From a virus, in the IMG/VR virus record IMGVR_UViG_3300035187_001612, positions 1 to 46,727 of that record: a stretch of DNA of 46,727 bases. One strand, given 5' to 3'. The notes below the pieces were generated by a model. The model saw only the letters and a list, made by a program, of their open reading frames with translations. It was not told the origin of the DNA and searched no databases. The translations under genes were made by a program, and so were the position numbers. Shown here one piece after another: positions 1 to 46,727 of this stretch (its first letter is position 1; each line of letters starts with the position of its first letter).

Positions 1-167
1 ATGTATTCAACAGGTTTGCAGGAGACGTTGCGGAGTTGCTTGTTTTCTCTTCTGCCTTTGCTTCGCGCGATAGGTGGGGAATTGAAGGCTACCTTTCCTG
101 GAAATGGGGAATCCCCCTCGCCGCCGATCATCCATTCGCCAACCGCCCTCCGCTGATCGGGGACTGA
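1..167 (+). CDS. C-terminal fragment of LamG-like (concanavalin-type) tail surface protein
   Basis: Reading from base 3, an open frame with no start in the window runs to a TGA at 165-167 (54 residues). It contains GDVAELLVFSSA and GYLSWKWGIP followed by HPFANRPP. This is the usual C-terminal signature of LamG/concanavalin-like domains in phage and bacterial surface proteins (GD-AE-IVY then GYLAWKWG). The 5' part lies outside the window. The gene starting at 46591 ends the window with the matching N-terminal signature, so the two are probably halves of one gene on a circular map. Role inferred: a virion surface or host/glycan-binding tail component. A 50-codon ATG frame at position 1 overlaps it and is judged a shadow. 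Confidence 0.6.
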   Translation, partial: VFNRFAGDVAELLVFSSAFASRDRWGIEGYLSWKWGIPLAADHPFANRPPLIGD

Positions 168-168
168 G

Positions 169-678
169 ATGCTCCGGGTACGTGTTCCTCTTCTATCTGA
201 AGTCGCTGGCGGGACAATCGTATCCGCCACCGCGACAGCCACTGGATCATCGACCGCAAGGGCATTCGGCAAGGTTATCGGCGGTGGGGCATCTGTCCCA
301 ACGAAATTTGCCCGCTGGGCCTCATACCAGCGCCACCCCGGAACATTCATCCGGCAAGTCTCGCCTGGTGTCTACCTGCGCGCCTCCAAGACTGAGGCGC
401 CGGTCGTTGTCGTCAACGAACGCGAGATCGGCCCGGCAGAGGATGTGCGCGGCGAGCGGTTGGCAGCGATGCTGGCCCAGGGGCTGGACAAGCGCGACGC
501 TCGCAAGATCCGCAAGATCCTACGCCGCCTGGACGAGCCGACGCCGGAACCAGTCAAGTCGGCAGAGGCAGAGAAGCTGATCGCAGAGGTCAATGCTTCA
601 ATGCCGAAGCGGGTTTTGGTCGTGGCGGATTCGGTTGACGAAGAGATCCTGGCGCTTGTCGCGTTGGGGATTATTTGA
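169..678 (+). CDS. Hypothetical phage protein, 169 aa
   Basis: The ATG at 169 lies one base after the stop of the LamG-like gene, so the two are probably translated together. The N-terminal half is small-residue-rich (Ala/Thr/Gly). From about residue 90 it becomes charged and helical, with a stretch rich in Lys, Arg and Asp (DKRDARKIRKILRR) that resembles a short helical adaptor. No domain was recognised. Its position between a tail-surface gene and a run of small conserved phage genes suggests a minor structural or assembly protein. Function unknown. Confidence 0.6.
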   Translation: MLRVRVPLLSEVAGGTIVSATATATGSSTARAFGKVIGGGASVPTKFARWASYQRHPGTFIRQVSPGVYLRASKTEAPVVVVNEREIGPAEDVRGERLAAMLAQGLDKRDARKIRKILRRLDEPTPEPVKSAEAEKLIAEVNASMPKRVLVVADSVDEEILALVALGII

Positions 679-688
679 GCGGGGGCGG

Positions 689-720
689 CTTTATCTCATC
701 TTATCGGTTGTAGGATAAAG
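689..720 (+). promoter_or_regulatory. Perfect 7-bp inverted repeat in a short intergenic gap
   Basis: CTTTATC at 689-695 and GATAAAG at 714-720 form a perfect 7-bp inverted repeat with an 18-base loop, between the stop at 678 and the ribosome binding site of the gene at 738. There is no T-run, so it is not an obvious terminator. It could be an operator or an mRNA element; chance is also possible for an arm this short. Confidence 0.25.
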
Positions 721-737
721 GGATCGCAGGAGGTCGC

Positions 738-986
738 ATGGCTAAGACACCGGCATGGCAGCGCAAAGCGGGGCAGAACCCAAAGGGCGGGTTGAACGCC
801 AAAGGTCGCGCCAGTTATAAGGCGCAGACGGGCGGGACGCTGAAGCCACCGCAGCCGGAGGGTGGCCCGCGCAAGCGGTCATTCTGTGCCAGGATGACGG
901 GCATGAAGAAGAAGCTGACCTCGGCCAAGACCGCCAACGATCCCAACTCCCGCATCAACAAGTCCCTCCGTGCATGGAAGTGCTGA
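738..986 (+). CDS. DUF6321-like small basic phage protein, 82 aa
   Basis: Strongly basic 82-residue protein. Its patterns are ones I recognise from a conserved small family in many environmental phages, annotated DUF6321: NPKGGLNAKGRASY near residue 15, RSFCARMTGMKKKL near 47, and a C-terminus NDPNSRINKSLRAW. An AGGAGG ribosome binding site lies seven bases before the ATG. The molecular role is not known to me. High Lys/Arg content and location in the structural half fit a virion or nucleic-acid-associated protein, which is inference. Confidence 0.8.
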   Translation: MAKTPAWQRKAGQNPKGGLNAKGRASYKAQTGGTLKPPQPEGGPRKRSFCARMTGMKKKLTSAKTANDPNSRINKSLRAWKC

Positions 987-987
987 C

Positions 988-1272
988 ATGAAACAGCGGG
1001 ATATCACCAATTTTGAAACCAACCTTGAGCTATTTTACTTGAGGTGGAATTATGCCAAGGTGCCAATCCTTGAGGCGTACCTACTGCTAAAATACCCGAA
1101 GGATTTGATGGAACCTATGGAACAGGAAGTCTTCGACGCAGGCGCAAAGAAAATCTTTGCTTCTTCCGGTGAAGAGATAATGCGGATGCAGAAAGCAATA
1201 TCTATTGCGGCGCATGTTATTACCGACATGGTTCTGCCAGCCGCGAAGAGAATTAGTGCAAGGAAGTGCTAA
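988..1272 (+). CDS. Hypothetical protein, 94 aa
   Basis: The ATG at 988 directly follows the stop of the DUF6321-like gene. An ATG further upstream (970) would overlap it and is less likely. The 94-residue product looks all-helical, with an aromatic N-terminal part (LELFYLRWNYAKV) and an amphipathic C-terminal part. No motif was recognised. Codon use here (1020-1260) is more A+T-rich than in neighbouring genes, suggesting a more recent arrival. Confidence 0.6.
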   Translation: MKQRDITNFETNLELFYLRWNYAKVPILEAYLLLKYPKDLMEPMEQEVFDAGAKKIFASSGEEIMRMQKAISIAAHVITDMVLPAAKRISARKC

Positions 1273-1273
1273 T

Positions 1274-1543
1274 ATGTCAGACGCATCAAGGCTCATGTAT
1301 GGGGGAACTGTCTGGCTTGAGGAATCAGTTTACAAGAAACTGGACCCAGGCTTGACAAAGGACGGCATGAAGCGCTTGGAGCGTCTTTTGGAAGAAGTCA
1401 TTATCTGCGGTCCGATCAGGATTCATGTTTACAAGGGTCATGCAAATGAAAAAGCCAATCTGGGACCGCGAGCGTCCCAAGTCTCTTGGCAAGCCCAAGA
1501 AGTTGTCTCCCGCCCAGAAGTCCTCGGCCAAGGCTGCGGCTAA
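1274..1543 (+). CDS. Hypothetical protein, 89 aa, 3' end overlapped by next gene
   Basis: The ATG at 1274 is one base past the previous stop; a ribosome-binding-like AGGAAG lies just upstream. Residues 1-60 look like a normal helical protein (WLEESVYKKL, MKRLERLLEEVI). The last third is read from the same DNA that encodes the next gene (1446-1604) in another frame and has odd composition. The C-terminus may therefore be passive, or the two genes may really overlap by 98 bases. Function unknown. Confidence 0.45.
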   Translation: MSDASRLMYGGTVWLEESVYKKLDPGLTKDGMKRLERLLEEVIICGPIRIHVYKGHANEKANLGPRASQVSWQAQEVVSRPEVLGQGCG

Positions 1544-1604
1544 AGCGGCGGGTCGCCCCTACCCCAATCTTGTGGACAACATGCGGGCCGCGAGGAAGAA
1601 GTGA
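1446..1604 (+). CDS. Small basic conserved phage protein, 52 aa
   Basis: 52 residues starting KKPIWDRERPKSLGKPKKLS and ending GRPYPNLVDNMRAARKK. The WDRERPKSLGKPKKLS start and the PYPNLVDNM-A-RKK end are a pattern I recognise from small basic proteins in marine and freshwater phages, usually near DUF6321 genes as here. Lys/Arg/Ala-rich, probably nucleic-acid or virion associated (inference). An ATG six bases upstream (1440) is an alternative start. It overlaps the preceding ORF in another frame and the GTG start of the next gene. Confidence 0.65.
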   Translation: MKKPIWDRERPKSLGKPKKLSPAQKSSAKAAAKAAGRPYPNLVDNMRAARKK

Positions 1605-1801
1605 AGCTCGACCCTGACGAGATCGAAATGTGGAAGCGCAATCCTGTCACGCAGGAGTTGCTGAAGGCGATCAAGAAAGAAGATCCCATCCACCGTTATC
1701 GTGCAGCCAATGATCTCGTCAGTCTTGGCCGCGCCCAGGGATACGACATGGCCTTGCAGAACCTCGGCAGGGCGATCCAGAACCCGGACCTGTTGGTGTG
1801 A
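1601..1801 (+). CDS. Hypothetical protein, 66 aa (GTG start)
   Basis: Starts with GTG at 1601, four bases before the end of the previous gene (GTGA overlap), which implies coupled translation. The 66 residues are helical and charged (KLDPDEIEMWKRNPVTQELL, then YRAANDLVSLGRAQGYDMAL). The spacing of NPVTQELL and hydrophobic positions resembles small phage proteins placed next to portal or internal virion genes, but I cannot name a family. Confidence 0.55.
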   Translation: MKLDPDEIEMWKRNPVTQELLKAIKKEDPIHRYRAANDLVSLGRAQGYDMALQNLGRAIQNPDLLV

Positions 1802-1802
1802 C

Positions 1803-2651
1803 ATGCCCAACCCCATAAAGCTCGCAGAAGCCCTTGAGGTCGTTCGCCGTCAGGGGCGAAACGGCGATACGGAACTGGCGCACATCACGCCGCGCGAATC
1901 TGCGATCTTGCGGGCAATGGGCGGTTCTGGGACGGTCAACCCAAAGACCGGGTTGCGGGAGTATTTCGACGGCTACTCGGACGCTCAGCTTGCTGGCGTA
2001 GACACGGCTTACGGAGAAGGCGCCGGCATGGGTGCTGCGCCCAGTCCGACGACGCCACAGGGTTCGGAGCAATCGTTTGGTGAACAGGCTCAGCAGGCGA
2101 TCGGCGGCGCCATCAACAGTTTCCTGACAAGCCCACCGCCAGCCTACACGGGCATGGGCATGATGTACCGTGGGGCTGATTTCCTGGGCCGCAACATCAC
2201 GCCTGTCCTGGAGTCCTTCCTTGGCCCTGCGTCCCAGGGTGTTGGGTCTCCGGCGATTGTTGGCGGGTTCAACGCTGGCGAACTTGGGCCGACTGGCGAA
2301 GAGCGGGGGATGCAGATGGCGTCTGCTGCTGCAACGCCTTCCTTTGCCCGGCCATCGGTTGGCGCAATGCCAAACGAACTGACTCCGTTCCTGACTTCAG
2401 GCATGTCGCCGCTCCAGCAGCGAAGTGCGATCGGGACGTTCGGGACTCAAGGGGTAAACCCGGCATTCCGCACAGACGATGCTCGCCGGTACTACGCTTC
2501 CTTGCTGGCCCAGGAACTTGTCAGCCCGACTGGAGCTATCAACGAGCAGGCGTATATGCTCCCGGTCGAGCAGCAGTACCTTGGCAGCGTCTTTGGGCGA
2601 CAGGCATCGACGCCAAGCCAGGCTTTCGAAGCGATCAGAGGGTCTTTGTGA
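1803..2651 (+). CDS. Conserved phage structural-type protein, 282 aa
   Basis: ATG at 1803, one base after the previous stop. The N-terminal block has HITPRESAILRAMGGSGTVN followed by PKTGLREYFD, a short conserved block I recognise at the start of several phage virion-associated proteins. The rest is low-complexity, rich in Gly, Ala, Pro, Ser and Gln, with no membrane segment. Composition and position suggest an internal or tail-associated virion protein. The specific function is not established. The upstream extension open in this frame overlaps the previous gene and lacks a better start. Confidence 0.6.
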   Translation: MPNPIKLAEALEVVRRQGRNGDTELAHITPRESAILRAMGGSGTVNPKTGLREYFDGYSDAQLAGVDTAYGEGAGMGAAPSPTTPQGSEQSFGEQAQQAIGGAINSFLTSPPPAYTGMGMMYRGADFLGRNITPVLESFLGPASQGVGSPAIVGGFNAGELGPTGEERGMQMASAAATPSFARPSVGAMPNELTPFLTSGMSPLQQRSAIGTFGTQGVNPAFRTDDARRYYASLLAQELVSPTGAINEQAYMLPVEQQYLGSVFGRQASTPSQAFEAIRGSL

Positions 2652-2664
2652 GGAGGTGATCGAA

Positions 2665-2703
2665 ATGATGAAGCAGAAGAAAAAGGGCAAGCGAGGTTGT
2701 TGA
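2665..2703 (+). CDS. Possible 12-residue basic micro-ORF
   Basis: A full GGAGGTGA Shine-Dalgarno sequence sits seven bases before ATGATG at 2665-2670, followed by ten more codons and a TGA. The product would be MMKQKKKGKRGC: six lysines and one arginine in twelve residues. The strong ribosome binding site with almost no gene behind it is the only evidence. It could be a leader peptide for the hairpin/promoter region just downstream, or the ribosome binding site of a gene that has decayed. Confidence 0.3.
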   Translation: MMKQKKKGKRGC

Positions 2704-2734
2704 CCGCTTGGGTGATTGCTGAGATGGCGACACC

Positions 2735-2771
2735 GGCTGGCAAAGAGGCCCCCTCCTCCTTTTTGCCAGCC
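2735..2771 (+). terminator. Strong intergenic hairpin (possible terminator without U-tract)
   Basis: GGCTGGCAAA at 2735-2744 pairs perfectly with TTTGCCAGCC at 2762-2771, and GAGG/CCTC inside can extend the stem. It separates the small-gene block from the head block. No T-run follows (a C-run does), so it may end or attenuate transcription weakly, or stabilise an mRNA 3' end. Confidence 0.45.
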
Positions 2772-2776
2772 CCCCC

Positions 2777-2811
2777 TTACGAACTCTCCCTGAATGTGTA
2801 TTTTCTACACA
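2777..2811 (+). promoter_or_regulatory. Candidate promoter/operator for head operon
   Basis: TTACGA at 2777-2782 and TATTTT at 2799-2804 are 16 bases apart. The -10 is preceded by TGTG (extended -10 type TGn). A perfect inverted repeat, TGTGTA (2795-2800) and TACACA (2806-2811), overlaps the -10 and could be an operator. It lies about 30 bases before the GroES-like gene and just after a strong hairpin, a natural place for a late promoter. The -35 match is poor, so this is tentative. Confidence 0.35.
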
Positions 2812-2834
2812 GCGCATGAGCGCAAGAGGAGAGC

Positions 2835-3134
2835 ATGAGGACATTAAAACCGCTGTTCGCGCGCGTGGTCGTCCGCGCCGAAACCCTGCAATCGACGGTC
2901 AGCACAAAGTACACCGGGCTTGCCAAGATGGGATTCAAAGTCCCGGAGGCCGTGGAGGACAAGCAGATTCCAGACGAGGGCGTCATCGTTTCCGTGGGAG
3001 ACACCTGCGAGGCGTTGAAGCCAGGAGACCGTGTGCTTTTCGGAAAGTGGGCCGCAAAACCCATCGCTTTCGAGCCAGGTCTCTTCGTCATGCAGGAAGA
3101 GGACGTCATTGGCGTCATCCAGGAGGCCGCATGA
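2835..3134 (+). CDS. GroES-like co-chaperonin, 99 aa
   Basis: The 99-residue length and order of features match Cpn10/GroES: FARVVVRAE strand, a mobile-loop-like region around residues 17-30, then GVIVSVGD, KPGDRVLFGKWA and a final strand DVIGVI. Preceded by GAGGAGAG. GroES forms the lid of the GroEL folding chamber; phage versions (T4 gp31 and others) adapt the host chaperonin to fold the large capsid protein. Its stop overlaps the scaffold start (ATGA) and it lies three genes upstream of the capsid gene, which supports a capsid-folding role by inference. The mobile loop does not show the canonical IVL tripeptide, so GroEL contact would have to differ. Confidence 0.75.
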   Translation: MRTLKPLFARVVVRAETLQSTVSTKYTGLAKMGFKVPEAVEDKQIPDEGVIVSVGDTCEALKPGDRVLFGKWAAKPIAFEPGLFVMQEEDVIGVIQEAA

Positions 3135-4048
3135 GTACCGCGAACAGCATTGAGGTTTCGGACGACGAAGCCCCCCAGGCGCCCGTTGCAAAGCCAGCGC
3201 CCAAAGCGCCAGAGCCTGCCCCTGCCCCCGCACCGAAGGCTGAAGCCAAGGACGAGGACGGGACGGACTTTGTTGAGATCGAAGACCCCAAGGTCAAGGC
3301 CCGGTTCAACCGGCTCTATCGGCACACGAAGGAGGCCAACGAGAAGGCGACCCGTGCCGAGCGGCAGATTTCTCTGCTTGCCGAGCAGAACAAGAAGCTC
3401 CAGCAGGCTTTGGAGACGATGTACGCCGGGATGAAGGACGAGAAGGTCCAGGCGGAACTCAAGTCTCTGAAACAGCAGCAGAAGGAGGCTCTTGCGACTG
3501 GCGACACGGAGGCGTTTGTCAACGTCAACGAGCGTCTGCTGGAGATCAAGCAGGAGGCCAAGGCGGCGCCTCCGCAGCCTGCTGCGCCCGCTCAGCCTTC
3601 AATCAGCGACACCGAGATGAAGGTGTTGAAGAACTGGCAGGACGCTGTTGGCGATGACGACGAGCCGGTTCGCCCCTGGGCTAAGCCGGATCATCCCGAG
3701 TTCGCCACGACGCAGGACATGATCCGTCGCGTGGCGGGGTCTGCCGACATGGCGGACGCCTCGATTCGGGAGATCCTGGCAGAAGTCGATCGGCGGATGG
3801 CGAAGCTCGCCAAGGTGGATGAGGACGACGACGAGCCTCGCAACCCGGTTCGCCGTGCCTTTGCTGCCCCGCGCAGCAGCCGCCCGGCGGCGCAGGAGCG
3901 GAGCAATCTTTCGGCTCAGGAGCGTCTGATCGCCGAGATGATGTTTACGGGTGGACGTGGGGCGCTGGCGAAGAGTGCCAAGGACGCCCACGCCCTGTAT
4001 CTCAAGCAGAAGCAGGCCCTTAGCCGGGCTGTTTCGGTGGAGGACTGA
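3131..4048 (+). CDS. Scaffolding-like coiled-coil protein, 305 aa
   Basis: ATG at 3131 overlaps the stop of the GroES-like gene. Residues 1-50 are acidic and Ala/Pro-rich. DPKVKARFNRLYRHTKEANEKA starts a long heptad-rich coiled coil (about 55-140), followed by a Pro/Ala linker and a basic C-terminal third. This order (acidic disordered head, central coiled coil, basic tail) and the place just before decoration and capsid genes are typical of head scaffolds. No protease was seen nearby. Function is inferred from architecture and position. Confidence 0.65.
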   Translation: MSTANSIEVSDDEAPQAPVAKPAPKAPEPAPAPAPKAEAKDEDGTDFVEIEDPKVKARFNRLYRHTKEANEKATRAERQISLLAEQNKKLQQALETMYAGMKDEKVQAELKSLKQQQKEALATGDTEAFVNVNERLLEIKQEAKAAPPQPAAPAQPSISDTEMKVLKNWQDAVGDDDEPVRPWAKPDHPEFATTQDMIRRVAGSADMADASIREILAEVDRRMAKLAKVDEDDDEPRNPVRRAFAAPRSSRPAAQERSNLSAQERLIAEMMFTGGRGALAKSAKDAHALYLKQKQALSRAVSVED

Positions 4049-4049
4049 T

Positions 4050-4490
4050 ATGTCTGATAGTGAAATCCTGAATGCCGAGATCGAGCCTCGCGCTCGTGGC
4101 AAGGCGAAGCTGAAGAAGGGAAACCGGTCGTGGACCCCGGCAGCGCCTCTCGCAATCAGGAGCAAGGACCCCGCGTCGCGGCTTCGCTGGGTTCATACTG
4201 ACCCTGCCAATATGCTCAAGAAGCGAGCAGAGGGCTGGGAAGCCGCAGGTCGGCACGATGCTGTCCATGACCGTCCCAACGGTGTGGAGAGTGGTGCCGG
4301 CGCTCCTGCCGGTGTGCTGGAGTATCGGGATATGGTCCTGATGAAGATGCCTGAAGAGATGGCGCGAGAGCGGGAGTCCTACTACCGCGAGGTCTCGCAG
4401 CAGCAACTTTCAGGTCTCGCGGCAAGGACCAAGAATGACATCCGTTCCAAGACTGGGGCGGTTGTCGATGGTGAAATCAAAATCGATTAG
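4050..4490 (+). CDS. Conserved head-region protein, 146 aa
   Basis: ATG at 4050, one base after the scaffold stop. Charged protein with LRWVHTDPANMLKKRAEGWE near residue 45 and a helical, Arg/Glu-rich C-terminal half (MPEEMARERESYYREVSQQQL). I have seen the RWVHTDP-N-KRAEGWE pattern in proteins encoded between scaffold and capsid genes of similar phages, without an assigned function. It is probably an assembly or head-accessory protein (inference). Confidence 0.6.
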   Translation: MSDSEILNAEIEPRARGKAKLKKGNRSWTPAAPLAIRSKDPASRLRWVHTDPANMLKKRAEGWEAAGRHDAVHDRPNGVESGAGAPAGVLEYRDMVLMKMPEEMARERESYYREVSQQQLSGLAARTKNDIRSKTGAVVDGEIKID

Positions 4491-4501
4491 GAGAAATCCT
4501 C

Positions 4502-5098
4502 ATGTCCAACGCACCGTTCGGGCTTTCCCCCGTTCGGAACGCTGGTGCTGGCTCGGATCTCCCGACTCGCATGTATCGAGTGACTGCGACGGGAAACACT
4601 CAGGGCCTGTTCATTGGCGATCCGGTTCGCTTCAACCCCAATGGCCTCGGCATTGCCCGCCTTTCCGCCAATGCCGCGCCTAACACTCGTTGCCTTGGTG
4701 TCGTCGCGCAGATGTTCGATGACAACGGGCGACCGCTGACGTTCTCTCAGCCGACTCGCGGGCCGTTCCTTCCGGCCGCCACGTCTGGCTGGGCGGCGGT
4801 CTACGACTCCTCGCAGATCACGTTCATCTGTCAGGTTGACGGTTCGGCGGCTGAGACGCTGATCGGTCAGTATGTGTCGCTGACGGCGGCGACCAACGGC
4901 GGCAACACCGCTGCGGGTACGTCGATCATCCAGATTCGCGCGGGGTCGGCTGATACGTCCATCAAGACCTTCCAGGTCGTTGGCGTGTCGCCTACCGAGT
5001 CTCGCGGACTTGGCAGCTTCGCCGGGAATGCGGCTTGGGGCAGTACGGACATCGACCTTGAGGTCCGCATTGCTCTGCACTCCCTGACCAGCACCTGA
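4502..5098 (+). CDS. Capsid decoration-type protein, 198 aa
   Basis: Starts SNAPFGLSPVRNAGAG, a typical opening of the beta-rich proteins found just before the major capsid gene in many podoviruses and siphoviruses. The body is beta-strand-like and Ala/Gly/Thr-rich (YRVTATGNTQGLFIGDPVRF, GLGIARLSANAAPN, CLGVVAQMF). No signal peptide. An AGGAGA ribosome binding site precedes it. By position and composition it probably binds the outside of the capsid; no biochemical motif proves this. Confidence 0.65.
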   Translation: MSNAPFGLSPVRNAGAGSDLPTRMYRVTATGNTQGLFIGDPVRFNPNGLGIARLSANAAPNTRCLGVVAQMFDDNGRPLTFSQPTRGPFLPAATSGWAAVYDSSQITFICQVDGSAAETLIGQYVSLTAATNGGNTAAGTSIIQIRAGSADTSIKTFQVVGVSPTESRGLGSFAGNAAWGSTDIDLEVRIALHSLTST

Positions 5099-5113
5099 TA
5101 GGGAGGACATCAC

Positions 5114-6007
5114 ATGACGACTGGCACCGCAAATTTCCCTGAACTGCTTTGGCCTGGCATCAGTACGATCTGGGCCGACACGTATCGCCGGTATCCTCCG
5201 CTTTGGAACCGGATGATGATCCTGCGCCGCAGCACCAAGGCGTTCGAGAAGGAGCAGGGGATCACCGGATTTGGCCTTGTCGGCCAGAAGACGGAATCGG
5301 CCTCGGTTCCCTACGTGGACATGCTCCAGGGCTACCAGCGTGAATACGTCAACCTGACTTATGGTCTGGGGACGATTATCACGCAGGAGTTGATGGAGGA
5401 CGAGCAGTACAATGTCATCAACAACGTCCCGCGCATGCTGGCTGAGTCGATGCGACAGACCGAGGAGACGGTTTCCGCCTCTGTCTTCAACCTCGGCTTC
5501 TCGACCAGCATGCTGGGCGCCGATGGCGTCTCGTTCTTCAATGCGTCGCATCCCAACGTTCGGGGCGGGACGCAGAGCAATCAGCCCGCCGTGGCGTCGG
5601 ATCTTACGCAGGCTTCTCTGGAGCAGGCGTACATCGACATCATGGGCTGGCTGGACGACGCTGGTCTCCGCATCAACCTCATGCCGGAGAAGTTGCTGGT
5701 GGCTCCCACCAACCGGTTCGTGGCTGAGAAGATCCTGGGGACCAAGTTTGCTGTGGGATCGGCTGACAACGACATCAACCCGATGGCGGGTCAGTTGGAT
5801 CTGGTGGTCAATCCGTTCTTCACGGACCCTGACGCCTGGTTCATCCTCACGAACAGCAACGCTGGCGCCACGTTCTACCGGCGCCGGAACGCTCAGATCA
5901 CCCGTGACAACGAGTTCGACACGGAGAATCTGAAGATCAAGACGACGGCGCGCTTCTCGGTCGGCGTGACCGATTGGCGATATGCCTACGGGTCGGCGGG
6001 CGCCTGA
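5114..6007 (+). CDS. Major capsid protein (HK97 fold, Mu-like group)
   Basis: 297 residues. WADTYRRYPPLWNRMMILRRSTKAFEKEQGITGFG near the N-terminus, LGTIITQELMEDEQYNVINNVPRMLAESMRQTEE, then ADGVSFFNASHPN, LMPEKLLVAPTNRFVAEKIL and LDLVVNPFF...AWFILTN. These are the standard elements of Mu-type HK97-fold capsid proteins: the N-arm and E-loop, the A-domain with KLLVAP, and a C-terminal strand. It builds the icosahedral head. It is the last gene before a perfect terminator, consistent with high expression of the head operon. Confidence 0.88.
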   Translation: MTTGTANFPELLWPGISTIWADTYRRYPPLWNRMMILRRSTKAFEKEQGITGFGLVGQKTESASVPYVDMLQGYQREYVNLTYGLGTIITQELMEDEQYNVINNVPRMLAESMRQTEETVSASVFNLGFSTSMLGADGVSFFNASHPNVRGGTQSNQPAVASDLTQASLEQAYIDIMGWLDDAGLRINLMPEKLLVAPTNRFVAEKILGTKFAVGSADNDINPMAGQLDLVVNPFFTDPDAWFILTNSNAGATFYRRRNAQITRDNEFDTENLKIKTTARFSVGVTDWRYAYGSAGA

Positions 6008-6032
6008 GTTCTGGCGTCCTGGTGACGAGAGA

Positions 6033-6060
6033 GGGGCGGTCTTCGGATCGCCCCTTTTTT
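6033..6060 (+). terminator. Rho-independent terminator after the capsid gene
   Basis: GGGGCGGTC (6033-6041) and GATCGCCCC (6046-6054) form a 9-bp stem (one G-T pair) with a TTCG tetraloop, followed directly by six T. This is a textbook intrinsic terminator and marks the end of the head operon, 25 bases after the capsid stop codon. Confidence 0.93.
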
Positions 6061-6127
6061 GTAAGTGGCCGCATCCTTGCCGGAAAAGCGGATATGATGC
6101 GCCAGTCCTTACAAGGGATTTCCGCAC

Positions 6128-7558
6128 ATGAGCAATAAAACGCAGTTCCTCGGGCCTCTTGCGTCCGGTCTGGACACGGGTGCGCCTGCCACCACGACCA
6201 AGAGCTATGCTCGGTTTACCACCTGGACCCCGATCACGACGCTGCCCTCTTCGGGCCGTGTGGTGGCGGTCCTGCCCCCGGATGGGGTTCTGTCCGAGAT
6301 CAATGTCTGGAAGGCAGGGTCTTTCTCTGGCGAGGCATTGTTTCGCTTTGGGACTGTGACGAATGGATCGGACAACCTTGGCACGGTCTCAATCTCCGGC
6401 AACGCCATTTACCGCGCCTACGTCAACTCTGCGACGGCGCAGGCAACGTTGCCTTTCGGCCATGCCAGGGTCTCGGCTGACCCGACGCCGATCTTCTTTT
6501 CCTCGGCAGCGATCTCCGGGGCAGCCAGCGCCTTGTCGTCGGCGGCTTGGGTTGAGGTCGTCTACACGCGCATCCAGTTGGATGACCGGCCCGACCTTGT
6601 CTCCCCTTGGAAGGGAGCCGATACGACCTATCAGGGGCCGATTATTTCGGGCGCTCCGGATGTCGGGATTCCGGCTCGGAACACCTTCGCCTATGTCCAG
6701 ACCGTCCAGCAGGTTACGGCGCGATCGGCGCCTGTCACGGCCCAGGTTGTGGGCGTCGTTCCTTTCGGCGCTACGCTGAGCGAACTGAACTTCTACGTTC
6801 GCACGGGTGTGACAGGCGATGCGGTGGTCCGGTTCTCTGCCGGCACTGACGGCGACAATCTGGGGTCGATTGGGGTCTCGGCGGCAGGCGTGTACCGTGT
6901 GGCCCTGACGACGGCAGCCCGTACGCTTTTCCGGGGAATCAACACCGGGTCGGCGCAGCCGGTTCAGATGACAATCGTCTCTGGGAACGGGGCGCTTACG
7001 AGCTTTGCTGGCGTTGGCGAGATCGTATTCACCAGGCGCGGCCAGGCGCAGGGGTTTCCCGGTGTCGGGCAGAAGGAGACGGATTTCCAGGGGCCGATTG
7101 GGAGCGGGCGGAATACTGGACGGTTCGATGGCCGGGTTGATACTGGCTGGGCGCGTCTTTCGAAAATGACCACGACGATTGCCAGCACCAACGGCGTCGT
7201 GTCGGGTCAGCTTGTCGGCTTCCTGCCGATTGGCGCCGCCCTGGTTGAGATCAATTACATCACGGCGACGGCTGCGGCTGGAGAGGCGCTTGTCCGCGCG
7301 ACGACCTCGCCAACCGTGTTCACCTCGGATCTGCTCGGCTCGGTTTCTGTTTCGGCGGCCGGGTACTATTCGGTGATTGGCGCGACGGCTCCGGTGGCTT
7401 TCGGGTTTACGGGCGTCAACCGCGCGGTGGCCGGGGCGACGGCGGTCCCGATCTACATCAACATTGCCGCGACATCTGGCAGTATCGCGGCGCTGAGCGG
7501 ACAGGCGGCTATCGAGATCGTCTACGCCCGCCTCGCCCCCTCTATTTACGGAGTCTGA
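6128..7558 (+). CDS. Virion surface protein with three tandem ~155-residue repeats, 476 aa
   Basis: The protein is an internal triplicate. Repeat 1 starts at FLGPLASG (about residue 7), repeat 2 at YQGPIISG (about 168) and repeat 3 at FQGPIGSG (about 320). Each repeat then carries a VVG-LP-GA-L-E-N strand, a GEA/DAVVRF or GEALVRA block, DNLGS(V/I)-VSA-G-Y, and ends with -E(V/I)VYTR or similar. It is beta-rich with no Cys. Such FQGP proteins occur next to capsid genes and are likely decoration or tail-surface proteins (inference). It begins a new transcription unit after the terminator at 6033-6060. Confidence 0.7.
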   Translation: MSNKTQFLGPLASGLDTGAPATTTKSYARFTTWTPITTLPSSGRVVAVLPPDGVLSEINVWKAGSFSGEALFRFGTVTNGSDNLGTVSISGNAIYRAYVNSATAQATLPFGHARVSADPTPIFFSSAAISGAASALSSAAWVEVVYTRIQLDDRPDLVSPWKGADTTYQGPIISGAPDVGIPARNTFAYVQTVQQVTARSAPVTAQVVGVVPFGATLSELNFYVRTGVTGDAVVRFSAGTDGDNLGSIGVSAAGVYRVALTTAARTLFRGINTGSAQPVQMTIVSGNGALTSFAGVGEIVFTRRGQAQGFPGVGQKETDFQGPIGSGRNTGRFDGRVDTGWARLSKMTTTIASTNGVVSGQLVGFLPIGAALVEINYITATAAAGEALVRATTSPTVFTSDLLGSVSVSAAGYYSVIGATAPVAFGFTGVNRAVAGATAVPIYINIAATSGSIAALSGQAAIEIVYARLAPSIYGV

Positions 7559-7559
7559 C

Positions 7560-7904
7560 ATGGCACGTCCCAAAATCTGGCAGCTTGCGATGGCGTCTGG
7601 CGACACGACGACCATCTTTTGGCCGACAGACACTTGGGTTTCGACCCAGGAGTATTCTATCGTTTTCCGGCACCCCGGATCGACTGGCGGGTTCATGGAG
7701 GGCTGCTCTGCTGCGTGGAGCATTGATCGCGTCCTCGCAACGGGCACGGTCTCTGCTCATTTCATCCAAGTCACGGCATTCACGACGAACTGTCAGGTCG
7801 TTCACGAAGACCCTGCGTCGTGCTTCCGGTTCCGGCTTCGTGCGAGTGGCGACGCAATGTTCGAAATCATGGCGATGCAGAGCGGGCCTGAACGGGTCTC
7901 CTGA
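7560..7904 (+). CDS. Hypothetical structural-region protein, 114 aa
   Basis: ATG one base after the stop of the triplicated surface protein; its own stop overlaps the next start. Beta-rich with many Thr/Ser and aromatic residues (TTTIFWPTDTWVSTQEYSIVF). No domain recognised. Setting among tail-surface genes suggests a small virion protein. Confidence 0.6.
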   Translation: MARPKIWQLAMASGDTTTIFWPTDTWVSTQEYSIVFRHPGSTGGFMEGCSAAWSIDRVLATGTVSAHFIQVTAFTTNCQVVHEDPASCFRFRLRASGDAMFEIMAMQSGPERVS

Positions 7905-8338
7905 TGTATGAGCGCAACCGATACCGGAAGGGGAGGTGGCTGGTCGTTGATGACGAATCCGGCCAAGTCCTCTATTCGGATCAGGTTGTCCGCCGCTGGG
8001 ATGGGATGTACGTCCGCAAGGATCAGGACGAGCCGATTGACCCGCAATGGTTCATCACATCTCAGAACGATCCGAAGCCGCTGCCGTTTGTCAGGCCCGA
8101 CGACATCAGCCCTCCTGCTTGCCGCACTCAGCCTCCGTATCAAAGCACGGGCATTTGGGCGCTTGGGATTGGCGAACTGGTCATCGAGCAGAGCTTTCAG
8201 GTCTACCCCAACGAGCGGACGCCATTGCGCCCCTTCCCTGGATACAACCTCTATGTTGGCAGCAGCGTCTCCAGCATGGAGATTGGGTGTTCCTTCATTG
8301 TCTTCCCTGACGGTCAACCCCTGCCCCCGGTGAACTGA
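7904..8338 (+). CDS. Hypothetical structural-region protein, 144 aa
   Basis: Start and stop overlap both neighbours by one base, so the three genes 7560-8943 are translationally coupled. It opens with a basic segment (YERNRYRKGRWLVVDDESG) and later has proline-rich loops (PFVRPDDISPPACRTQPPYQS). The N-terminal RKGRWLVVDD-SG-V pattern resembles small head or connector-region proteins of other phages, but I cannot assign one. Confidence 0.6.
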   Translation: MYERNRYRKGRWLVVDDESGQVLYSDQVVRRWDGMYVRKDQDEPIDPQWFITSQNDPKPLPFVRPDDISPPACRTQPPYQSTGIWALGIGELVIEQSFQVYPNERTPLRPFPGYNLYVGSSVSSMEIGCSFIVFPDGQPLPPVN

Positions 8339-8943
8339 TGTCTGAGCAGGACCGCGCAACGCTGAAGCAAGCTTTCGCAACGGGTCAAAGCCCCACCGGC
8401 AATGACTTCGCGAACCTCATCGACAGCGCCCTCAATCTGGCTGAGACCGCTTCGCAGACCATCAACAGCCCGATCAACTTTGCGGGCGGCTTTACCGCGG
8501 CGTCGCTGTCGGCTGCGACTGTTGGCGGCGCGCAGGGGACGTTTGCCACGCTGAATGCAACATCCGGGACCGTGACGAGCCTTGGAGCGACAACCGCCAG
8601 GTTCACGCAGATCGAGTTTGCGGCGGGCGGGACGGCGACGCAGACGGGTGAGAAGACCTCGGCGGTGACGCTGAACGCCATGTGCGGCACGATCACGATG
8701 GCGGCGGCGGCGCTGACGGCTCAGTCGTCCGTGACCTTTGCGCTGAAGAACACTCGGATCGCCGCTACGGATGCAGTCATCACCAACATTTCGTCGTCGG
8801 CCACGGCTGGCGCCTATGTCGTCCAGGTGAGCAACCTGCGGGCGAACTCGGCCCGACTGTCACTGTTCAATCTCCAGGCGGCTGGTACGCTGTCGGAGGC
8901 GGTCCAGATCCGCTTCGCTGTCCTGAAGGCAACCAATACGTGA
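8338..8943 (+). CDS. Fibre-type tail protein sharing an N-terminal anchor module, 201 aa
   Basis: Residues 7-32 read ATLKQAFATGQSPTGNDFANLID, matching the N-termini of the two fibre proteins at 17288 and 18166 (TLK, then about ten residues, then F-(N/D)LIDSW). The remainder is repetitive and small-residue-rich with alternating Thr/Ala/Gly, typical of a trimeric fibre shaft, ending in a beta-rich cap. The shared module probably docks the protein to the tail, with the different C-termini serving as distinct surfaces (inference). Confidence 0.6.
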   Translation: MSEQDRATLKQAFATGQSPTGNDFANLIDSALNLAETASQTINSPINFAGGFTAASLSAATVGGAQGTFATLNATSGTVTSLGATTARFTQIEFAAGGTATQTGEKTSAVTLNAMCGTITMAAAALTAQSSVTFALKNTRIAATDAVITNISSSATAGAYVVQVSNLRANSARLSLFNLQAAGTLSEAVQIRFAVLKATNT

Positions 8944-8952
8944 GGATGACGC

Positions 8953-9666
8953 ATGGCGTCGCCATATCTGACGGTTCTGGAGGTCGTGAATGAGGTTTGC
9001 GACCGGATGAACGTGCGCCGGGTGACGGCCACGACCAGCAATCTGTTCACCCGGAATTGCGTCAATCTCATCAACGACATCGTGGAAGACCTCTGCGATT
9101 ACGGGACTTGGAACGAACTGCAAGCCTCGGCTGCGGTTACGATGGTCTGCGGGCAGTCGGTCTATACGATCCCGACATCGGCGCTGGTCACGGCCAAGCG
9201 GTTCGTCCATTCGATCCAGGAGGTCTACGTCTCTGGCCGTATCGCGAGCTTGGAGCCGATCGCTGACAAGAACGAGTTCCGCATGCTCTCCCGGACCTAC
9301 TCGATCGGGACGCCCAGCAGGTATGCGGTCTACGGTTCCGATGGCGACGGCAACCCTCGTCTGGGCCTGTTCCCGCGCCCTGGGACGCAGTTTGACGGCA
9401 ACTCGGCCTTTGTACGCTTCCAGGTTCTTCCGCCCCGCTATGAGGCTGGAACCGACGACAACGTGGTCATGCCGTTCCCCGGTCGGGTGATGGTCGCTGG
9501 TCTGCATGCGGCGGCGATCCTCGATGAGTCTGGCGGGGTTCAGACCGACCAGTTCAAGGCGGCGCAAGGCAAGTTCTTCGTGCTGCGGAACAACAGTCTT
9601 GGCCGGCAGACGGCGAAGACTGGTGAGTTCACGCGCTTTCAGCCCGGCATCTCTACGAGGACTTGA
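8953..9666 (+). CDS. Tail adaptor protein, P22 gp4-like, 237 aa
   Basis: Opens with VLEVVNEVCDRMNVRRV, then ARG/CVNLINDIVEDLCDYGTWNEL, an all-helical head-binding part. A beta-rich domain follows (VTMVCGQSVYTIP, RFVHSIQEVYVSGRIASLEPI, PSRYAVYGSDGDGNPRLGLFPRPG). This order is that of P22 gp4/T7 gp11-type adaptors, which join the portal ring to the tail nozzle in short-tailed phages. The next gene encodes the matching nozzle candidate, which strengthens the call. Stop and next start overlap (TGATG). Confidence 0.72.
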   Translation: MASPYLTVLEVVNEVCDRMNVRRVTATTSNLFTRNCVNLINDIVEDLCDYGTWNELQASAAVTMVCGQSVYTIPTSALVTAKRFVHSIQEVYVSGRIASLEPIADKNEFRMLSRTYSIGTPSRYAVYGSDGDGNPRLGLFPRPGTQFDGNSAFVRFQVLPPRYEAGTDDNVVMPFPGRVMVAGLHAAAILDESGGVQTDQFKAAQGKFFVLRNNSLGRQTAKTGEFTRFQPGISTRT

Positions 9667-11726
9667 TGGGCGAGAGGTTCTACGACATTGCCAAGCGCGG
9701 CCTGGCAACGAACTTCACCGAGACAGAAATCCCGGTCGATTACGCCGTCCGGTTCCGCAACCGATTCATCAACACGGCTGGCGGCGCGGAGAAGCGGCCT
9801 GGTTATGTTCAGGTCAGCGGGGATCTCCCCACGGCTGGGACTGTCACCGGACTGCATGAGTACGTTGACAACGATGGCAACGAGACCCTGTTTGCATCAG
9901 CAGATGGGATCATCTTCCGGCGGGTGACGGACGGGTGGACGCAGGTCCATGCCTTCACCACGGCGGCGCGAGTTCGGTCGATCCAGTTCGGCAGCAAGTT
10001 GGTGTTCTGGAACGGATACGATCGGCAGGTTGGCATTGACAGCGTGTCCGGGCAGTTTGAGCGCCTGGAAGCAGTCATGGAGCAGGGTCTGTGCGCGGCG
10101 GGGACTTCCGCTGCTGCCTTGACCGACGCCGACATCGTGGACTGGACGGCCTCGACCTTTGTCACGACCGGCGACATCGTGTTCAATGCCACGCGCGGTT
10201 CGTATGGCATTGTGACAGCGGTTACGTCTGCTCGGGTGTCTCACACGCCCATGTCGGCAGCGGCGCTTGGCTTTGGCAGCACGGTTGTCAGCGGGGTCGG
10301 GGGCGAGCCGAGTGTCGGGGACGCATACAAAATCTACGACACGATTGAACTGAACGTTGTCAACGTCAATGGCGTATTCGACAACGTGGCGACGGTTACA
10401 ACCTCCACGGGGTCGGGGACGTTTGTTGCGGTCTCGGCAGATCGGGTGGCGAACTGGCTGACGACAGAGACGCGCCCTGGGGACGTCCTGCACAATACGA
10501 CCAGGAACGCGGCCACGTTCATTTCGTCGGTTACGTCTTCCGGCTTGTTCCTGTCTCCTGGCATTCCGACGATGGTCGCCGGGGATACGGTGACGTTCCA
10601 CAAGTCGGCCATGCCGATCGCGTCCTTCATCCATGTGCATTTTGGCCGGGCTTGGATGGTCGATGCGCGGGACCGGCGCACAATCGTCGCCAGCGGGGTG
10701 GACGACATCCTCGACATGACGGTGGACTCCGAGACGTTGGAGGCCAGGACGCTGAACATCGGAACGCAGCAGGACGGAGCCGATACCGTCAAGGCGATGG
10801 ACAGTTTCCAGAACTTCCTGGTTGTCGGCACGGAGCGGGCGATCTACGCCTATCGTGGGACCAACCCGACAGAACTGGCGCCAGCCGGTCTGTTCCCGCA
10901 GGGCGTTGTTGGCCCTGATGGGTTTGTCAACACCGGCAACGATGTCGCCTTCGTGGGTTACGACGGGTTGCTGAGCATTAGCCTGCTGATGAACACGAAC
11001 AATCTCCAGCGGTCGAACCTGTCGGAGCAGTTGAAAAACACCCTGCGAGGCATCATCCGCGATGTCGTTCGGCAGAACCCAGCGGAGCCTGACATCCAGG
11101 TTGTCAACTACCAGAGGCGGTCCTGGATCATCCTGAAGATTGCCAGCAAGCTCTACATCTACAACTACAGCAACTTCCTGGGGGACGACGGTCGGCTGTT
11201 GGCTGGGGCGAGTTGGGCTGACTTTGACGGTGCGATCGGCGCGCAGCGGGTCATGTCCGTCAGGAACAATTCGGACCTGATCCTGGGCGGCGCTGGCGGC
11301 AAGGTCTACACGTTCGACCAGGGCACGTACACGGACGCCGGGCAGACCTATTCGACGGAGTACGTCACGGGCTGGTTGACGTTGGAGGAGCCGCGGAAGA
11401 CGACGCGGATGAAGATGGGGAGTTTCATCATCCCCAACTATCAGGTCGGCGGCGACGTGGTATATCGGATTGAGGCAACTGGCGATTACGACATGCTTTC
11501 GCTGGATTCTGTTTCGGTGACGGCGCGTGAGGACATCGGGGGGCGGCCTATCGGGGTTTACACGATTGGCTCTGTCCCGGTCGGAACGGCGCAGACGATG
11601 GGCCAGAAGACGCCATTGCGGTGGCGGGGCAAGTCGTTCCGGCTTTCGTTCACGACAGAAGACGCAGCGGGGCCGGATGTTCTTGCTGGCTTCGCGGTGT
11701 ACGCAGAGATTCTTGGGAGACGCTGA
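9666..11726 (+). CDS. Tail nozzle/hub protein, P22 gp10 or T7 gp12-like, 686 aa
   Basis: Starts at ATG 9666 (a TTG one codon earlier is possible). The N-terminus has AVRFRNRFINTAGGAEKRPGYV, the RN-YI---G---KRPG signature of phage tail tubular protein B/packaged-DNA-stabilisation proteins. The body is a series of beta segments with repeated GTVTGLHEY, KLVFWNGYDRQ, HVHFGRAWMVDARDR, FLVVGTERAIYAYRG, typical of a beta-propeller nozzle. It closes the tail and contacts fibres and host. Placement after the adaptor is as expected for a podovirus tail. Confidence 0.75.
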   Translation: MGERFYDIAKRGLATNFTETEIPVDYAVRFRNRFINTAGGAEKRPGYVQVSGDLPTAGTVTGLHEYVDNDGNETLFASADGIIFRRVTDGWTQVHAFTTAARVRSIQFGSKLVFWNGYDRQVGIDSVSGQFERLEAVMEQGLCAAGTSAAALTDADIVDWTASTFVTTGDIVFNATRGSYGIVTAVTSARVSHTPMSAAALGFGSTVVSGVGGEPSVGDAYKIYDTIELNVVNVNGVFDNVATVTTSTGSGTFVAVSADRVANWLTTETRPGDVLHNTTRNAATFISSVTSSGLFLSPGIPTMVAGDTVTFHKSAMPIASFIHVHFGRAWMVDARDRRTIVASGVDDILDMTVDSETLEARTLNIGTQQDGADTVKAMDSFQNFLVVGTERAIYAYRGTNPTELAPAGLFPQGVVGPDGFVNTGNDVAFVGYDGLLSISLLMNTNNLQRSNLSEQLKNTLRGIIRDVVRQNPAEPDIQVVNYQRRSWIILKIASKLYIYNYSNFLGDDGRLLAGASWADFDGAIGAQRVMSVRNNSDLILGGAGGKVYTFDQGTYTDAGQTYSTEYVTGWLTLEEPRKTTRMKMGSFIIPNYQVGGDVVYRIEATGDYDMLSLDSVSVTAREDIGGRPIGVYTIGSVPVGTAQTMGQKTPLRWRGKSFRLSFTTEDAAGPDVLAGFAVYAEILGRR

Positions 11727-12373
11727 TGGCTTTCTCTTTCCTTCGTGACGCGCTTGGGCTGGCCGGTGGGGCCGCTGCGGTGGGTTCAATGTTTGGACTG
11801 GGCGGGGGTGGAGAGTCAAAGGCCACACGCCAGGCGGCTCAGAGGCAGGCAGCGATTGCTGAAGCCTTGGCTAACCCACAAAGTCCCATGTTCCAGCAGG
11901 CTCGGGAACAGGCGATGGAGCAGAGCCGCACGGCGCAGGCGCAGATGCTGCGGGATCTGATGGGGCAGCAGGCTCGCCAAGCGCGGCGCTTCCAGGCTGG
12001 TGGGGGGACGGCTTTCTTTGCCCGCAACCCTCGCCGGGACGAGGAGATTTCGCGCCGTCTGATGGAGATGGGGCAGAACGAGCAGGCGAGGGCAGATGCC
12101 GCTGCTCGCGCGCAGTTGTCTGGCGCCGCCGGGGCATATGGAACTGCCATGCAAGGCTATGATGTCGCCGCTAGGGCGCGGCAGCAGCAGCGAGCGGCTC
12201 AGTTGTCTGGTCTGGTTGGTGGCTTGTATGGAGCCGGAGAGATTCTTGGTAGGTTGCCGCTGATGGGGAAGGAGACGCAAGGTCCGGTGCAGGGAAGCGT
12301 CAATGATCCTCGCCCGCAGAGTTTGTTTGGAGACATTTTTCAGCGCAATCCATTTGTCCAGTTTAGGGGCTGA
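11726..12373 (+). CDS. Internal virion/ejection protein, T7 gp14-like role, 215 aa
   Basis: ATG at 11726 overlaps the nozzle stop. The N-terminus has a hydrophobic Gly/Ala segment (GLAGGAAAVGSMFGLGGGG, residues 11-29) that could insert in membrane. Long Gln/Ala/Arg-rich amphipathic helices follow, with a central RFQAGGGTAFFARNPRRDEEI. Small, helix-rich proteins with such a start lie first in ejection-protein operons (T7 gp14). Role inferred: leaves the capsid at infection to form a channel across the envelope. Confidence 0.6.
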   Translation: MAFSFLRDALGLAGGAAAVGSMFGLGGGGESKATRQAAQRQAAIAEALANPQSPMFQQAREQAMEQSRTAQAQMLRDLMGQQARQARRFQAGGGTAFFARNPRRDEEISRRLMEMGQNEQARADAAARAQLSGAAGAYGTAMQGYDVAARARQQQRAAQLSGLVGGLYGAGEILGRLPLMGKETQGPVQGSVNDPRPQSLFGDIFQRNPFVQFRG

Positions 12374-12375
12374 CA

Positions 12376-14196
12376 ATGGCAAGCACCGTCCAGGTCGGAC
12401 AAGGATACGGGCCGCCGGTTCCTCCGTATGACAGTAGGGTTGGCTTGCCAATGGTTGGCGCACCCCCTGGACCTCCGATGGCCGGCCCGGCAGCCATGCC
12501 GGAACCGCCGCCACCGCCGCCACCTGCTCCACCTGAGTCGCAGCCGGACATCACGCCCGCCGATAGGATTGCAGTTGAGTCCGCGTTGTCTGATGCTGCG
12601 AATGTCGGGGCGCAAGGGGCTGCTCGGCCGTCTATGGCATCTGAAGCTCAGCAGCGGGCGACAAACATCTCGCGCATTCTTGAGCAGCAGTTGCTTCAGC
12701 AGGCCCGGCCTGGGTTTGGCGACATAATTTCGGCCGCCCTTCAGACGATCCAGAAGCCCGGTCAGGTGGACTTTGCTACCGCATTGCGGCAGGCGCAGAA
12801 CCAGGATCTGACACGGTCCTACAACATCGCCAATGCGCTTGCTGGCCTCCAGAGGCGGCAGCAAGAGGACATCGTACCGATTACGTTGCCGACCGGGCAG
12901 ACGGTTCGTGTCGGCGCGAACGCGGCTCTAAACTACTTGCGAGAGAACCGGACGCGAAACCCGGAAGCGGCGCAGGCGCTTAGCTTGCTTGAGCGGGCGT
13001 CTGCGGGCTTTGAAGACCGACCGCAAGCGTTGGCCGTAATGGCGCAAGTTATGTCTGAAGTCGGAGACCCGGCAGACAGTCCCGCGACAACGATGGCGAA
13101 GACCCTGAACGACCCTCGCGTTCGCGCGCTTCGGCGTGCCCAGCGCGGGCGTGACGAGGAGGACGCCGCCGCAGATATTGGCGGTCCAATCGTCAATGAG
13201 CAGGGTGATATTACTCAGCACCGTTTGTTCAAGGCGGCAAAGGGGCAATCGCTCACTGAGGAAATGAAGAGATACAATGTGGCCCTTTCCTCTGGGAGCA
13301 AAGCTGCTGCTGCGGACGTTTGGTACAGGACATATGGGCGCCCGCCGTCTGTCCTCCGGGCTGAGGATCGACGGCCGGTTGAAAACTTTTTTAACGCGGA
13401 TGCAGCCGCCCGTTCGTCTGTTGGAACAATCGGCCGCATCATGCAAATTGTCGATTCGAACCCCGCTGCACTTGCACAAGTTGGCGCGATCCAGAACGCC
13501 CTCAATAGCGGCGTTCAGCAAATCGTGTCGCTTTTGGATTCAATTTCAGGCGATACGTCCTCCACGCCCGCTCAGCGCGAAGAAGCGGACAGGCTCCGCA
13601 TTGGGTTGAGGAACCCAGAACAATACGCGAAGGTTCTTGATGACCAAGTGAAGAGTTGGCTCAACGGCAAGCAAGGTTCTGTTCTCAGGGAGAGCGGGAT
13701 ACAGGCTGCTGAGTTGCGGTCTTTGTTCGTGAACTTGGCATATGCAATGGCGCAAGCCAATGAACCTGGCGGTCGGTTTGCAACGCAGGACGTTGAGAAC
13801 GCCATGCGTCAGATCGGCGCGACACAAGGCGACCCAGTGGCGCTCAGGCGCATCCTGGGCACTACGACAGAGCGCATCCAGAGCCGGATGGAGAACATGC
13901 GCCAAATGACCCCATTTTTTGGGCAGTTTCCACAACCTTGGTCGGCCAATACCCGGTATGGTCAATACAGGTCGCTACTCACAGGCGAGACTCCCATTTC
14001 CAGGCTTGGAGTTCCTATGGGTTCATCGGCTCCAGCGGCCAATCAAGCGCCTCCGGCGGCACCTCCGACTTCAGCAGCCCCCGCTGCCGCGCCTCCTGCC
14101 CAAGTTGCTCGTCCGACAACGCGGCAAGAGTTTGATGCTTTGCCATCTGGTTCCGTCTTCATTGATCCTAACGGCGTGACGAGGAAAAAGCCGTGA
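12376..14196 (+). CDS. Large internal virion/ejection-type protein with proline-rich N-terminus, 606 aa
   Basis: Residues 30-55 are proline-rich (PEPPPPPPPAPPESQ). After that the protein is helical and Ala/Gln/Arg-rich with no enzymatic motif, and the C-terminal 70 residues are again Pro/Ala-rich and likely disordered. It lies between two other ejection-type genes and its stop overlaps the next GTG start. Function (DNA ejection apparatus) is inferred from position and architecture only. Confidence 0.55.
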   Translation: MASTVQVGQGYGPPVPPYDSRVGLPMVGAPPGPPMAGPAAMPEPPPPPPPAPPESQPDITPADRIAVESALSDAANVGAQGAARPSMASEAQQRATNISRILEQQLLQQARPGFGDIISAALQTIQKPGQVDFATALRQAQNQDLTRSYNIANALAGLQRRQQEDIVPITLPTGQTVRVGANAALNYLRENRTRNPEAAQALSLLERASAGFEDRPQALAVMAQVMSEVGDPADSPATTMAKTLNDPRVRALRRAQRGRDEEDAAADIGGPIVNEQGDITQHRLFKAAKGQSLTEEMKRYNVALSSGSKAAAADVWYRTYGRPPSVLRAEDRRPVENFFNADAAARSSVGTIGRIMQIVDSNPAALAQVGAIQNALNSGVQQIVSLLDSISGDTSSTPAQREEADRLRIGLRNPEQYAKVLDDQVKSWLNGKQGSVLRESGIQAAELRSLFVNLAYAMAQANEPGGRFATQDVENAMRQIGATQGDPVALRRILGTTTERIQSRMENMRQMTPFFGQFPQPWSANTRYGQYRSLLTGETPISRLGVPMGSSAPAANQAPPAAPPTSAAPAAAPPAQVARPTTRQEFDALPSGSVFIDPNGVTRKKP

Positions 14197-17021
14197 GTCC
14201 ATCTGACAACTGGTGGGAATCCGCTCCGGTCGTGCAAGACAACTGGTGGGAGTCTGCTCCCATCGCTGAGCAGCAGCTCCCTCAAGAATTGCAACGCAGG
14301 ACTTTTGAACAGATGATGGCGGCGCCACAGCCGCAAGAGCCTGTTATGCGACAGATGCCGTCGCTCCAGGACATCCCTATCGGACCCGAGTTTCAAGAGG
14401 CTGACCCGATTGAAACAGAGATCAAGCGTCTGGGGTTGCAAATCGGCGAACTCCCCGTTGGTCAGCAAATGCGATCTGGGACTGGCCTCAGCGAATTTGA
14501 TGCGTACAAAAACATCCTTGGACCCACGACAGAAGTCAGGAAGATCCAAGAGGGTCCACTAAAGGACACGATTATCTACCGGCGCCCTGGGGAAGAGAAA
14601 TTCACAACGGTCACAGACCCTCGACGCGGCGCAAGTCTCGGCCGCGCTGCCAAGGGTGCGGTCGAGTTCGCACCCGGCATTGGCGGCATCGCCGGCAGCT
14701 TGGGTGGAGCCGCGCTGGGTTCGGCGCTTGGGCCTGGCGCAGCAACCGCAGGGACCATCGTTGGCGCTGGCCTTCTCGGTGGACTTGCAGAGGCGACTAG
14801 GCTGGCTGCTGGCGTCGAAACAGGGGCCATCCGTCTTGACGAGAAAACGACGCCACGGGAACTTGCCGTCCGAGCGGGGCTTGTCGGCGGATTGGAGGCC
14901 CTTGGCGCCGCTGGTGGCTTGATGGCTATGCGCGCCATCAAAGCAATCTTCATGCGCGCCGGTTTGCCTGACCCTGGTCCTGTTGAGGAAATTGTCCAGG
15001 AGGTCAATCGCCGACGCGAAATTCTGAGGCGCACGGGGAGCATTGATCCTGCTGAAGCAGAACTCCTGTCTCAGCAGATGACGACAGGCCGTCTTGCTGG
15101 CGAAACACCAGTTGGGCGCGAACTGCTCGCCACAGAGCAATACCTAGAACGGCAGCAAGGACCAGCGGGTCGCAGTCTTGCGGAAAGGACGAAGCAGATA
15201 GAGGACACGCTGGGTCGGCTGCAAGAAGCTCCGCGCGCACTTGGGGCGAGGGGTGCTGCCGTGCCGGAAAGCGGCCAGTTCGTCCCGCCTAGTGAATTGG
15301 GGCGCCAAGTCGAGACTGTCGCGCCAGACGCCATGCGCTCTACGATGGCCCGCATGGAGGCGACTGCCGTTCCTCCTGCTGCCACAAGTCGAGTAACGGG
15401 CGCTCCAGCGCAGCCAACGCAAGCGTTCATCGACCCGTCTGATGTCCAGACTAGCGAGCAGTTGCGCGGCGCGCTTGAAACTCTTGAACGAAACATGACG
15501 AGGGTCGCCGGCAACGCCATTGAGTCGGCGAAGCAACGTGGCCTTGATCTTGAGTCGCTGGCCCCGACGACGATCTCGCGGCTGAACAAAGAGGTCGAGC
15601 GGATACAGGCCAACTTGGCGCAACCTTTGAACGAGCCGACAAAGCGCGCGGTTGACTCCATTCTGAATAGGTTGACGCCGAAGGCCCCAGAGCTAAGCCC
15701 TGAATCTGCTGTTCTTCGCGAGAGCATGGGCATGGGACCGCCACAGGCAGAACCTGTCCGAGTCAACTACAACAACATCGAAGCGACGTTGCGCGTCATC
15801 CGCGAAGAAGAAGACGCTTTCTTGCGGAGTGCTGGCGGCGAAAGGACGGTAAATCAGTCCGTTCTACGCGGGATCAAGAAAGCTCTCATCGCGGATCGCA
15901 ATGAAGCCCTTCGCCAACTCCCTGACGGCGAAAGGATTGTAACGGACTTGACTGCCGCTGAAAAGGCTTACGCGCAAGTCAAGCAGCAATTTTGGGAAGG
16001 CGGGATCAGGCGGTTCATTTCGACAAATTCAACTGGCGGCGACACGATCGCTGACGAGGTTTTTGCGAAACAACTGTTGAGGAACCCCGAAGCCGCTGCT
16101 CAGATTGCTCGCGTATTTGAGACCTATGGGGCCACCAATGAGCGGGAGCTTATCCGCTCCACTTTGCGGTGGGACATGGCCCGTGCTGCTGGGGCATGGA
16201 CTGCAAAGCGGTCGCAAGACGTCAATGTTGAAGCCCTCAACACTTACATCAGGAACAACGGCGGCGTCCTGAGAAACTTCTTCAGCGAAAAAGAACTTCG
16301 CGACATGAACCGCATTGCTGGCTGGTCGCAAGGAGTGCGCCGCGTACTTGGGGTCAAAGACGGGCAAGATCCGAGCAAATGGTTCACAAGTTTCTACAAC
16401 GACGGCAACCCAACGCAAGCGTCGGAGGTCATGAAGCGGCTGCGGCGCTTTGATGCGAACAACCCAGGCTCCAACTTGACGGAGACCGTCCAGGCATATG
16501 TCAAGAACCGCATAATGACGGAGGCTTCCACTGCCAAGCCAGACGGAACCCGCGTTGTTGATGCTGAGAAGGTTCTGGACATTTTGGAGAAGGGCGACAG
16601 GTCGCGGTACGAATGGTTTGCCAAGGTTGTTGACAAGGATTTCCCGGAGCGTCTTCGGCAGCTTGCCAACTCCATGCAGATCGCCCGCCCTGCTGCGGCG
16701 GGGAAGGCTGCGGGGCCAGAACAGGTGGCGCCTGGGGTGTCAGAGATTCGGGCAAAACTTCCATTCGTGTTCGCCCCACTTTCAAGGACCGGGGCCATCG
16801 TAAGGAGAGCCATCCAAAACTTTTCTGAGTCGCAAAGGCAGAAGGTGGCGATGGCGATGCTTGATCCAGAGTATTATTTCTATCTCATCGAGCGTGGCCG
16901 CATAACTCAGGCCCAACGCTCTGCAATAGGCGCCACCGGCGCTGGTGCTGCTGGCGCTCTTGCAAGCGCGATATATGAACGTGGCACCTCATACATGGGA
17001 CAACAGGAGACTGAACGATGA
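14193..17021 (+). CDS. Giant internal virion/ejection protein, 942 aa
   Basis: GTG start at 14193 (GTGA overlap; GAGGA ribosome site upstream). The N-terminus has a tandem DNWWESAPV/DNWWESAPI repeat (residues 5-24), a short motif I know from the start of very large phage ejection or polyvalent proteins. Residues about 155-205 are a long Gly/Ala hydrophobic stretch (GIGGIAGSLGGAALGSALGPG) that could span membrane, and there is another near the C-terminus (GATGAGAAGALASAI). The middle is helical. Probably the largest subunit of the ejection channel, comparable in role to T7 gp16, though no transglycosylase motif is seen. Confidence 0.6.
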   Translation: MSPSDNWWESAPVVQDNWWESAPIAEQQLPQELQRRTFEQMMAAPQPQEPVMRQMPSLQDIPIGPEFQEADPIETEIKRLGLQIGELPVGQQMRSGTGLSEFDAYKNILGPTTEVRKIQEGPLKDTIIYRRPGEEKFTTVTDPRRGASLGRAAKGAVEFAPGIGGIAGSLGGAALGSALGPGAATAGTIVGAGLLGGLAEATRLAAGVETGAIRLDEKTTPRELAVRAGLVGGLEALGAAGGLMAMRAIKAIFMRAGLPDPGPVEEIVQEVNRRREILRRTGSIDPAEAELLSQQMTTGRLAGETPVGRELLATEQYLERQQGPAGRSLAERTKQIEDTLGRLQEAPRALGARGAAVPESGQFVPPSELGRQVETVAPDAMRSTMARMEATAVPPAATSRVTGAPAQPTQAFIDPSDVQTSEQLRGALETLERNMTRVAGNAIESAKQRGLDLESLAPTTISRLNKEVERIQANLAQPLNEPTKRAVDSILNRLTPKAPELSPESAVLRESMGMGPPQAEPVRVNYNNIEATLRVIREEEDAFLRSAGGERTVNQSVLRGIKKALIADRNEALRQLPDGERIVTDLTAAEKAYAQVKQQFWEGGIRRFISTNSTGGDTIADEVFAKQLLRNPEAAAQIARVFETYGATNERELIRSTLRWDMARAAGAWTAKRSQDVNVEALNTYIRNNGGVLRNFFSEKELRDMNRIAGWSQGVRRVLGVKDGQDPSKWFTSFYNDGNPTQASEVMKRLRRFDANNPGSNLTETVQAYVKNRIMTEASTAKPDGTRVVDAEKVLDILEKGDRSRYEWFAKVVDKDFPERLRQLANSMQIARPAAAGKAAGPEQVAPGVSEIRAKLPFVFAPLSRTGAIVRRAIQNFSESQRQKVAMAMLDPEYYFYLIERGRITQAQRSAIGATGAGAAGALASAIYERGTSYMGQQETER

Positions 17022-17182
17022 AGAAGATGAAAGGCCCGGCCAAGGTCGGGAAGGTCATGGGCGAGTACAAGCGTGGCACCCTGCACTCCGGCAAGGGTGG
17101 ACCTGTGGTAAAGAAGCGCGGCCAGGCCATCGCCATCGCGCTCTCGGAAGCCGGCATGGCGAAGAAAGGAAAACGCAAATGA
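17018..17182 (+). CDS. DUF6496-like small basic protein, 54 aa
   Basis: KVGKVMGEYKRGTLHSGKGG then PVVKKRGQAIAIALSEAGM matches the conserved pattern of DUF6496 proteins (KVM-E(F/Y)K-G-LHSG---GPVVK-R-QAIAIALSEAG), common in environmental phages and some bacteria. 54 residues, rich in Lys. It overlaps the end of the ejection gene and the start of the next micro-gene by four bases. Its function is not known; packaging with DNA is a guess from charge. Confidence 0.82.
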   Translation: MKKMKGPAKVGKVMGEYKRGTLHSGKGGPVVKKRGQAIAIALSEAGMAKKGKRK

Positions 17183-17280
17183 AGTGCAAGGTGAACTGCA
17201 AGTACCCGACCGGCGGCAACAAGTCGGCCCCGATCCCGGCGCAGAAGACGAACCCCTGCCGCCGCAACCGCAACTACTGA
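17179..17280 (+). CDS. Cysteine-containing microprotein, 33 aa
   Basis: ATGA overlap with the DUF6496-like stop. Sequence has CKVNCKYPTGGNKS and a C-terminal CRRNRNY: three cysteines and many basic residues in 33 amino acids. Codon use matches its neighbours and the spacing is tight on both sides, supporting a real gene. Function unknown. Confidence 0.5.
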   Translation: MKCKVNCKYPTGGNKSAPIPAQKTNPCRRNRNY

Positions 17281-17287
17281 GGCTCCC

Positions 17288-18169
17288 ATGCCCGCGTTGA
17301 GCAAGGCATCGCTGAAGACGATCTGGGTCAACTACTTCCAGCCCACGTCAAGCAACTTCAGCGACCTGATCGACTCCTGGACTGACTTTTCCGTTGGTCT
17401 CCAGGCACTCGGCCAAGCCGTCTCGGCGGGGTCTACCGGGGTGGTGAACTTTGCCAGCACCTCTACGGTTTCGTTCCTGGCTGTCGGAGCCGAGGGTCAG
17501 GCTTTGCTCGGCACGGCCACGGAAGCGTCGGCCAGGACGGAACTGGGGTTGGGGACGTTGGCAACGCAGTCCACGGTCACGGCTGCAAACTTGGCGGCAG
17601 CGTCTGTGTCGGCGGCGGCGATCGTGGACAACTCGATCACGCTGGCGAAGGTGGCGCGGGTGGGGACCACGGGACAGTCGCTCATCAGCGGTGGCACGGC
17701 GGCGGATGCGGCCTATGGGTGGACGGGTGTTGTCCAGAGGGTATCAACCAGAAGCGGGTCTGTGGCGACGAATACGACTGCCCTGCCGTATGACGACACG
17801 CCACCTCTGAACACAGAGGGCGCTGAATTGATGACGGCGACGATCACGCCGCGCAGCGCAAACAATCTCTTGCTGGTGGATGTGAACGTGTTTTGCGCCA
17901 CATCTGTCGGCGACATGACGATTGCCCTGTTCCAGGATGCCACCGTTACCGCGGTTGCTGCCGGCGGCACTGCCGCGGCCAACCGGGCGAATGCCATGAT
18001 GCAGGTGTCTTTCCGATATGAGGCGACCGCAGCCACCACAAGTCCGTTGACATTCAGGGTGCGAGGAGGTGTCGCATCTGGAACATTTACGTTCAATGGG
18101 CAGAGCGGTGGCAGGTTGTATGGGGGCGCCATCGTTTCTTCCATTTCCGTCACGGAGGTCGCGCCATGA
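17288..18169 (+). CDS. Tail fibre paralogue 1, 293 aa
   Basis: N-terminus PALSKASLKTIWVNYFQPTS then SNFSDLIDSWTDF is nearly the same as that of the next gene (TALSKATLKATWV, then SDFANLIDSWTDY). After residue about 50 the two diverge. Here a Thr/Ala-rich shaft is followed by a beta-rich C-terminal domain with YRYEATAATTSPLTFRVRG-like strands and a final YGGAIVSSISVTEV. Likely a receptor-binding or accessory fibre attached through the shared N-terminal module. Stop overlaps the start of paralogue 2. Confidence 0.65.
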   Translation: MPALSKASLKTIWVNYFQPTSSNFSDLIDSWTDFSVGLQALGQAVSAGSTGVVNFASTSTVSFLAVGAEGQALLGTATEASARTELGLGTLATQSTVTAANLAAASVSAAAIVDNSITLAKVARVGTTGQSLISGGTAADAAYGWTGVVQRVSTRSGSVATNTTALPYDDTPPLNTEGAELMTATITPRSANNLLLVDVNVFCATSVGDMTIALFQDATVTAVAAGGTAAANRANAMMQVSFRYEATAATTSPLTFRVRGGVASGTFTFNGQSGGRLYGGAIVSSISVTEVAP

Positions 18170-19047
18170 CTGCTCTGAGCAAGGCCACGCTGAAGGCAAC
18201 TTGGGTCGCCAACTTCAAGCCCAGGGCTTCTGACTTCGCCAACCTGATCGACTCCTGGACGGACTACTATGCCAGCTTGGAGGCGGTTGGCGCGGCTGTC
18301 GCCGCCGGCTCGCGCGGCATCCCGGCTTTCACAGGGTCTTCAACTGTCACATTTCTAGCAAACACGACGGCTGCTGACGCTGCCGTCCCAGTCCTTCGCG
18401 GCCAAGCATCCGCTACAATTATAAACATTGGGAATGCGACCTCTCTAATCGGTCGCTATGGGTCCCAGTCAACTCCTCAAGACAGGATTACATTTGCGTC
18501 CTCGACTGCCAATGAGTCTTGGTTTGACGGGCAGGGGCTAAGAATTGAAAGCGTCGGGACTGTATCCGCTCCTGCAAGCTTAAATTACGTCACAATGAGG
18601 TCTTATGATCCATTTTCTTCTGAAAATGAAGCTGGAAACGGAATAATCTTTTTCCGCATTAGGGGCACGGCATTTGAGTATTCAAGCCCCACCAGCCGAC
18701 CGAATACGGCGCTTGCATCTGGCAGGACGATTGGTGAAATCGTATGGCAAACATCTGCAGTTTCTGGCGCCAACGGGCTAATTACTCCGGCGTCCATCAG
18801 GACGATGACGACAGGGGTCGTGACTCAGGGCAACTGCCCAACCGAAATTATTTTTTACGTGCGCTCATCTGGTCAAACAGACCAATTCAACCGCCTTGGG
18901 CGGCAATTTTCTGTTGGTGACGGCTTTGTCCATTTCCAGCCAGTGAGTGGCGCACCGGCGTCTCCCAGGGCCGGGATGACATACTACGACTCCAGCACAA
19001 ACAAACTGCGTTGCTACAACGGAACTTCATGGAATGACCTGTTCTAA
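18166..19047 (+). CDS. Tail fibre paralogue 2, 293 aa, divergent C-terminus
   Basis: Shares about 45 N-terminal residues with the preceding gene and then changes completely. The distal part (about 18400-18900) is richer in A and T than its surroundings. It ends PRAGMTYYDSSTNKLRCYNG, then TSWNDLF, a typical end of phage tail-fibre proteins (YYDS-TNKLR-YNGT-W-DL). The composition change within one ORF fits replacement of the receptor-binding part by horizontal exchange. Expected role: host recognition. Confidence 0.68.
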   Translation: MTALSKATLKATWVANFKPRASDFANLIDSWTDYYASLEAVGAAVAAGSRGIPAFTGSSTVTFLANTTAADAAVPVLRGQASATIINIGNATSLIGRYGSQSTPQDRITFASSTANESWFDGQGLRIESVGTVSAPASLNYVTMRSYDPFSSENEAGNGIIFFRIRGTAFEYSSPTSRPNTALASGRTIGEIVWQTSAVSGANGLITPASIRTMTTGVVTQGNCPTEIIFYVRSSGQTDQFNRLGRQFSVGDGFVHFQPVSGAPASPRAGMTYYDSSTNKLRCYNGTSWNDLF

Positions 19048-19058
19048 CGGAGGGCGTC

Positions 19059-19304
19059 ATGCCAGACGAGATCAACCGCGACCTTGGGCGGCTTGAGGGC
19101 CGTCTTGACGAGTTCATCCAGGCGCGCGTGAACCGCGACAAGCGCACCGATGAACGGTTTGACCGGCTGGAGGAAAAGGTCCAGCAGCTTCTCGATGCAG
19201 CCAACATGGGCAAAGGCGCTTGGTGGTTGGCGCTCAAGATCGGCGGCTTGATGACGGTAATCGGCACCGCAGCCGCTTGGGTCGTGCAGAAGATAGGCTT
19301 CTGA
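19059..19304 (+). CDS. Coiled-coil plus single membrane helix protein, 81 aa
   Basis: Residues 5-50 form a charged coiled coil (INRDLGRLEGRLDEFIQARVN, then TDERFDRLEEKVQQLL). Residues about 55-77 form one membrane helix (WLALKIGGLMTVIGTAAAWVV). This layout is common for small phage lysis-cassette proteins, sometimes called haemolysin XhlA-like or DUF1515-like. A holin is encoded 1.4 kb downstream, so a lysis-accessory role is plausible. Stop overlaps the next start. Confidence 0.6.
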   Translation: MPDEINRDLGRLEGRLDEFIQARVNRDKRTDERFDRLEEKVQQLLDAANMGKGAWWLALKIGGLMTVIGTAAAWVVQKIGF

Positions 19305-20464
19305 TGCCAACCCCATCCATCAGCCGTGATGAAGGTCTTAGGCGCATCCAGTTGATAGAGGAGGCATTGAGAGATGGGTTTTCCCCTCCCGGCGTAGTCA
19401 ACAAAAAGGGGAAACACGGAGCCATCTACGAGGCTTCGATTCGTATGGGCCTCAATGGGTCGTGCGGCTACCGGGAGATACACCGCATCGAAACGGCGGC
19501 GGGGCGCAAGATCGACTGGTCTCTATGGCCCGGCCACAAGACAGCGCAGCCGGCACGGTTCGACCCGCCCACCATCCCATCGGATGACATCCCGGTCGAG
19601 AAGCTCATTGAGCAGTTGTCCGAGCGGTTTGGGCGCAGGGCTGAACATGCAGCCGCCAAGAAATGGATGCGGTTCACGCTGAAGGAACCAGGCCCGTATG
19701 TCCTGGCTTTCGTCGGCGACCCTCATTTGGACGACAACGGATGCAACTGGCCTTTGCTGCGCCGCGACGTGGATCTCATGCGGACGCCTCACGTCCACGG
19801 TATCATGCTGGGGGACGCTACCAATAACTGGTCGGGCAAGCTCCAGAGGTTGTACGCCAACCAGGACGTGACCCGCGATCGGGCTTGGCGGCTCGCTGAG
19901 TGGTTCTTCCAAGCCGTCCCGTGGTTGTTGCTTGTCAAGGGCAACCATGACCTGTGGAGCCAGTCCCAGGGCCAAGGCGACCCGTTGGACTGGATGGCTC
20001 GCGGAGGGGCCGCTCTGGAGGACTGGCAAGCCAAGGTCGAGATCGCTTCAGGGGACCATTCGGTGAAGCTCTGGGCGGCTCACGACTTCAAGGGCAGTTC
20101 AATGTACAACCCGCTCCACGGGCCGATGAGGGCGCAGAGGTTCTCGGCGGGCGAGGCCGACATCCTGGCGGCGGGGCATCAGCACCATTGGGAAATCTTC
20201 AGCGGCGAGGACGCCGACAAGGGGCACAAGCCCCATTGGCTGCTGCGGGCGCGCGGGTACAAGTACCTTGATGAGTATGCCGATCGACACCAGTACGCTG
20301 CTCAGCAGCATGGCGCGACGATAGCGGCGGTGGTGGACCCGTCCCGCCAGGGTCCAGCGGCGATCCAGTGCTATGCCGATCTGTCCGAGGCGGTTGAGAT
20401 CCTGGCGTTCAAGCGGAAGCGATGGGAGACGGCGAATGGAGCGGCGCCGAAGCGCAGACGATGA
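19304..20464 (+). CDS. Calcineurin-like metallophosphoesterase with N-terminal HTH-like region, 386 aa
   Basis: Metal-binding motifs appear in the family order: GDPHLD (about 138-143), GDATNNW (170-176), GNHDLW (213-218), AHDF and GHQHHW (about 290). This is the D-H...GD...GNHD...GHxH pattern of calcineurin-like phosphoesterases, which bind two metals and cleave phosphomono- or diesters. Residues 5-65 look like a helix-turn-helix with a specificity loop (EALRDGFSPPGVVN, YEASIRMGL). Such HTH-phosphoesterase proteins occur in many phages near lysis genes. The substrate is unknown; nucleic acid is a reasonable guess given the HTH. Confidence 0.8.
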   Translation: MPTPSISRDEGLRRIQLIEEALRDGFSPPGVVNKKGKHGAIYEASIRMGLNGSCGYREIHRIETAAGRKIDWSLWPGHKTAQPARFDPPTIPSDDIPVEKLIEQLSERFGRRAEHAAAKKWMRFTLKEPGPYVLAFVGDPHLDDNGCNWPLLRRDVDLMRTPHVHGIMLGDATNNWSGKLQRLYANQDVTRDRAWRLAEWFFQAVPWLLLVKGNHDLWSQSQGQGDPLDWMARGGAALEDWQAKVEIASGDHSVKLWAAHDFKGSSMYNPLHGPMRAQRFSAGEADILAAGHQHHWEIFSGEDADKGHKPHWLLRARGYKYLDEYADRHQYAAQQHGATIAAVVDPSRQGPAAIQCYADLSEAVEILAFKRKRWETANGAAPKRRR

Positions 20465-20663
20465 CGAGGCTTGGGCCGATCAGACCGCAGGGGACTGCCT
20501 CATTGGGCACATCTCGGAACTGCGCGAGGGTAATCCGCCAGGGCGCCCTTTTGAGCCGTGTCGTGGACCCCTTGGCTTCTGCATCGACCCGAAAGCCTAC
20601 CGACCTCCCAATCGGCGGAAGCGTTCTCGTAAGGTGGTGGCCGGTAGACAGGCCGGTGGGTGA
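20436..20663 (+). CDS. Hypothetical small protein, 75 aa
   Basis: ATG at 20436 inside the 3' end of the phosphoesterase gene. The frame reads GHISELREGNPPGRPFEPCRG then PLGFCIDPKAYRPPNRRKRSR. Two cysteines, several Gly/Pro turns and a basic tail look protein-like, and no other frame in this gap is better. It may be a small accessory protein of the lysis region. Function unknown. Confidence 0.45.
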   Translation: MERRRSADDDEAWADQTAGDCLIGHISELREGNPPGRPFEPCRGPLGFCIDPKAYRPPNRRKRSRKVVAGRQAGG

Positions 20664-20732
20664 GGGCTGGCGCGTCGCCGGTCAGCGGCCCGTTCACCAT
20701 CATCGCTGGTCAATTCTTGTGGAGAAAATCTG

Positions 20733-21134
20733 ATGCTCGCAGCAATCCTGCCCGTCCTTGGCCCGATCCTGGGGCAAGTTGCCAAGTCGGTTTTCCCAAA
20801 TGCGGAAGACGAACTGAAGCGCATGGAGATCCAGGCCCGCATGAACGAGGCGCTGATCGCAAACCAGGCTCAGATTGAGGCGGCGGCAGCAAAGGTCATC
20901 GAGGCGGAAGCAGCGGGCGAGTCCTGGCTGCAAAGGAACTGGCGCCCGCTGACCATGATGGTATTCGTCGGCTTGATCGTCGCCAAGTGGTCTGGCTGGA
21001 CGGCGCCAGGGGTGTCGGAGGCGCTGGAGTTGCGCCTCCTGGGGTTGATCGAAATCGGACTTGGCGGCTACGTGATTGGCCGAAGCGTGGAGAAGGTCGC
21101 CCCGGTCATTGCTTCGGCTTTGAAGAAGCCATAG
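20733..21134 (+). CDS. Holin, 3-TM family (gene-transfer-release type), 133 aa
   Basis: N-terminal hydrophobic helix (LAAILPVLGPILGQVAKSVF), a charged Glu/Ala-rich linker (residues 23-65), ESWLQRNWRPLTMMVFVGLIV, then a third hydrophobic segment LLGLIEIGLGGYVIGRS with a C-terminal VEKVAPVIASALK. WxxRxWRPLxMxxF is diagnostic of the 3-TM holin family (PF11351) that releases gene-transfer agents and phages by opening the inner membrane to endolysin. Its last 29 bases overlap the 3' end of the tasA-like gene on the other strand. Confidence 0.85.
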   Translation: MLAAILPVLGPILGQVAKSVFPNAEDELKRMEIQARMNEALIANQAQIEAAAAKVIEAEAAGESWLQRNWRPLTMMVFVGLIVAKWSGWTAPGVSEALELRLLGLIEIGLGGYVIGRSVEKVAPVIASALKKP

Positions 21135-22029
21135 GCCAGTTCGGCGGCGCCAGATAGTGGGCGTGGCCGAGATGCTCCAGGGCATACGGTCTCGGGGGTT
21201 CCACACCATTGACCGTCGTGAACCAGACGTGATGCAGATGGGACAGGAACAGCTTGACCGCCGCCCGCTTGGCCCTGGCGTGGATGTGTGCCGGGGGCAG
21301 CATCGGAACCCCGCTGCCAGGCTTCCCAGCCGCCTTCTTGGCTGCTCCTGCCTTCAGGTCGGCAAGTAGCTCTGCCGCCTTGCCTCGCGTGAGAGAGCCG
21401 CTGTACCAGGCATAAGCGTCAGTGTCCTTTCCGATGTTCTTGGTGGCGAGAACGGCAGCGGCTTGATCGGCGAGCTTGCCGGCAAGGTTCCGCTCCATCT
21501 CGAAGTCTTTCCGTTCCTTGTAGACCTGACCGTAGAAGGCGTTCTCGTTGTTGTGGGTCTTGACAAAGGACTCGCCGATCTTCCAGCAGAGCGTCTTGAG
21601 GCTGGCGTTCCACGGGCGCCGCTGGCCCTTCATCCATTTGACGGACGGATTGAGGCCGGCGAAGTTCCAGATGTGGCCTGCGGTCGGGGCTTTCGTGATG
21701 TCGATGTGTGCGAGCAGACCCGCGGCGGTGACGGGGCCGATGCCGACGATCGACCTCGCCCACGATCCGACCGGGTGCGCGTCGCTGTAGGCGTCCAGGG
21801 CGACCTTGATCGACTGCTCCAGGGTGTCTGCGTTGTTTTCGAACCAGGTCAGGACTTCGTGGGGTTCGTTGCTCTTGCTGAGCGCACGGACCTGTGAAGC
21901 GGATCTGATCCGGTTCTCCTGCATGTTGTAATAGGAATCGACCAGGAAGCGCGCCTCATCGTCGCTCAGTGTGTAAGAGGCTTTCTTCAGGTCGCGGGTG
22001 AGTTTGGTGATGATCGACTCAAGTTCCAT
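21106..22029 (-). CDS. tasA: TasA-like Nop/IS110-type RNA-guided protein, 307 aa
   Basis: ATG at 22029 is preceded by GGAGG at seven-base spacing; an in-frame ATG 33 bases upstream has no such site and lies in the array. Residues 1-85 are helical. SIVGIGPVTAAGLLAHIDI (93-111) is a helix-hairpin-helix of the IS110/IS116/IS902 transposase C-terminal type, followed by IWNFAGLNPSVKWMKGQRRP (120-139). The C-terminal third ends in HIHARAKRAAVKLFLSHLHH. No RuvC-like DEDD domain, HNH motif or serine-recombinase-like tail is visible. Databases tend to call such phage proteins transposases. Published work on TIGR-Tas links this Nop-like fold to box C/D snoRNPs and IS110 and names nuclease-less forms TasA. 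The tandem bipartite array 20 bases upstream is the main support. Expected role: binds array-derived guide RNA and DNA without cutting it. Confidence 0.78.
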   Translation of the reverse strand: MELESIITKLTRDLKKASYTLSDDEARFLVDSYYNMQENRIRSASQVRALSKSNEPHEVLTWFENNADTLEQSIKVALDAYSDAHPVGSWARSIVGIGPVTAAGLLAHIDITKAPTAGHIWNFAGLNPSVKWMKGQRRPWNASLKTLCWKIGESFVKTHNNENAFYGQVYKERKDFEMERNLAGKLADQAAAVLATKNIGKDTDAYAWYSGSLTRGKAAELLADLKAGAAKKAAGKPGSGVPMLPPAHIHARAKRAAVKLFLSHLHHVWFTTVNGVEPPRPYALEHLGHAHYLAPPNWPMASSKPKQ

Positions 22030-22032
22030 AAT
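22004..22032 (+). promoter_or_regulatory. Candidate promoter reading into the repeat array
   Basis: TTGGTG (22004-22009), a 17-base spacer, then CATAAT (22027-22032), a five-of-six match to TATAAT. Transcription would start near 22039-22041 and enter the array, whose first degenerate unit begins at 22049. It reads opposite to tasA, with its -10 on the tasA start codon. The -35 match is only moderate, so this is a hypothesis, but position and spacing are apt. Confidence 0.38.
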
Positions 22033-22048
22033 ATCCTCCAATGGGTTG

Positions 22049-22801
22049 ATTGCGCTCGTCACACTTGATGTTCAGGCCTTGTGGCTCGCTCATCGAGACT
22101 GATGTTCTCGCCATATGGCTCGCTCCTCGATGTTGATGTTCGCGGGGCCTGGCTCGCTCGCGGGACATGATGTTCTGTCCCATCGGCTCGCTCGCGAGGA
22201 ATGATGTTCGTCATGCTTGGCTCGCTCGACTTCAATGACGTTCGATGCTGCTGACTCGTTCGCGGACGATGCTGTTCCGGACCCGAGGCTCGCTCCAGGG
22301 TTTTGATGTTCGCGGATGATGGCTCGCTCCCGAACTTTGATGTTCTGATAGTGTGGCTCGCTCCCGCATTATGATGTTCGCTCAGGGTGACTCGCTCTCG
22401 CGCGTTGTGTTCCGAATCTTTGGCTCGTTCTCGTCTTTTATGTTCGGTAGGTCTGACTCGTTCCTCGACACTGATGTTCCCCATCGCTTGGCTCGCTCTG
22501 GTTTCATGTCGTTCCGTCCAGGTGGCTCGCTCTGCCCGCTTTGTTCCCGACTATTGGCTCGCTCAAACGCCGTGATGTTCCTTGTATCTGGCTCGCTAAT
22601 GCGTTTTGCTGTTCAGGTCCTGGCTCGCTTCAGCTACTTGCAGTTCCGATCGTTTGGCTCGCTTGCGCTGGGGTGATGTTCCGCGGCGATGGCTCGCTCA
22701 TTTTCTCTGATGTCCTGCTTTTTTAGCTCGCTCTTCAACGCTGACGTTCAACGGGAGTGGCTCGCTCTTCGGCAGTGAAGTTCACTTTCCCAGGCTAGTA
22801 C
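22049..22801 (+). repeat. TIGR-like array: about 22 units of 34 bp, two conserved boxes and two variable 8-mers per unit
   Basis: On the + strand each unit is T-GGCTCGCTC (box A), eight variable bases, TGATGTTC (box B), eight variable bases. Box A starts at 22083, 22117, 22151, 22185, 22219, 22253, 22287, 22321, 22355, 22389, 22422, 22455, 22490, 22524, 22556, 22590, 22622, 22656, 22691, 22725 and 22759. Spacing is 34 in most cases (32-35 range). Degenerate box A copies in exact register lie at 22049 (ending CGCTC) and 22793 (GGCTAGTAC). The period is not a multiple of three, so no frame gives a repeated protein. All variable segments seen differ. Some boxes vary (GACTCGTTC, TGACGTTC, TGCTGTTC). 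UGAUG resembles box C of C/D RNAs, favouring + strand sense. Strand is inferred, not proven. Confidence 0.85.
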
Positions 22802-23169
22802 GACCAGATCGTGGCCGCAGAGCGGTTGTCCAAGTGGACGAACCTCCCACCATGCGGCCCCTTCTGGCTGATCCCGATGCCACCAAAACCGGCCATGATA
22901 GCCAGGCCGACAAGCCGGTGAGCATCGCGGCCAGAGACCAGGACATCAACGGCACGTCCTTTCGGATGATACCCCGTGGTCTTTTTCCCGGCCTCTTCGG
23001 GGTGGGAAGGATCGCGGTAGGCAGAAGACAGGATCATCGGGCTTCCATACGCCAGACGCAGCCTATCGAGCGCCTCCATGAACTCTTTGTCCATGAGGCA
23101 CAAGCCGGTGTGCCTGCATGCCAGTTCATGGCGCGTGAAGTACGTCGAACGATCTACAGTATCCGCCAT
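22795..23169 (-). CDS. Endolysin: M15A-type D,D-/L,D-peptidase, 124 aa
   Basis: The zinc site of peptidase M15A is visible: SSAYR (48-52), H68 with D75 in HPKGRAVDV, and HLD (112-114). The 124-residue length fits single-domain phage endopeptidase endolysins with no signal peptide, so export depends on the 3-TM holin encoded at 20733. AAGGAGGG lies seven bases before the ATG. The substrate is the peptide stem of peptidoglycan. Its stop codon overlaps the last degenerate unit of the array, and holin and endolysin are on opposite strands on either side of the tasA/array block, an unusual split of a lysis pair. Confidence 0.85.
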   Translation of the reverse strand: MADTVDRSTYFTRHELACRHTGLCLMDKEFMEALDRLRLAYGSPMILSSAYRDPSHPEEAGKKTTGYHPKGRAVDVLVSGRDAHRLVGLAIMAGFGGIGISQKGPHGGRFVHLDNRSAATIWSY

Positions 23170-23321
23170 ACTCTGATCCCTCCTTCAACCCATGCCCACG
23201 CGAAGCGGTCTTTTCTGGCAGAGTGCCGAGACCGGATGCGTTCAACCAGTCGCAGCATCTGATCTTGGTTTGGCTCGACCAGCAAGAACGAATCAAACGG
23301 GCGCAGGAGGCTCAAAGCCAT
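23154..23321 (-). CDS. Small hypothetical protein, 55 aa
   Basis: Overlaps the endolysin start by 16 bases. Core FDSFLLVEPNQDQMLRLVERIRSR, then RFAWAWVEGGIRVWRI. The pattern of a helix followed by RFAWA-VEGG-RVWRI is one I recognise from short phage early proteins with a two-strand end. Longer N-terminal reading is possible, but ATG 23321 gives the compact domain. Function unknown; small DNA-binding or inhibitor proteins have similar form. Confidence 0.5.
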   Translation of the reverse strand: MALSLLRPFDSFLLVEPNQDQMLRLVERIRSRHSARKDRFAWAWVEGGIRVWRIL

Positions 23322-23346
23322 GTCGATGTCCCGCGCCCGCAGATGG

Positions 23347-23577
23347 TCACTTGGCTGCCGCTTCCAACTCTGATGCCGCGGCACCTGCCAGCGCCTTCAC
23401 TTCGTCTTCGGTCGAGACATTGCCAATCAGCCGCAGAACTGCGACGGCGTAGGCAATCGGGTGGCGCTCAGCCATCCCAGCAAAGAGAGGGGTGGCGAGC
23501 TTGGATGCCGCGACGGCCTTCTTGGGTCGGCCGCGCTTTCGTGCCGGGGCCGGCGGGGTTTCAAGACTGGGTTCCAT
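23347..23577 (-). CDS. Small protein with AT-hook-like N-terminus, 76 aa
   Basis: Residues 11-20 contain ARKRGRPKKA, an AT-hook core (RGRP flanked by Lys/Arg) that usually contacts the minor groove. The rest is a short Ala-rich helical region. AGGAGGAAAG precedes the ATG, and the start overlaps the upstream stop (TAATG), so it belongs to the recombination operon. Could be a nucleoid-like or regulatory protein; untested. Confidence 0.6.
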   Translation of the reverse strand: MEPSLETPPAPARKRGRPKKAVAASKLATPLFAGMAERHPIAYAVAVLRLIGNVSTEDEVKALAGAAASELEAAAK

Positions 23578-23894
23578 TACACTTTCCTCCTGTTGGCACT
23601 CATGGTCTGCCAGGCGTCAATGATTCTTTCTCGCCAGGCACGTTCGTGACGCAGCTTCTCGGCTGCAATGAATGTACTCCTCCGCTCCTCCAGGGCCTGC
23701 TTGTATGCCTCGCTGGCGTACGCTGCGGCCTCTCGATCGGCGGTCCTCGGTAGGTCTGATTTCAGGTATTCATGGGCATAAACCGTCTTGAGCATGTTTT
23801 CGGCATGGTCGGCGTCAGCGCGGGCGAGTGCCGATTTCTCGCCCAGCGCCTCAAGCGCCTCAAGGTGACGCTCGATGTCGTCGTCCCGGATCAT
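23577..23894 (-). CDS. Conserved helical phage early protein, 105 aa
   Basis: Highly charged, all-helical: ADADHAENMLKTVYAHEYLKS, RTADREAAAYASEAYKQALEE, and a C-terminus RERIIDAWQTMSANRRK. I recognise this layout (AE---A----Y---P-EY---EA, then ---IIDAWRT--AN-R) from small phage proteins encoded beside ERF/RecT and ssDNA-binding genes, as here. It may be a recombination accessory. No catalytic motif. Confidence 0.65.
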   Translation of the reverse strand: MIRDDDIERHLEALEALGEKSALARADADHAENMLKTVYAHEYLKSDLPRTADREAAAYASEAYKQALEERRSTFIAAEKLRHERAWRERIIDAWQTMSANRRKV

Positions 23895-24145
23895 CAGAAC
23901 GGCATGCTGTCGTCAAGATCCTGGCTGCGCTGCTGGGGTCGAGCCGGCGGCGCGTCGCCTCTCTCGCGCGGGACGCTGAGAGCGATGACGAGCTTCCCGT
24001 CCTCGTTCTTGTGAACCGGGATGAAGTCAAGGAAGAGCGTGTAGCCGTCTCCCTTCTTGGACTTGAAGGCAGTCCCAACGCGCGTCCAGTAGCTTTTGCC
24101 GTTGCGACCGGGGACCGCGCAGATTGCGTCGAGACGTTCAGTCAT
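23894..24145 (-). CDS. ssDNA-binding-like small protein with SSB-type acidic tail, 83 aa
   Basis: The body reads NGKSYWTRVGTAFKSKKGDG, then YTLFLDFIPV and KLVIALSVP, a compact beta-barrel-like pattern seen in small phage proteins beside recombinases. The last eight residues are DLDDSMPF, closely matching the acidic C-terminal peptide of bacterial SSB (DDDIPF), which recruits repair and replication proteins. The gene overlaps the ERF gene by eight bases. ssDNA binding in recombination is inferred from the tail and context. Confidence 0.6.
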   Translation of the reverse strand: MTERLDAICAVPGRNGKSYWTRVGTAFKSKKGDGYTLFLDFIPVHKNEDGKLVIALSVPRERGDAPPARPQQRSQDLDDSMPF

Positions 24146-24806
24146 TGTTTCCCTCCTGAGCTTCGAGTTCGGCCAGACGATCGTCCTTGGCCTTCATGAT
24201 GGCTTGATACCCGGCCTCGCTGACCTTCTTGATCGCAAGGAGTTGTTCCTTGCGGTTCATGATGATCGAGGCGATCACGGTTGCGTCGCCGGCAGCCATG
24301 ATCTCGTCGCGGATCGCCTTGAAATGTGCGCGCGTCTGGTCTTCTGCTGGCTTCGCGGCAGGCGGCGCCTTGTCGGTCTTCGACGTGATCGTGTTGCCAT
24401 CGGCAGCGTTCGCGTCATCGTCTTCCTCCGCGGCTAGGCCGAAGAAGGCAGCGATCTGGTAGCGTCGCGCGAAGGTGATCAAGCTACCAAGCTCCTGCAT
24501 CTTCTGCGCCTTTGCGTCGATCGGCATGCAGGTCGCGATCTGCCCGCCAGCGGCATGATAGAGCCGCAGGCACATCATCTGACCTTCAGGGTGCCGCTCC
24601 AGCGTCTGGGTGAATGACAGTCCGTTGCTCGACAAAGGTCCACGGATGCCGTCCAAAATCGCGTCCAACGTTGCGTATGCGAACTTGTAAGCGCCTCGAT
24701 CAGACTTGACCGAGACCTCCCGGTTCTTGACCGGGTTCGCCATGCTGCCTTGGGCAGCAGCCAGCGCGGCGTAGAGAGCCGCCAGTGCTTTCTGTTCGTC
24801 GCTCAT
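24138..24806 (-). CDS. erf: ERF-family single-strand annealing protein, 222 aa
   Basis: N-terminal ALAALYAALAAAQGSMANPVK, YKFAYATLDAILDGIRGPLS, then the family signature GSLITFARRYQIAAFFGLAAEED. This is the standard order of the ERF domain (P22 Erf), which anneals complementary single strands during phage recombination and genome circularisation. The C-terminal part is an Ala/Pro/Lys linker and a helical tail. ATG at 24806 is preceded by GGAGGTG; a GTG one codon earlier is possible. It overlaps the exonuclease stop, forming a two-gene recombination unit. Confidence 0.85.
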   Translation of the reverse strand: MSDEQKALAALYAALAAAQGSMANPVKNREVSVKSDRGAYKFAYATLDAILDGIRGPLSSNGLSFTQTLERHPEGQMMCLRLYHAAGGQIATCMPIDAKAQKMQELGSLITFARRYQIAAFFGLAAEEDDDANAADGNTITSKTDKAPPAAKPAEDQTRAHFKAIRDEIMAAGDATVIASIIMNRKEQLLAIKKVSEAGYQAIMKAKDDRLAELEAQEGNND

Positions 24807-25591
24807 CACTTCACCTCCGAGATGCGAAGCGCGCCACGCTTGTCACGCTTCAATGCGATGCCGTGACCGGACGCCGCCTTGACGTCCGCCGGCACCAAGG
24901 AACGCAGCGTGTTGGCTGCGCGGTCGAACTTCTTGCTGGCTTCGGCTGTCGCAAACCATTCGGCGGCAGCGTCTGCCCACTCGTTGTTCCCCGTCATGTC
25001 GATGACCCTGGTCGGCGCGGGGGCTTCGATTGGGGCGCCGGGGCCAGGCGGCATGTTCAGTCCGACGCAATCCCAGAACTCGCGTTCGGCAGCGATCAAC
25101 ATGTCGGCATAAGCCGGGTCGAACTCGACTTCCTGATAGTCGTATGAGTTGCCTCTGATGACCGACAGGAAGGCGCGGCTCTTGCCAGTGCAGATCATGC
25201 CGTGGTGAAGCTGCGGCTGGTACTTGCGGACCGAATCCTCCAGGGAAAACCGCTCGGCCGTGTGCTTACATTCAACCAGCGCATCCGACAGCATGCCGTC
25301 GGGCTGACACGCCATGAACCCGTTGGCCGCGACAAAGCGCCCAGGGTTATTGACCAAGACAAAGCCGGTCTTCCTCTGGAACCAAGCGAGATTGAACGGC
25401 TCTGTGAAAGAACCAAGCTGAACGGGGAAAACGTCGCTCAGGTCATCCGGTTCGGCTTGTCCGGTCTTGACCTGCCAGAGCTTGTAACGGTCAGCATCGC
25501 TGCCGTTGATGATGATGTTGGCGTCGGAGCCGCCGATATACTTGCGGCGCTCCGCATGCCAGGCGTCAGACTTCTGCTGCGGTATCGTCAT
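24806..25591 (-). CDS. YqaJ/lambda-exo-like recombination exonuclease, 261 aa
   Basis: PD-(D/E)XK nuclease features: GGSDA near residue 20, QLGSFTEPFNL (58-68), CQPDGM with D98, and VECKH with E107 and K109. These are the catalytic residues of YqaJ-type viral recombinases, 5'-3' exonucleases that supply ssDNA to the ERF annealing partner. The start ATG 25591 has AAGGAGG upstream; the longer open frame upstream overlaps the replication gene and is not used. Context (ERF, SSB-like, replication protein) is that of a Red-type module. Confidence 0.85.
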   Translation of the reverse strand: MTIPQQKSDAWHAERRKYIGGSDANIIINGSDADRYKLWQVKTGQAEPDDLSDVFPVQLGSFTEPFNLAWFQRKTGFVLVNNPGRFVAANGFMACQPDGMLSDALVECKHTAERFSLEDSVRKYQPQLHHGMICTGKSRAFLSVIRGNSYDYQEVEFDPAYADMLIAAEREFWDCVGLNMPPGPGAPIEAPAPTRVIDMTGNNEWADAAAEWFATAEASKKFDRAANTLRSLVPADVKAASGHGIALKRDKRGALRISEVK

Positions 25592-26222
25592 AAACGTCCT
25601 CCTTGTGTGACGAACGAAGCGCATCATGCACATTTTCTTCGTCGTGTGAAGATATTTTTTTGGGTTTCGGCCCGTATTTCGTTCGACTTTCGTTCCGATC
25701 CCGCGCGCTGATCCAATGCTCCTGATGGATCGGCAACGCTTGCGGCGCCGGCTTGTTGTCGAGGACATGCAGGGATGCCGCGTTCCATGCCCTGGATTGG
25801 ATGCCATCGCCGCCAGGCAGCAGGCAGGACCACATCTCGATCTCGTCAATGCCGAGCCGTCGCGCAGCCTCCTGGATGCGTCCCCTGTGATGTTCGCGGG
25901 TCCGCTCGATCAGGCTGTCGCGCAATCGGTGGATGTCGCGTGTTGCCTGCATTTGCGCGACCAGCTTGTTGTCTGTCCTCCATGTCGGCTCTTCTGGCTC
26001 TGGGGCGCCGACCTCGTCCTGCCAGCGCCCGGCATTCAGCCAGGTCGCAGGATGGGCGATGTACTGCTGGTCAGTCCCTCGTTTGGCAGCAGCGTAGCGT
26101 TTCGCCCCTTCGATTATTTCGTTTGGGTTTGTCCCCATTTTGATGAGTTTGTCCCACGATTTTTCGGCTGCTTTCTTGCCGACCTTCCTTGGGTACACGC
26201 CATAAAATGCCTCGAAGTTCAT
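25566..26222 (-). CDS. Replication protein (helicase-loader/initiator-type), 218 aa
   Basis: Starts with FYGVYPRKVGKKAAEKSWDKL, then YAAAKRGTDQQYIAHPATWLN and AGRWQDE. This F-A-YPRK-GK-AA---W and HPATWLN--RW-DE block is the conserved C-terminal domain of many phage replication initiation/helicase-loading proteins. Here it is at the N-terminus and the usual winged-helix part is missing. The rest is helical and charged. Overlaps the exonuclease start by 26 bases. It likely recruits host helicase or primase to the phage origin (inference). Confidence 0.65.
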   Translation of the reverse strand: MNFEAFYGVYPRKVGKKAAEKSWDKLIKMGTNPNEIIEGAKRYAAAKRGTDQQYIAHPATWLNAGRWQDEVGAPEPEEPTWRTDNKLVAQMQATRDIHRLRDSLIERTREHHRGRIQEAARRLGIDEIEMWSCLLPGGDGIQSRAWNAASLHVLDNKPAPQALPIHQEHWISARDRNESRTKYGPKPKKISSHDEENVHDALRSSHKEDVYDDTAAEV

Positions 26223-26479
26223 TCGGCTCTCCTTGCTTCAATCTCCATCGGGTGGTTCCAGTAGCCATGTCTGACCAGGCCGATCGCATAGCGGGCAAGA
26301 AACCCCCAGGCTCCATACTTCTGGATCTGATCAAGGTGAACCTGCTCATGGCGTTGCAGCCAATCAGGTGGTGGCCAAGATCGGTAATAGGCGACCCCCC
26401 AGGGCATGGTTATTCCGGAGAATCCGGTCATTCGCAACCACAAGCGGACGGGCAGCGGGGCGGGGCGGTGGTTGGTCAT
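26219..26479 (-). CDS. Small zincin-like protein (HExxH), 86 aa
   Basis: QRHEQVHLDQ has a clear HExxH metal-binding motif, followed by RYAIGLVRHGYWNHPMEIEA, where the second Glu in NHPMEIEA is placed as a third zinc ligand. I know this HE-VH--Q---G--F-------G-----NP-E-EA layout from small phage and bacterial proteins of the minimal zincin fold. A peptidase activity is possible but unproven. It overlaps the replication gene start by four bases. Confidence 0.62.
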   Translation of the reverse strand: MTNHRPAPLPVRLWLRMTGFSGITMPWGVAYYRSWPPPDWLQRHEQVHLDQIQKYGAWGFLARYAIGLVRHGYWNHPMEIEARRAE

Positions 26480-26491
26480 GGCTTGGGCTGC

Positions 26492-26725
26492 TCATCTGTA
26501 TGGATTGCGCGGAATGTGACGAGCAGCCTTGATCATCCTTTCCCGATGCTCTCCGTAGCCTTCGTCCCAGGCATCTGCTCTCGCGCGTTCAAACTCCGCG
26601 CGCAGCTTATCAATCTTAGCCAAAAGAATGGCTCGGTGCTCATGGAGCACCCATACATATTGTCGCTCCCCATTGGATTTAGATTCATGTTCCGCGCGGA
26701 TCTGCTCAATCGTATATCTGCTCAT
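26492..26725 (-). CDS. Hypothetical helical protein, 77 aa
   Basis: ATG 26725 (start SRYTIEQIRAEHE). One long charged helix with RAILLAKIDKLRAEFERARADAWDEGYGEHRERMIKAA. Its N-terminus (IEQIRAEHE) resembles that of the 113-aa gene at 26946 (IAEIRARHEI), which suggests common origin. Function unknown. Confidence 0.5.
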   Translation of the reverse strand: MSRYTIEQIRAEHESKSNGERQYVWVLHEHRAILLAKIDKLRAEFERARADAWDEGYGEHRERMIKAARHIPRNPYR

Positions 26726-26949
26726 CGGGTGCCCTTTTCGTAGAAGTGGCAATTGGCGATAGGAAAATTGCTCTTGCGATAGATATCGCCGCCGCGCACA
26801 TTGATGCCCGTATGCGGCCACCATTTCGATGCTGGCAGGTCGGGCAGCTTTGGGGCGGGGGCCTCGCAAAATCCGACCCCTGTCAACCGGCCACTCTTAT
26901 GTCGCCGCCACTCCGCATGGCGACACGATAGGCATAGATGTGCGCTCAT
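26722..26949 (-). CDS. Small Cys-rich protein, 75 aa
   Basis: CLSCRHAEWRRHKSG (residues 5-19), then GFCEAP and a later NCHFY, giving a CxxC...C...C arrangement fit for one zinc. The N-terminal CxxCxxxxW then GxC pattern is common in small phage proteins of early operons. It overlaps both neighbours by four bases, consistent with coupled translation. Role unknown. Confidence 0.58.
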   Translation of the reverse strand: MSAHLCLSCRHAEWRRHKSGRLTGVGFCEAPAPKLPDLPASKWWPHTGINVRGGDIYRKSNFPIANCHFYEKGTR

Positions 26950-27287
26950 GGCTTGGCCTCCAACGGCGCGCGAACGACGTTGATGGTGTCGCCGGGATAC
27001 AGCCACGCCCCGGCGCCGTGCCACTCTCGTCCCGGTGAGCCTTGATGGCTGGCGAGAACCTCCGATCCTAAGAGCAGCCGTGCGACCTCGGCCCGCGCCT
27101 CGTTGAGTTCGCGGGTCAGCCGCTCGATCTCCTCCACCATGTCGCGGCTGAAGCCATTCAACAGCCCTTGCAGCCGCTCGACCTCGGCCAGCAACGCGGC
27201 GCGGTCTTTGTGCGCCCCTGGATGCCAGCCGCGATATCGGTCATTGATCTCATGCCGCGCGCGGATCTCCGCAATCTTGTCGCTCAT
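26946..27287 (-). CDS. Coiled-coil early protein, 113 aa
   Basis: IAEIRARHEINDRYRG, then DRAALLAEVERLQGLLNGF and VEEIERLTRELNEARAEVARLL form a long coiled coil. The C-terminal 35 residues are different (WHGAGAWLYPGDTINVV). Phage early regions often carry such variable coiled-coil proteins. It shares the ERLTRE-(N/S)EARAEVAR segment with the next gene, so the two are partial paralogues. Confidence 0.5.
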   Translation of the reverse strand: MSDKIAEIRARHEINDRYRGWHPGAHKDRAALLAEVERLQGLLNGFSRDMVEEIERLTRELNEARAEVARLLLGSEVLASHQGSPGREWHGAGAWLYPGDTINVVRAPLEAKP

Positions 27288-27685
27288 GGCTTGGCCTCCC
27301 TCCTCCTCCTCGCCTGAATGTAAGCCCGTGCCTCGTCGTCGCTACGCCACGCTCGCATGAGCGTCCAGATTTCTGCCGCCTGTCGCGCCACCTCGGCCCG
27401 CGCCTCGCTGATTTCTCGGGTCAGCCGCTCGACCTCGGCCCGAAGATCCGCGTTCTCCTTGGCCTGCTTCCAAACAACAGCGCGGGCCTCGTCGCGCTCG
27501 ATCTCCGCGCACTTGGCATTGACCCTGAGAGATTCGGCCACGGGCATCTCCTCCCGCATCCGCTCGACCTCAGCGCGCAGCCGCTTAATCTCATTTTCGG
27601 CCTCCAGCAGATAGTCGGAGGCAGAGCCGCTCATTCGGATCTGATAGTCTGCGGCGGCTCGCAGATCATCCAGTACGTCATTCAT
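27284..27685 (-). CDS. Coiled-coil early protein, 133 aa, partial paralogue of neighbour
   Basis: ATG 27685 begins NDVLDDLRAAADYQIRM. Residues 25-110 are heptad-like (ENEIKRLRAEVERMREEM, ADLRAEVERLTREISEARAEVARQ). The segment AEVERLTRE-SEARAEVAR is nearly repeated in the gene at 26946, pointing to duplication. No enzymatic motif; possible scaffold or DNA-binding accessory. Confidence 0.5.
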   Translation of the reverse strand: MNDVLDDLRAAADYQIRMSGSASDYLLEAENEIKRLRAEVERMREEMPVAESLRVNAKCAEIERDEARAVVWKQAKENADLRAEVERLTREISEARAEVARQAAEIWTLMRAWRSDDEARAYIQARRRREAKP

Positions 27686-27852
27686 CGTCCGTCCTCCCGC
27701 TCCACGACAGTCATTCCTGCCGCCTCGATCGCGATCAGGATGTCCTCGATGAAGGTGCAGTAGAAAGACCTCTCCACCTCCGTCCAGGTCTGCCAGCGGT
27801 CGGGCCACTTGGCGGAGCCGATGCGAAGGGCAAGCTTCTCTCTCTCAGTCAT
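27682..27852 (-). CDS. Hypothetical small protein, 56 aa
   Basis: ATG 27852 with AAGGAG about nine bases upstream. Contains REKLALRIGSAKWPDRWQTWTEVERSF and ILIAIEAAGMTVV. Overlaps both neighbours by four bases. Small globular helical protein; no family recognised. Confidence 0.5.
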   Translation of the reverse strand: MTEREKLALRIGSAKWPDRWQTWTEVERSFYCTFIEDILIAIEAAGMTVVEREDGR

Positions 27853-28049
27853 AACGACTTCTCCTTTCTGATCCGGTGACACTCGGGGAATCCAAGCGCC
27901 ATGCCGGGTGGTAGTGACGCCTTCAGTTCGTCGTAGGCAACGCGGCAGTCCTGGACTGTCGGCACCTCTGAGATGACCACCACGCAATCACGCGGGGGCG
28001 GCGAGATCGTGCAGGCCAGGACATACAGCACGAAGGTCGCGGGGGTCAT
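27849..28049 (-). CDS. Small exported protein candidate with Cys residues, 66 aa
   Basis: The ATG at 28049 overlaps the TGA of the upstream membrane microprotein (ATGA), which decides this start over an ATG 12 bases earlier. TPATFVLYVLACTISPPP could be a weak signal or lipoprotein-like sequence with a Cys at residue 13. Two further Cys follow (DC in CRVAYDELKASLP and a PECHRI end). Possibly envelope-associated; unproven. Confidence 0.5.
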   Translation of the reverse strand: MTPATFVLYVLACTISPPPRDCVVVISEVPTVQDCRVAYDELKASLPPGMALGFPECHRIRKEKSL

Positions 28050-28132
28050 GACGCCACCCATGCTGACCAGACCCCGATCGCCACCAGGACGATCGACAGG
28101 ATCAACACGCGCACCAGGTCTACCTTTTGCAT
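28046..28132 (-). CDS. Single-membrane-helix microprotein, 28 aa
   Basis: Strong GGAGGTATCT ribosome site before the ATG. The 28 residues QKVDLVRVLILSIVLVAIGVW and a short tail form one membrane helix. The stop overlaps the next ATG. Such tiny membrane peptides occur in phage early operons and may act on the host membrane (inference). Confidence 0.5.
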   Translation of the reverse strand: MQKVDLVRVLILSIVLVAIGVWSAWVAS

Positions 28133-28311
28133 AGATACCTCCTGACCTTCATTGTTGACGCCTCCTCCTCCGAGATCAAGCAGCGGCCTCCGAGCTTGAT
28201 GCCGAGCCGGCCCTTTCGGACGCGCTTTCGGATCGCCTCCTCGGAGCAGTTCATCCGCTTCGCCAACTCCTGCGCCGAAAGGAACTTCAGTGGTCGTAGA
28301 TCGAACTTCAT
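28120..28311 (-). CDS. Helix-turn-helix protein, excisionase/MerR-like, 63 aa
   Basis: Starts at ATG 28311 (GGAGG six bases upstream). FLSAQELAKRMNCSEEAIRKRVRKGRL then GIKLGGRCLISEEE is the winged-helix pattern of excisionase/AlpA-type DNA-binding proteins (SAQELAK-----S---IRKRV--G-LG-K-GGR-LI---). With no integrase in the window it more likely regulates transcription than excision. Its start leader is nearly identical to that of the gene at 29237. Confidence 0.68.
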   Translation of the reverse strand: MKFDLRPLKFLSAQELAKRMNCSEEAIRKRVRKGRLGIKLGGRCLISEEEASTMKVRRYLCKR

Positions 28312-28322
28312 AATTGCCTCCA

Positions 28323-29237
28323 TCAACTGATTGCCTTCAAGACTTCTGCCGCGACTTGCGGGACGATGGCGTTGCCGTAGGCGCGCAAGCGTCCCACGCG
28401 TCCGGGTATCCCATGAGCCAACGGGAATGTGCCGGGTTCAACTGGCCGGGCTTTCCCGTCTCGGCAGAGGAGCCAGTCGGCAAGGGACCAGAATGAACGA
28501 CTTGGTTCGCTAACTGCTCTCCCTTCTTCGTCCCCGTTCTCTCCTGATAGCTGCGCGCGTTCGCGTAACGGTAATCCCTTGCCGCTGGCGTCGCCCAGCC
28601 CGCTATCGTGGCCGGGTCTTCGTAAGGATTGATGCCGTTCTCGTCCATCGTCTCCAAGTCTGGACACTCGCAATCGTGCGCGTGAACCTTGTGGATGTTG
28701 CACACAAAATTGTCGCATTCTTGGCATTGCGTCCAAATTGGTGGCGACCCAGAAAAATCTCTGTCGGATGTGCGGGGCGCCGACGCTCGCAGCGCAGAGA
28801 TCCTCCGCCCCGCAGGCGTAACCCTGGGCTTCCAAGTCAGCGAATACGTTGTCGAGCCATCCAAGCCCAAGGCTGCTCGCAACCTGCTCTCCAGCAACGA
28901 CTGAAGGGCGACACTCGCTGACGAGCCGGTACATCTCGGGCCAGAGGTGTCTTTCATCGGCGGTGCCTCCGCGCTTCCCTGCCGACGAGAATGGTTGGCA
29001 GGGGCAAGAACCTGTCCAAAGAGGTCTGTCGTCGGGCCATCCTGCGAGGCGCGCGGCGAGGCTCCATCCGCCGATGCCGGCGAACAGATGGACTTGGGTG
29101 TATCCCTTGAGGTCGTCGGGTCTGACATCAATAATACTCCTCTCATCAACATCGCCAGGCGCTATGTGCCCGGCAGCGACCAAGTTTCTAAGCCACGCGG
29201 CAGCGAACGGGTCTATCTCGTTGTAGTAAGCTGGCAT
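28323..29237 (-). CDS. C5-cytosine DNA methyltransferase, 304 aa
   Basis: Motif I FAGIGG (52-57) binds AdoMet; motif IV PCQPFS (79-84) holds the catalytic Cys80; motif VI is GEQVAS rather than the usual ENV; motif [13 protein letters not shown] (157-165); motif X-like YGNAIVP near 288. The N-terminus [20 protein letters not shown] is typical of phage versions. It methylates cytosine C5, probably protecting phage DNA. No partner nuclease was found. The target-recognition region (about 170-250) is Arg/Asp/Gly-rich and odd, probably because it overlaps a second reading frame on the same strand. Confidence 0.82.
28337..29128 (-). CDS. Overlapping alternative-frame ORF inside the C5 methyltransferase gene, 263 aa
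   Basis: A long frame on the same strand, offset from the methyltransferase frame, runs almost its whole length. It is Ser/Thr/Pro-rich at first ([20 protein letters not shown]) and contains [20 protein letters not shown], a Cys/His cluster [30 protein letters not shown], and ends [20 protein letters not shown] recognise this type (TWK---TP-GR---RLRAS, GW-TP-ARD, LMG-P--W) as a protein repeatedly seen with phage cytosine methyltransferases. The Cys/His cluster looks like a real zinc-binding segment. Whether it is translated alone or reached by frameshift is unknown. Confidence 0.45.
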
Positions 29238-29512
29238 CAGATCAGCCCCTTGCGTCTCAGTTCTTGCGCCTCACTCGCGCGGACCTTGCGAAGCTCGATT
29301 GCCTTCCTTTCCTTCTTCACAATCGCCTCCACTTGTTTAGCAAGGCTCGGGTAACAGTACCCTCTCGCCGTGTAGACCCCTGAAAGCTGGCAGCCCCACC
29401 TAGCAACCGCCAAGCTCGCAAACCTCTCAGGCTTCGTACCTCCCCTGATGCCAGCAATACGGCACCAGTACATCAGCGCCCTCTTCGCACTTGTACCTTC
29501 ATCCTTCTTCAT
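29237..29512 (-). CDS. Hypothetical basic protein, 91 aa
   Basis: ATG 29512 (GGAGG six bases upstream); the stop overlaps the methyltransferase start. KKDEGTSAKRALMYWCRIAGIRGG, then ARWGCQLSGVYTARGYCYPSLAKQVEAIVKKERKAIELRK. Basic with three Cys and a helical, possibly DNA-binding C-terminus. Not recognised. Confidence 0.5.
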   Translation of the reverse strand: MKKDEGTSAKRALMYWCRIAGIRGGTKPERFASLAVARWGCQLSGVYTARGYCYPSLAKQVEAIVKKERKAIELRKVRASEAQELRRKGLI

Positions 29513-29541
29513 AATTGCCTCCGTTGATGGTTCGCTTTTCG

Positions 29542-29892
29542 CTATGCCGACCAAGAATTCAGTCTCGCCACGACGAGTTTCCTGACCTTCTTGGTCGCCT
29601 TCCAGACGTCGATTTTGTCTCTCTTGCCAACAAGATGGATCTCCTCATGGCAAAGCCGACAAACCGCAACCAGGTCTATGGCAATGTTCTCTCTGCCAAG
29701 ACGCTTGTAACTCCGATGGTGAACATCAAGCGGAACATTGTCGGCCTCACAACAATAACACTTCCAGCCACTTTCGTTGCCAGGCGGGTTGTTCTTCCAC
29801 ATGCTTGATGAGAAGAACATCCGCTTCTTCTTGGCCCACTCAGGCGACCGTATGTAACTGAGGTAGTGAACCCTTCTCGACTTCTTCTTCAT
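29542..29892 (-). CDS. HNH endonuclease-like protein, 116 aa
   Basis: YLSYIRSPEWAKKKRMFF opening, CYCC (45-48), DVHHRSYKRLGRENI with the catalytic HH at 58-59 and N69, then CRLCHEEIH (78-86). This is the HNH fold with an extra zinc site made by CxxC and CxxCH. Free-standing HNH proteins may be homing nucleases, packaging cofactors of the terminase, or defence enzymes; here it sits in the early region. An in-frame ATG at 30024 would add 44 Pro/Gln-rich residues; ATG 29892 with GGAGAG matches the family start better. Confidence 0.75.
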   Translation of the reverse strand: MKKKSRRVHYLSYIRSPEWAKKKRMFFSSSMWKNNPPGNESGWKCYCCEADNVPLDVHHRSYKRLGRENIAIDLVAVCRLCHEEIHLVGKRDKIDVWKATKKVRKLVVARLNSWSA

Positions 29893-30410
29893 CTCTCCAT
29901 CCTCTCCCCTGTTCAGACCAGTCTGCTTTTGGGGTGGTGTGCGGGCAGACTCCGACCATCCGTAGAAAGTCGGAGCTTTTTTCTGCTTTTGGGTCCCATC
30001 TGGAGCCGCCGGAGCAGATTGCATCAGTCACCTTTGAGCCTGAGCAGGCAATGGGCCGGGGCGGCGATCCGATGTGATGGCAACTACCCCACCACACCCC
30101 GATTAAGACTGTCTCCATATCGCGGTGGCAGAACCGGACGATGCAATTCGCCCGGACTGCGCGCCTCTTTTTCAAGGCATCGTTCTGGTTTCGCTTGAAC
30201 GTCGTTCCTGCTGTCTTACCCGCTCGGGCGCAGCGACGTAGCCGGCAGACGGCCATCCGCGTTCAGCCTTGCAAGATTGGGGATCACGTGCCAGATTGCT
30301 CCGACACTTGACCCGCCTCTGCTAAGGCTGGGTCCGCGACACCGGGGCTTGCGAGGCCCGCGTTGTCAGGGAGCCGGGGAGGCGCGAACCTCTCCGGCCC
30401 CCAAACAACA
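29893..30410 (-). other. 518 bases without a confident gene
   Basis: Both strands were read. On the minus strand an open frame 29840-30256 (up to 138 codons) contains RANCIVRFCHRDMETVLIGVWWGSCHHIG and several Cys/His, but has no good ribosome site and overlaps the HNH gene. It might encode a small Cys-rich protein from ATG 30256 or 30118. A GC-rich hairpin lies at 30373-30398. No tRNA cloverleaf was recognised. The segment may contain decayed genes or control elements. Confidence 0.4.
30373..30398 (-). terminator. GC-rich hairpin downstream of zinc-finger gene
   Basis: GCCGGGGAGG (30373-30382) and CCTCTCCGGC (30389-30398) pair over ten positions with one mismatch and a six-base loop. It lies 12 bases past the end of the minus-strand gene at 30411. 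No U-run follows on either strand, so it may be a weak terminator or an mRNA end-stabilising structure. Confidence 0.4.
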
Positions 30411-30584
30411 TCACAAGTTGTCGGCCTCGTCAAGAGGGGGAAGCTCCAGCCACCCTCTCCCCCCACATTCCTCACAAGTCACCCGCGTGACCCTCCATCT
30501 GCCGCCAGGCGCCCCTGAGATGCAGGGAAGGAGTTCTTCGTGCGTGGTCATACCGTCGCCGTCACAGGCTTCGCAGGTGGTCAT
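30411..30584 (-). CDS. DnaJ-type zinc-finger protein, 57 aa
   Basis: Two CxxCxGxG-like knuckles: CEACDGDG (4-11) and CEECGGRG (37-44), the arrangement of a minimal DnaJ cysteine-rich domain that binds one zinc. Between them lies a short GG-RWRVTRV strand. Stand-alone proteins of this form are frequent in phage early operons, and their role is not known to me. ATG 30584 overlaps the upstream gene by four bases. Confidence 0.68.
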   Translation of the reverse strand: MTTCEACDGDGMTTHEELLPCISGAPGGRWRVTRVTCEECGGRGWLELPPLDEADNL

Positions 30585-31177
30585 GGCTGCGCCTCCTCCG
30601 GATAAGGGTCTCGCCCCGCTTCGATCTCCTCGCAGATCCGGCGCAATTCGTCGGCTTGTGCGGCTTTCGCGGCGCCCGCCTGCCGTGCCGTATATGCAGT
30701 ATTCACCGCCGCCCTCGCCGCCCTTTCCGACCCCGCCGACTCCGCTGCCGACGCCGCCCACGCCGTCTCCGTCCACGCCCAATGCGCCGCATCCGCCGCC
30801 TGCTCTGCCGCCGCCGCGGCCCTCCACGCCGCCGAATACGCCGCCAACGCTGCCTCCCCCGCCTGCCTCAACTCGGCAGCGCTTGCGCGGCCTCGCGCAA
30901 ACCGCTCTGCAACGTCGATGGCTGCGAGACTGCGGGGGTCGGTCATGAGGTGCTGCACCTGCCGCGCGCACCAGGTAACATAGAGCCGGATCTCCCGTTC
31001 TCGTCCCTCAACAGCACGCAGGCAATAGAGCGCGTCATCAAGCCCGCTGCTTTCAAGCACCGCAGTGATCGGCAACGGCTCGTCGGCGGCTGTGGTTTTG
31101 CCCAGATGCCGCAGCAACTTTTCCCATCCCTCTCGGCAGGGTTTGTGGCTGCGGATCTGATTGAGCGTCGTAATCAT
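30581..31177 (-). CDS. Conserved Ala-rich phage protein, 198 aa
   Basis: N-terminal half TTLNQIRSHKPCREGWEKLLR then GLDDALYCLRAVEGREREIRLYVTWCARQVQHLMTDPRS is a well-conserved block I recognise from many environmental and prophage genomes. The C-terminal half is a long Ala/Trp/Glu helical region (AAYSAAWRAAAAAEQAADAA) that varies in length between phages. Its DNA (30650-30890) is a run of GCC/GCG-type codons that reads as Pro-rich nonsense on the + strand. Function unknown; possibly sequestration or scaffold. Confidence 0.72.
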   Translation of the reverse strand: MITTLNQIRSHKPCREGWEKLLRHLGKTTAADEPLPITAVLESSGLDDALYCLRAVEGREREIRLYVTWCARQVQHLMTDPRSLAAIDVAERFARGRASAAELRQAGEAALAAYSAAWRAAAAAEQAADAAHWAWTETAWAASAAESAGSERAARAAVNTAYTARQAGAAKAAQADELRRICEEIEAGRDPYPEEAQP

Positions 31178-31479
31178 AATGCGCGTACCTCCTCAAGTTT
31201 GATTGCCATTGCCTTCAAGGCGGCATACTTGGCCGTCCCGCTCGCAGCCTGAGCCGCCCTGACCGCAAACGAGTGATGCCTGCCACCCAGAGCGTGGGCG
31301 ATCGTCGTCGTAGTCGCCCCTCGTACTAGATCCACGCAAAGCGCAGCGGCAAGCGCGCGGGCAGCGGTTACAGGGCGGGATCGGGAGGGGCCGAGGATAT
31401 CGGCCACCTCCACCCCCGTGACCTCGGCCACCAGGCGCGTAATCGCCCTGATAGCCTCTGTTTCGGGGTGCCGGCTCAT
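31174..31479 (-). CDS. DnaA domain-IV-like DNA-binding protein, 101 aa
   Basis: RLVAEVTGVEVADILGPSRSRPVTAARALAAALC, then TTTIAHALGGRHHSFAVRA follows the DnaA C-terminal domain: a basic loop (SRSRPV--AR), helix, then the IGR-GGRDHS-type recognition helix (here ALGGRHHS). Host DnaA uses this domain to bind DnaA boxes at oriC. As a free-standing protein it could bind phage origin sites or compete with host DnaA. It has no AAA+ domain. Overlaps both neighbours by four bases. Confidence 0.72.
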   Translation of the reverse strand: MSRHPETEAIRAITRLVAEVTGVEVADILGPSRSRPVTAARALAAALCVDLVRGATTTTIAHALGGRHHSFAVRAAQAASGTAKYAALKAMAIKLEEVRAL

Positions 31480-31766
31480 GCGACTTCCGTCAGTTCAGCA
31501 GCGACAGCGGCAGGCCCGCGAGCAGCGTCGAGATCGCGACGACGCTCGGCGACGGCGGTCAGAATTGCGTGGGCCAGGCGCTCGGCAACGGACGCATTGA
31601 TGGAGAGGCAGACGCCGGTGTCGGGCAGGGATACCTCGAAGAAATCGGGCGTTGTCGCTTCCCCAGCGAGAACCTCACGGGCGCTGTACAGATAGCGCGC
31701 TTCGACGCTGATCTCGGCCGGAGATTGCTGGCCGTATGAGATTGCGTTGATGCGGATATTTGCCAT
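31476..31766 (-). CDS. Hypothetical early protein, 96 aa
   Basis: ANIRINAISYGQQSPAEISVEARYLYSAREVL, then FFEVSLPDTGVCLSINASVAERLAHAILTAV. Mixed alpha/beta, acidic. Preceded by CAGGAGAC. No family recognised. It begins the tightly overlapped block 29237-31766 read leftward. Confidence 0.5.
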   Translation of the reverse strand: MANIRINAISYGQQSPAEISVEARYLYSAREVLAGEATTPDFFEVSLPDTGVCLSINASVAERLAHAILTAVAERRRDLDAARGPAAVAAELTEVA

Positions 31767-31825
31767 AACAGTCTCCTGTTGAACGGTTACTGAGGGCCAT
31801 CCTCAGGCGGCGCGTGACGCCACGA

Positions 31826-31843
31826 CGGGGCTGGTCTGCCCCG
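31826..31843 (-). terminator. Small GC hairpin between early genes
   Basis: CGGGGC (31826-31831), six-base loop, GCCCCG (31838-31843). Lies just after the stop of the gene at 31851 when read leftward. The 3' side on the minus strand lacks a U-run, so termination would be weak; attenuation or mRNA end protection are alternatives. Confidence 0.35.
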
Positions 31844-31850
31844 TTTCGGC

Positions 31851-32288
31851 CTAGTTCATCCGGTGCCGGTCAACGATCGTCTGATCCCAGACTTGTAGCC
31901 GCTCGCATTTGGCAACGTAGTCGGCGCCCAGCATGTCCTCAACGACACCCTGATCGTCGGTCACGATGTAGGCGCCGCTCCCGCATTGGCTCTCAAGGAG
32001 CCAGCCGCCGTCTTCCTCGAGCGCGTGACGGGCGTCGTCGTAGTCGGCATAGACCTTGTACATATCGTCCTCCATAAAGTTGCGTGCGCTTAATTGCACA
32101 ATTTGTGCGGTTCGGCAAGAGAGAAAATCCCCCATCTCGCACAATTCCTCCACCGCCGCAGCGGCAGGCCCGCGTGACGCTGTATATGCCGACATCGGTG
32201 GGCATGGCCGGGGCCGTCTTCCTAAGACCAGGCAGACCTTGCGGCCGTTCTCGTCCTTTCCGACCAGGCGGGCGGTATAGTTCGGCAC
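31851..32288 (-). CDS. Hypothetical protein, 145 aa (GTG start; possible internal start)
   Basis: GTG at 32288 has AAGGAGGGGG about ten bases upstream and lies two bases after the stop of the previous gene. It reads PNYTARLVGKDENGRKVCLVL, then an Ala-rich stretch with AVEELCEMGDFLSC. From an internal ATG at 32063, itself preceded by GGAGGACGAT, the frame continues YKVYADYDDARHALEEDGGWL, which looks like a separate start. So either one 145-residue gene or two frame-matched genes (the second 70 residues, 31851-32063) exist here. Confidence 0.5.
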   Translation of the reverse strand: MPNYTARLVGKDENGRKVCLVLGRRPRPCPPMSAYTASRGPAAAAVEELCEMGDFLSCRTAQIVQLSARNFMEDDMYKVYADYDDARHALEEDGGWLLESQCGSGAYIVTDDQGVVEDMLGADYVAKCERLQVWDQTIVDRHRMN

Positions 32289-32290
32289 GT

Positions 32291-32548
32291 CTAGTCCCCC
32301 TCCTTGGCCGGCACGCCGAGGAACCGATACCATGCGCCTAGATCACTGATGCCGCTCGCCGCGCTCCCCTGAAAGAACGCCTTAGGGTTTGAGGTGTGGA
32401 ACGCGCGGCGCTTGGCGGACACCCATAACAGAAAGCCCGCCATGCGACCGCCTGTGTAGCGTTCCGAATCCTTCGCGAGCATGACGTCGGGATCGGTCTC
32501 GCCGTGTTCGGCGCAATACCGCAGATAAACCGGGTTATAATCGGGCAT
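32291..32548 (-). CDS. Hypothetical early protein, 85 aa
   Basis: Starts PDYNPVYLRYCAEHGETDPDVML and continues GGRMAGFLLWVSAKRRAFHTSNP, ending YRFLGVPAK. Conserved-looking globular protein with aromatic residues; I do not recognise a family. Overlap-free spacing of two bases to the next gene. Confidence 0.55.
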   Translation of the reverse strand: MPDYNPVYLRYCAEHGETDPDVMLAKDSERYTGGRMAGFLLWVSAKRRAFHTSNPKAFFQGSAASGISDLGAWYRFLGVPAKEGD

Positions 32549-32620
32549 GGCGTGTTTCCTTTTCTGCTGTGGTTATGGATGGCATGGCAAGCTGGGTCTG
32601 CGGATCTGGGGCAAGAAGAT

Positions 32621-32648
32621 GGGCGCCCGGCTTGTGGACCAGGCGCCC
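32621..32648 (-). repeat. Intergenic hairpin, copy 1 of a repeated element
   Basis: GGGCGCC...GGCGCCC stem with a GGCTT-(4)-ACCAGG interior; almost the same sequence recurs at 32850-32875. It starts six bases after the stop of the minus-strand gene at 32655. On RNA it gives a stem of about ten pairs. No U-run on the minus strand. Likely an mRNA 3' element or attenuator of the early operon. Confidence 0.55.
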
Positions 32649-32654
32649 GGTCAA

Positions 32655-32825
32655 TCAATCTCCCCGCGGATCGCAATCGCCGTGGCGCCAAGTCCAGTCC
32701 GGGCATAGGCCAGAGTCGGCGCACAGGGCGAGATACTGCCGGTCATATTCATCGGCAGTTAGCTTGCCGGAGTCCCAATCGGCGGCGAGCTTATGATAAC
32801 GGCGCTCGAATTCTTTTTCGGTCAT
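32655..32825 (-). CDS. Hypothetical small protein, 56 aa
   Basis: ATG 32825 with GGAGATGATA upstream. TEKEFERRYHKLAADWDSGKLTADEYDRQY is a two-helix charged pattern, ending with C-DSGLCPDWTWRHGDC (three Cys). Flanked on both sides by the repeated hairpins at 32621 and 32850. Unknown function. Confidence 0.5.
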   Translation of the reverse strand: MTEKEFERRYHKLAADWDSGKLTADEYDRQYLALCADSGLCPDWTWRHGDCDPRGD

Positions 32826-32849
32826 TATCATCTCCAAGGGCAAGGGGAT

Positions 32850-32875
32850 GGGCGCCCGGCTTAGACCAGGCGCCC
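32850..32875 (-). repeat. Intergenic hairpin, copy 2 of a repeated element
   Basis: GGGCGCC (32850-32856) and GGCGCCC (32869-32875) with interior CGGCTTAGACCAG; it differs from copy 1 mainly in the loop (AG instead of GTGG). It lies between minus-strand genes 32934 and 32825. The loop-length difference with the stem kept suggests selection for the structure rather than the sequence. Confidence 0.55.
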
Positions 32876-32933
32876 GATTGCCTATTCGGCAGGTGCTTCT
32901 GGATTCAGGATGGCCGGAGAAAACCAGGCGACA

Positions 32934-33206
32934 TCACCCCCCGTATGCCGATTCGATGCGATCCCCAGTGTGGTCGCAGACAAGTTCGGAATCCTCCCAA
33001 TTTACATCCATGCCGATAACACGCCAGCCGCTGTTGGTATCGTCCCAAGCGATAGCCTGTAGGATGTTCCGGCGTTCGGCCCGTGCGGCCGCAAACGAAA
33101 GCGCGGCGCCGTCCGCAGTGACAAAGTACAGGGGATAACCCCCGGGCCATGCGTACGGCCCGATTCGCATGGCGCGACGAAAGTCAGAGATTGTGAATAT
33201 TCGCAT
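32934..33206 (-). CDS. Conserved phage protein, 90 aa
   Basis: ATG 33206 opens RIFTISDFRRAMRIGPYAWPGG, then YPLYFVTADGAALSFAAARAERRNIL, then GWRVIGMDVNWEDSELVCDHTGDRIESAYG. I recognise this whole layout as a common small protein of phages and prophages in Alpha- and Betaproteobacteria, with no assigned function. The C-terminal CDHTG-RIESAY suggests a small zinc or substrate site (speculative). Confidence 0.68.
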   Translation of the reverse strand: MRIFTISDFRRAMRIGPYAWPGGYPLYFVTADGAALSFAAARAERRNILQAIAWDDTNSGWRVIGMDVNWEDSELVCDHTGDRIESAYGG

Positions 33207-33208
33207 AA

Positions 33209-33295
33209 TCATCCCCAAAAAATTAGGTTAGCGACGACAAAAAGCATCGCCATTACCCACAATATGCCGATTGCAATTTCGGACAGCAGGCGCAC
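33209..33295 (-). CDS. Single-membrane-helix microprotein, 28 aa (GTG start)
   Basis: GTG 33295 followed by RLLSEIAIGILWVMAMLFVV and ANLIFWG, almost entirely one membrane helix; the stop lies just before the ATG of the conserved gene at 33206. Very similar in size and build to the microprotein at 28046. It overlaps a different 44-codon frame. Evidence is composition and spacing only. Confidence 0.4.
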   Translation of the reverse strand: MRLLSEIAIGILWVMAMLFVVANLIFWG

Positions 33296-33362
33296 CGGTC
33301 ATGCCCTGTTCGATGATCATCCCTTCATACTGGTACCGCTTCAGTTTCTGTCTCTTGGCCAT
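33228..33362 (-). CDS. Possible 44-aa basic protein
   Basis: ATG 33362: AKRQKLKRYQYEGMIIEQGM, then TGAPAVRNCNRHIVGNGDAFC. It starts inside the last codons of the 90-aa gene at 33325 and overlaps the membrane microprotein in another frame. At most one of the two overlapping frames may be expressed, though both are possible. Unknown. Confidence 0.3.
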   Translation of the reverse strand: MAKRQKLKRYQYEGMIIEQGMTGAPAVRNCNRHIVGNGDAFCRR

Positions 33363-33597
33363 GATGGCTACCAACCGGGGTGACGAAAGCGATCGTCAAA
33401 GTCCGATATGGACGTATCTCGATCATGTCCCCGTTGTCATAGACCTTGCAGCGATGCCCAGTAAGGGCAAGCGCCGCCTTCGCTGCGCGAACGATTGCGC
33501 GGCGCTTGTCGCTGGGCGCATTTATGCTCAGGCGCTTAACCCAGCAATAGTTTGCTTCACCGCCGAACGTGTCTGTGTACTCGATATCGTATTTCAT
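33325..33597 (-). CDS. Conserved phage early protein, 90 aa
   Basis: ATG 33597 opens KYDIEYTDTFGGEANYCWVKR, then RAIVRAAKAALALTGHRCKVYDNGDMIEIRPY. This YDVE-TDTFGG-ANYCWVKR ... R-AK---G-TG-RC---N-GDMIE--PY layout is one I recognise as a frequent small phage and prophage protein without known function. It is the first gene of the leftward early operon, about 95 bases from the candidate promoter at 33692-33714. Confidence 0.7.
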   Translation of the reverse strand: MKYDIEYTDTFGGEANYCWVKRLSINAPSDKRRAIVRAAKAALALTGHRCKVYDNGDMIEIRPYRTLTIAFVTPVGSHHGQETETEAVPV

Positions 33598-33691
33598 TGT
33601 GCCTCCTATGGGTTGTTGGAGCCTGGCGCTCCCCACTGCCGCCCCGCGTAGAGCGGCAGCCGGGACCGTCACGCCAAACCCTATGCCGATC

Positions 33692-33714
33692 ATTATAGTT
33701 GTGATTCACAACTA
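33692..33714 (-). promoter_or_regulatory. Leftward early promoter with overlapping operator palindrome
   Basis: On the minus strand a perfect TATAAT (33692-33697) is directly preceded by the perfect palindrome TAGTTGTGATTCACAACTA (33696-33714), which fills the spacer between -10 and -35. The -35 region (near 33714-33720) is weak. A 9+1+9 palindrome at that place is a classic repressor site. It would control the early operon beginning at 33597. No obvious cognate repressor is encoded next to it. Confidence 0.55.
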
Positions 33715-34001
33715 GGGAATAGGAATCTGGCAATCTGTCACCGCATTTTTTCTTTAAGTAGCCCCTAGGGAATCTTTAAACGGGGTTGTCGAAAATTGTA
33801 TGGATTCGGCAGGGGGAAGAAAGCCCCCAAGCCCCGCTTTCCATCAATTCAAGGGTCAGATAGAGGGGATGTAAGGGGGGAGATAGGACAGACTTCGGCC
33901 CGCGGCCTGGCGCTGGCCGACGGAACTGGCAACCGACAGAAGCTGCACAATCAAGCCGACATCACTTCGCCATCCCATCTCACCACATAGCCATACATCT
34001 A

Positions 34002-34067
34002 AAATGCCAGCGATCTTGACCGTGATAACATCACGCCATACCCACACATATCAAATGCCAGCGATCT
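34002..34067. repeat. Direct repeats AAATGCCAGCGATCT, two copies 51 bp apart
   Basis: Identical 15-mers at 34002-34016 and 34053-34067, each preceded by a loosely similar CCATAC-(C)-CA-AT-T segment, so the true repeat may be about 36 bases. Two inverted-repeat or promoter-like elements lie between them. Iteron, operator pair or recombination remnant are all possible. Confidence 0.6.
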
Positions 34068-34183
34068 AGAGCCGACGGCGCCGCTCGACCGGCCCCCCGC
34101 CCCCCGGCCCTTGACGAATCGCCGACGACACACCCCCCCCCGGCCCTTGGGGTTTGCCAAGACGATCTGCGCGCGCTACGTGT

Positions 34184-34927
34184 ATGTCCTCACCCTTGCC
34201 AATAGAACGGGCCTTGCTTCCTACAAAAAAAATCAAATTTGATGGATCTCGCCATTCCATCCCTTGTGGTTGGTCTAGGCAGGTTATTGTTGATTGGGGG
34301 GCGATACGGAGGTGTTGGGAGGCTGGGGCGTCGGAGTGGTGGTTGAGGCGTAGGTGGGGTGTGACGGGTCGGGAGATTGAGGGTAGGTATTCTTCTTGGG
34401 ATCATGAGCGGAGGGAAGGAGCTATGGCGCGGAGGCAGGGTGTTGTGGTGGAGGGTGGGTTGGAGGGGTATACGAGTGTTGAGATGTGGTTGGATGCGTT
34501 GGTGGGGTGTGGGGTTGGGGAGGGGTTTCAGTTGGATGCGTATGCGGTGGCGTTGGATACGTTGGCGCGTGGGGTGCCGATAGGGTTGGCGTGTGAGGGG
34601 GCGGGTCTTTCTACGGCTCAGGTGAGCAAGATGCGGCAGACGCGGCCGCAGATTGACCAGTTGTTTGTCCAGGCTCGTGCGTTGGCGGCTAGGCCGTTGG
34701 TTGAGAAGGTGATGCGGTCGGAGGATTGGCGGGCGGCGGCGTGGATGTTGGAGCGGAATGTTGGTAAGGAGGAGTTTCGTCAGGATCGGGTGCAGCAGGA
34801 CAAGCTGGTCATTGAGATCAATGTCAGCCGGGACCAGGCGATTGCGGCGAAGCATGGGGTGGTCGATGTGACTCCGGAGGTATTGGATGGCCAACAAATG
34901 GTCCCTGGACTACCTGCCAAGCCCTAG
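34184..34927 (+). CDS. Terminase small subunit-like protein, 247 aa
   Basis: Lies directly before the terminase large gene in the original gene order. VDWGAIRRCWEAGASEWWLRRRWGVTGREI (about 35-65) is a helix-turn-helix of the terminase-small type, and a second helical domain follows (FQLDAYAVALDTLARGVPIGLACEGAGLSTAQVSKMRQ). The C-terminus REQ-like tail and GLPAKP overlap the next ORF. Small terminases bind the phage DNA and start packaging. Start uncertain (ATG 34184, TTG 34154). DNA from about 34290 to 34760 is very poor in C on this strand (two C in 34441-34500), unlike all neighbours. Confidence 0.62.
   Translation: MSSPLPIERALLPTKKIKFDGSRHSIPCGWSRQVIVDWGAIRRCWEAGASEWWLRRRWGVTGREIEGRYSSWDHERREGAMARRQGVVVEGGLEGYTSVEMWLDALVGCGVGEGFQLDAYAVALDTLARGVPIGLACEGAGLSTAQVSKMRQTRPQIDQLFVQARALAARPLVEKVMRSEDWRAAAWMLERNVGKEEFRQDRVQQDKLVIEINVSRDQAIAAKHGVVDVTPEVLDGQQMVPGLPAKP
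34887..34926 (+). repeat. Terminase-junction direct repeat, left copy
   Basis: Forty bases, from ATGGCCAA to CAAGCCCTA, match 36094-36130 except for a CAA insertion and one C/T change. In frame 1 it ends the small terminase (MVPGLPAKP, stop); in frame 2 it supplies the first residues of the methyltransferase ORF (WSLDYLPSP), which are those of the large terminase. Confidence 0.85.
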
Positions 34928-36131
34928 TCCTGTGATGCAGGAGATCCGCCACGGCGATTGCCTCGCCGTCATGCGAGAGATGCCGGACGCGAGCGTTGAT
35001 GCGGTCGTGACCGACCCGCCCTATGGGCTGGCGTTCATGGGCAAGCGATGGGATTACGACGTGCCCAGCGTCGAAGTGTGGGCGGAATGCCTGCGCGTGC
35101 TGAAGCCCGGTGGGCACCTGCTGGCGTTCGCCGGGACACGCACGCAACACCGCATGGCCGTCCGCATCGAAGATGCCGGCTTTGAGATCCGCGATATGAT
35201 CGCGTGGGTCTACGGGTCGGGCTTCCCGAAGTCGCTGGACGTGAGCAAGGCGATTGACAAGGCGGCGGGCGCGGAGCGCGAGAAGGTGCCGGGACCGAAA
35301 ACAGGGGGCATGGCGTCGCTCAACAAAGGCAACGCGGCGCAGGGTTATCGAGATTCCGCGTACTACGACGAGGGAAACATGATCCCCTCGTCGGAGCCTG
35401 TCACCGACGACGCGAAGCGGTGGGAAGGATGGGGCACCGCCCTCAAGCCCGCGCTGGAGCCGATCACCGTCGCCCGCAAGCCGCTTATCGGCACGGTCGC
35501 GGAGAATGTGTTGGCGCACGGCACGGGTGCGCTGAATGTGGATGGGTGCAGGGTGGGGACGGACGAGAGGACTTTTGAGAGCAAGGGTATCCGTCCAGGC
35601 TCTCACAACATCGTTGGCGACCAGTGGGATGGCGGGCAAGGCCCCAAGACCGTCGAGGGCCGCTGGCCCGCCAACCTGATCCACGACGGCAGCGAGGAGG
35701 TGGTGGGGCTGTTTCCAGAGACTAAGAGCGGGCAACCCATGAACCGAATGCACACCGACCCAGGGCGACACGTCGCCAGCGGCGCAAGTCGCGGCGGTAT
35801 TTACATGCACACGGGATTCGGCGACTCCGGCAGCGCCGCCCGCTTCTTCTACTGCGCGAAGGCAAGCAAGGCGGATCGCGGCGACGACAACAACCACCCC
35901 ACCGTCAAGCCCACCGACCTTATGCGCTACCTTTGCCGCCTCGTCACCCCACCGGGCGGCACCGTCCTCGACCCGTTCGCGGGCAGCGGCTCGACCGGCA
36001 AGGCGGCGGCGCTGGAGGGCTTCCGTTTCATCGGCATTGAGCGCGAGGCCGAGTATGTTGAGATCGCCCGCGCCCGCATAAAGGCTGCATGTCATGGCCA
36101 AATGGTCCTTGGACTACCTGCCAAGCCCTAA
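34887..36131 (+). CDS. N6-adenine/N4-cytosine DNA methyltransferase, 414 aa, chimaeric ends
   Basis: Motif IV DPPYG (43-47) comes before motif I FAGSGST (364-370), the beta-class order. HPTVKPTDLMRYLCRLVTPPGG and GIEREAEYVEIARARI are typical of phage DNA amino-methyltransferases. The first 16 residues (KWSLDYLPSP) equal the large-terminase N-terminus and the last ten (GQMVLGLPAKP) equal the small-terminase C-terminus, so the ORF ends are borrowed from the flanking duplicated junction. The native start is probably M17 (34935) and the native end near IKAA. Methylation probably protects phage DNA; no nuclease partner seen. Confidence 0.82.
   Translation: MANKWSLDYLPSPSPVMQEIRHGDCLAVMREMPDASVDAVVTDPPYGLAFMGKRWDYDVPSVEVWAECLRVLKPGGHLLAFAGTRTQHRMAVRIEDAGFEIRDMIAWVYGSGFPKSLDVSKAIDKAAGAEREKVPGPKTGGMASLNKGNAAQGYRDSAYYDEGNMIPSSEPVTDDAKRWEGWGTALKPALEPITVARKPLIGTVAENVLAHGTGALNVDGCRVGTDERTFESKGIRPGSHNIVGDQWDGGQGPKTVEGRWPANLIHDGSEEVVGLFPETKSGQPMNRMHTDPGRHVASGASRGGIYMHTGFGDSGSAARFFYCAKASKADRGDDNNHPTVKPTDLMRYLCRLVTPPGGTVLDPFAGSGSTGKAAALEGFRFIGIEREAEYVEIARARIKAACHGQMVLGLPAKP
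36094..36130 (+). repeat. Terminase-junction direct repeat, right copy
   Basis: Second copy of the terminase-junction sequence (see 34887-34926). Here it closes the methyltransferase ORF and opens the large terminase gene, so that both reading frames of the original small/large terminase overlap are duplicated on each side of the methyltransferase. Confidence 0.85.
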
Positions 36132-37581
36132 GCAGCAGGTGCTGCATGCCGTTCGCGCCAGGCAGGTGATGTATGGCGGGGCGGCTGGGGGCGGGAAGAG
36201 CCACGCGCTCAGGATGGATGGCTTGATTGCCTGCCTGGAGAACCCTGGCTTGCAGGCATACCTGTTTCGCAGGACGTATCCGGAGTTGAAGGACAACCAT
36301 CTGATTCCGATCCAGCAGATGGCGATTCCGCCCGAGGTGGCGACGTGGAAGGAGACGGATCGGAAGCTGACGTTTTACAACGACAGTTTCCTTCAGTTCT
36401 GTTTTGCCGAGGACCAAGCGGACATCTTCAAGTACCAGGGCGCGGAGATGCACTGGTTGGGGGTGGACGAGGGGGCGTTGTTCCTGCCGGATCAGTTGAA
36501 GTTCTTGCGGACCCGAGTGCGGCTTGGCCGGTGGCAGCCGACGCAGCAGGATATGTTTCCCAGGATTGTCATTGGCAGCAACCCTGGAGGCCCGGCGCAT
36601 AACTTTCTGCGCGAGGTGTTCATCGAGCAGGCGCCGCCGATGCACGTGTTCTATGACCGGACGACATCGACCAAGCGGAGCAAGGGGTGGAAGAGCGTCT
36701 ACATCCCGGCCCGGATGGACGATAACCCTTACCTGGATGTGGAGAACTATGAGGGAACCTTTACCGCCTTGTCAGCCGAACGGGCCAAGGCACTCCGGGA
36801 CGGCGACTGGGATGTGGTGGCTGGAGCCGCACTCTCGATGCTTGAGCGCGGGAAGCATATGGTACGGCACTTCAAGCCACCGAGACATTGGACGCACGTC
36901 ATGGCTATGGACTGGGGGACAGCCAAGCCATTTTCGGTGGGGTGGTACACGATAAGCGAAGGCGCCGTGCTGGCAGCAAAGAACGGGTTCCCGGAGGTTC
37001 ATCTGCCAAAGGGGGCGGTCATACGGTTTGCCGAGTGGTACGGCTGGTCTGGAGAGGCGGATACGGGGTGCCGCATGTCGTCGGGGGAGGTTGCCCGCGA
37101 AATCCTAAAACTGGAACAGGAGATGGAACTGCCGCCGATTGATTTGCGGATTGCTGACCCGCAGATGTGGGCGAGTCAGGATGGGCCGAGTCCGCAGCAG
37201 AACATGCGCGTTGCGACCAATGGACGGATCATCCTCAAGCAAGGCAGGCGCGATCGGAAGGCGAACTACACCGAGATTGTCAATCGGCTGGTTGGCGAGC
37301 GGTCGGACGATGGCAAAACGGTTCCGATGTTCTATGTAACGGCCAACTGCCGACATTTCTGGAGAACGGTGCCTGGCCTTGTGCTAGACACGATGGAACC
37401 CGACAAGGGGCCGGCGACCAGGACGCAGGAGGACCATTGCTATGACGAAACGACGCTACTCCTGTCGGCGTTTTTGAGGGTGACAACGGAGCAAGATCGT
37501 TATAACGATGAAATGCGTGAGCTTGCCGAGCAACACGGCGGGGTTGCGCAAGACCCATATGCGGTGAGACGCCGCAGATAA
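36094..37581 (+). CDS. terL: Terminase large subunit, 495 aa
   Basis: Walker A GGAAGGGKS (28-36), Walker B-like LGVDEG (122-127), and coupling-type SNPGG (162-166). The RNase H-like nuclease starts with AMDWG (Asp273), continues with IADPQMW and ends with EDHCYDETTLLL. This ATPase-nuclease order and the 495-residue length are standard for phage large terminases, which pump DNA into the capsid and cut it. The ATG start lies in the duplicated junction. No C-terminal truncation. Confidence 0.92.
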   Translation: MAKWSLDYLPSPKQQVLHAVRARQVMYGGAAGGGKSHALRMDGLIACLENPGLQAYLFRRTYPELKDNHLIPIQQMAIPPEVATWKETDRKLTFYNDSFLQFCFAEDQADIFKYQGAEMHWLGVDEGALFLPDQLKFLRTRVRLGRWQPTQQDMFPRIVIGSNPGGPAHNFLREVFIEQAPPMHVFYDRTTSTKRSKGWKSVYIPARMDDNPYLDVENYEGTFTALSAERAKALRDGDWDVVAGAALSMLERGKHMVRHFKPPRHWTHVMAMDWGTAKPFSVGWYTISEGAVLAAKNGFPEVHLPKGAVIRFAEWYGWSGEADTGCRMSSGEVAREILKLEQEMELPPIDLRIADPQMWASQDGPSPQQNMRVATNGRIILKQGRRDRKANYTEIVNRLVGERSDDGKTVPMFYVTANCRHFWRTVPGLVLDTMEPDKGPATRTQEDHCYDETTLLLSAFLRVTTEQDRYNDEMRELAEQHGGVAQDPYAVRRRR

Positions 37582-37606
37582 GTCTAGTTCGTTTCTGGAG
37601 GGCATT

Positions 37607-38392
37607 ATGGCAGCGTTGAAGTTCTTTATCCCGTACCGGGCGCCTCATCCCGAGGGCGAAATCCTGGCAAAGTCCTTTCTGGGCGCAACCCCAGCATGGC
37701 ATGGGGACGAACTCGGGCATAACAACATGCACTATGGCATCCTCTACGCCCAGGATCTGAGGATGCGCTGCAAAGCTCAGGGCAAACGGTGGATTCATGT
37801 CGATCACGGCATGTTCCATCGGTCGTCTGGGCTGAACAAGTGGGACGGGTACTACCGCTTTTCGGCTGAATGCCAGAGCAACACCTACCGGACGCCATCG
37901 GAAAACGACCGAAAGAGGCTTGATGAGCTACTTTCGGCCGGGATTTTGCGGGTTTCTGGCTATAAACCGCCCCAAGGTGGTCAAATTTTGGCCTATCAGC
38001 CGCCAAGCGACCACATGCGGAGGTTTGCCAACCTGCCGCCTAATTTTGACCTTGTTGTCAAGCGTGTGGCGACGGACATTTGGCCGAATCTTGAGTTTCG
38101 GGTCTACGAAAAGGGGCCGAAACAAGAGGACTTCTATGCCAACCTTGGCGCGTTTGCGTCTTTCGGCAGCACGATTTCCGTAGAGTGCCTGCAACGCGGG
38201 ATTCCGTTCCTGATTGCCGGCAACCGCAACCACATGCCTGGCTGCAATCAGGTTTGGGCGGGAGAGGACAAGGAGAGGATGCTGGCGCTGGCGTATATCG
38301 CTGGCAGGAACTTTACCGTGCGCGAGATGCAGAACGGCACGGCGCTGGAACACATGATGGCAAACGGCGAGATCGCCTTGGAGGGCAAATGA
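37607..38392 (+). CDS. Glycosyltransferase-cluster protein of unknown activity, 261 aa
   Basis: Opens ALKFFIPYRAPHPEGEILAKSF, with WIHVDHGMF near residue 62 and later FASFGSTISVECLQRGIPFLIAGN. The last segment resembles the nucleotide-sugar end of GT-B-like enzymes, where a surveillance motif (S--S-E-L--GIP) binds the donor. First gene of a seven-gene sugar/methyl cassette between terminase and portal. Activity inferred, not shown. Confidence 0.5.
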   Translation: MAALKFFIPYRAPHPEGEILAKSFLGATPAWHGDELGHNNMHYGILYAQDLRMRCKAQGKRWIHVDHGMFHRSSGLNKWDGYYRFSAECQSNTYRTPSENDRKRLDELLSAGILRVSGYKPPQGGQILAYQPPSDHMRRFANLPPNFDLVVKRVATDIWPNLEFRVYEKGPKQEDFYANLGAFASFGSTISVECLQRGIPFLIAGNRNHMPGCNQVWAGEDKERMLALAYIAGRNFTVREMQNGTALEHMMANGEIALEGK

Positions 38393-38718
38393 TCAAAGCC
38401 AAGTCTGCGAAGGCTAAGGGCCGACGCTTGGAACAATGGATCGTCAAGCAGTTTGAGGGCTTGGGCTTGCTGGCACGGCGCCAGCCAGGTTCTGGCGCTT
38501 TTGACGCTTTCCCGCATGATGTCGAAGCCGTGCTGAAAGACGGCAATCGGGTGCTGGTCGAAGCAAAGCAGCGCAAGAATGACGCTTGGGCAACGGGCGA
38601 AAGGTGGCTTGGCCGCGCCGACATCCTGGTGGTCAGGATTGACCCGGAGCCGTTCAAGCCCGAAAACGAGCCGCGCGTCTACATGAAATGGTCCACGTTC
38701 GAAAGGCTGGTCAAATGA
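38389..38718 (+). CDS. Hjc-like Holliday junction resolvase/PD-(D/E)XK nuclease, 109 aa
   Basis: SAKAKGRRLEQWIVKQFEGLGLLARRQPGSG carries an N-terminal Glu, then FDAFPHDVEAVLKDGNRVLVEAKQRK has the D...ExK catalytic set. This is the small Hjc-type resolvase layout (E, D, E-K within about 60 residues). It would trim branched DNA, useful before packaging at the adjacent terminase. It overlaps both neighbours by four bases. Confidence 0.68.
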   Translation: MIKAKSAKAKGRRLEQWIVKQFEGLGLLARRQPGSGAFDAFPHDVEAVLKDGNRVLVEAKQRKNDAWATGERWLGRADILVVRIDPEPFKPENEPRVYMKWSTFERLVK

Positions 38719-39227
38719 CCATCAACGAACGCGCCAAGGCGGAAGGATTCGAGATCATCCGCCTCAAGCTGGGTGGGGACCAGATCCCCGGTTGGTTGCA
38801 TGTCGAGAACTACGCCGAGCCGCTAGACGCCACCCCAGGCTCGATCGACCAGATCCTTTGCACGGGGGTTGTCCAGACCATGCCCCGGTGGCTGGTCGTT
38901 AACCTGCTGCGCGATTGGTACGACAAGCTCCGCGTCCAGGGTTTGCTGGCAATCGAAATGCCGGACTTGGACAAGGCAATTCTGCTGCGCGAGCGTCAGT
39001 CGGCGGGCGATCTCATTGCCACGCCCCTGGGCTACCTCAACGTCGGGCAATGGGCGCTGTACGGCGACCAATGGGAAGGCAGTATCGGCAACCAGTATGT
39101 CTGGACTGTCCGGGAGTTCGTGCAGGAACTGAACAAGGCCGGGTTCTATGTGAAGGAAGCCAGCCACGACGCCAAGTTCAACCGAAAGGGCCTTGATATG
39201 TGGGTCGTTGCCGAGAGGGTCGCATGA
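38715..39227 (+). CDS. Putative SAM-dependent methyltransferase-like protein, 170 aa
   Basis: Reads LKLGGDQIPGWLHVENYAEPLD then VVNLLRDWYDKLRVQGLLAIEMPDLD, the late half of a class I methyltransferase fold as in Methyltransf_11-type proteins (W--VL-PGG-L-IE-PD). A clear motif I GxGxG is missing, so it may be inactive or act as a partner. Sits in the glycan cassette. Confidence 0.45.
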   Translation: MTINERAKAEGFEIIRLKLGGDQIPGWLHVENYAEPLDATPGSIDQILCTGVVQTMPRWLVVNLLRDWYDKLRVQGLLAIEMPDLDKAILLRERQSAGDLIATPLGYLNVGQWALYGDQWEGSIGNQYVWTVREFVQELNKAGFYVKEASHDAKFNRKGLDMWVVAERVA

Positions 39228-39739
39228 GCAACATTGAGATGTACCGGAAGATGCACCAAGAGGGGCATTTCCGCGGCCACAGCACCCGCAAATGGTCAAC
39301 CCAGATCAAGAGCCTGATTGACAAGCATAGCGCCAAAACCATCCTGGACTATGGCAGCGGCCAGGGAATGCAGTACGACGATCAGAAGCTCCATGAGGCG
39401 TGGGGCGTTGCCAAGCCGACGATGTATGACCCTGCCGTTCCTGGCATAGATGTCCTGCCCAATGCCCTGCGACCGTTTGATGGCGTCATTTGCTGCGACG
39501 TGCTGGAGCATCTTGAAGGCAAGGAAATCATGGGTGCGATGTTCAACGTCGTCATCCGCGCCAAGAAGTTTGCCTTCTTCTCTATTTCGACAAAGAAGGC
39601 GAAGAAGAGCCTGCCCGATGGCCGCAACGCGCACCTGACCATCCAGCCACCAGACTGGTGGTTCGGCATGTTCAACTCGCTGCCAGCCATCATCCCAACC
39701 AGTTCATGCCAGATTGAGGTGGTCTTCGATGGAGATTGA
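39224..39739 (+). CDS. Class I SAM-dependent methyltransferase, 171 aa
   Basis: Motif I ILDYGSGQGMQY (about 40-51) binds AdoMet; FDGVICCDVLEHLEG (about 87-101) is the motif IV region typical of small-molecule and sugar methyltransferases. ATG 39224 overlaps the previous stop. Probably modifies a glycan or lipid made or borrowed by the neighbouring glycosyltransferases. Confidence 0.72.
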   Translation: MSNIEMYRKMHQEGHFRGHSTRKWSTQIKSLIDKHSAKTILDYGSGQGMQYDDQKLHEAWGVAKPTMYDPAVPGIDVLPNALRPFDGVICCDVLEHLEGKEIMGAMFNVVIRAKKFAFFSISTKKAKKSLPDGRNAHLTIQPPDWWFGMFNSLPAIIPTSSCQIEVVFDGD

Positions 39740-40469
39740 CCCCCTTCCCTACTGGATAGGCTACGACGCCAGGGAACGTGAGGCGTTTGATGTCGCCATG
39801 TTCTCTGCTCAGCGCAAGTCGTCAATCCCGCTGGTTGTCCGCCCCCTGAAGGCAAGAGACTTGCGCGGGTCTGGCTTGTTCACGCGCGAGTGGCGGACCG
39901 AGAACGGCATCATGCACGACGTTGTGGATGGCCGTCCGTTCAGCACTGAGTTTGCCTTCACCCGGTTCTTGGTGCCCGCGCTTCAGAACTATCAGGGCTG
40001 GGCGCTGTTTACCGATTGCGATGTCCTTTGGTTGGACGACATCGGCAAGTTGCTTGCCGAGCGGGACAACAGATACGCCGTCATGGTCGTGAAGCTCGAC
40101 CACGTTCCTGAAACGACGCGCAAGATGGACGGCCAGATTCAGTCTTGGTATCCGCGCAAAAACTGGTCGTCGGTCATCTTGTGGAACTGTTCGCACCCGG
40201 CCAACAGGGCGCTGACGCCTAACATCGTCAACACTATGACGGGCGAGTTCCTGCATCGGTTTTCATGGCTGACCGACGCGCAGATAGGCGCCCTAGACCC
40301 TGGATGGAACTTCCTGGTCGGTTACAGCAAGCGGTGGAAGGTCAAGCCCCGGCTGATGCACTTTACCGAAGGCGGTCCCTGGTTTGACCACATGCGCGAC
40401 TGCCCGTTCGCCTCCTGGTGGACGACAGAGTACGACGAAATGATGAAAACGGAGGGAAGATTCGAATGA
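39729..40469 (+). CDS. GT-A-type glycosyltransferase, 246 aa
   Basis: WIGYDAREREAFDVAMFSAQR opens the nucleotide-sugar domain; FSTEFAFTRFLVPALQNYQGWALFTDCDVLWLDD contains the metal-binding D-C-D (DxD) motif. This is the layout of GT8-like enzymes from bacteria and phages. It would transfer a sugar to phage or host surface material. Overlaps the previous gene by eleven bases. Confidence 0.72.
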   Translation: MEIDPLPYWIGYDAREREAFDVAMFSAQRKSSIPLVVRPLKARDLRGSGLFTREWRTENGIMHDVVDGRPFSTEFAFTRFLVPALQNYQGWALFTDCDVLWLDDIGKLLAERDNRYAVMVVKLDHVPETTRKMDGQIQSWYPRKNWSSVILWNCSHPANRALTPNIVNTMTGEFLHRFSWLTDAQIGALDPGWNFLVGYSKRWKVKPRLMHFTEGGPWFDHMRDCPFASWWTTEYDEMMKTEGRFE

Positions 40470-41074
40470 GACAGGTTCTGAGGGACGGGTTGGTTTTTCC
40501 CGCCGACGACGATCACTTCCACGGCAAGGTCACGGAATACCAGAAGGCCGTGTTCGACATGGCGATGGGATACGTTGACGACATTGACCATCAATGCACG
40601 GCGATCGACGCCGGCGCCCATGTGGGCATCTTTACGCGACGGATGCGGGTGTTTTCTGAGGTCTTGGCCTTTGAGCCTGACTTTGAAAACTACGCTTGTC
40701 TGGTCGAGAACACGGCCATGTTGCCGAATGTCAAGCCGATCCACGCTGCCCTGGGCCGCACCAATGGCTGGGGATCGGTTCAGGTGGACCACAAGCCAAA
40801 CTCTGGCGCCAGGAGCTTTGTCCCTTTTGAAAAGGGCGAGATCCGGGTGTTCCCTATCGACCTGTTCCTGACTTCGCCGGTGAAGCTCATCAAGATCGAC
40901 ACCCAGGGCGCCGAGCAGGACATTCTGATGGGCGCCAACATGCTGTTGCGGCGCGACAAGCCGGTCCTGATTGTTGAGATGCCAGATACAGACACGACCA
41001 TCTATCTGTGCAACCTTGGCTATCTGCCGGTTGGTCGGGTCAACAAAGACCAGGTTTTTGCCAGGAGGGATTGA
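40466..41074 (+). CDS. FkbM-family methyltransferase, 202 aa
   Basis: AIDAGAHVGIFTRRM (47-60) is motif I, VLAFEPDFENYACLVENTAM is motif II, and LIKIDTQGAEQDILMGA is the FkbM signature (K-D-(E/T)G-E---L-GA). FkbM enzymes O-methylate sugars or other hydroxyls. Start overlaps the glycosyltransferase stop (ATGA). Second clear methyltransferase of the cassette. Confidence 0.85.
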   Translation: MRQVLRDGLVFPADDDHFHGKVTEYQKAVFDMAMGYVDDIDHQCTAIDAGAHVGIFTRRMRVFSEVLAFEPDFENYACLVENTAMLPNVKPIHAALGRTNGWGSVQVDHKPNSGARSFVPFEKGEIRVFPIDLFLTSPVKLIKIDTQGAEQDILMGANMLLRRDKPVLIVEMPDTDTTIYLCNLGYLPVGRVNKDQVFARRD

Positions 41075-41075
41075 G

Positions 41076-43037
41076 ATGCGCGCGCTGGTTGTTACGAGTT
41101 GGTCGGACGTTGGTTACGAACTCTATGGGCGCCGGTGGGTCGAGACGTTCGACAAGTACTGGCCTGGAAGCTGCACCAAGCTGGTTGTGACCGACTGGCA
41201 CCTGAGCATTGACCAGCAGTTCACGGCGTTTAAGGAGCGCCATGCCGACAAGGTTCTGGATGCCAGCCATCCAGGCTACGACTACCGCAAGGACTTGCTG
41301 CGTTTTGCCCACAAGGTCTTTGCCCTCAAGGCGGCGCTCAAGGACGCCGAAGGATACGACTATCTGATCTGGCTTGACGGGGATGTCGAAACCAAGGCCG
41401 AGATCACGGACGACCTGCTGGCGAAGATCTGCCCGGACGACAAGGACGGCGCATTGCTGTCCAGAGCCGATAGCGCGCCGCACCCTGAATGCGGGTTCAT
41501 GTCGTTCAACCTGCGTCGCAAAGGACGGGATTTTCTGAATCGTTTTATCAATTTGTATGAAAGCGACAACATCCTGAAGCTGAATGAATGGCACGACAGC
41601 CATGCGTTCATGATTATGCTGGTCGCCCACACCAAGTTCGCTGATTCGGTCTGGGAAGACTTGGCGCCAGCCGGCGTCGGGCCGCATGGGCTGGATGCGT
41701 TTGAGGCTTCAATCCTCAATGACTTCTTCTACCACAAGAAGGGCAACCGCAAGTTCCAGGCCGAAGCATTGACCAATGCCGAGATCCTGGCCCGTCTCTT
41801 GCAAGGCAGGACGGCCAAGATCGTGCGCCCGACTGGCCCGTTTGACGGCATTGTCGAGGATGTCGTCGTCCTGGATTGCGACATGCAGCCCGTCGAACTG
41901 CTGCGCGAGGTTGTCCCGAAGTTGACGGGCAAGACAGTCATCTATCGTGGCTGGTACTCTCAGGACGCGACCGGCGCGCATGTGGACACCACGCGCTTTG
42001 GTATCAACAATGTTCGAACGGACTTGGTGGCTTTTGAGAGCATCGAGCCGGCCAAGGGCGGCGGGTTCATCCACCTTGCCGTTGATCGGGACACGCCATT
42101 CCCCGCCGATCTCCCTGTCTTCCGGCACCGCGAACTTGAGGTGATCAGCAAGGAGCAGGCGCGCGAAATCACCAACGGCGCCTACCAGACCAACATGCTG
42201 GTCAAGACGCAGAACTGCGTTGATGAAGAGACCATCCGGGCCAACATCGTCGCCAACCTTGACCAAGTGAAGGAGTGGGTCCAGGGGACGTTGCCGCACC
42301 GGAGGCGGGCTATCATCGTGTCGGCTGGTCCCAGTCTGGATCTGCCCGAGACCTTGGACGCCATCCGCAAAGAGGTGGCCGACGGCGCTTTCTTGTTCTG
42401 CGTGAAGCATTCGCACCGCAAGCTCATCAACGCCGGGATCATCCCCAGGGCATGCGTCCTGCTCGACCCGCGCCCGCATGAAGGCATCTCGACGCACGGC
42501 GAGCCACGGGCTGACCTTCTTCCCGCGGCGCATCCAGGGGTGATCTATTTCTGCGCGTCGATGGTTGACCCTGGCACGGTCAAGCGGCTTCTCGACACCG
42601 GGGGCCGTGTGGTGGGCTGGCATGCGGCGGTTGGGGCAAACGAGGTTTCGGTTTTGCCTGACAACCACAAGAAATTTCTCATGGGTGGCGGATCATCGTC
42701 TGCCGGCCGTGCTATGATCCTGGCCTGGCAGTTCCTTGGGTTCACAAGCATCGGGTTGTATGCCTTTGATTCCTGTCACTTGGATGAGTCCAAGATTGAC
42801 AAGAATGCAAGGCATCAGGACGGCACGGAAAAGTACTTCCTGATGGAAGTCGGCGCGGGCAAAGCCAAGAAGCAATTCTGGACCGATCGCGACATTCTCT
42901 GTCAGGCTCAGGACTTCAGCCGGTTCCTCAACGAATGCCCCTGGATCCATTGGGACGCGCACGGGCCTGGCATGGTCGCGTATCTCTGGAAAAACACCAA
43001 GGGCAACCTGCCTAGCTTCGAGGAACAGTTTGGATGA
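41076..43037 (+). CDS. Bifunctional glycosyltransferase plus DUF115/Maf-like protein, 653 aa
   Basis: N-terminal part (1-200) has YDYLIWLDGDVETKAEITDDLL, a GT-A DxD-type site. The C-terminal part (about 395-650) has RRAIIVSAGPSLDLPETLDAIR, FLFCVKHSHRKLINAGIIP and GGGSSSAGRAMILAWQFLGF, matching DUF115/Maf-type domains (6-hydroxymethylpterin pyrophosphokinase-like fold) known from flagellin and surface glycosylation. Such fusions occur in phages next to portal genes. It may glycosylate virion or host surface. ATG overlaps nothing upstream; its stop overlaps the portal start. Confidence 0.7.
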   Translation: MRALVVTSWSDVGYELYGRRWVETFDKYWPGSCTKLVVTDWHLSIDQQFTAFKERHADKVLDASHPGYDYRKDLLRFAHKVFALKAALKDAEGYDYLIWLDGDVETKAEITDDLLAKICPDDKDGALLSRADSAPHPECGFMSFNLRRKGRDFLNRFINLYESDNILKLNEWHDSHAFMIMLVAHTKFADSVWEDLAPAGVGPHGLDAFEASILNDFFYHKKGNRKFQAEALTNAEILARLLQGRTAKIVRPTGPFDGIVEDVVVLDCDMQPVELLREVVPKLTGKTVIYRGWYSQDATGAHVDTTRFGINNVRTDLVAFESIEPAKGGGFIHLAVDRDTPFPADLPVFRHRELEVISKEQAREITNGAYQTNMLVKTQNCVDEETIRANIVANLDQVKEWVQGTLPHRRRAIIVSAGPSLDLPETLDAIRKEVADGAFLFCVKHSHRKLINAGIIPRACVLLDPRPHEGISTHGEPRADLLPAAHPGVIYFCASMVDPGTVKRLLDTGGRVVGWHAAVGANEVSVLPDNHKKFLMGGGSSSAGRAMILAWQFLGFTSIGLYAFDSCHLDESKIDKNARHQDGTEKYFLMEVGAGKAKKQFWTDRDILCQAQDFSRFLNECPWIHWDAHGPGMVAYLWKNTKGNLPSFEEQFG

Positions 43038-45292
43038 GCAAATACCGGGGCGATAGCACGAAGATCAAGCGCAGGCGTCGCGCGCCTCTTTCGGCCTTCC
43101 TGGTCAACGTTGCCGATGGCATCGACAAGGAAGCTCGCCGGGAGATCGCGCAACTCTGCCTTGAGGACTTTAAGTCCGATCGGCTATCGCGCCAGGGCTG
43201 GGACGCCATGCACGCCGACTGGGTGGCGGTCTACAACCAGCAGGACACGCCCGTAAACCGTCCCTGGGAGGGGTCAAGCACGGAGAGCCTTGGCATCCTT
43301 ACGGAAGCCTGCAACAGTTTCCAAGCGCGGGCCTACAAGGCGTTCTTCCCCTCCCGAATGCCTGTGGCTGCCATCCCGGTCGGCCCTCAGAGCGAGGACT
43401 CGTCAGACAGGGCGAAGCGGGTGGCGCAGTACCTTCAATGGTCGTTGTTCGTGAAGGAGCAGTCCTACAAGGAGGACAAGGCGGCGATGCTTTTGCGCGT
43501 CGCGGTCCACGGCTCGGACTTCACCAAGACGTACTTTGACCCGGTGATGAACCGGATTGTCGTCCGGCCTGTCAGGGCAGAGGATCTGTACGTGCCTTAT
43601 GCGGTGGGACCAGTCAGCATTGACGAGGTTCCCCGCAAGACCGAACTGATCCATTTGGCGCTGAACGAGGGCCGCATTCGGGCCAGCGAGGGGTACTTCT
43701 TGGTCGCCCCTGACCCGATGCAGATCGGGCAGTACCGCTCTCCAATTCAGGAGCAAAACGACCAGGATACCGGAGTGGTCCAGGTCAACGCGGAGAGCGA
43801 CGACTACGCCCAGATTATTGAGCAGCATCGCGATCTCGACCTTGACGGGGACGGGATTGCAGAGCCTTACAAGGTGTGGGTGGACCTTACCTCGGAGGAG
43901 CTTCTTCGCATCGAGGTCCGCTATGAGGTGGACAACACGGGGCGCCCGACCAACGGACGGATGCCGATCGAGGAGTACACCCACTATCGGTTCTTGGTGA
44001 ACCCAGACGGTTTCTATGGCTTTGGCCTTGGGTTCCTGCTCGGCAACACGAACATTGCGATCAACAAGCTGCTACGGCAGTTCATTGACGCCACGACCCT
44101 TTCGATTGCCGGGAATATGTCGGGGTTCATCTCCGAGTCCCTGAACATCAACAAGGGGCCGGTCAAAATCGAACTGGGGTCGTTCAAGTCGGTTTCGGCA
44201 AGCACGGACGACATTCAGAAGGGCATCAAGACGCTTTCGTTCCCCGCGCCGCCGCCGACAGTCATGCAGGCCATGACTGCCCTGGAGGCTCGCGCGCAGC
44301 GCATTGGCGCGACGACGGATGCTGTGTCTGGCGATGTGACCAAGGTGCTTCAGCCGTCTACGGTCAGCCAGTTGATCGACCAGGCGCTGACGGTCTTTAC
44401 GTCGGTGCAGGAGTTCCTGCTCAATTCCTGGTCGCGGGAACTGAACAAGATATATCGGCTCAATGGGCTGTATTTCCGTGGGCACGAGGCGTTCGTGACC
44501 CTGACCCCGGATGGCGCGCAGGCCAGCATGGTGACGGCCGATGATTTCGTCCAGGACATGATGATTATGCCTGTGGCCGATCCGCGCTTGGCAAGCCAGC
44601 AGTCGCGCATTCAGAAGGCTCAGTTCCTGTTTGACTTTGCGACCAAGAACCCGTTGATCGCCACCAACCAAGACGCTCTGTTGCGGATCTCCCGGCGGCT
44701 TCTTGAGGAGATGGAGATCGACAGTATTGACGGTCTGCTGCCTCGCAGCGTCGAGGAACTGCCGCCGCCGCCTCCTGACCCCAAGGCGATGGCAGAGCAG
44801 CAGAAGGCTCAGGTCGAGGCCGCCAAGTTGCAGTTTGAGCAACAGAAGGCCCAGCAGGAGATGATGCTGGAGCAGCAGAAGCAGCAGGTTCAGACCCAGA
44901 TCGAGCAGGCGCGGATTGCTGGCGACCAGCAGTTGCAGCAGATGCGGGTCGAGTCCGAGCGGATGGTCCAGGAGATGCGGCTGGCGAACGAGCGCGCAAT
45001 CGCCCAGGAGAAGATGAACCTGGAGCGTGAACTGGCAACCATGAAGTTGCAGATCCAAGCTCAGATCGACCGCGAGAAGATCATGATGGACGCGGAGGTC
45101 AAGCGCGAGGCGGAAGCGGCCAAGGCGCAAGCGAGTCGAGAGCAGCAGCAGGCCGCGGCCCAAACGTCGGAGAACGGCGCCAAGCAGATGGCCGAGATGA
45201 TGAAGGCTGTGACCAGCGCCATGACTGGACCGAAAGAAGTGAAGATCACATCTGAACCCAGGAAGGTCGAGATTGTTTCGACCCCGCGATGA
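43034..45292 (+). CDS. Portal protein with long Gln-rich coiled-coil tail, 752 aa
   Basis: Early segment RLSRQGWDAMHADWVAVYNQQ, then WEGSSTESLGILTEACNSFQARAYKAFFPS, a helical wing and GFYGFGLGFLLGNTNIAINKLLRQF (clip/crown-adjacent helix) are the standard order of podovirus/P22-like portal proteins. The last 150 residues are a Gln/Glu/Met coiled coil (QQKAQVEAAKLQFEQQKAQQ), as in large portals with a crown or barrel. It forms the dodecameric DNA gate. Separated from the terminase by the glycan cassette instead of lying next to it. Confidence 0.85.
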   Translation: MSKYRGDSTKIKRRRRAPLSAFLVNVADGIDKEARREIAQLCLEDFKSDRLSRQGWDAMHADWVAVYNQQDTPVNRPWEGSSTESLGILTEACNSFQARAYKAFFPSRMPVAAIPVGPQSEDSSDRAKRVAQYLQWSLFVKEQSYKEDKAAMLLRVAVHGSDFTKTYFDPVMNRIVVRPVRAEDLYVPYAVGPVSIDEVPRKTELIHLALNEGRIRASEGYFLVAPDPMQIGQYRSPIQEQNDQDTGVVQVNAESDDYAQIIEQHRDLDLDGDGIAEPYKVWVDLTSEELLRIEVRYEVDNTGRPTNGRMPIEEYTHYRFLVNPDGFYGFGLGFLLGNTNIAINKLLRQFIDATTLSIAGNMSGFISESLNINKGPVKIELGSFKSVSASTDDIQKGIKTLSFPAPPPTVMQAMTALEARAQRIGATTDAVSGDVTKVLQPSTVSQLIDQALTVFTSVQEFLLNSWSRELNKIYRLNGLYFRGHEAFVTLTPDGAQASMVTADDFVQDMMIMPVADPRLASQQSRIQKAQFLFDFATKNPLIATNQDALLRISRRLLEEMEIDSIDGLLPRSVEELPPPPPDPKAMAEQQKAQVEAAKLQFEQQKAQQEMMLEQQKQQVQTQIEQARIAGDQQLQQMRVESERMVQEMRLANERAIAQEKMNLERELATMKLQIQAQIDREKIMMDAEVKREAEAAKAQASREQQQAAAQTSENGAKQMAEMMKAVTSAMTGPKEVKITSEPRKVEIVSTPR

Positions 45293-45316
45293 GTTAACAC
45301 GGCGGGAGGGGCCGAC

Positions 45317-45748
45317 ATGGCGAAGAGCAACGTATTTGAAAACGATCTCCTGAAGTTGATATTCAACGGAGGGACGATTGCCAATCTGGCGCAGAACGCG
45401 ACTGTCAGTCCGCTGACTGGGCTTTATTTTGCCCTGCACACGGCTGACCCTGGTGAGGCTGGCGACCAGTCAACCTTCGAGGTTGTGTACCCCTCTTATA
45501 TTCGCGCAAGCGTCGCCAGGACTTCGGCAGCATTTCTGGTGTCGGGCAATTCGGTTTCTCTGGTGTTTGACCTTGACTTCCCTGCTTCTTCTGGCGGCGC
45601 CACGACGACTGCGCCGTTCTTTTCGGTCGGTACGGATGCCAGTGGGCCAGGGAAGATTTTGTACCGGGGGACTGTTTCGGCGGCGCTGGTAATCAACCCT
45701 GGGAACACGCCACGCCTTCTTTCTGGCTCCAACATCACGGAGGAGTGA
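45317..45748 (+). CDS. Tail-surface beta protein, 143 aa
   Basis: NVFENDLLKLIFNGGTIANLAQNA then GLYFALHTADPGEAGDQSTFEVVYPSYIRASVAR is a well-known small phage tail/fibre-accessory layout (LYVALHTADPGE-G-Q---E--Y--Y-R--V-R). GGGAGG upstream. Probably a virion surface protein; exact position unknown. Confidence 0.7.
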   Translation: MAKSNVFENDLLKLIFNGGTIANLAQNATVSPLTGLYFALHTADPGEAGDQSTFEVVYPSYIRASVARTSAAFLVSGNSVSLVFDLDFPASSGGATTTAPFFSVGTDASGPGKILYRGTVSAALVINPGNTPRLLSGSNITEE

Positions 45749-45749
45749 A

Positions 45750-46178
45750 ATGCTGAGTGAAAGACTTCAGGACCGGGACATGGTGTTGCTGTCGGATGGC
45801 GACGCGGCCAAGAAACTCAACGCCCCAGATCCGACCTTGCCGGGCATCGAGCGGTGGTCGCCGACGAACTGGGGCATGGCTGATTTCATGGACATCCTTG
45901 GCTTGGAGGACGCGTCAAGGTTCCTGGCCGCTGCCGAGCAATACACCCGCGGCCCTTTCATCTTGTTCTGCCGGCTGGTGGATCAGGGGCGGTTTGACAT
46001 AAGCCGCCCTTCGTCCCGCGAACTCATCAATCTGGCTGTTGAGAACGGGTTGCTGACCGATTTGCAGGCGCTCAAGATTTTGGACGCCGCGCGGTATATG
46101 GTCTACCCGTCTTGGGCTGAACACAACAAGGTTCATGTCGATGCGCGGGCTGTGGGTCTTGCGCGCGGAGGTCGGTGA
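45750..46178 (+). CDS. Hypothetical phage protein, 142 aa
   Basis: ATG one base after the previous stop. Residues RWSPTNWGMADFMDILGLED, then FLAAAEQYTRGPFILFCRLVDQGRFDISRP. Mostly helical, no Cys-rich or catalytic motif. It lies between two tail-surface genes, so likely a tail assembly or chaperone protein (inference). Confidence 0.55.
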   Translation: MLSERLQDRDMVLLSDGDAAKKLNAPDPTLPGIERWSPTNWGMADFMDILGLEDASRFLAAAEQYTRGPFILFCRLVDQGRFDISRPSSRELINLAVENGLLTDLQALKILDAARYMVYPSWAEHNKVHVDARAVGLARGGR

Positions 46179-46591
46179 TGGCAGTCGCGTCCTATTCAAC
46201 CCCGGCAGTTCGAACGGCGAACATCCTTTCGACCGCGGCGAACAGTCTTGCCAACGGCTCTGAAGGCCCGACGATTACCTTCGACAACACGACGGCCAAG
46301 GCTTACTACGCGACGATCACGCTCAAGTTGGCGGCGTTTGCGGCGACGACTGGTGGTTCTGTGTCGCTGCGTGTGACCACCAATGACGGGACCGATACGG
46401 CGGACAAGGTTGGCGGGGATGTTTACCCGCAGGCAATTACGCCAGGGAACAGCGCCAAGGTTGCGATCTTCCCGCGAGTTACTCTGTACCCGTACAGTTT
46501 GCGGTTTAGCATTGTGAACAACGGCGGCGCGACGACGGCAGCCAGCGGCAATGAACTGTATGTGAGGACGTACGGCGAAGAGATCGTCTGA
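46178..46591 (+). CDS. Tail-surface beta protein, 137 aa
   Basis: ATG 46178 overlaps the previous stop (a GTG one codon earlier is possible). Thr/Ala/Gly-rich, beta-patterned: YYATITLKLAAFAATTGGSVSLRV, then AITPGNSAKVAIFP and YSLRFSIVNNGG. It resembles one repeat of the triplicated protein at 6128 in general style but not in motif. Likely decoration or tail-surface. Confidence 0.55.
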   Translation: MAVASYSTPAVRTANILSTAANSLANGSEGPTITFDNTTAKAYYATITLKLAAFAATTGGSVSLRVTTNDGTDTADKVGGDVYPQAITPGNSAKVAIFPRVTLYPYSLRFSIVNNGGATTAASGNELYVRTYGEEIV

Positions 46592-46727
46592 TGCCGCGTA
46601 TGCCTAACATCTACTTGGAGGCACAGTATCAGCAGCGGCTGTGGTCGCCTGCGGTGTTGCGGCCGACGGTATGGCTTGACGCAGCCGACATCTCAACGAT
46701 TTCGATCGCGACCGGCGTTTCCGAATG
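46591..46727 (+). CDS. N-terminal fragment of LamG-like tail surface protein (runs off window)
   Basis: ATG overlaps the previous stop (TGATG). 45 codons are visible: RMPNIYLEAQYQQRLWSPAVL, then RPTVWLDAADISTISIATGVSE. (L/V)WLDA-D-STI----G-V--W is the N-terminal signature of LamG/concanavalin-like phage surface domains, which end GYLAWKWG as the fragment at 1-167 does. Joining the window ends directly would make a TGA here, so sequence is missing between them. Confidence 0.6.
   Translation, partial: MPRMPNIYLEAQYQQRLWSPAVLRPTVWLDAADISTISIATGVSE

What the first reader, a model, noticed from the sequence alone, without database searches (positions are those of the whole stretch)
21106..22801. 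TIGR-Tas-like RNA-guided system in a phage: TasA-like protein plus tandem interspaced guide array
Seen: about 22 units of 34 bp with two conserved boxes (GGCTCGCTC, TGATGTTC) and two variable 8-mers each, joined to a gene for a 307-aa protein with an IS110/Nop-type helix-hairpin-helix core. Known: TIGR-Tas systems pair a dual-spacer array, processed to about 36-nt tigRNAs, with a Nop-domain protein related to IS110 and box C/D snoRNPs; nuclease-less versions are TasA. Inference: this is such a system, likely DNA-binding without cutting, used for gene control or against rival elements. The pairing of a two-spacer array with this protein is hard to explain otherwise.
Basis: partly seen in the sequence, partly recalled or inferred. 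Interest (0 to 1): 0.96.

Follow-up and report, generated by a model that had tools for sequence, protein, structure and literature searches.

The report
Phage-borne TIGR-TasA RNA-guided DNA-binding system
A bacterial virus carries a small RNA-guided DNA-binding system of the recently described TIGR-Tas kind, with a Nop-domain protein and 22 two-part guides; it is a clear new member of a known family with slightly shorter guide units, and what it binds in nature is still unknown.

Summary
The observation and its reading both hold. The array has 22 units, most of 34 bp, with two alternating repeats and two 8-nt spacers each; 17 repeat pairs match within 3 mismatches against 0.04 expected. The functional strand is the minus strand: edge GAGCGAGCCA, loop GAACATCA. 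The array lies directly upstream of, and co-directional with, the 307-aa gene. The protein passes NCBIfam's TIGR-Tas model (1e-63), matches solved TasR and TasH by sequence and fold, and lacks their N-terminal nuclease: TasA. An edge-repeat array lies beside the gene in 83 of 96 homologous loci, always on the gene strand. Consecutive edge repeats covary as expected for a tigRNA whose two ends pair. The 34-nt unit sets the window and its two nearest relatives apart from the usual 36. No guide targets its own phage or other Tas loci above chance. Most likely: RNA-guided, non-cutting DNA binding against host or rival-element DNA. In related arrays single spacers are re-paired with new partners far more often than whole units are copied.

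The parts
21106..22029 (-). tasA gene: 307-aa Nop/IS110-type RNA-binding protein without a nuclease domain
   Evidence: NCBIfam NF052498 TIGR_Tas_endo 1e-63, 215 bits vs cut-off 100; phmmer to TasR 9mty 1.3e-18 and TasH 21kl 2.2e-13; AF2 model mean pLDDT 84.6 whose top 11 PDB matches are all TasH or TasR
22048..22801 (-). TIGR dual-repeat array, 22 units, minus-strand reading: edge GAGCGAGCCA - spacer A (8) - loop GAACATCA - spacer B (8)
   Evidence: segmentation; shuffle test
22792..22801 (-). truncated first edge repeat (GTACTAGCCT), overlapping the stop codon of the endolysin gene
22052..22057 (-). truncated last edge repeat (GAGCGC), about 20 nt before the tasA start codon
   Evidence: sequence
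22033..22039 (-). likely ribosome-binding site GGAGGAT just upstream of the tasA ATG
   Evidence: sequence; inference
22795..23169 (-). endolysin-like M15 peptidase gene directly upstream of the array, probably co-transcribed with it
   Evidence: phrog_894 5e-27; Pfam Peptidase_M15_3 6e-12
20733..21134 (+). holin gene, convergent with tasA and overlapping its 3' end by 29 bp
   Evidence: phrog_3427 5e-28; Pfam GTA_holin_3TM 1.4e-8

Best explanation
This is a TIGR-TasA system. One minus-strand transcript, probably running on from the endolysin gene, carries 22 guide units and the tasA message. TasA dimers bind the repeats; a host RNase cuts in the middle of each edge repeat to release tigRNAs of about 34 nt. 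In each tigRNA, 8-nt spacer A and 8-nt spacer B pair with opposite strands of a 16-bp DNA site of the form 5'-A-rc(B)-3'. Because TasA has no nuclease, it binds, opens and bends the site without cutting, and so blocks transcription or replication. The targets are not in the phage's own genome; they are most likely host genes or rival mobile elements. Shown here: family membership, array anatomy, strand, covariation at family level, absence of nuclease, absence of near-perfect self targets. Carried over from TasR, TasH and TasA experiments (PMC12045711): processing and the pairing rule. Inferred: effect on the target and its identity.
For: NCBIfam TIGR-Tas model 1e-63. Sequence match to TasR and TasH and fold match, with all 11 hits at E<=0.001 being TasH or TasR chains. 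The characterised SpTIGR array of Salicola phage CGphi29 has AAGCGAGCCA/AAGACAACCA repeats and 8+8 spacers, close to those here. Arrays sit beside the gene in 83 of 96 homologous loci, all on the gene strand and none on the other. Covariation between position 8 of edge i and position 3 of edge i+1 has odds ratio 23, p 2.6e-23; within one edge it is 4.8 and in the reverse-order control 5.1. That is the pairing expected between the two half-edges of one tigRNA. No A-rc(B) match at 0-1 mismatch in the window.
Against: No small-RNA or binding data. No sigma-70-like promoter was found near the array, so transcription from upstream is assumed. No terminator directly follows the array, unlike the typical loci in the paper. 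No natural target was found for any guide. In the window alone the edge variants are too few to show covariation.
Confidence: 0.86

Rival explanations
1. A TIGR-TasA system used for the phage's own gene control: guides bind sites in the phage genome, with mismatches, to time lysis or early genes. Its place between endolysin and holin would fit.
For: Location between lysis genes.
Against: No own-genome match at 0-1 mismatch in the predicted order; at 2 mismatches 2 found against 3.7 expected from re-paired spacers. The same lack holds for nine arrays tested, apart from two 1-mismatch sites in relative L002 (0.35 expected).
Confidence: 0.08
2. A worn-down IS110 transposase next to an unrelated repeat array.
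For: Weak IS110 matches.
Against: IS110 model scores 26.8 against cut-off 140 while the Tas model scores 215 against 100. Homologues are intact and linked to arrays in 83 of 96 loci. There is no DEDD domain.
Confidence: 0.01
3. A CRISPR-like or protein-coding repeat, or a replication iteron array.
For: Periodic repeats in a phage; short open frames cross the array.
Against: Two alternating short repeats with two spacers differ from CRISPR. A 34-bp unit shifts frame each time, with further indels. The array is tied to a Tas gene and its strand.
Confidence: 0.01

Closest known systems
SpTIGR / TasH of Salicola phage CGphi29 (HQ634153, TIGR-Tas, PMC12045711)
   Same: Nearly the same edge repeat (AAGCGAGCCA vs GAGCGAGCCA), 8+8-nt spacers, phage-borne, homologous Nop domain.
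   Different: TasH has an N-terminal HNH nuclease, a 10-nt loop repeat, a 36-nt unit and its array downstream of the gene.
FpTIGR TasA of Flavonifractor plautii (PMC12045711)
   Same: Solo Nop-domain effector with a dual-repeat array; by the paper it binds 36-nt tigRNAs.
   Different: 9-nt spacers by the paper. Sequence was not compared here.
TaTasR (PDB 9mty)
   Same: Best PDB sequence match, 1.3e-18, and fold match.
   Different: Has an N-terminal RuvC nuclease; the alignment of our protein starts at TasR residue 125.
IS110/IS621 bridge-RNA recombinase
   Same: Shared Nop-like RNA-binding core; weaker fold match (E 0.007 or worse).
   Different: Has a DEDD recombinase domain and bridge RNA; our protein has neither the domain nor the score.
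Viral-contig loci L002 and L003 (IMG/VR)
   Same: 66-67% identical protein, identical repeats, 34-nt units, array upstream of the gene.
   Different: No spacer pair in common; the L002 genome is otherwise largely unrelated.

Membership tests
TIGR-Tas | Effector with Tas-type Nop domain | tested here: met
   NCBIfam NF052498 1e-63, above curated cut-off; PDB sequence and fold matches to TasR/TasH
TIGR-Tas | Array of two alternating 8-12-nt repeats separated by short spacers next to the gene | tested here: met
   10-nt edge, 8-nt loop, mostly 8-nt spacers, 22 units. The paper gives 9-nt spacers with exceptions; 16 nt in all for SpTIGR
TIGR-Tas | Truncated edge repeat at each end of the array | tested here: met
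   GTACTAGCCT at 22792-22801 and GAGCGC at 22052-22057 on the minus strand
TIGR-Tas | Edge and loop repeats share box D and box C motifs at their ends | tested here: met
   Both begin GA and end CA (GAGCGAGCCA, GAACATCA); relatives keep GA...CCA in both. The paper's UG...CCA for TasR is said to vary in step between the repeats
TIGR-Tas | Covarying base pair between consecutive edge repeats | tested here: met
   Family level: odds ratio 23, p 2.6e-23 against control 5.1; window alone has too few variants
TIGR-Tas | Rho-independent terminator after the array (typical, not defining) | tested here: not met
   Array runs into tasA; no terminator-like site follows it. A typical feature of described loci, not a defining one
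TIGR-Tas | Array processed to about 36-nt tigRNAs bound by the protein | not testable with these tools
   needs small-RNA sequencing; 34 nt predicted
TIGR-Tas | tigRNA-guided DNA binding by tandem spacers | not testable with these tools
   needs binding assay; no natural target found
TasA subtype | No HNH or RuvC nuclease domain | tested here: met
   307 aa; matches start at residue 125 of TasR and 137 of TasH; no nuclease in Pfam
IS110 transposases | DEDD (RuvC-like) catalytic domain and full-length IS110 match | tested here: not met
   IS110 model 26.8 bits vs cut-off 140, covering residues 65-195 only

The most novel reading that the evidence does not exclude
TIGR arrays diversify by re-pairing single spacers, through recombination at loop as well as edge repeats, so new two-part guides arise by combination rather than by acquiring matched spacer pairs. 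The window belongs to a separate branch with compact 34-nt guides. The re-pairing evidence comes from related arrays; the window array itself shows no reused spacer.
Probability: 0.5. Interest if true: 0.7.

Novelty: new member of a known kind. Interest (0 to 1): 0.45.

Why it matters
TIGR-Tas was described in 2025. What the nuclease-less TasA systems bind, and how their arrays grow, were left open in that paper. This locus adds a phage TasA with 22 readable guides, a compact 34-nt unit shared with its nearest relatives, and a position between lysis genes. The relatives collected here give a direct handle on array evolution: tas genes 97-98% identical in DNA can share as few as 1 to 9 of their units, and single spacers are re-paired within arrays.

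Tried and rejected
Self-targeting: both orders (A-rc(B) and rc(B)-A), gaps 0-2, up to 2 mismatches in the window and eight relatives, against re-paired spacers as null; no excess. Relative L002 had two 1-mismatch sites against 0.35 expected, judged too weak. Cross-targeting among Tas loci (1,108 guides, 2.35 million 18-mers): 3 exact against 2.2 expected and 115 one-mismatch against 110 expected (sites listed). Three window guides as exact patterns in IMG/VR: 10, 23 and 79 contigs, none with an exact second guide match. One guide of the Halomonas prophage relative in 4 and then 201 genomes: no hit. Host of the phage: not determined, since its terminase is at best 34% identical to named phages. 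Rfam: no match. The genome scan with the single protein found nothing, with the alignment ten loci. Rejected: worn IS110, CRISPR, coding repeats.

Full report
What is there. The window is a 46.7-kb virus record with terminase, portal, holin, endolysin and recombination genes. At 22048-22801 lies an array of 22 units, mostly 34 bp. Read on the minus strand a unit is edge GAGCGAGCCA, spacer A (8 nt), loop GAACATCA, spacer B (8 nt), with a truncated edge at each end. Seventeen loop-N8-edge pairs match within 3 mismatches; shuffles give 0.04 on average. The edge motif alone at 2 mismatches is not above chance over the whole window, so order and spacing carry the evidence. Repeats nearest the gene are the most uniform.

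The protein. The gene at 21106-22029 (minus) encodes 307 aa with a good ribosome-binding site. It passes the curated NCBIfam model for TIGR-Tas at 1e-63, 215 bits against a cut-off of 100, and fails the IS110 model, 27 bits against 140. By sequence its best PDB matches are TasR (1.3e-18) and TasH (2e-13), aligned from their residues 125 and 137 on, so the nuclease domain is missing. An AlphaFold2 model built on 13 sequences (mean pLDDT 84.6) has TasH and TasR chains as all eleven PDB matches at E up to 0.001; IS621 and ISCro4 follow, weaker. The TM-scores are moderate (0.45-0.57 on the query), probably because domain arrangement differs as well.

Strand and linkage. Relatives were collected from viral and genome collections. 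An edge-repeat chain lies within 3 kb of the gene in 83 of 96 loci (36-67% protein identity), always on the gene strand although both strands were searched. Counting the window, arrays lie downstream in 60 loci, upstream in 14 and on both sides in 9. The characterised TasH array of Salicola phage CGphi29 carries AAGCGAGCCA and AAGACAACCA with 8-nt spacers. Hence the minus strand is taken as the functional one. Note that the 96 loci include near-copies.

Evidence that units act as tigRNAs. In the TasR structure (PMC12045711) the half-edges at the two ends of one tigRNA pair. If so, position 8 of an edge should covary with position 3 of the next edge. Over the family the odds ratio is 23 (p 2.6e-23), against 4.8 within one edge and 5.1 in the reverse control. 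Relatedness of arrays inflates all three values; the excess over the controls is the signal. The test does not tell the strands apart, and the window alone has too few variants.

A compact branch. Of 84 loci 78 have a modal unit of 36, four have 34 and two have 35. The window, L002 and L003 form one supported clade (98/93) and all have 34. The fourth 34-nt locus, L128, has a different 8-nt loop (GATACCCA) and was not in the tree. The shortening lies in the loop repeat, GA-ACAT-CA.

Context. The first edge overlaps the stop codon of the endolysin gene, and the last lies about 20 nt before the tasA start codon, so array and gene probably share one transcript read from upstream; no promoter-like site was found nearby. 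The holin gene runs towards tasA and overlaps its end. L002 shares the tas module, a 414-aa protein (75%) and a few other genes (36-57%) with the window, but little else, so the module seems to move between unlike phages.

Targets. From the 3' overhangs and opposite-strand pairing in the paper, a target should read A-rc(B) on one strand with 0-2 bp between. Searches of the own genome, other Tas loci, IMG/VR (three guides) and Halomonas-family genomes (one guide of a relative) gave nothing above chance. This speaks against near-perfect self-targeting and leaves host or rival elements; the host is unknown. A 16-bp site is too short for blind searches of large collections.

Array evolution in relatives. 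Loci with tas genes 97-98% identical share only 1 to 9 whole units of 11-45. Inside 72 distinct arrays the same spacer recurs with a different partner 32 times (0.8 expected from column shuffles), while whole units recur 3 times. This suggests exchange at loop repeats as well as edge repeats. It is not seen in the window array. A few arrays with ambiguous phase (for example L058) may add noise; L018, L080, L082 and L089 look clean.

Verdict. A clear member of TIGR-Tas, subtype TasA, with a compact unit. A mechanism carried over from characterised members is likely; target and effect are inferred.

Noticed in passing
L018, L080, L082, L089 (and 14 other arrays): Single spacers recur in the same array with a different partner 32 times (0.8 expected), whole units only 3 times: arrays appear shuffled at half-unit level.
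   Followed up: partly
L078, L080, L081, L082: tas genes 97-98% identical in DNA but only 1-9 guide units shared: very fast array turnover.
   Followed up: partly
window 19220-20464 (+): 414-aa protein 75% identical to one near the tas locus of L002, in otherwise largely unrelated phages; only a weak metallophosphatase match below cut-off.
   Followed up: partly
window 17288-18169 (+): Protein with a C-terminal domain like chlamydial plasmid protein Pgp3 (Pfam PF05475, 1.3e-7), among the structural genes; probably a trimeric fibre-like domain (fibre role is inference).
   Followed up: no
window 40971-43037 (+): 688-aa protein matching MptE-like 6-hydroxymethylpterin diphosphokinase (Pfam PF01973, 1.6e-13), unusual beside the portal gene.
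   Followed up: no
L052 (Halomonas sp. NO4) and L055 (Acidobacteriaceae bacterium KBS 96): Tas genes with arrays in named bacterial genomes; IMG/VR records with identical arrays (L083, L110) suggest prophages. Possible culturable hosts for tests.
   Followed up: partly
L010, L015, L054, L056, L099, L117: Tas homologues without a detectable edge-repeat array within 3 kb; may use stem-loop arrays or diverged repeats.
   Followed up: no
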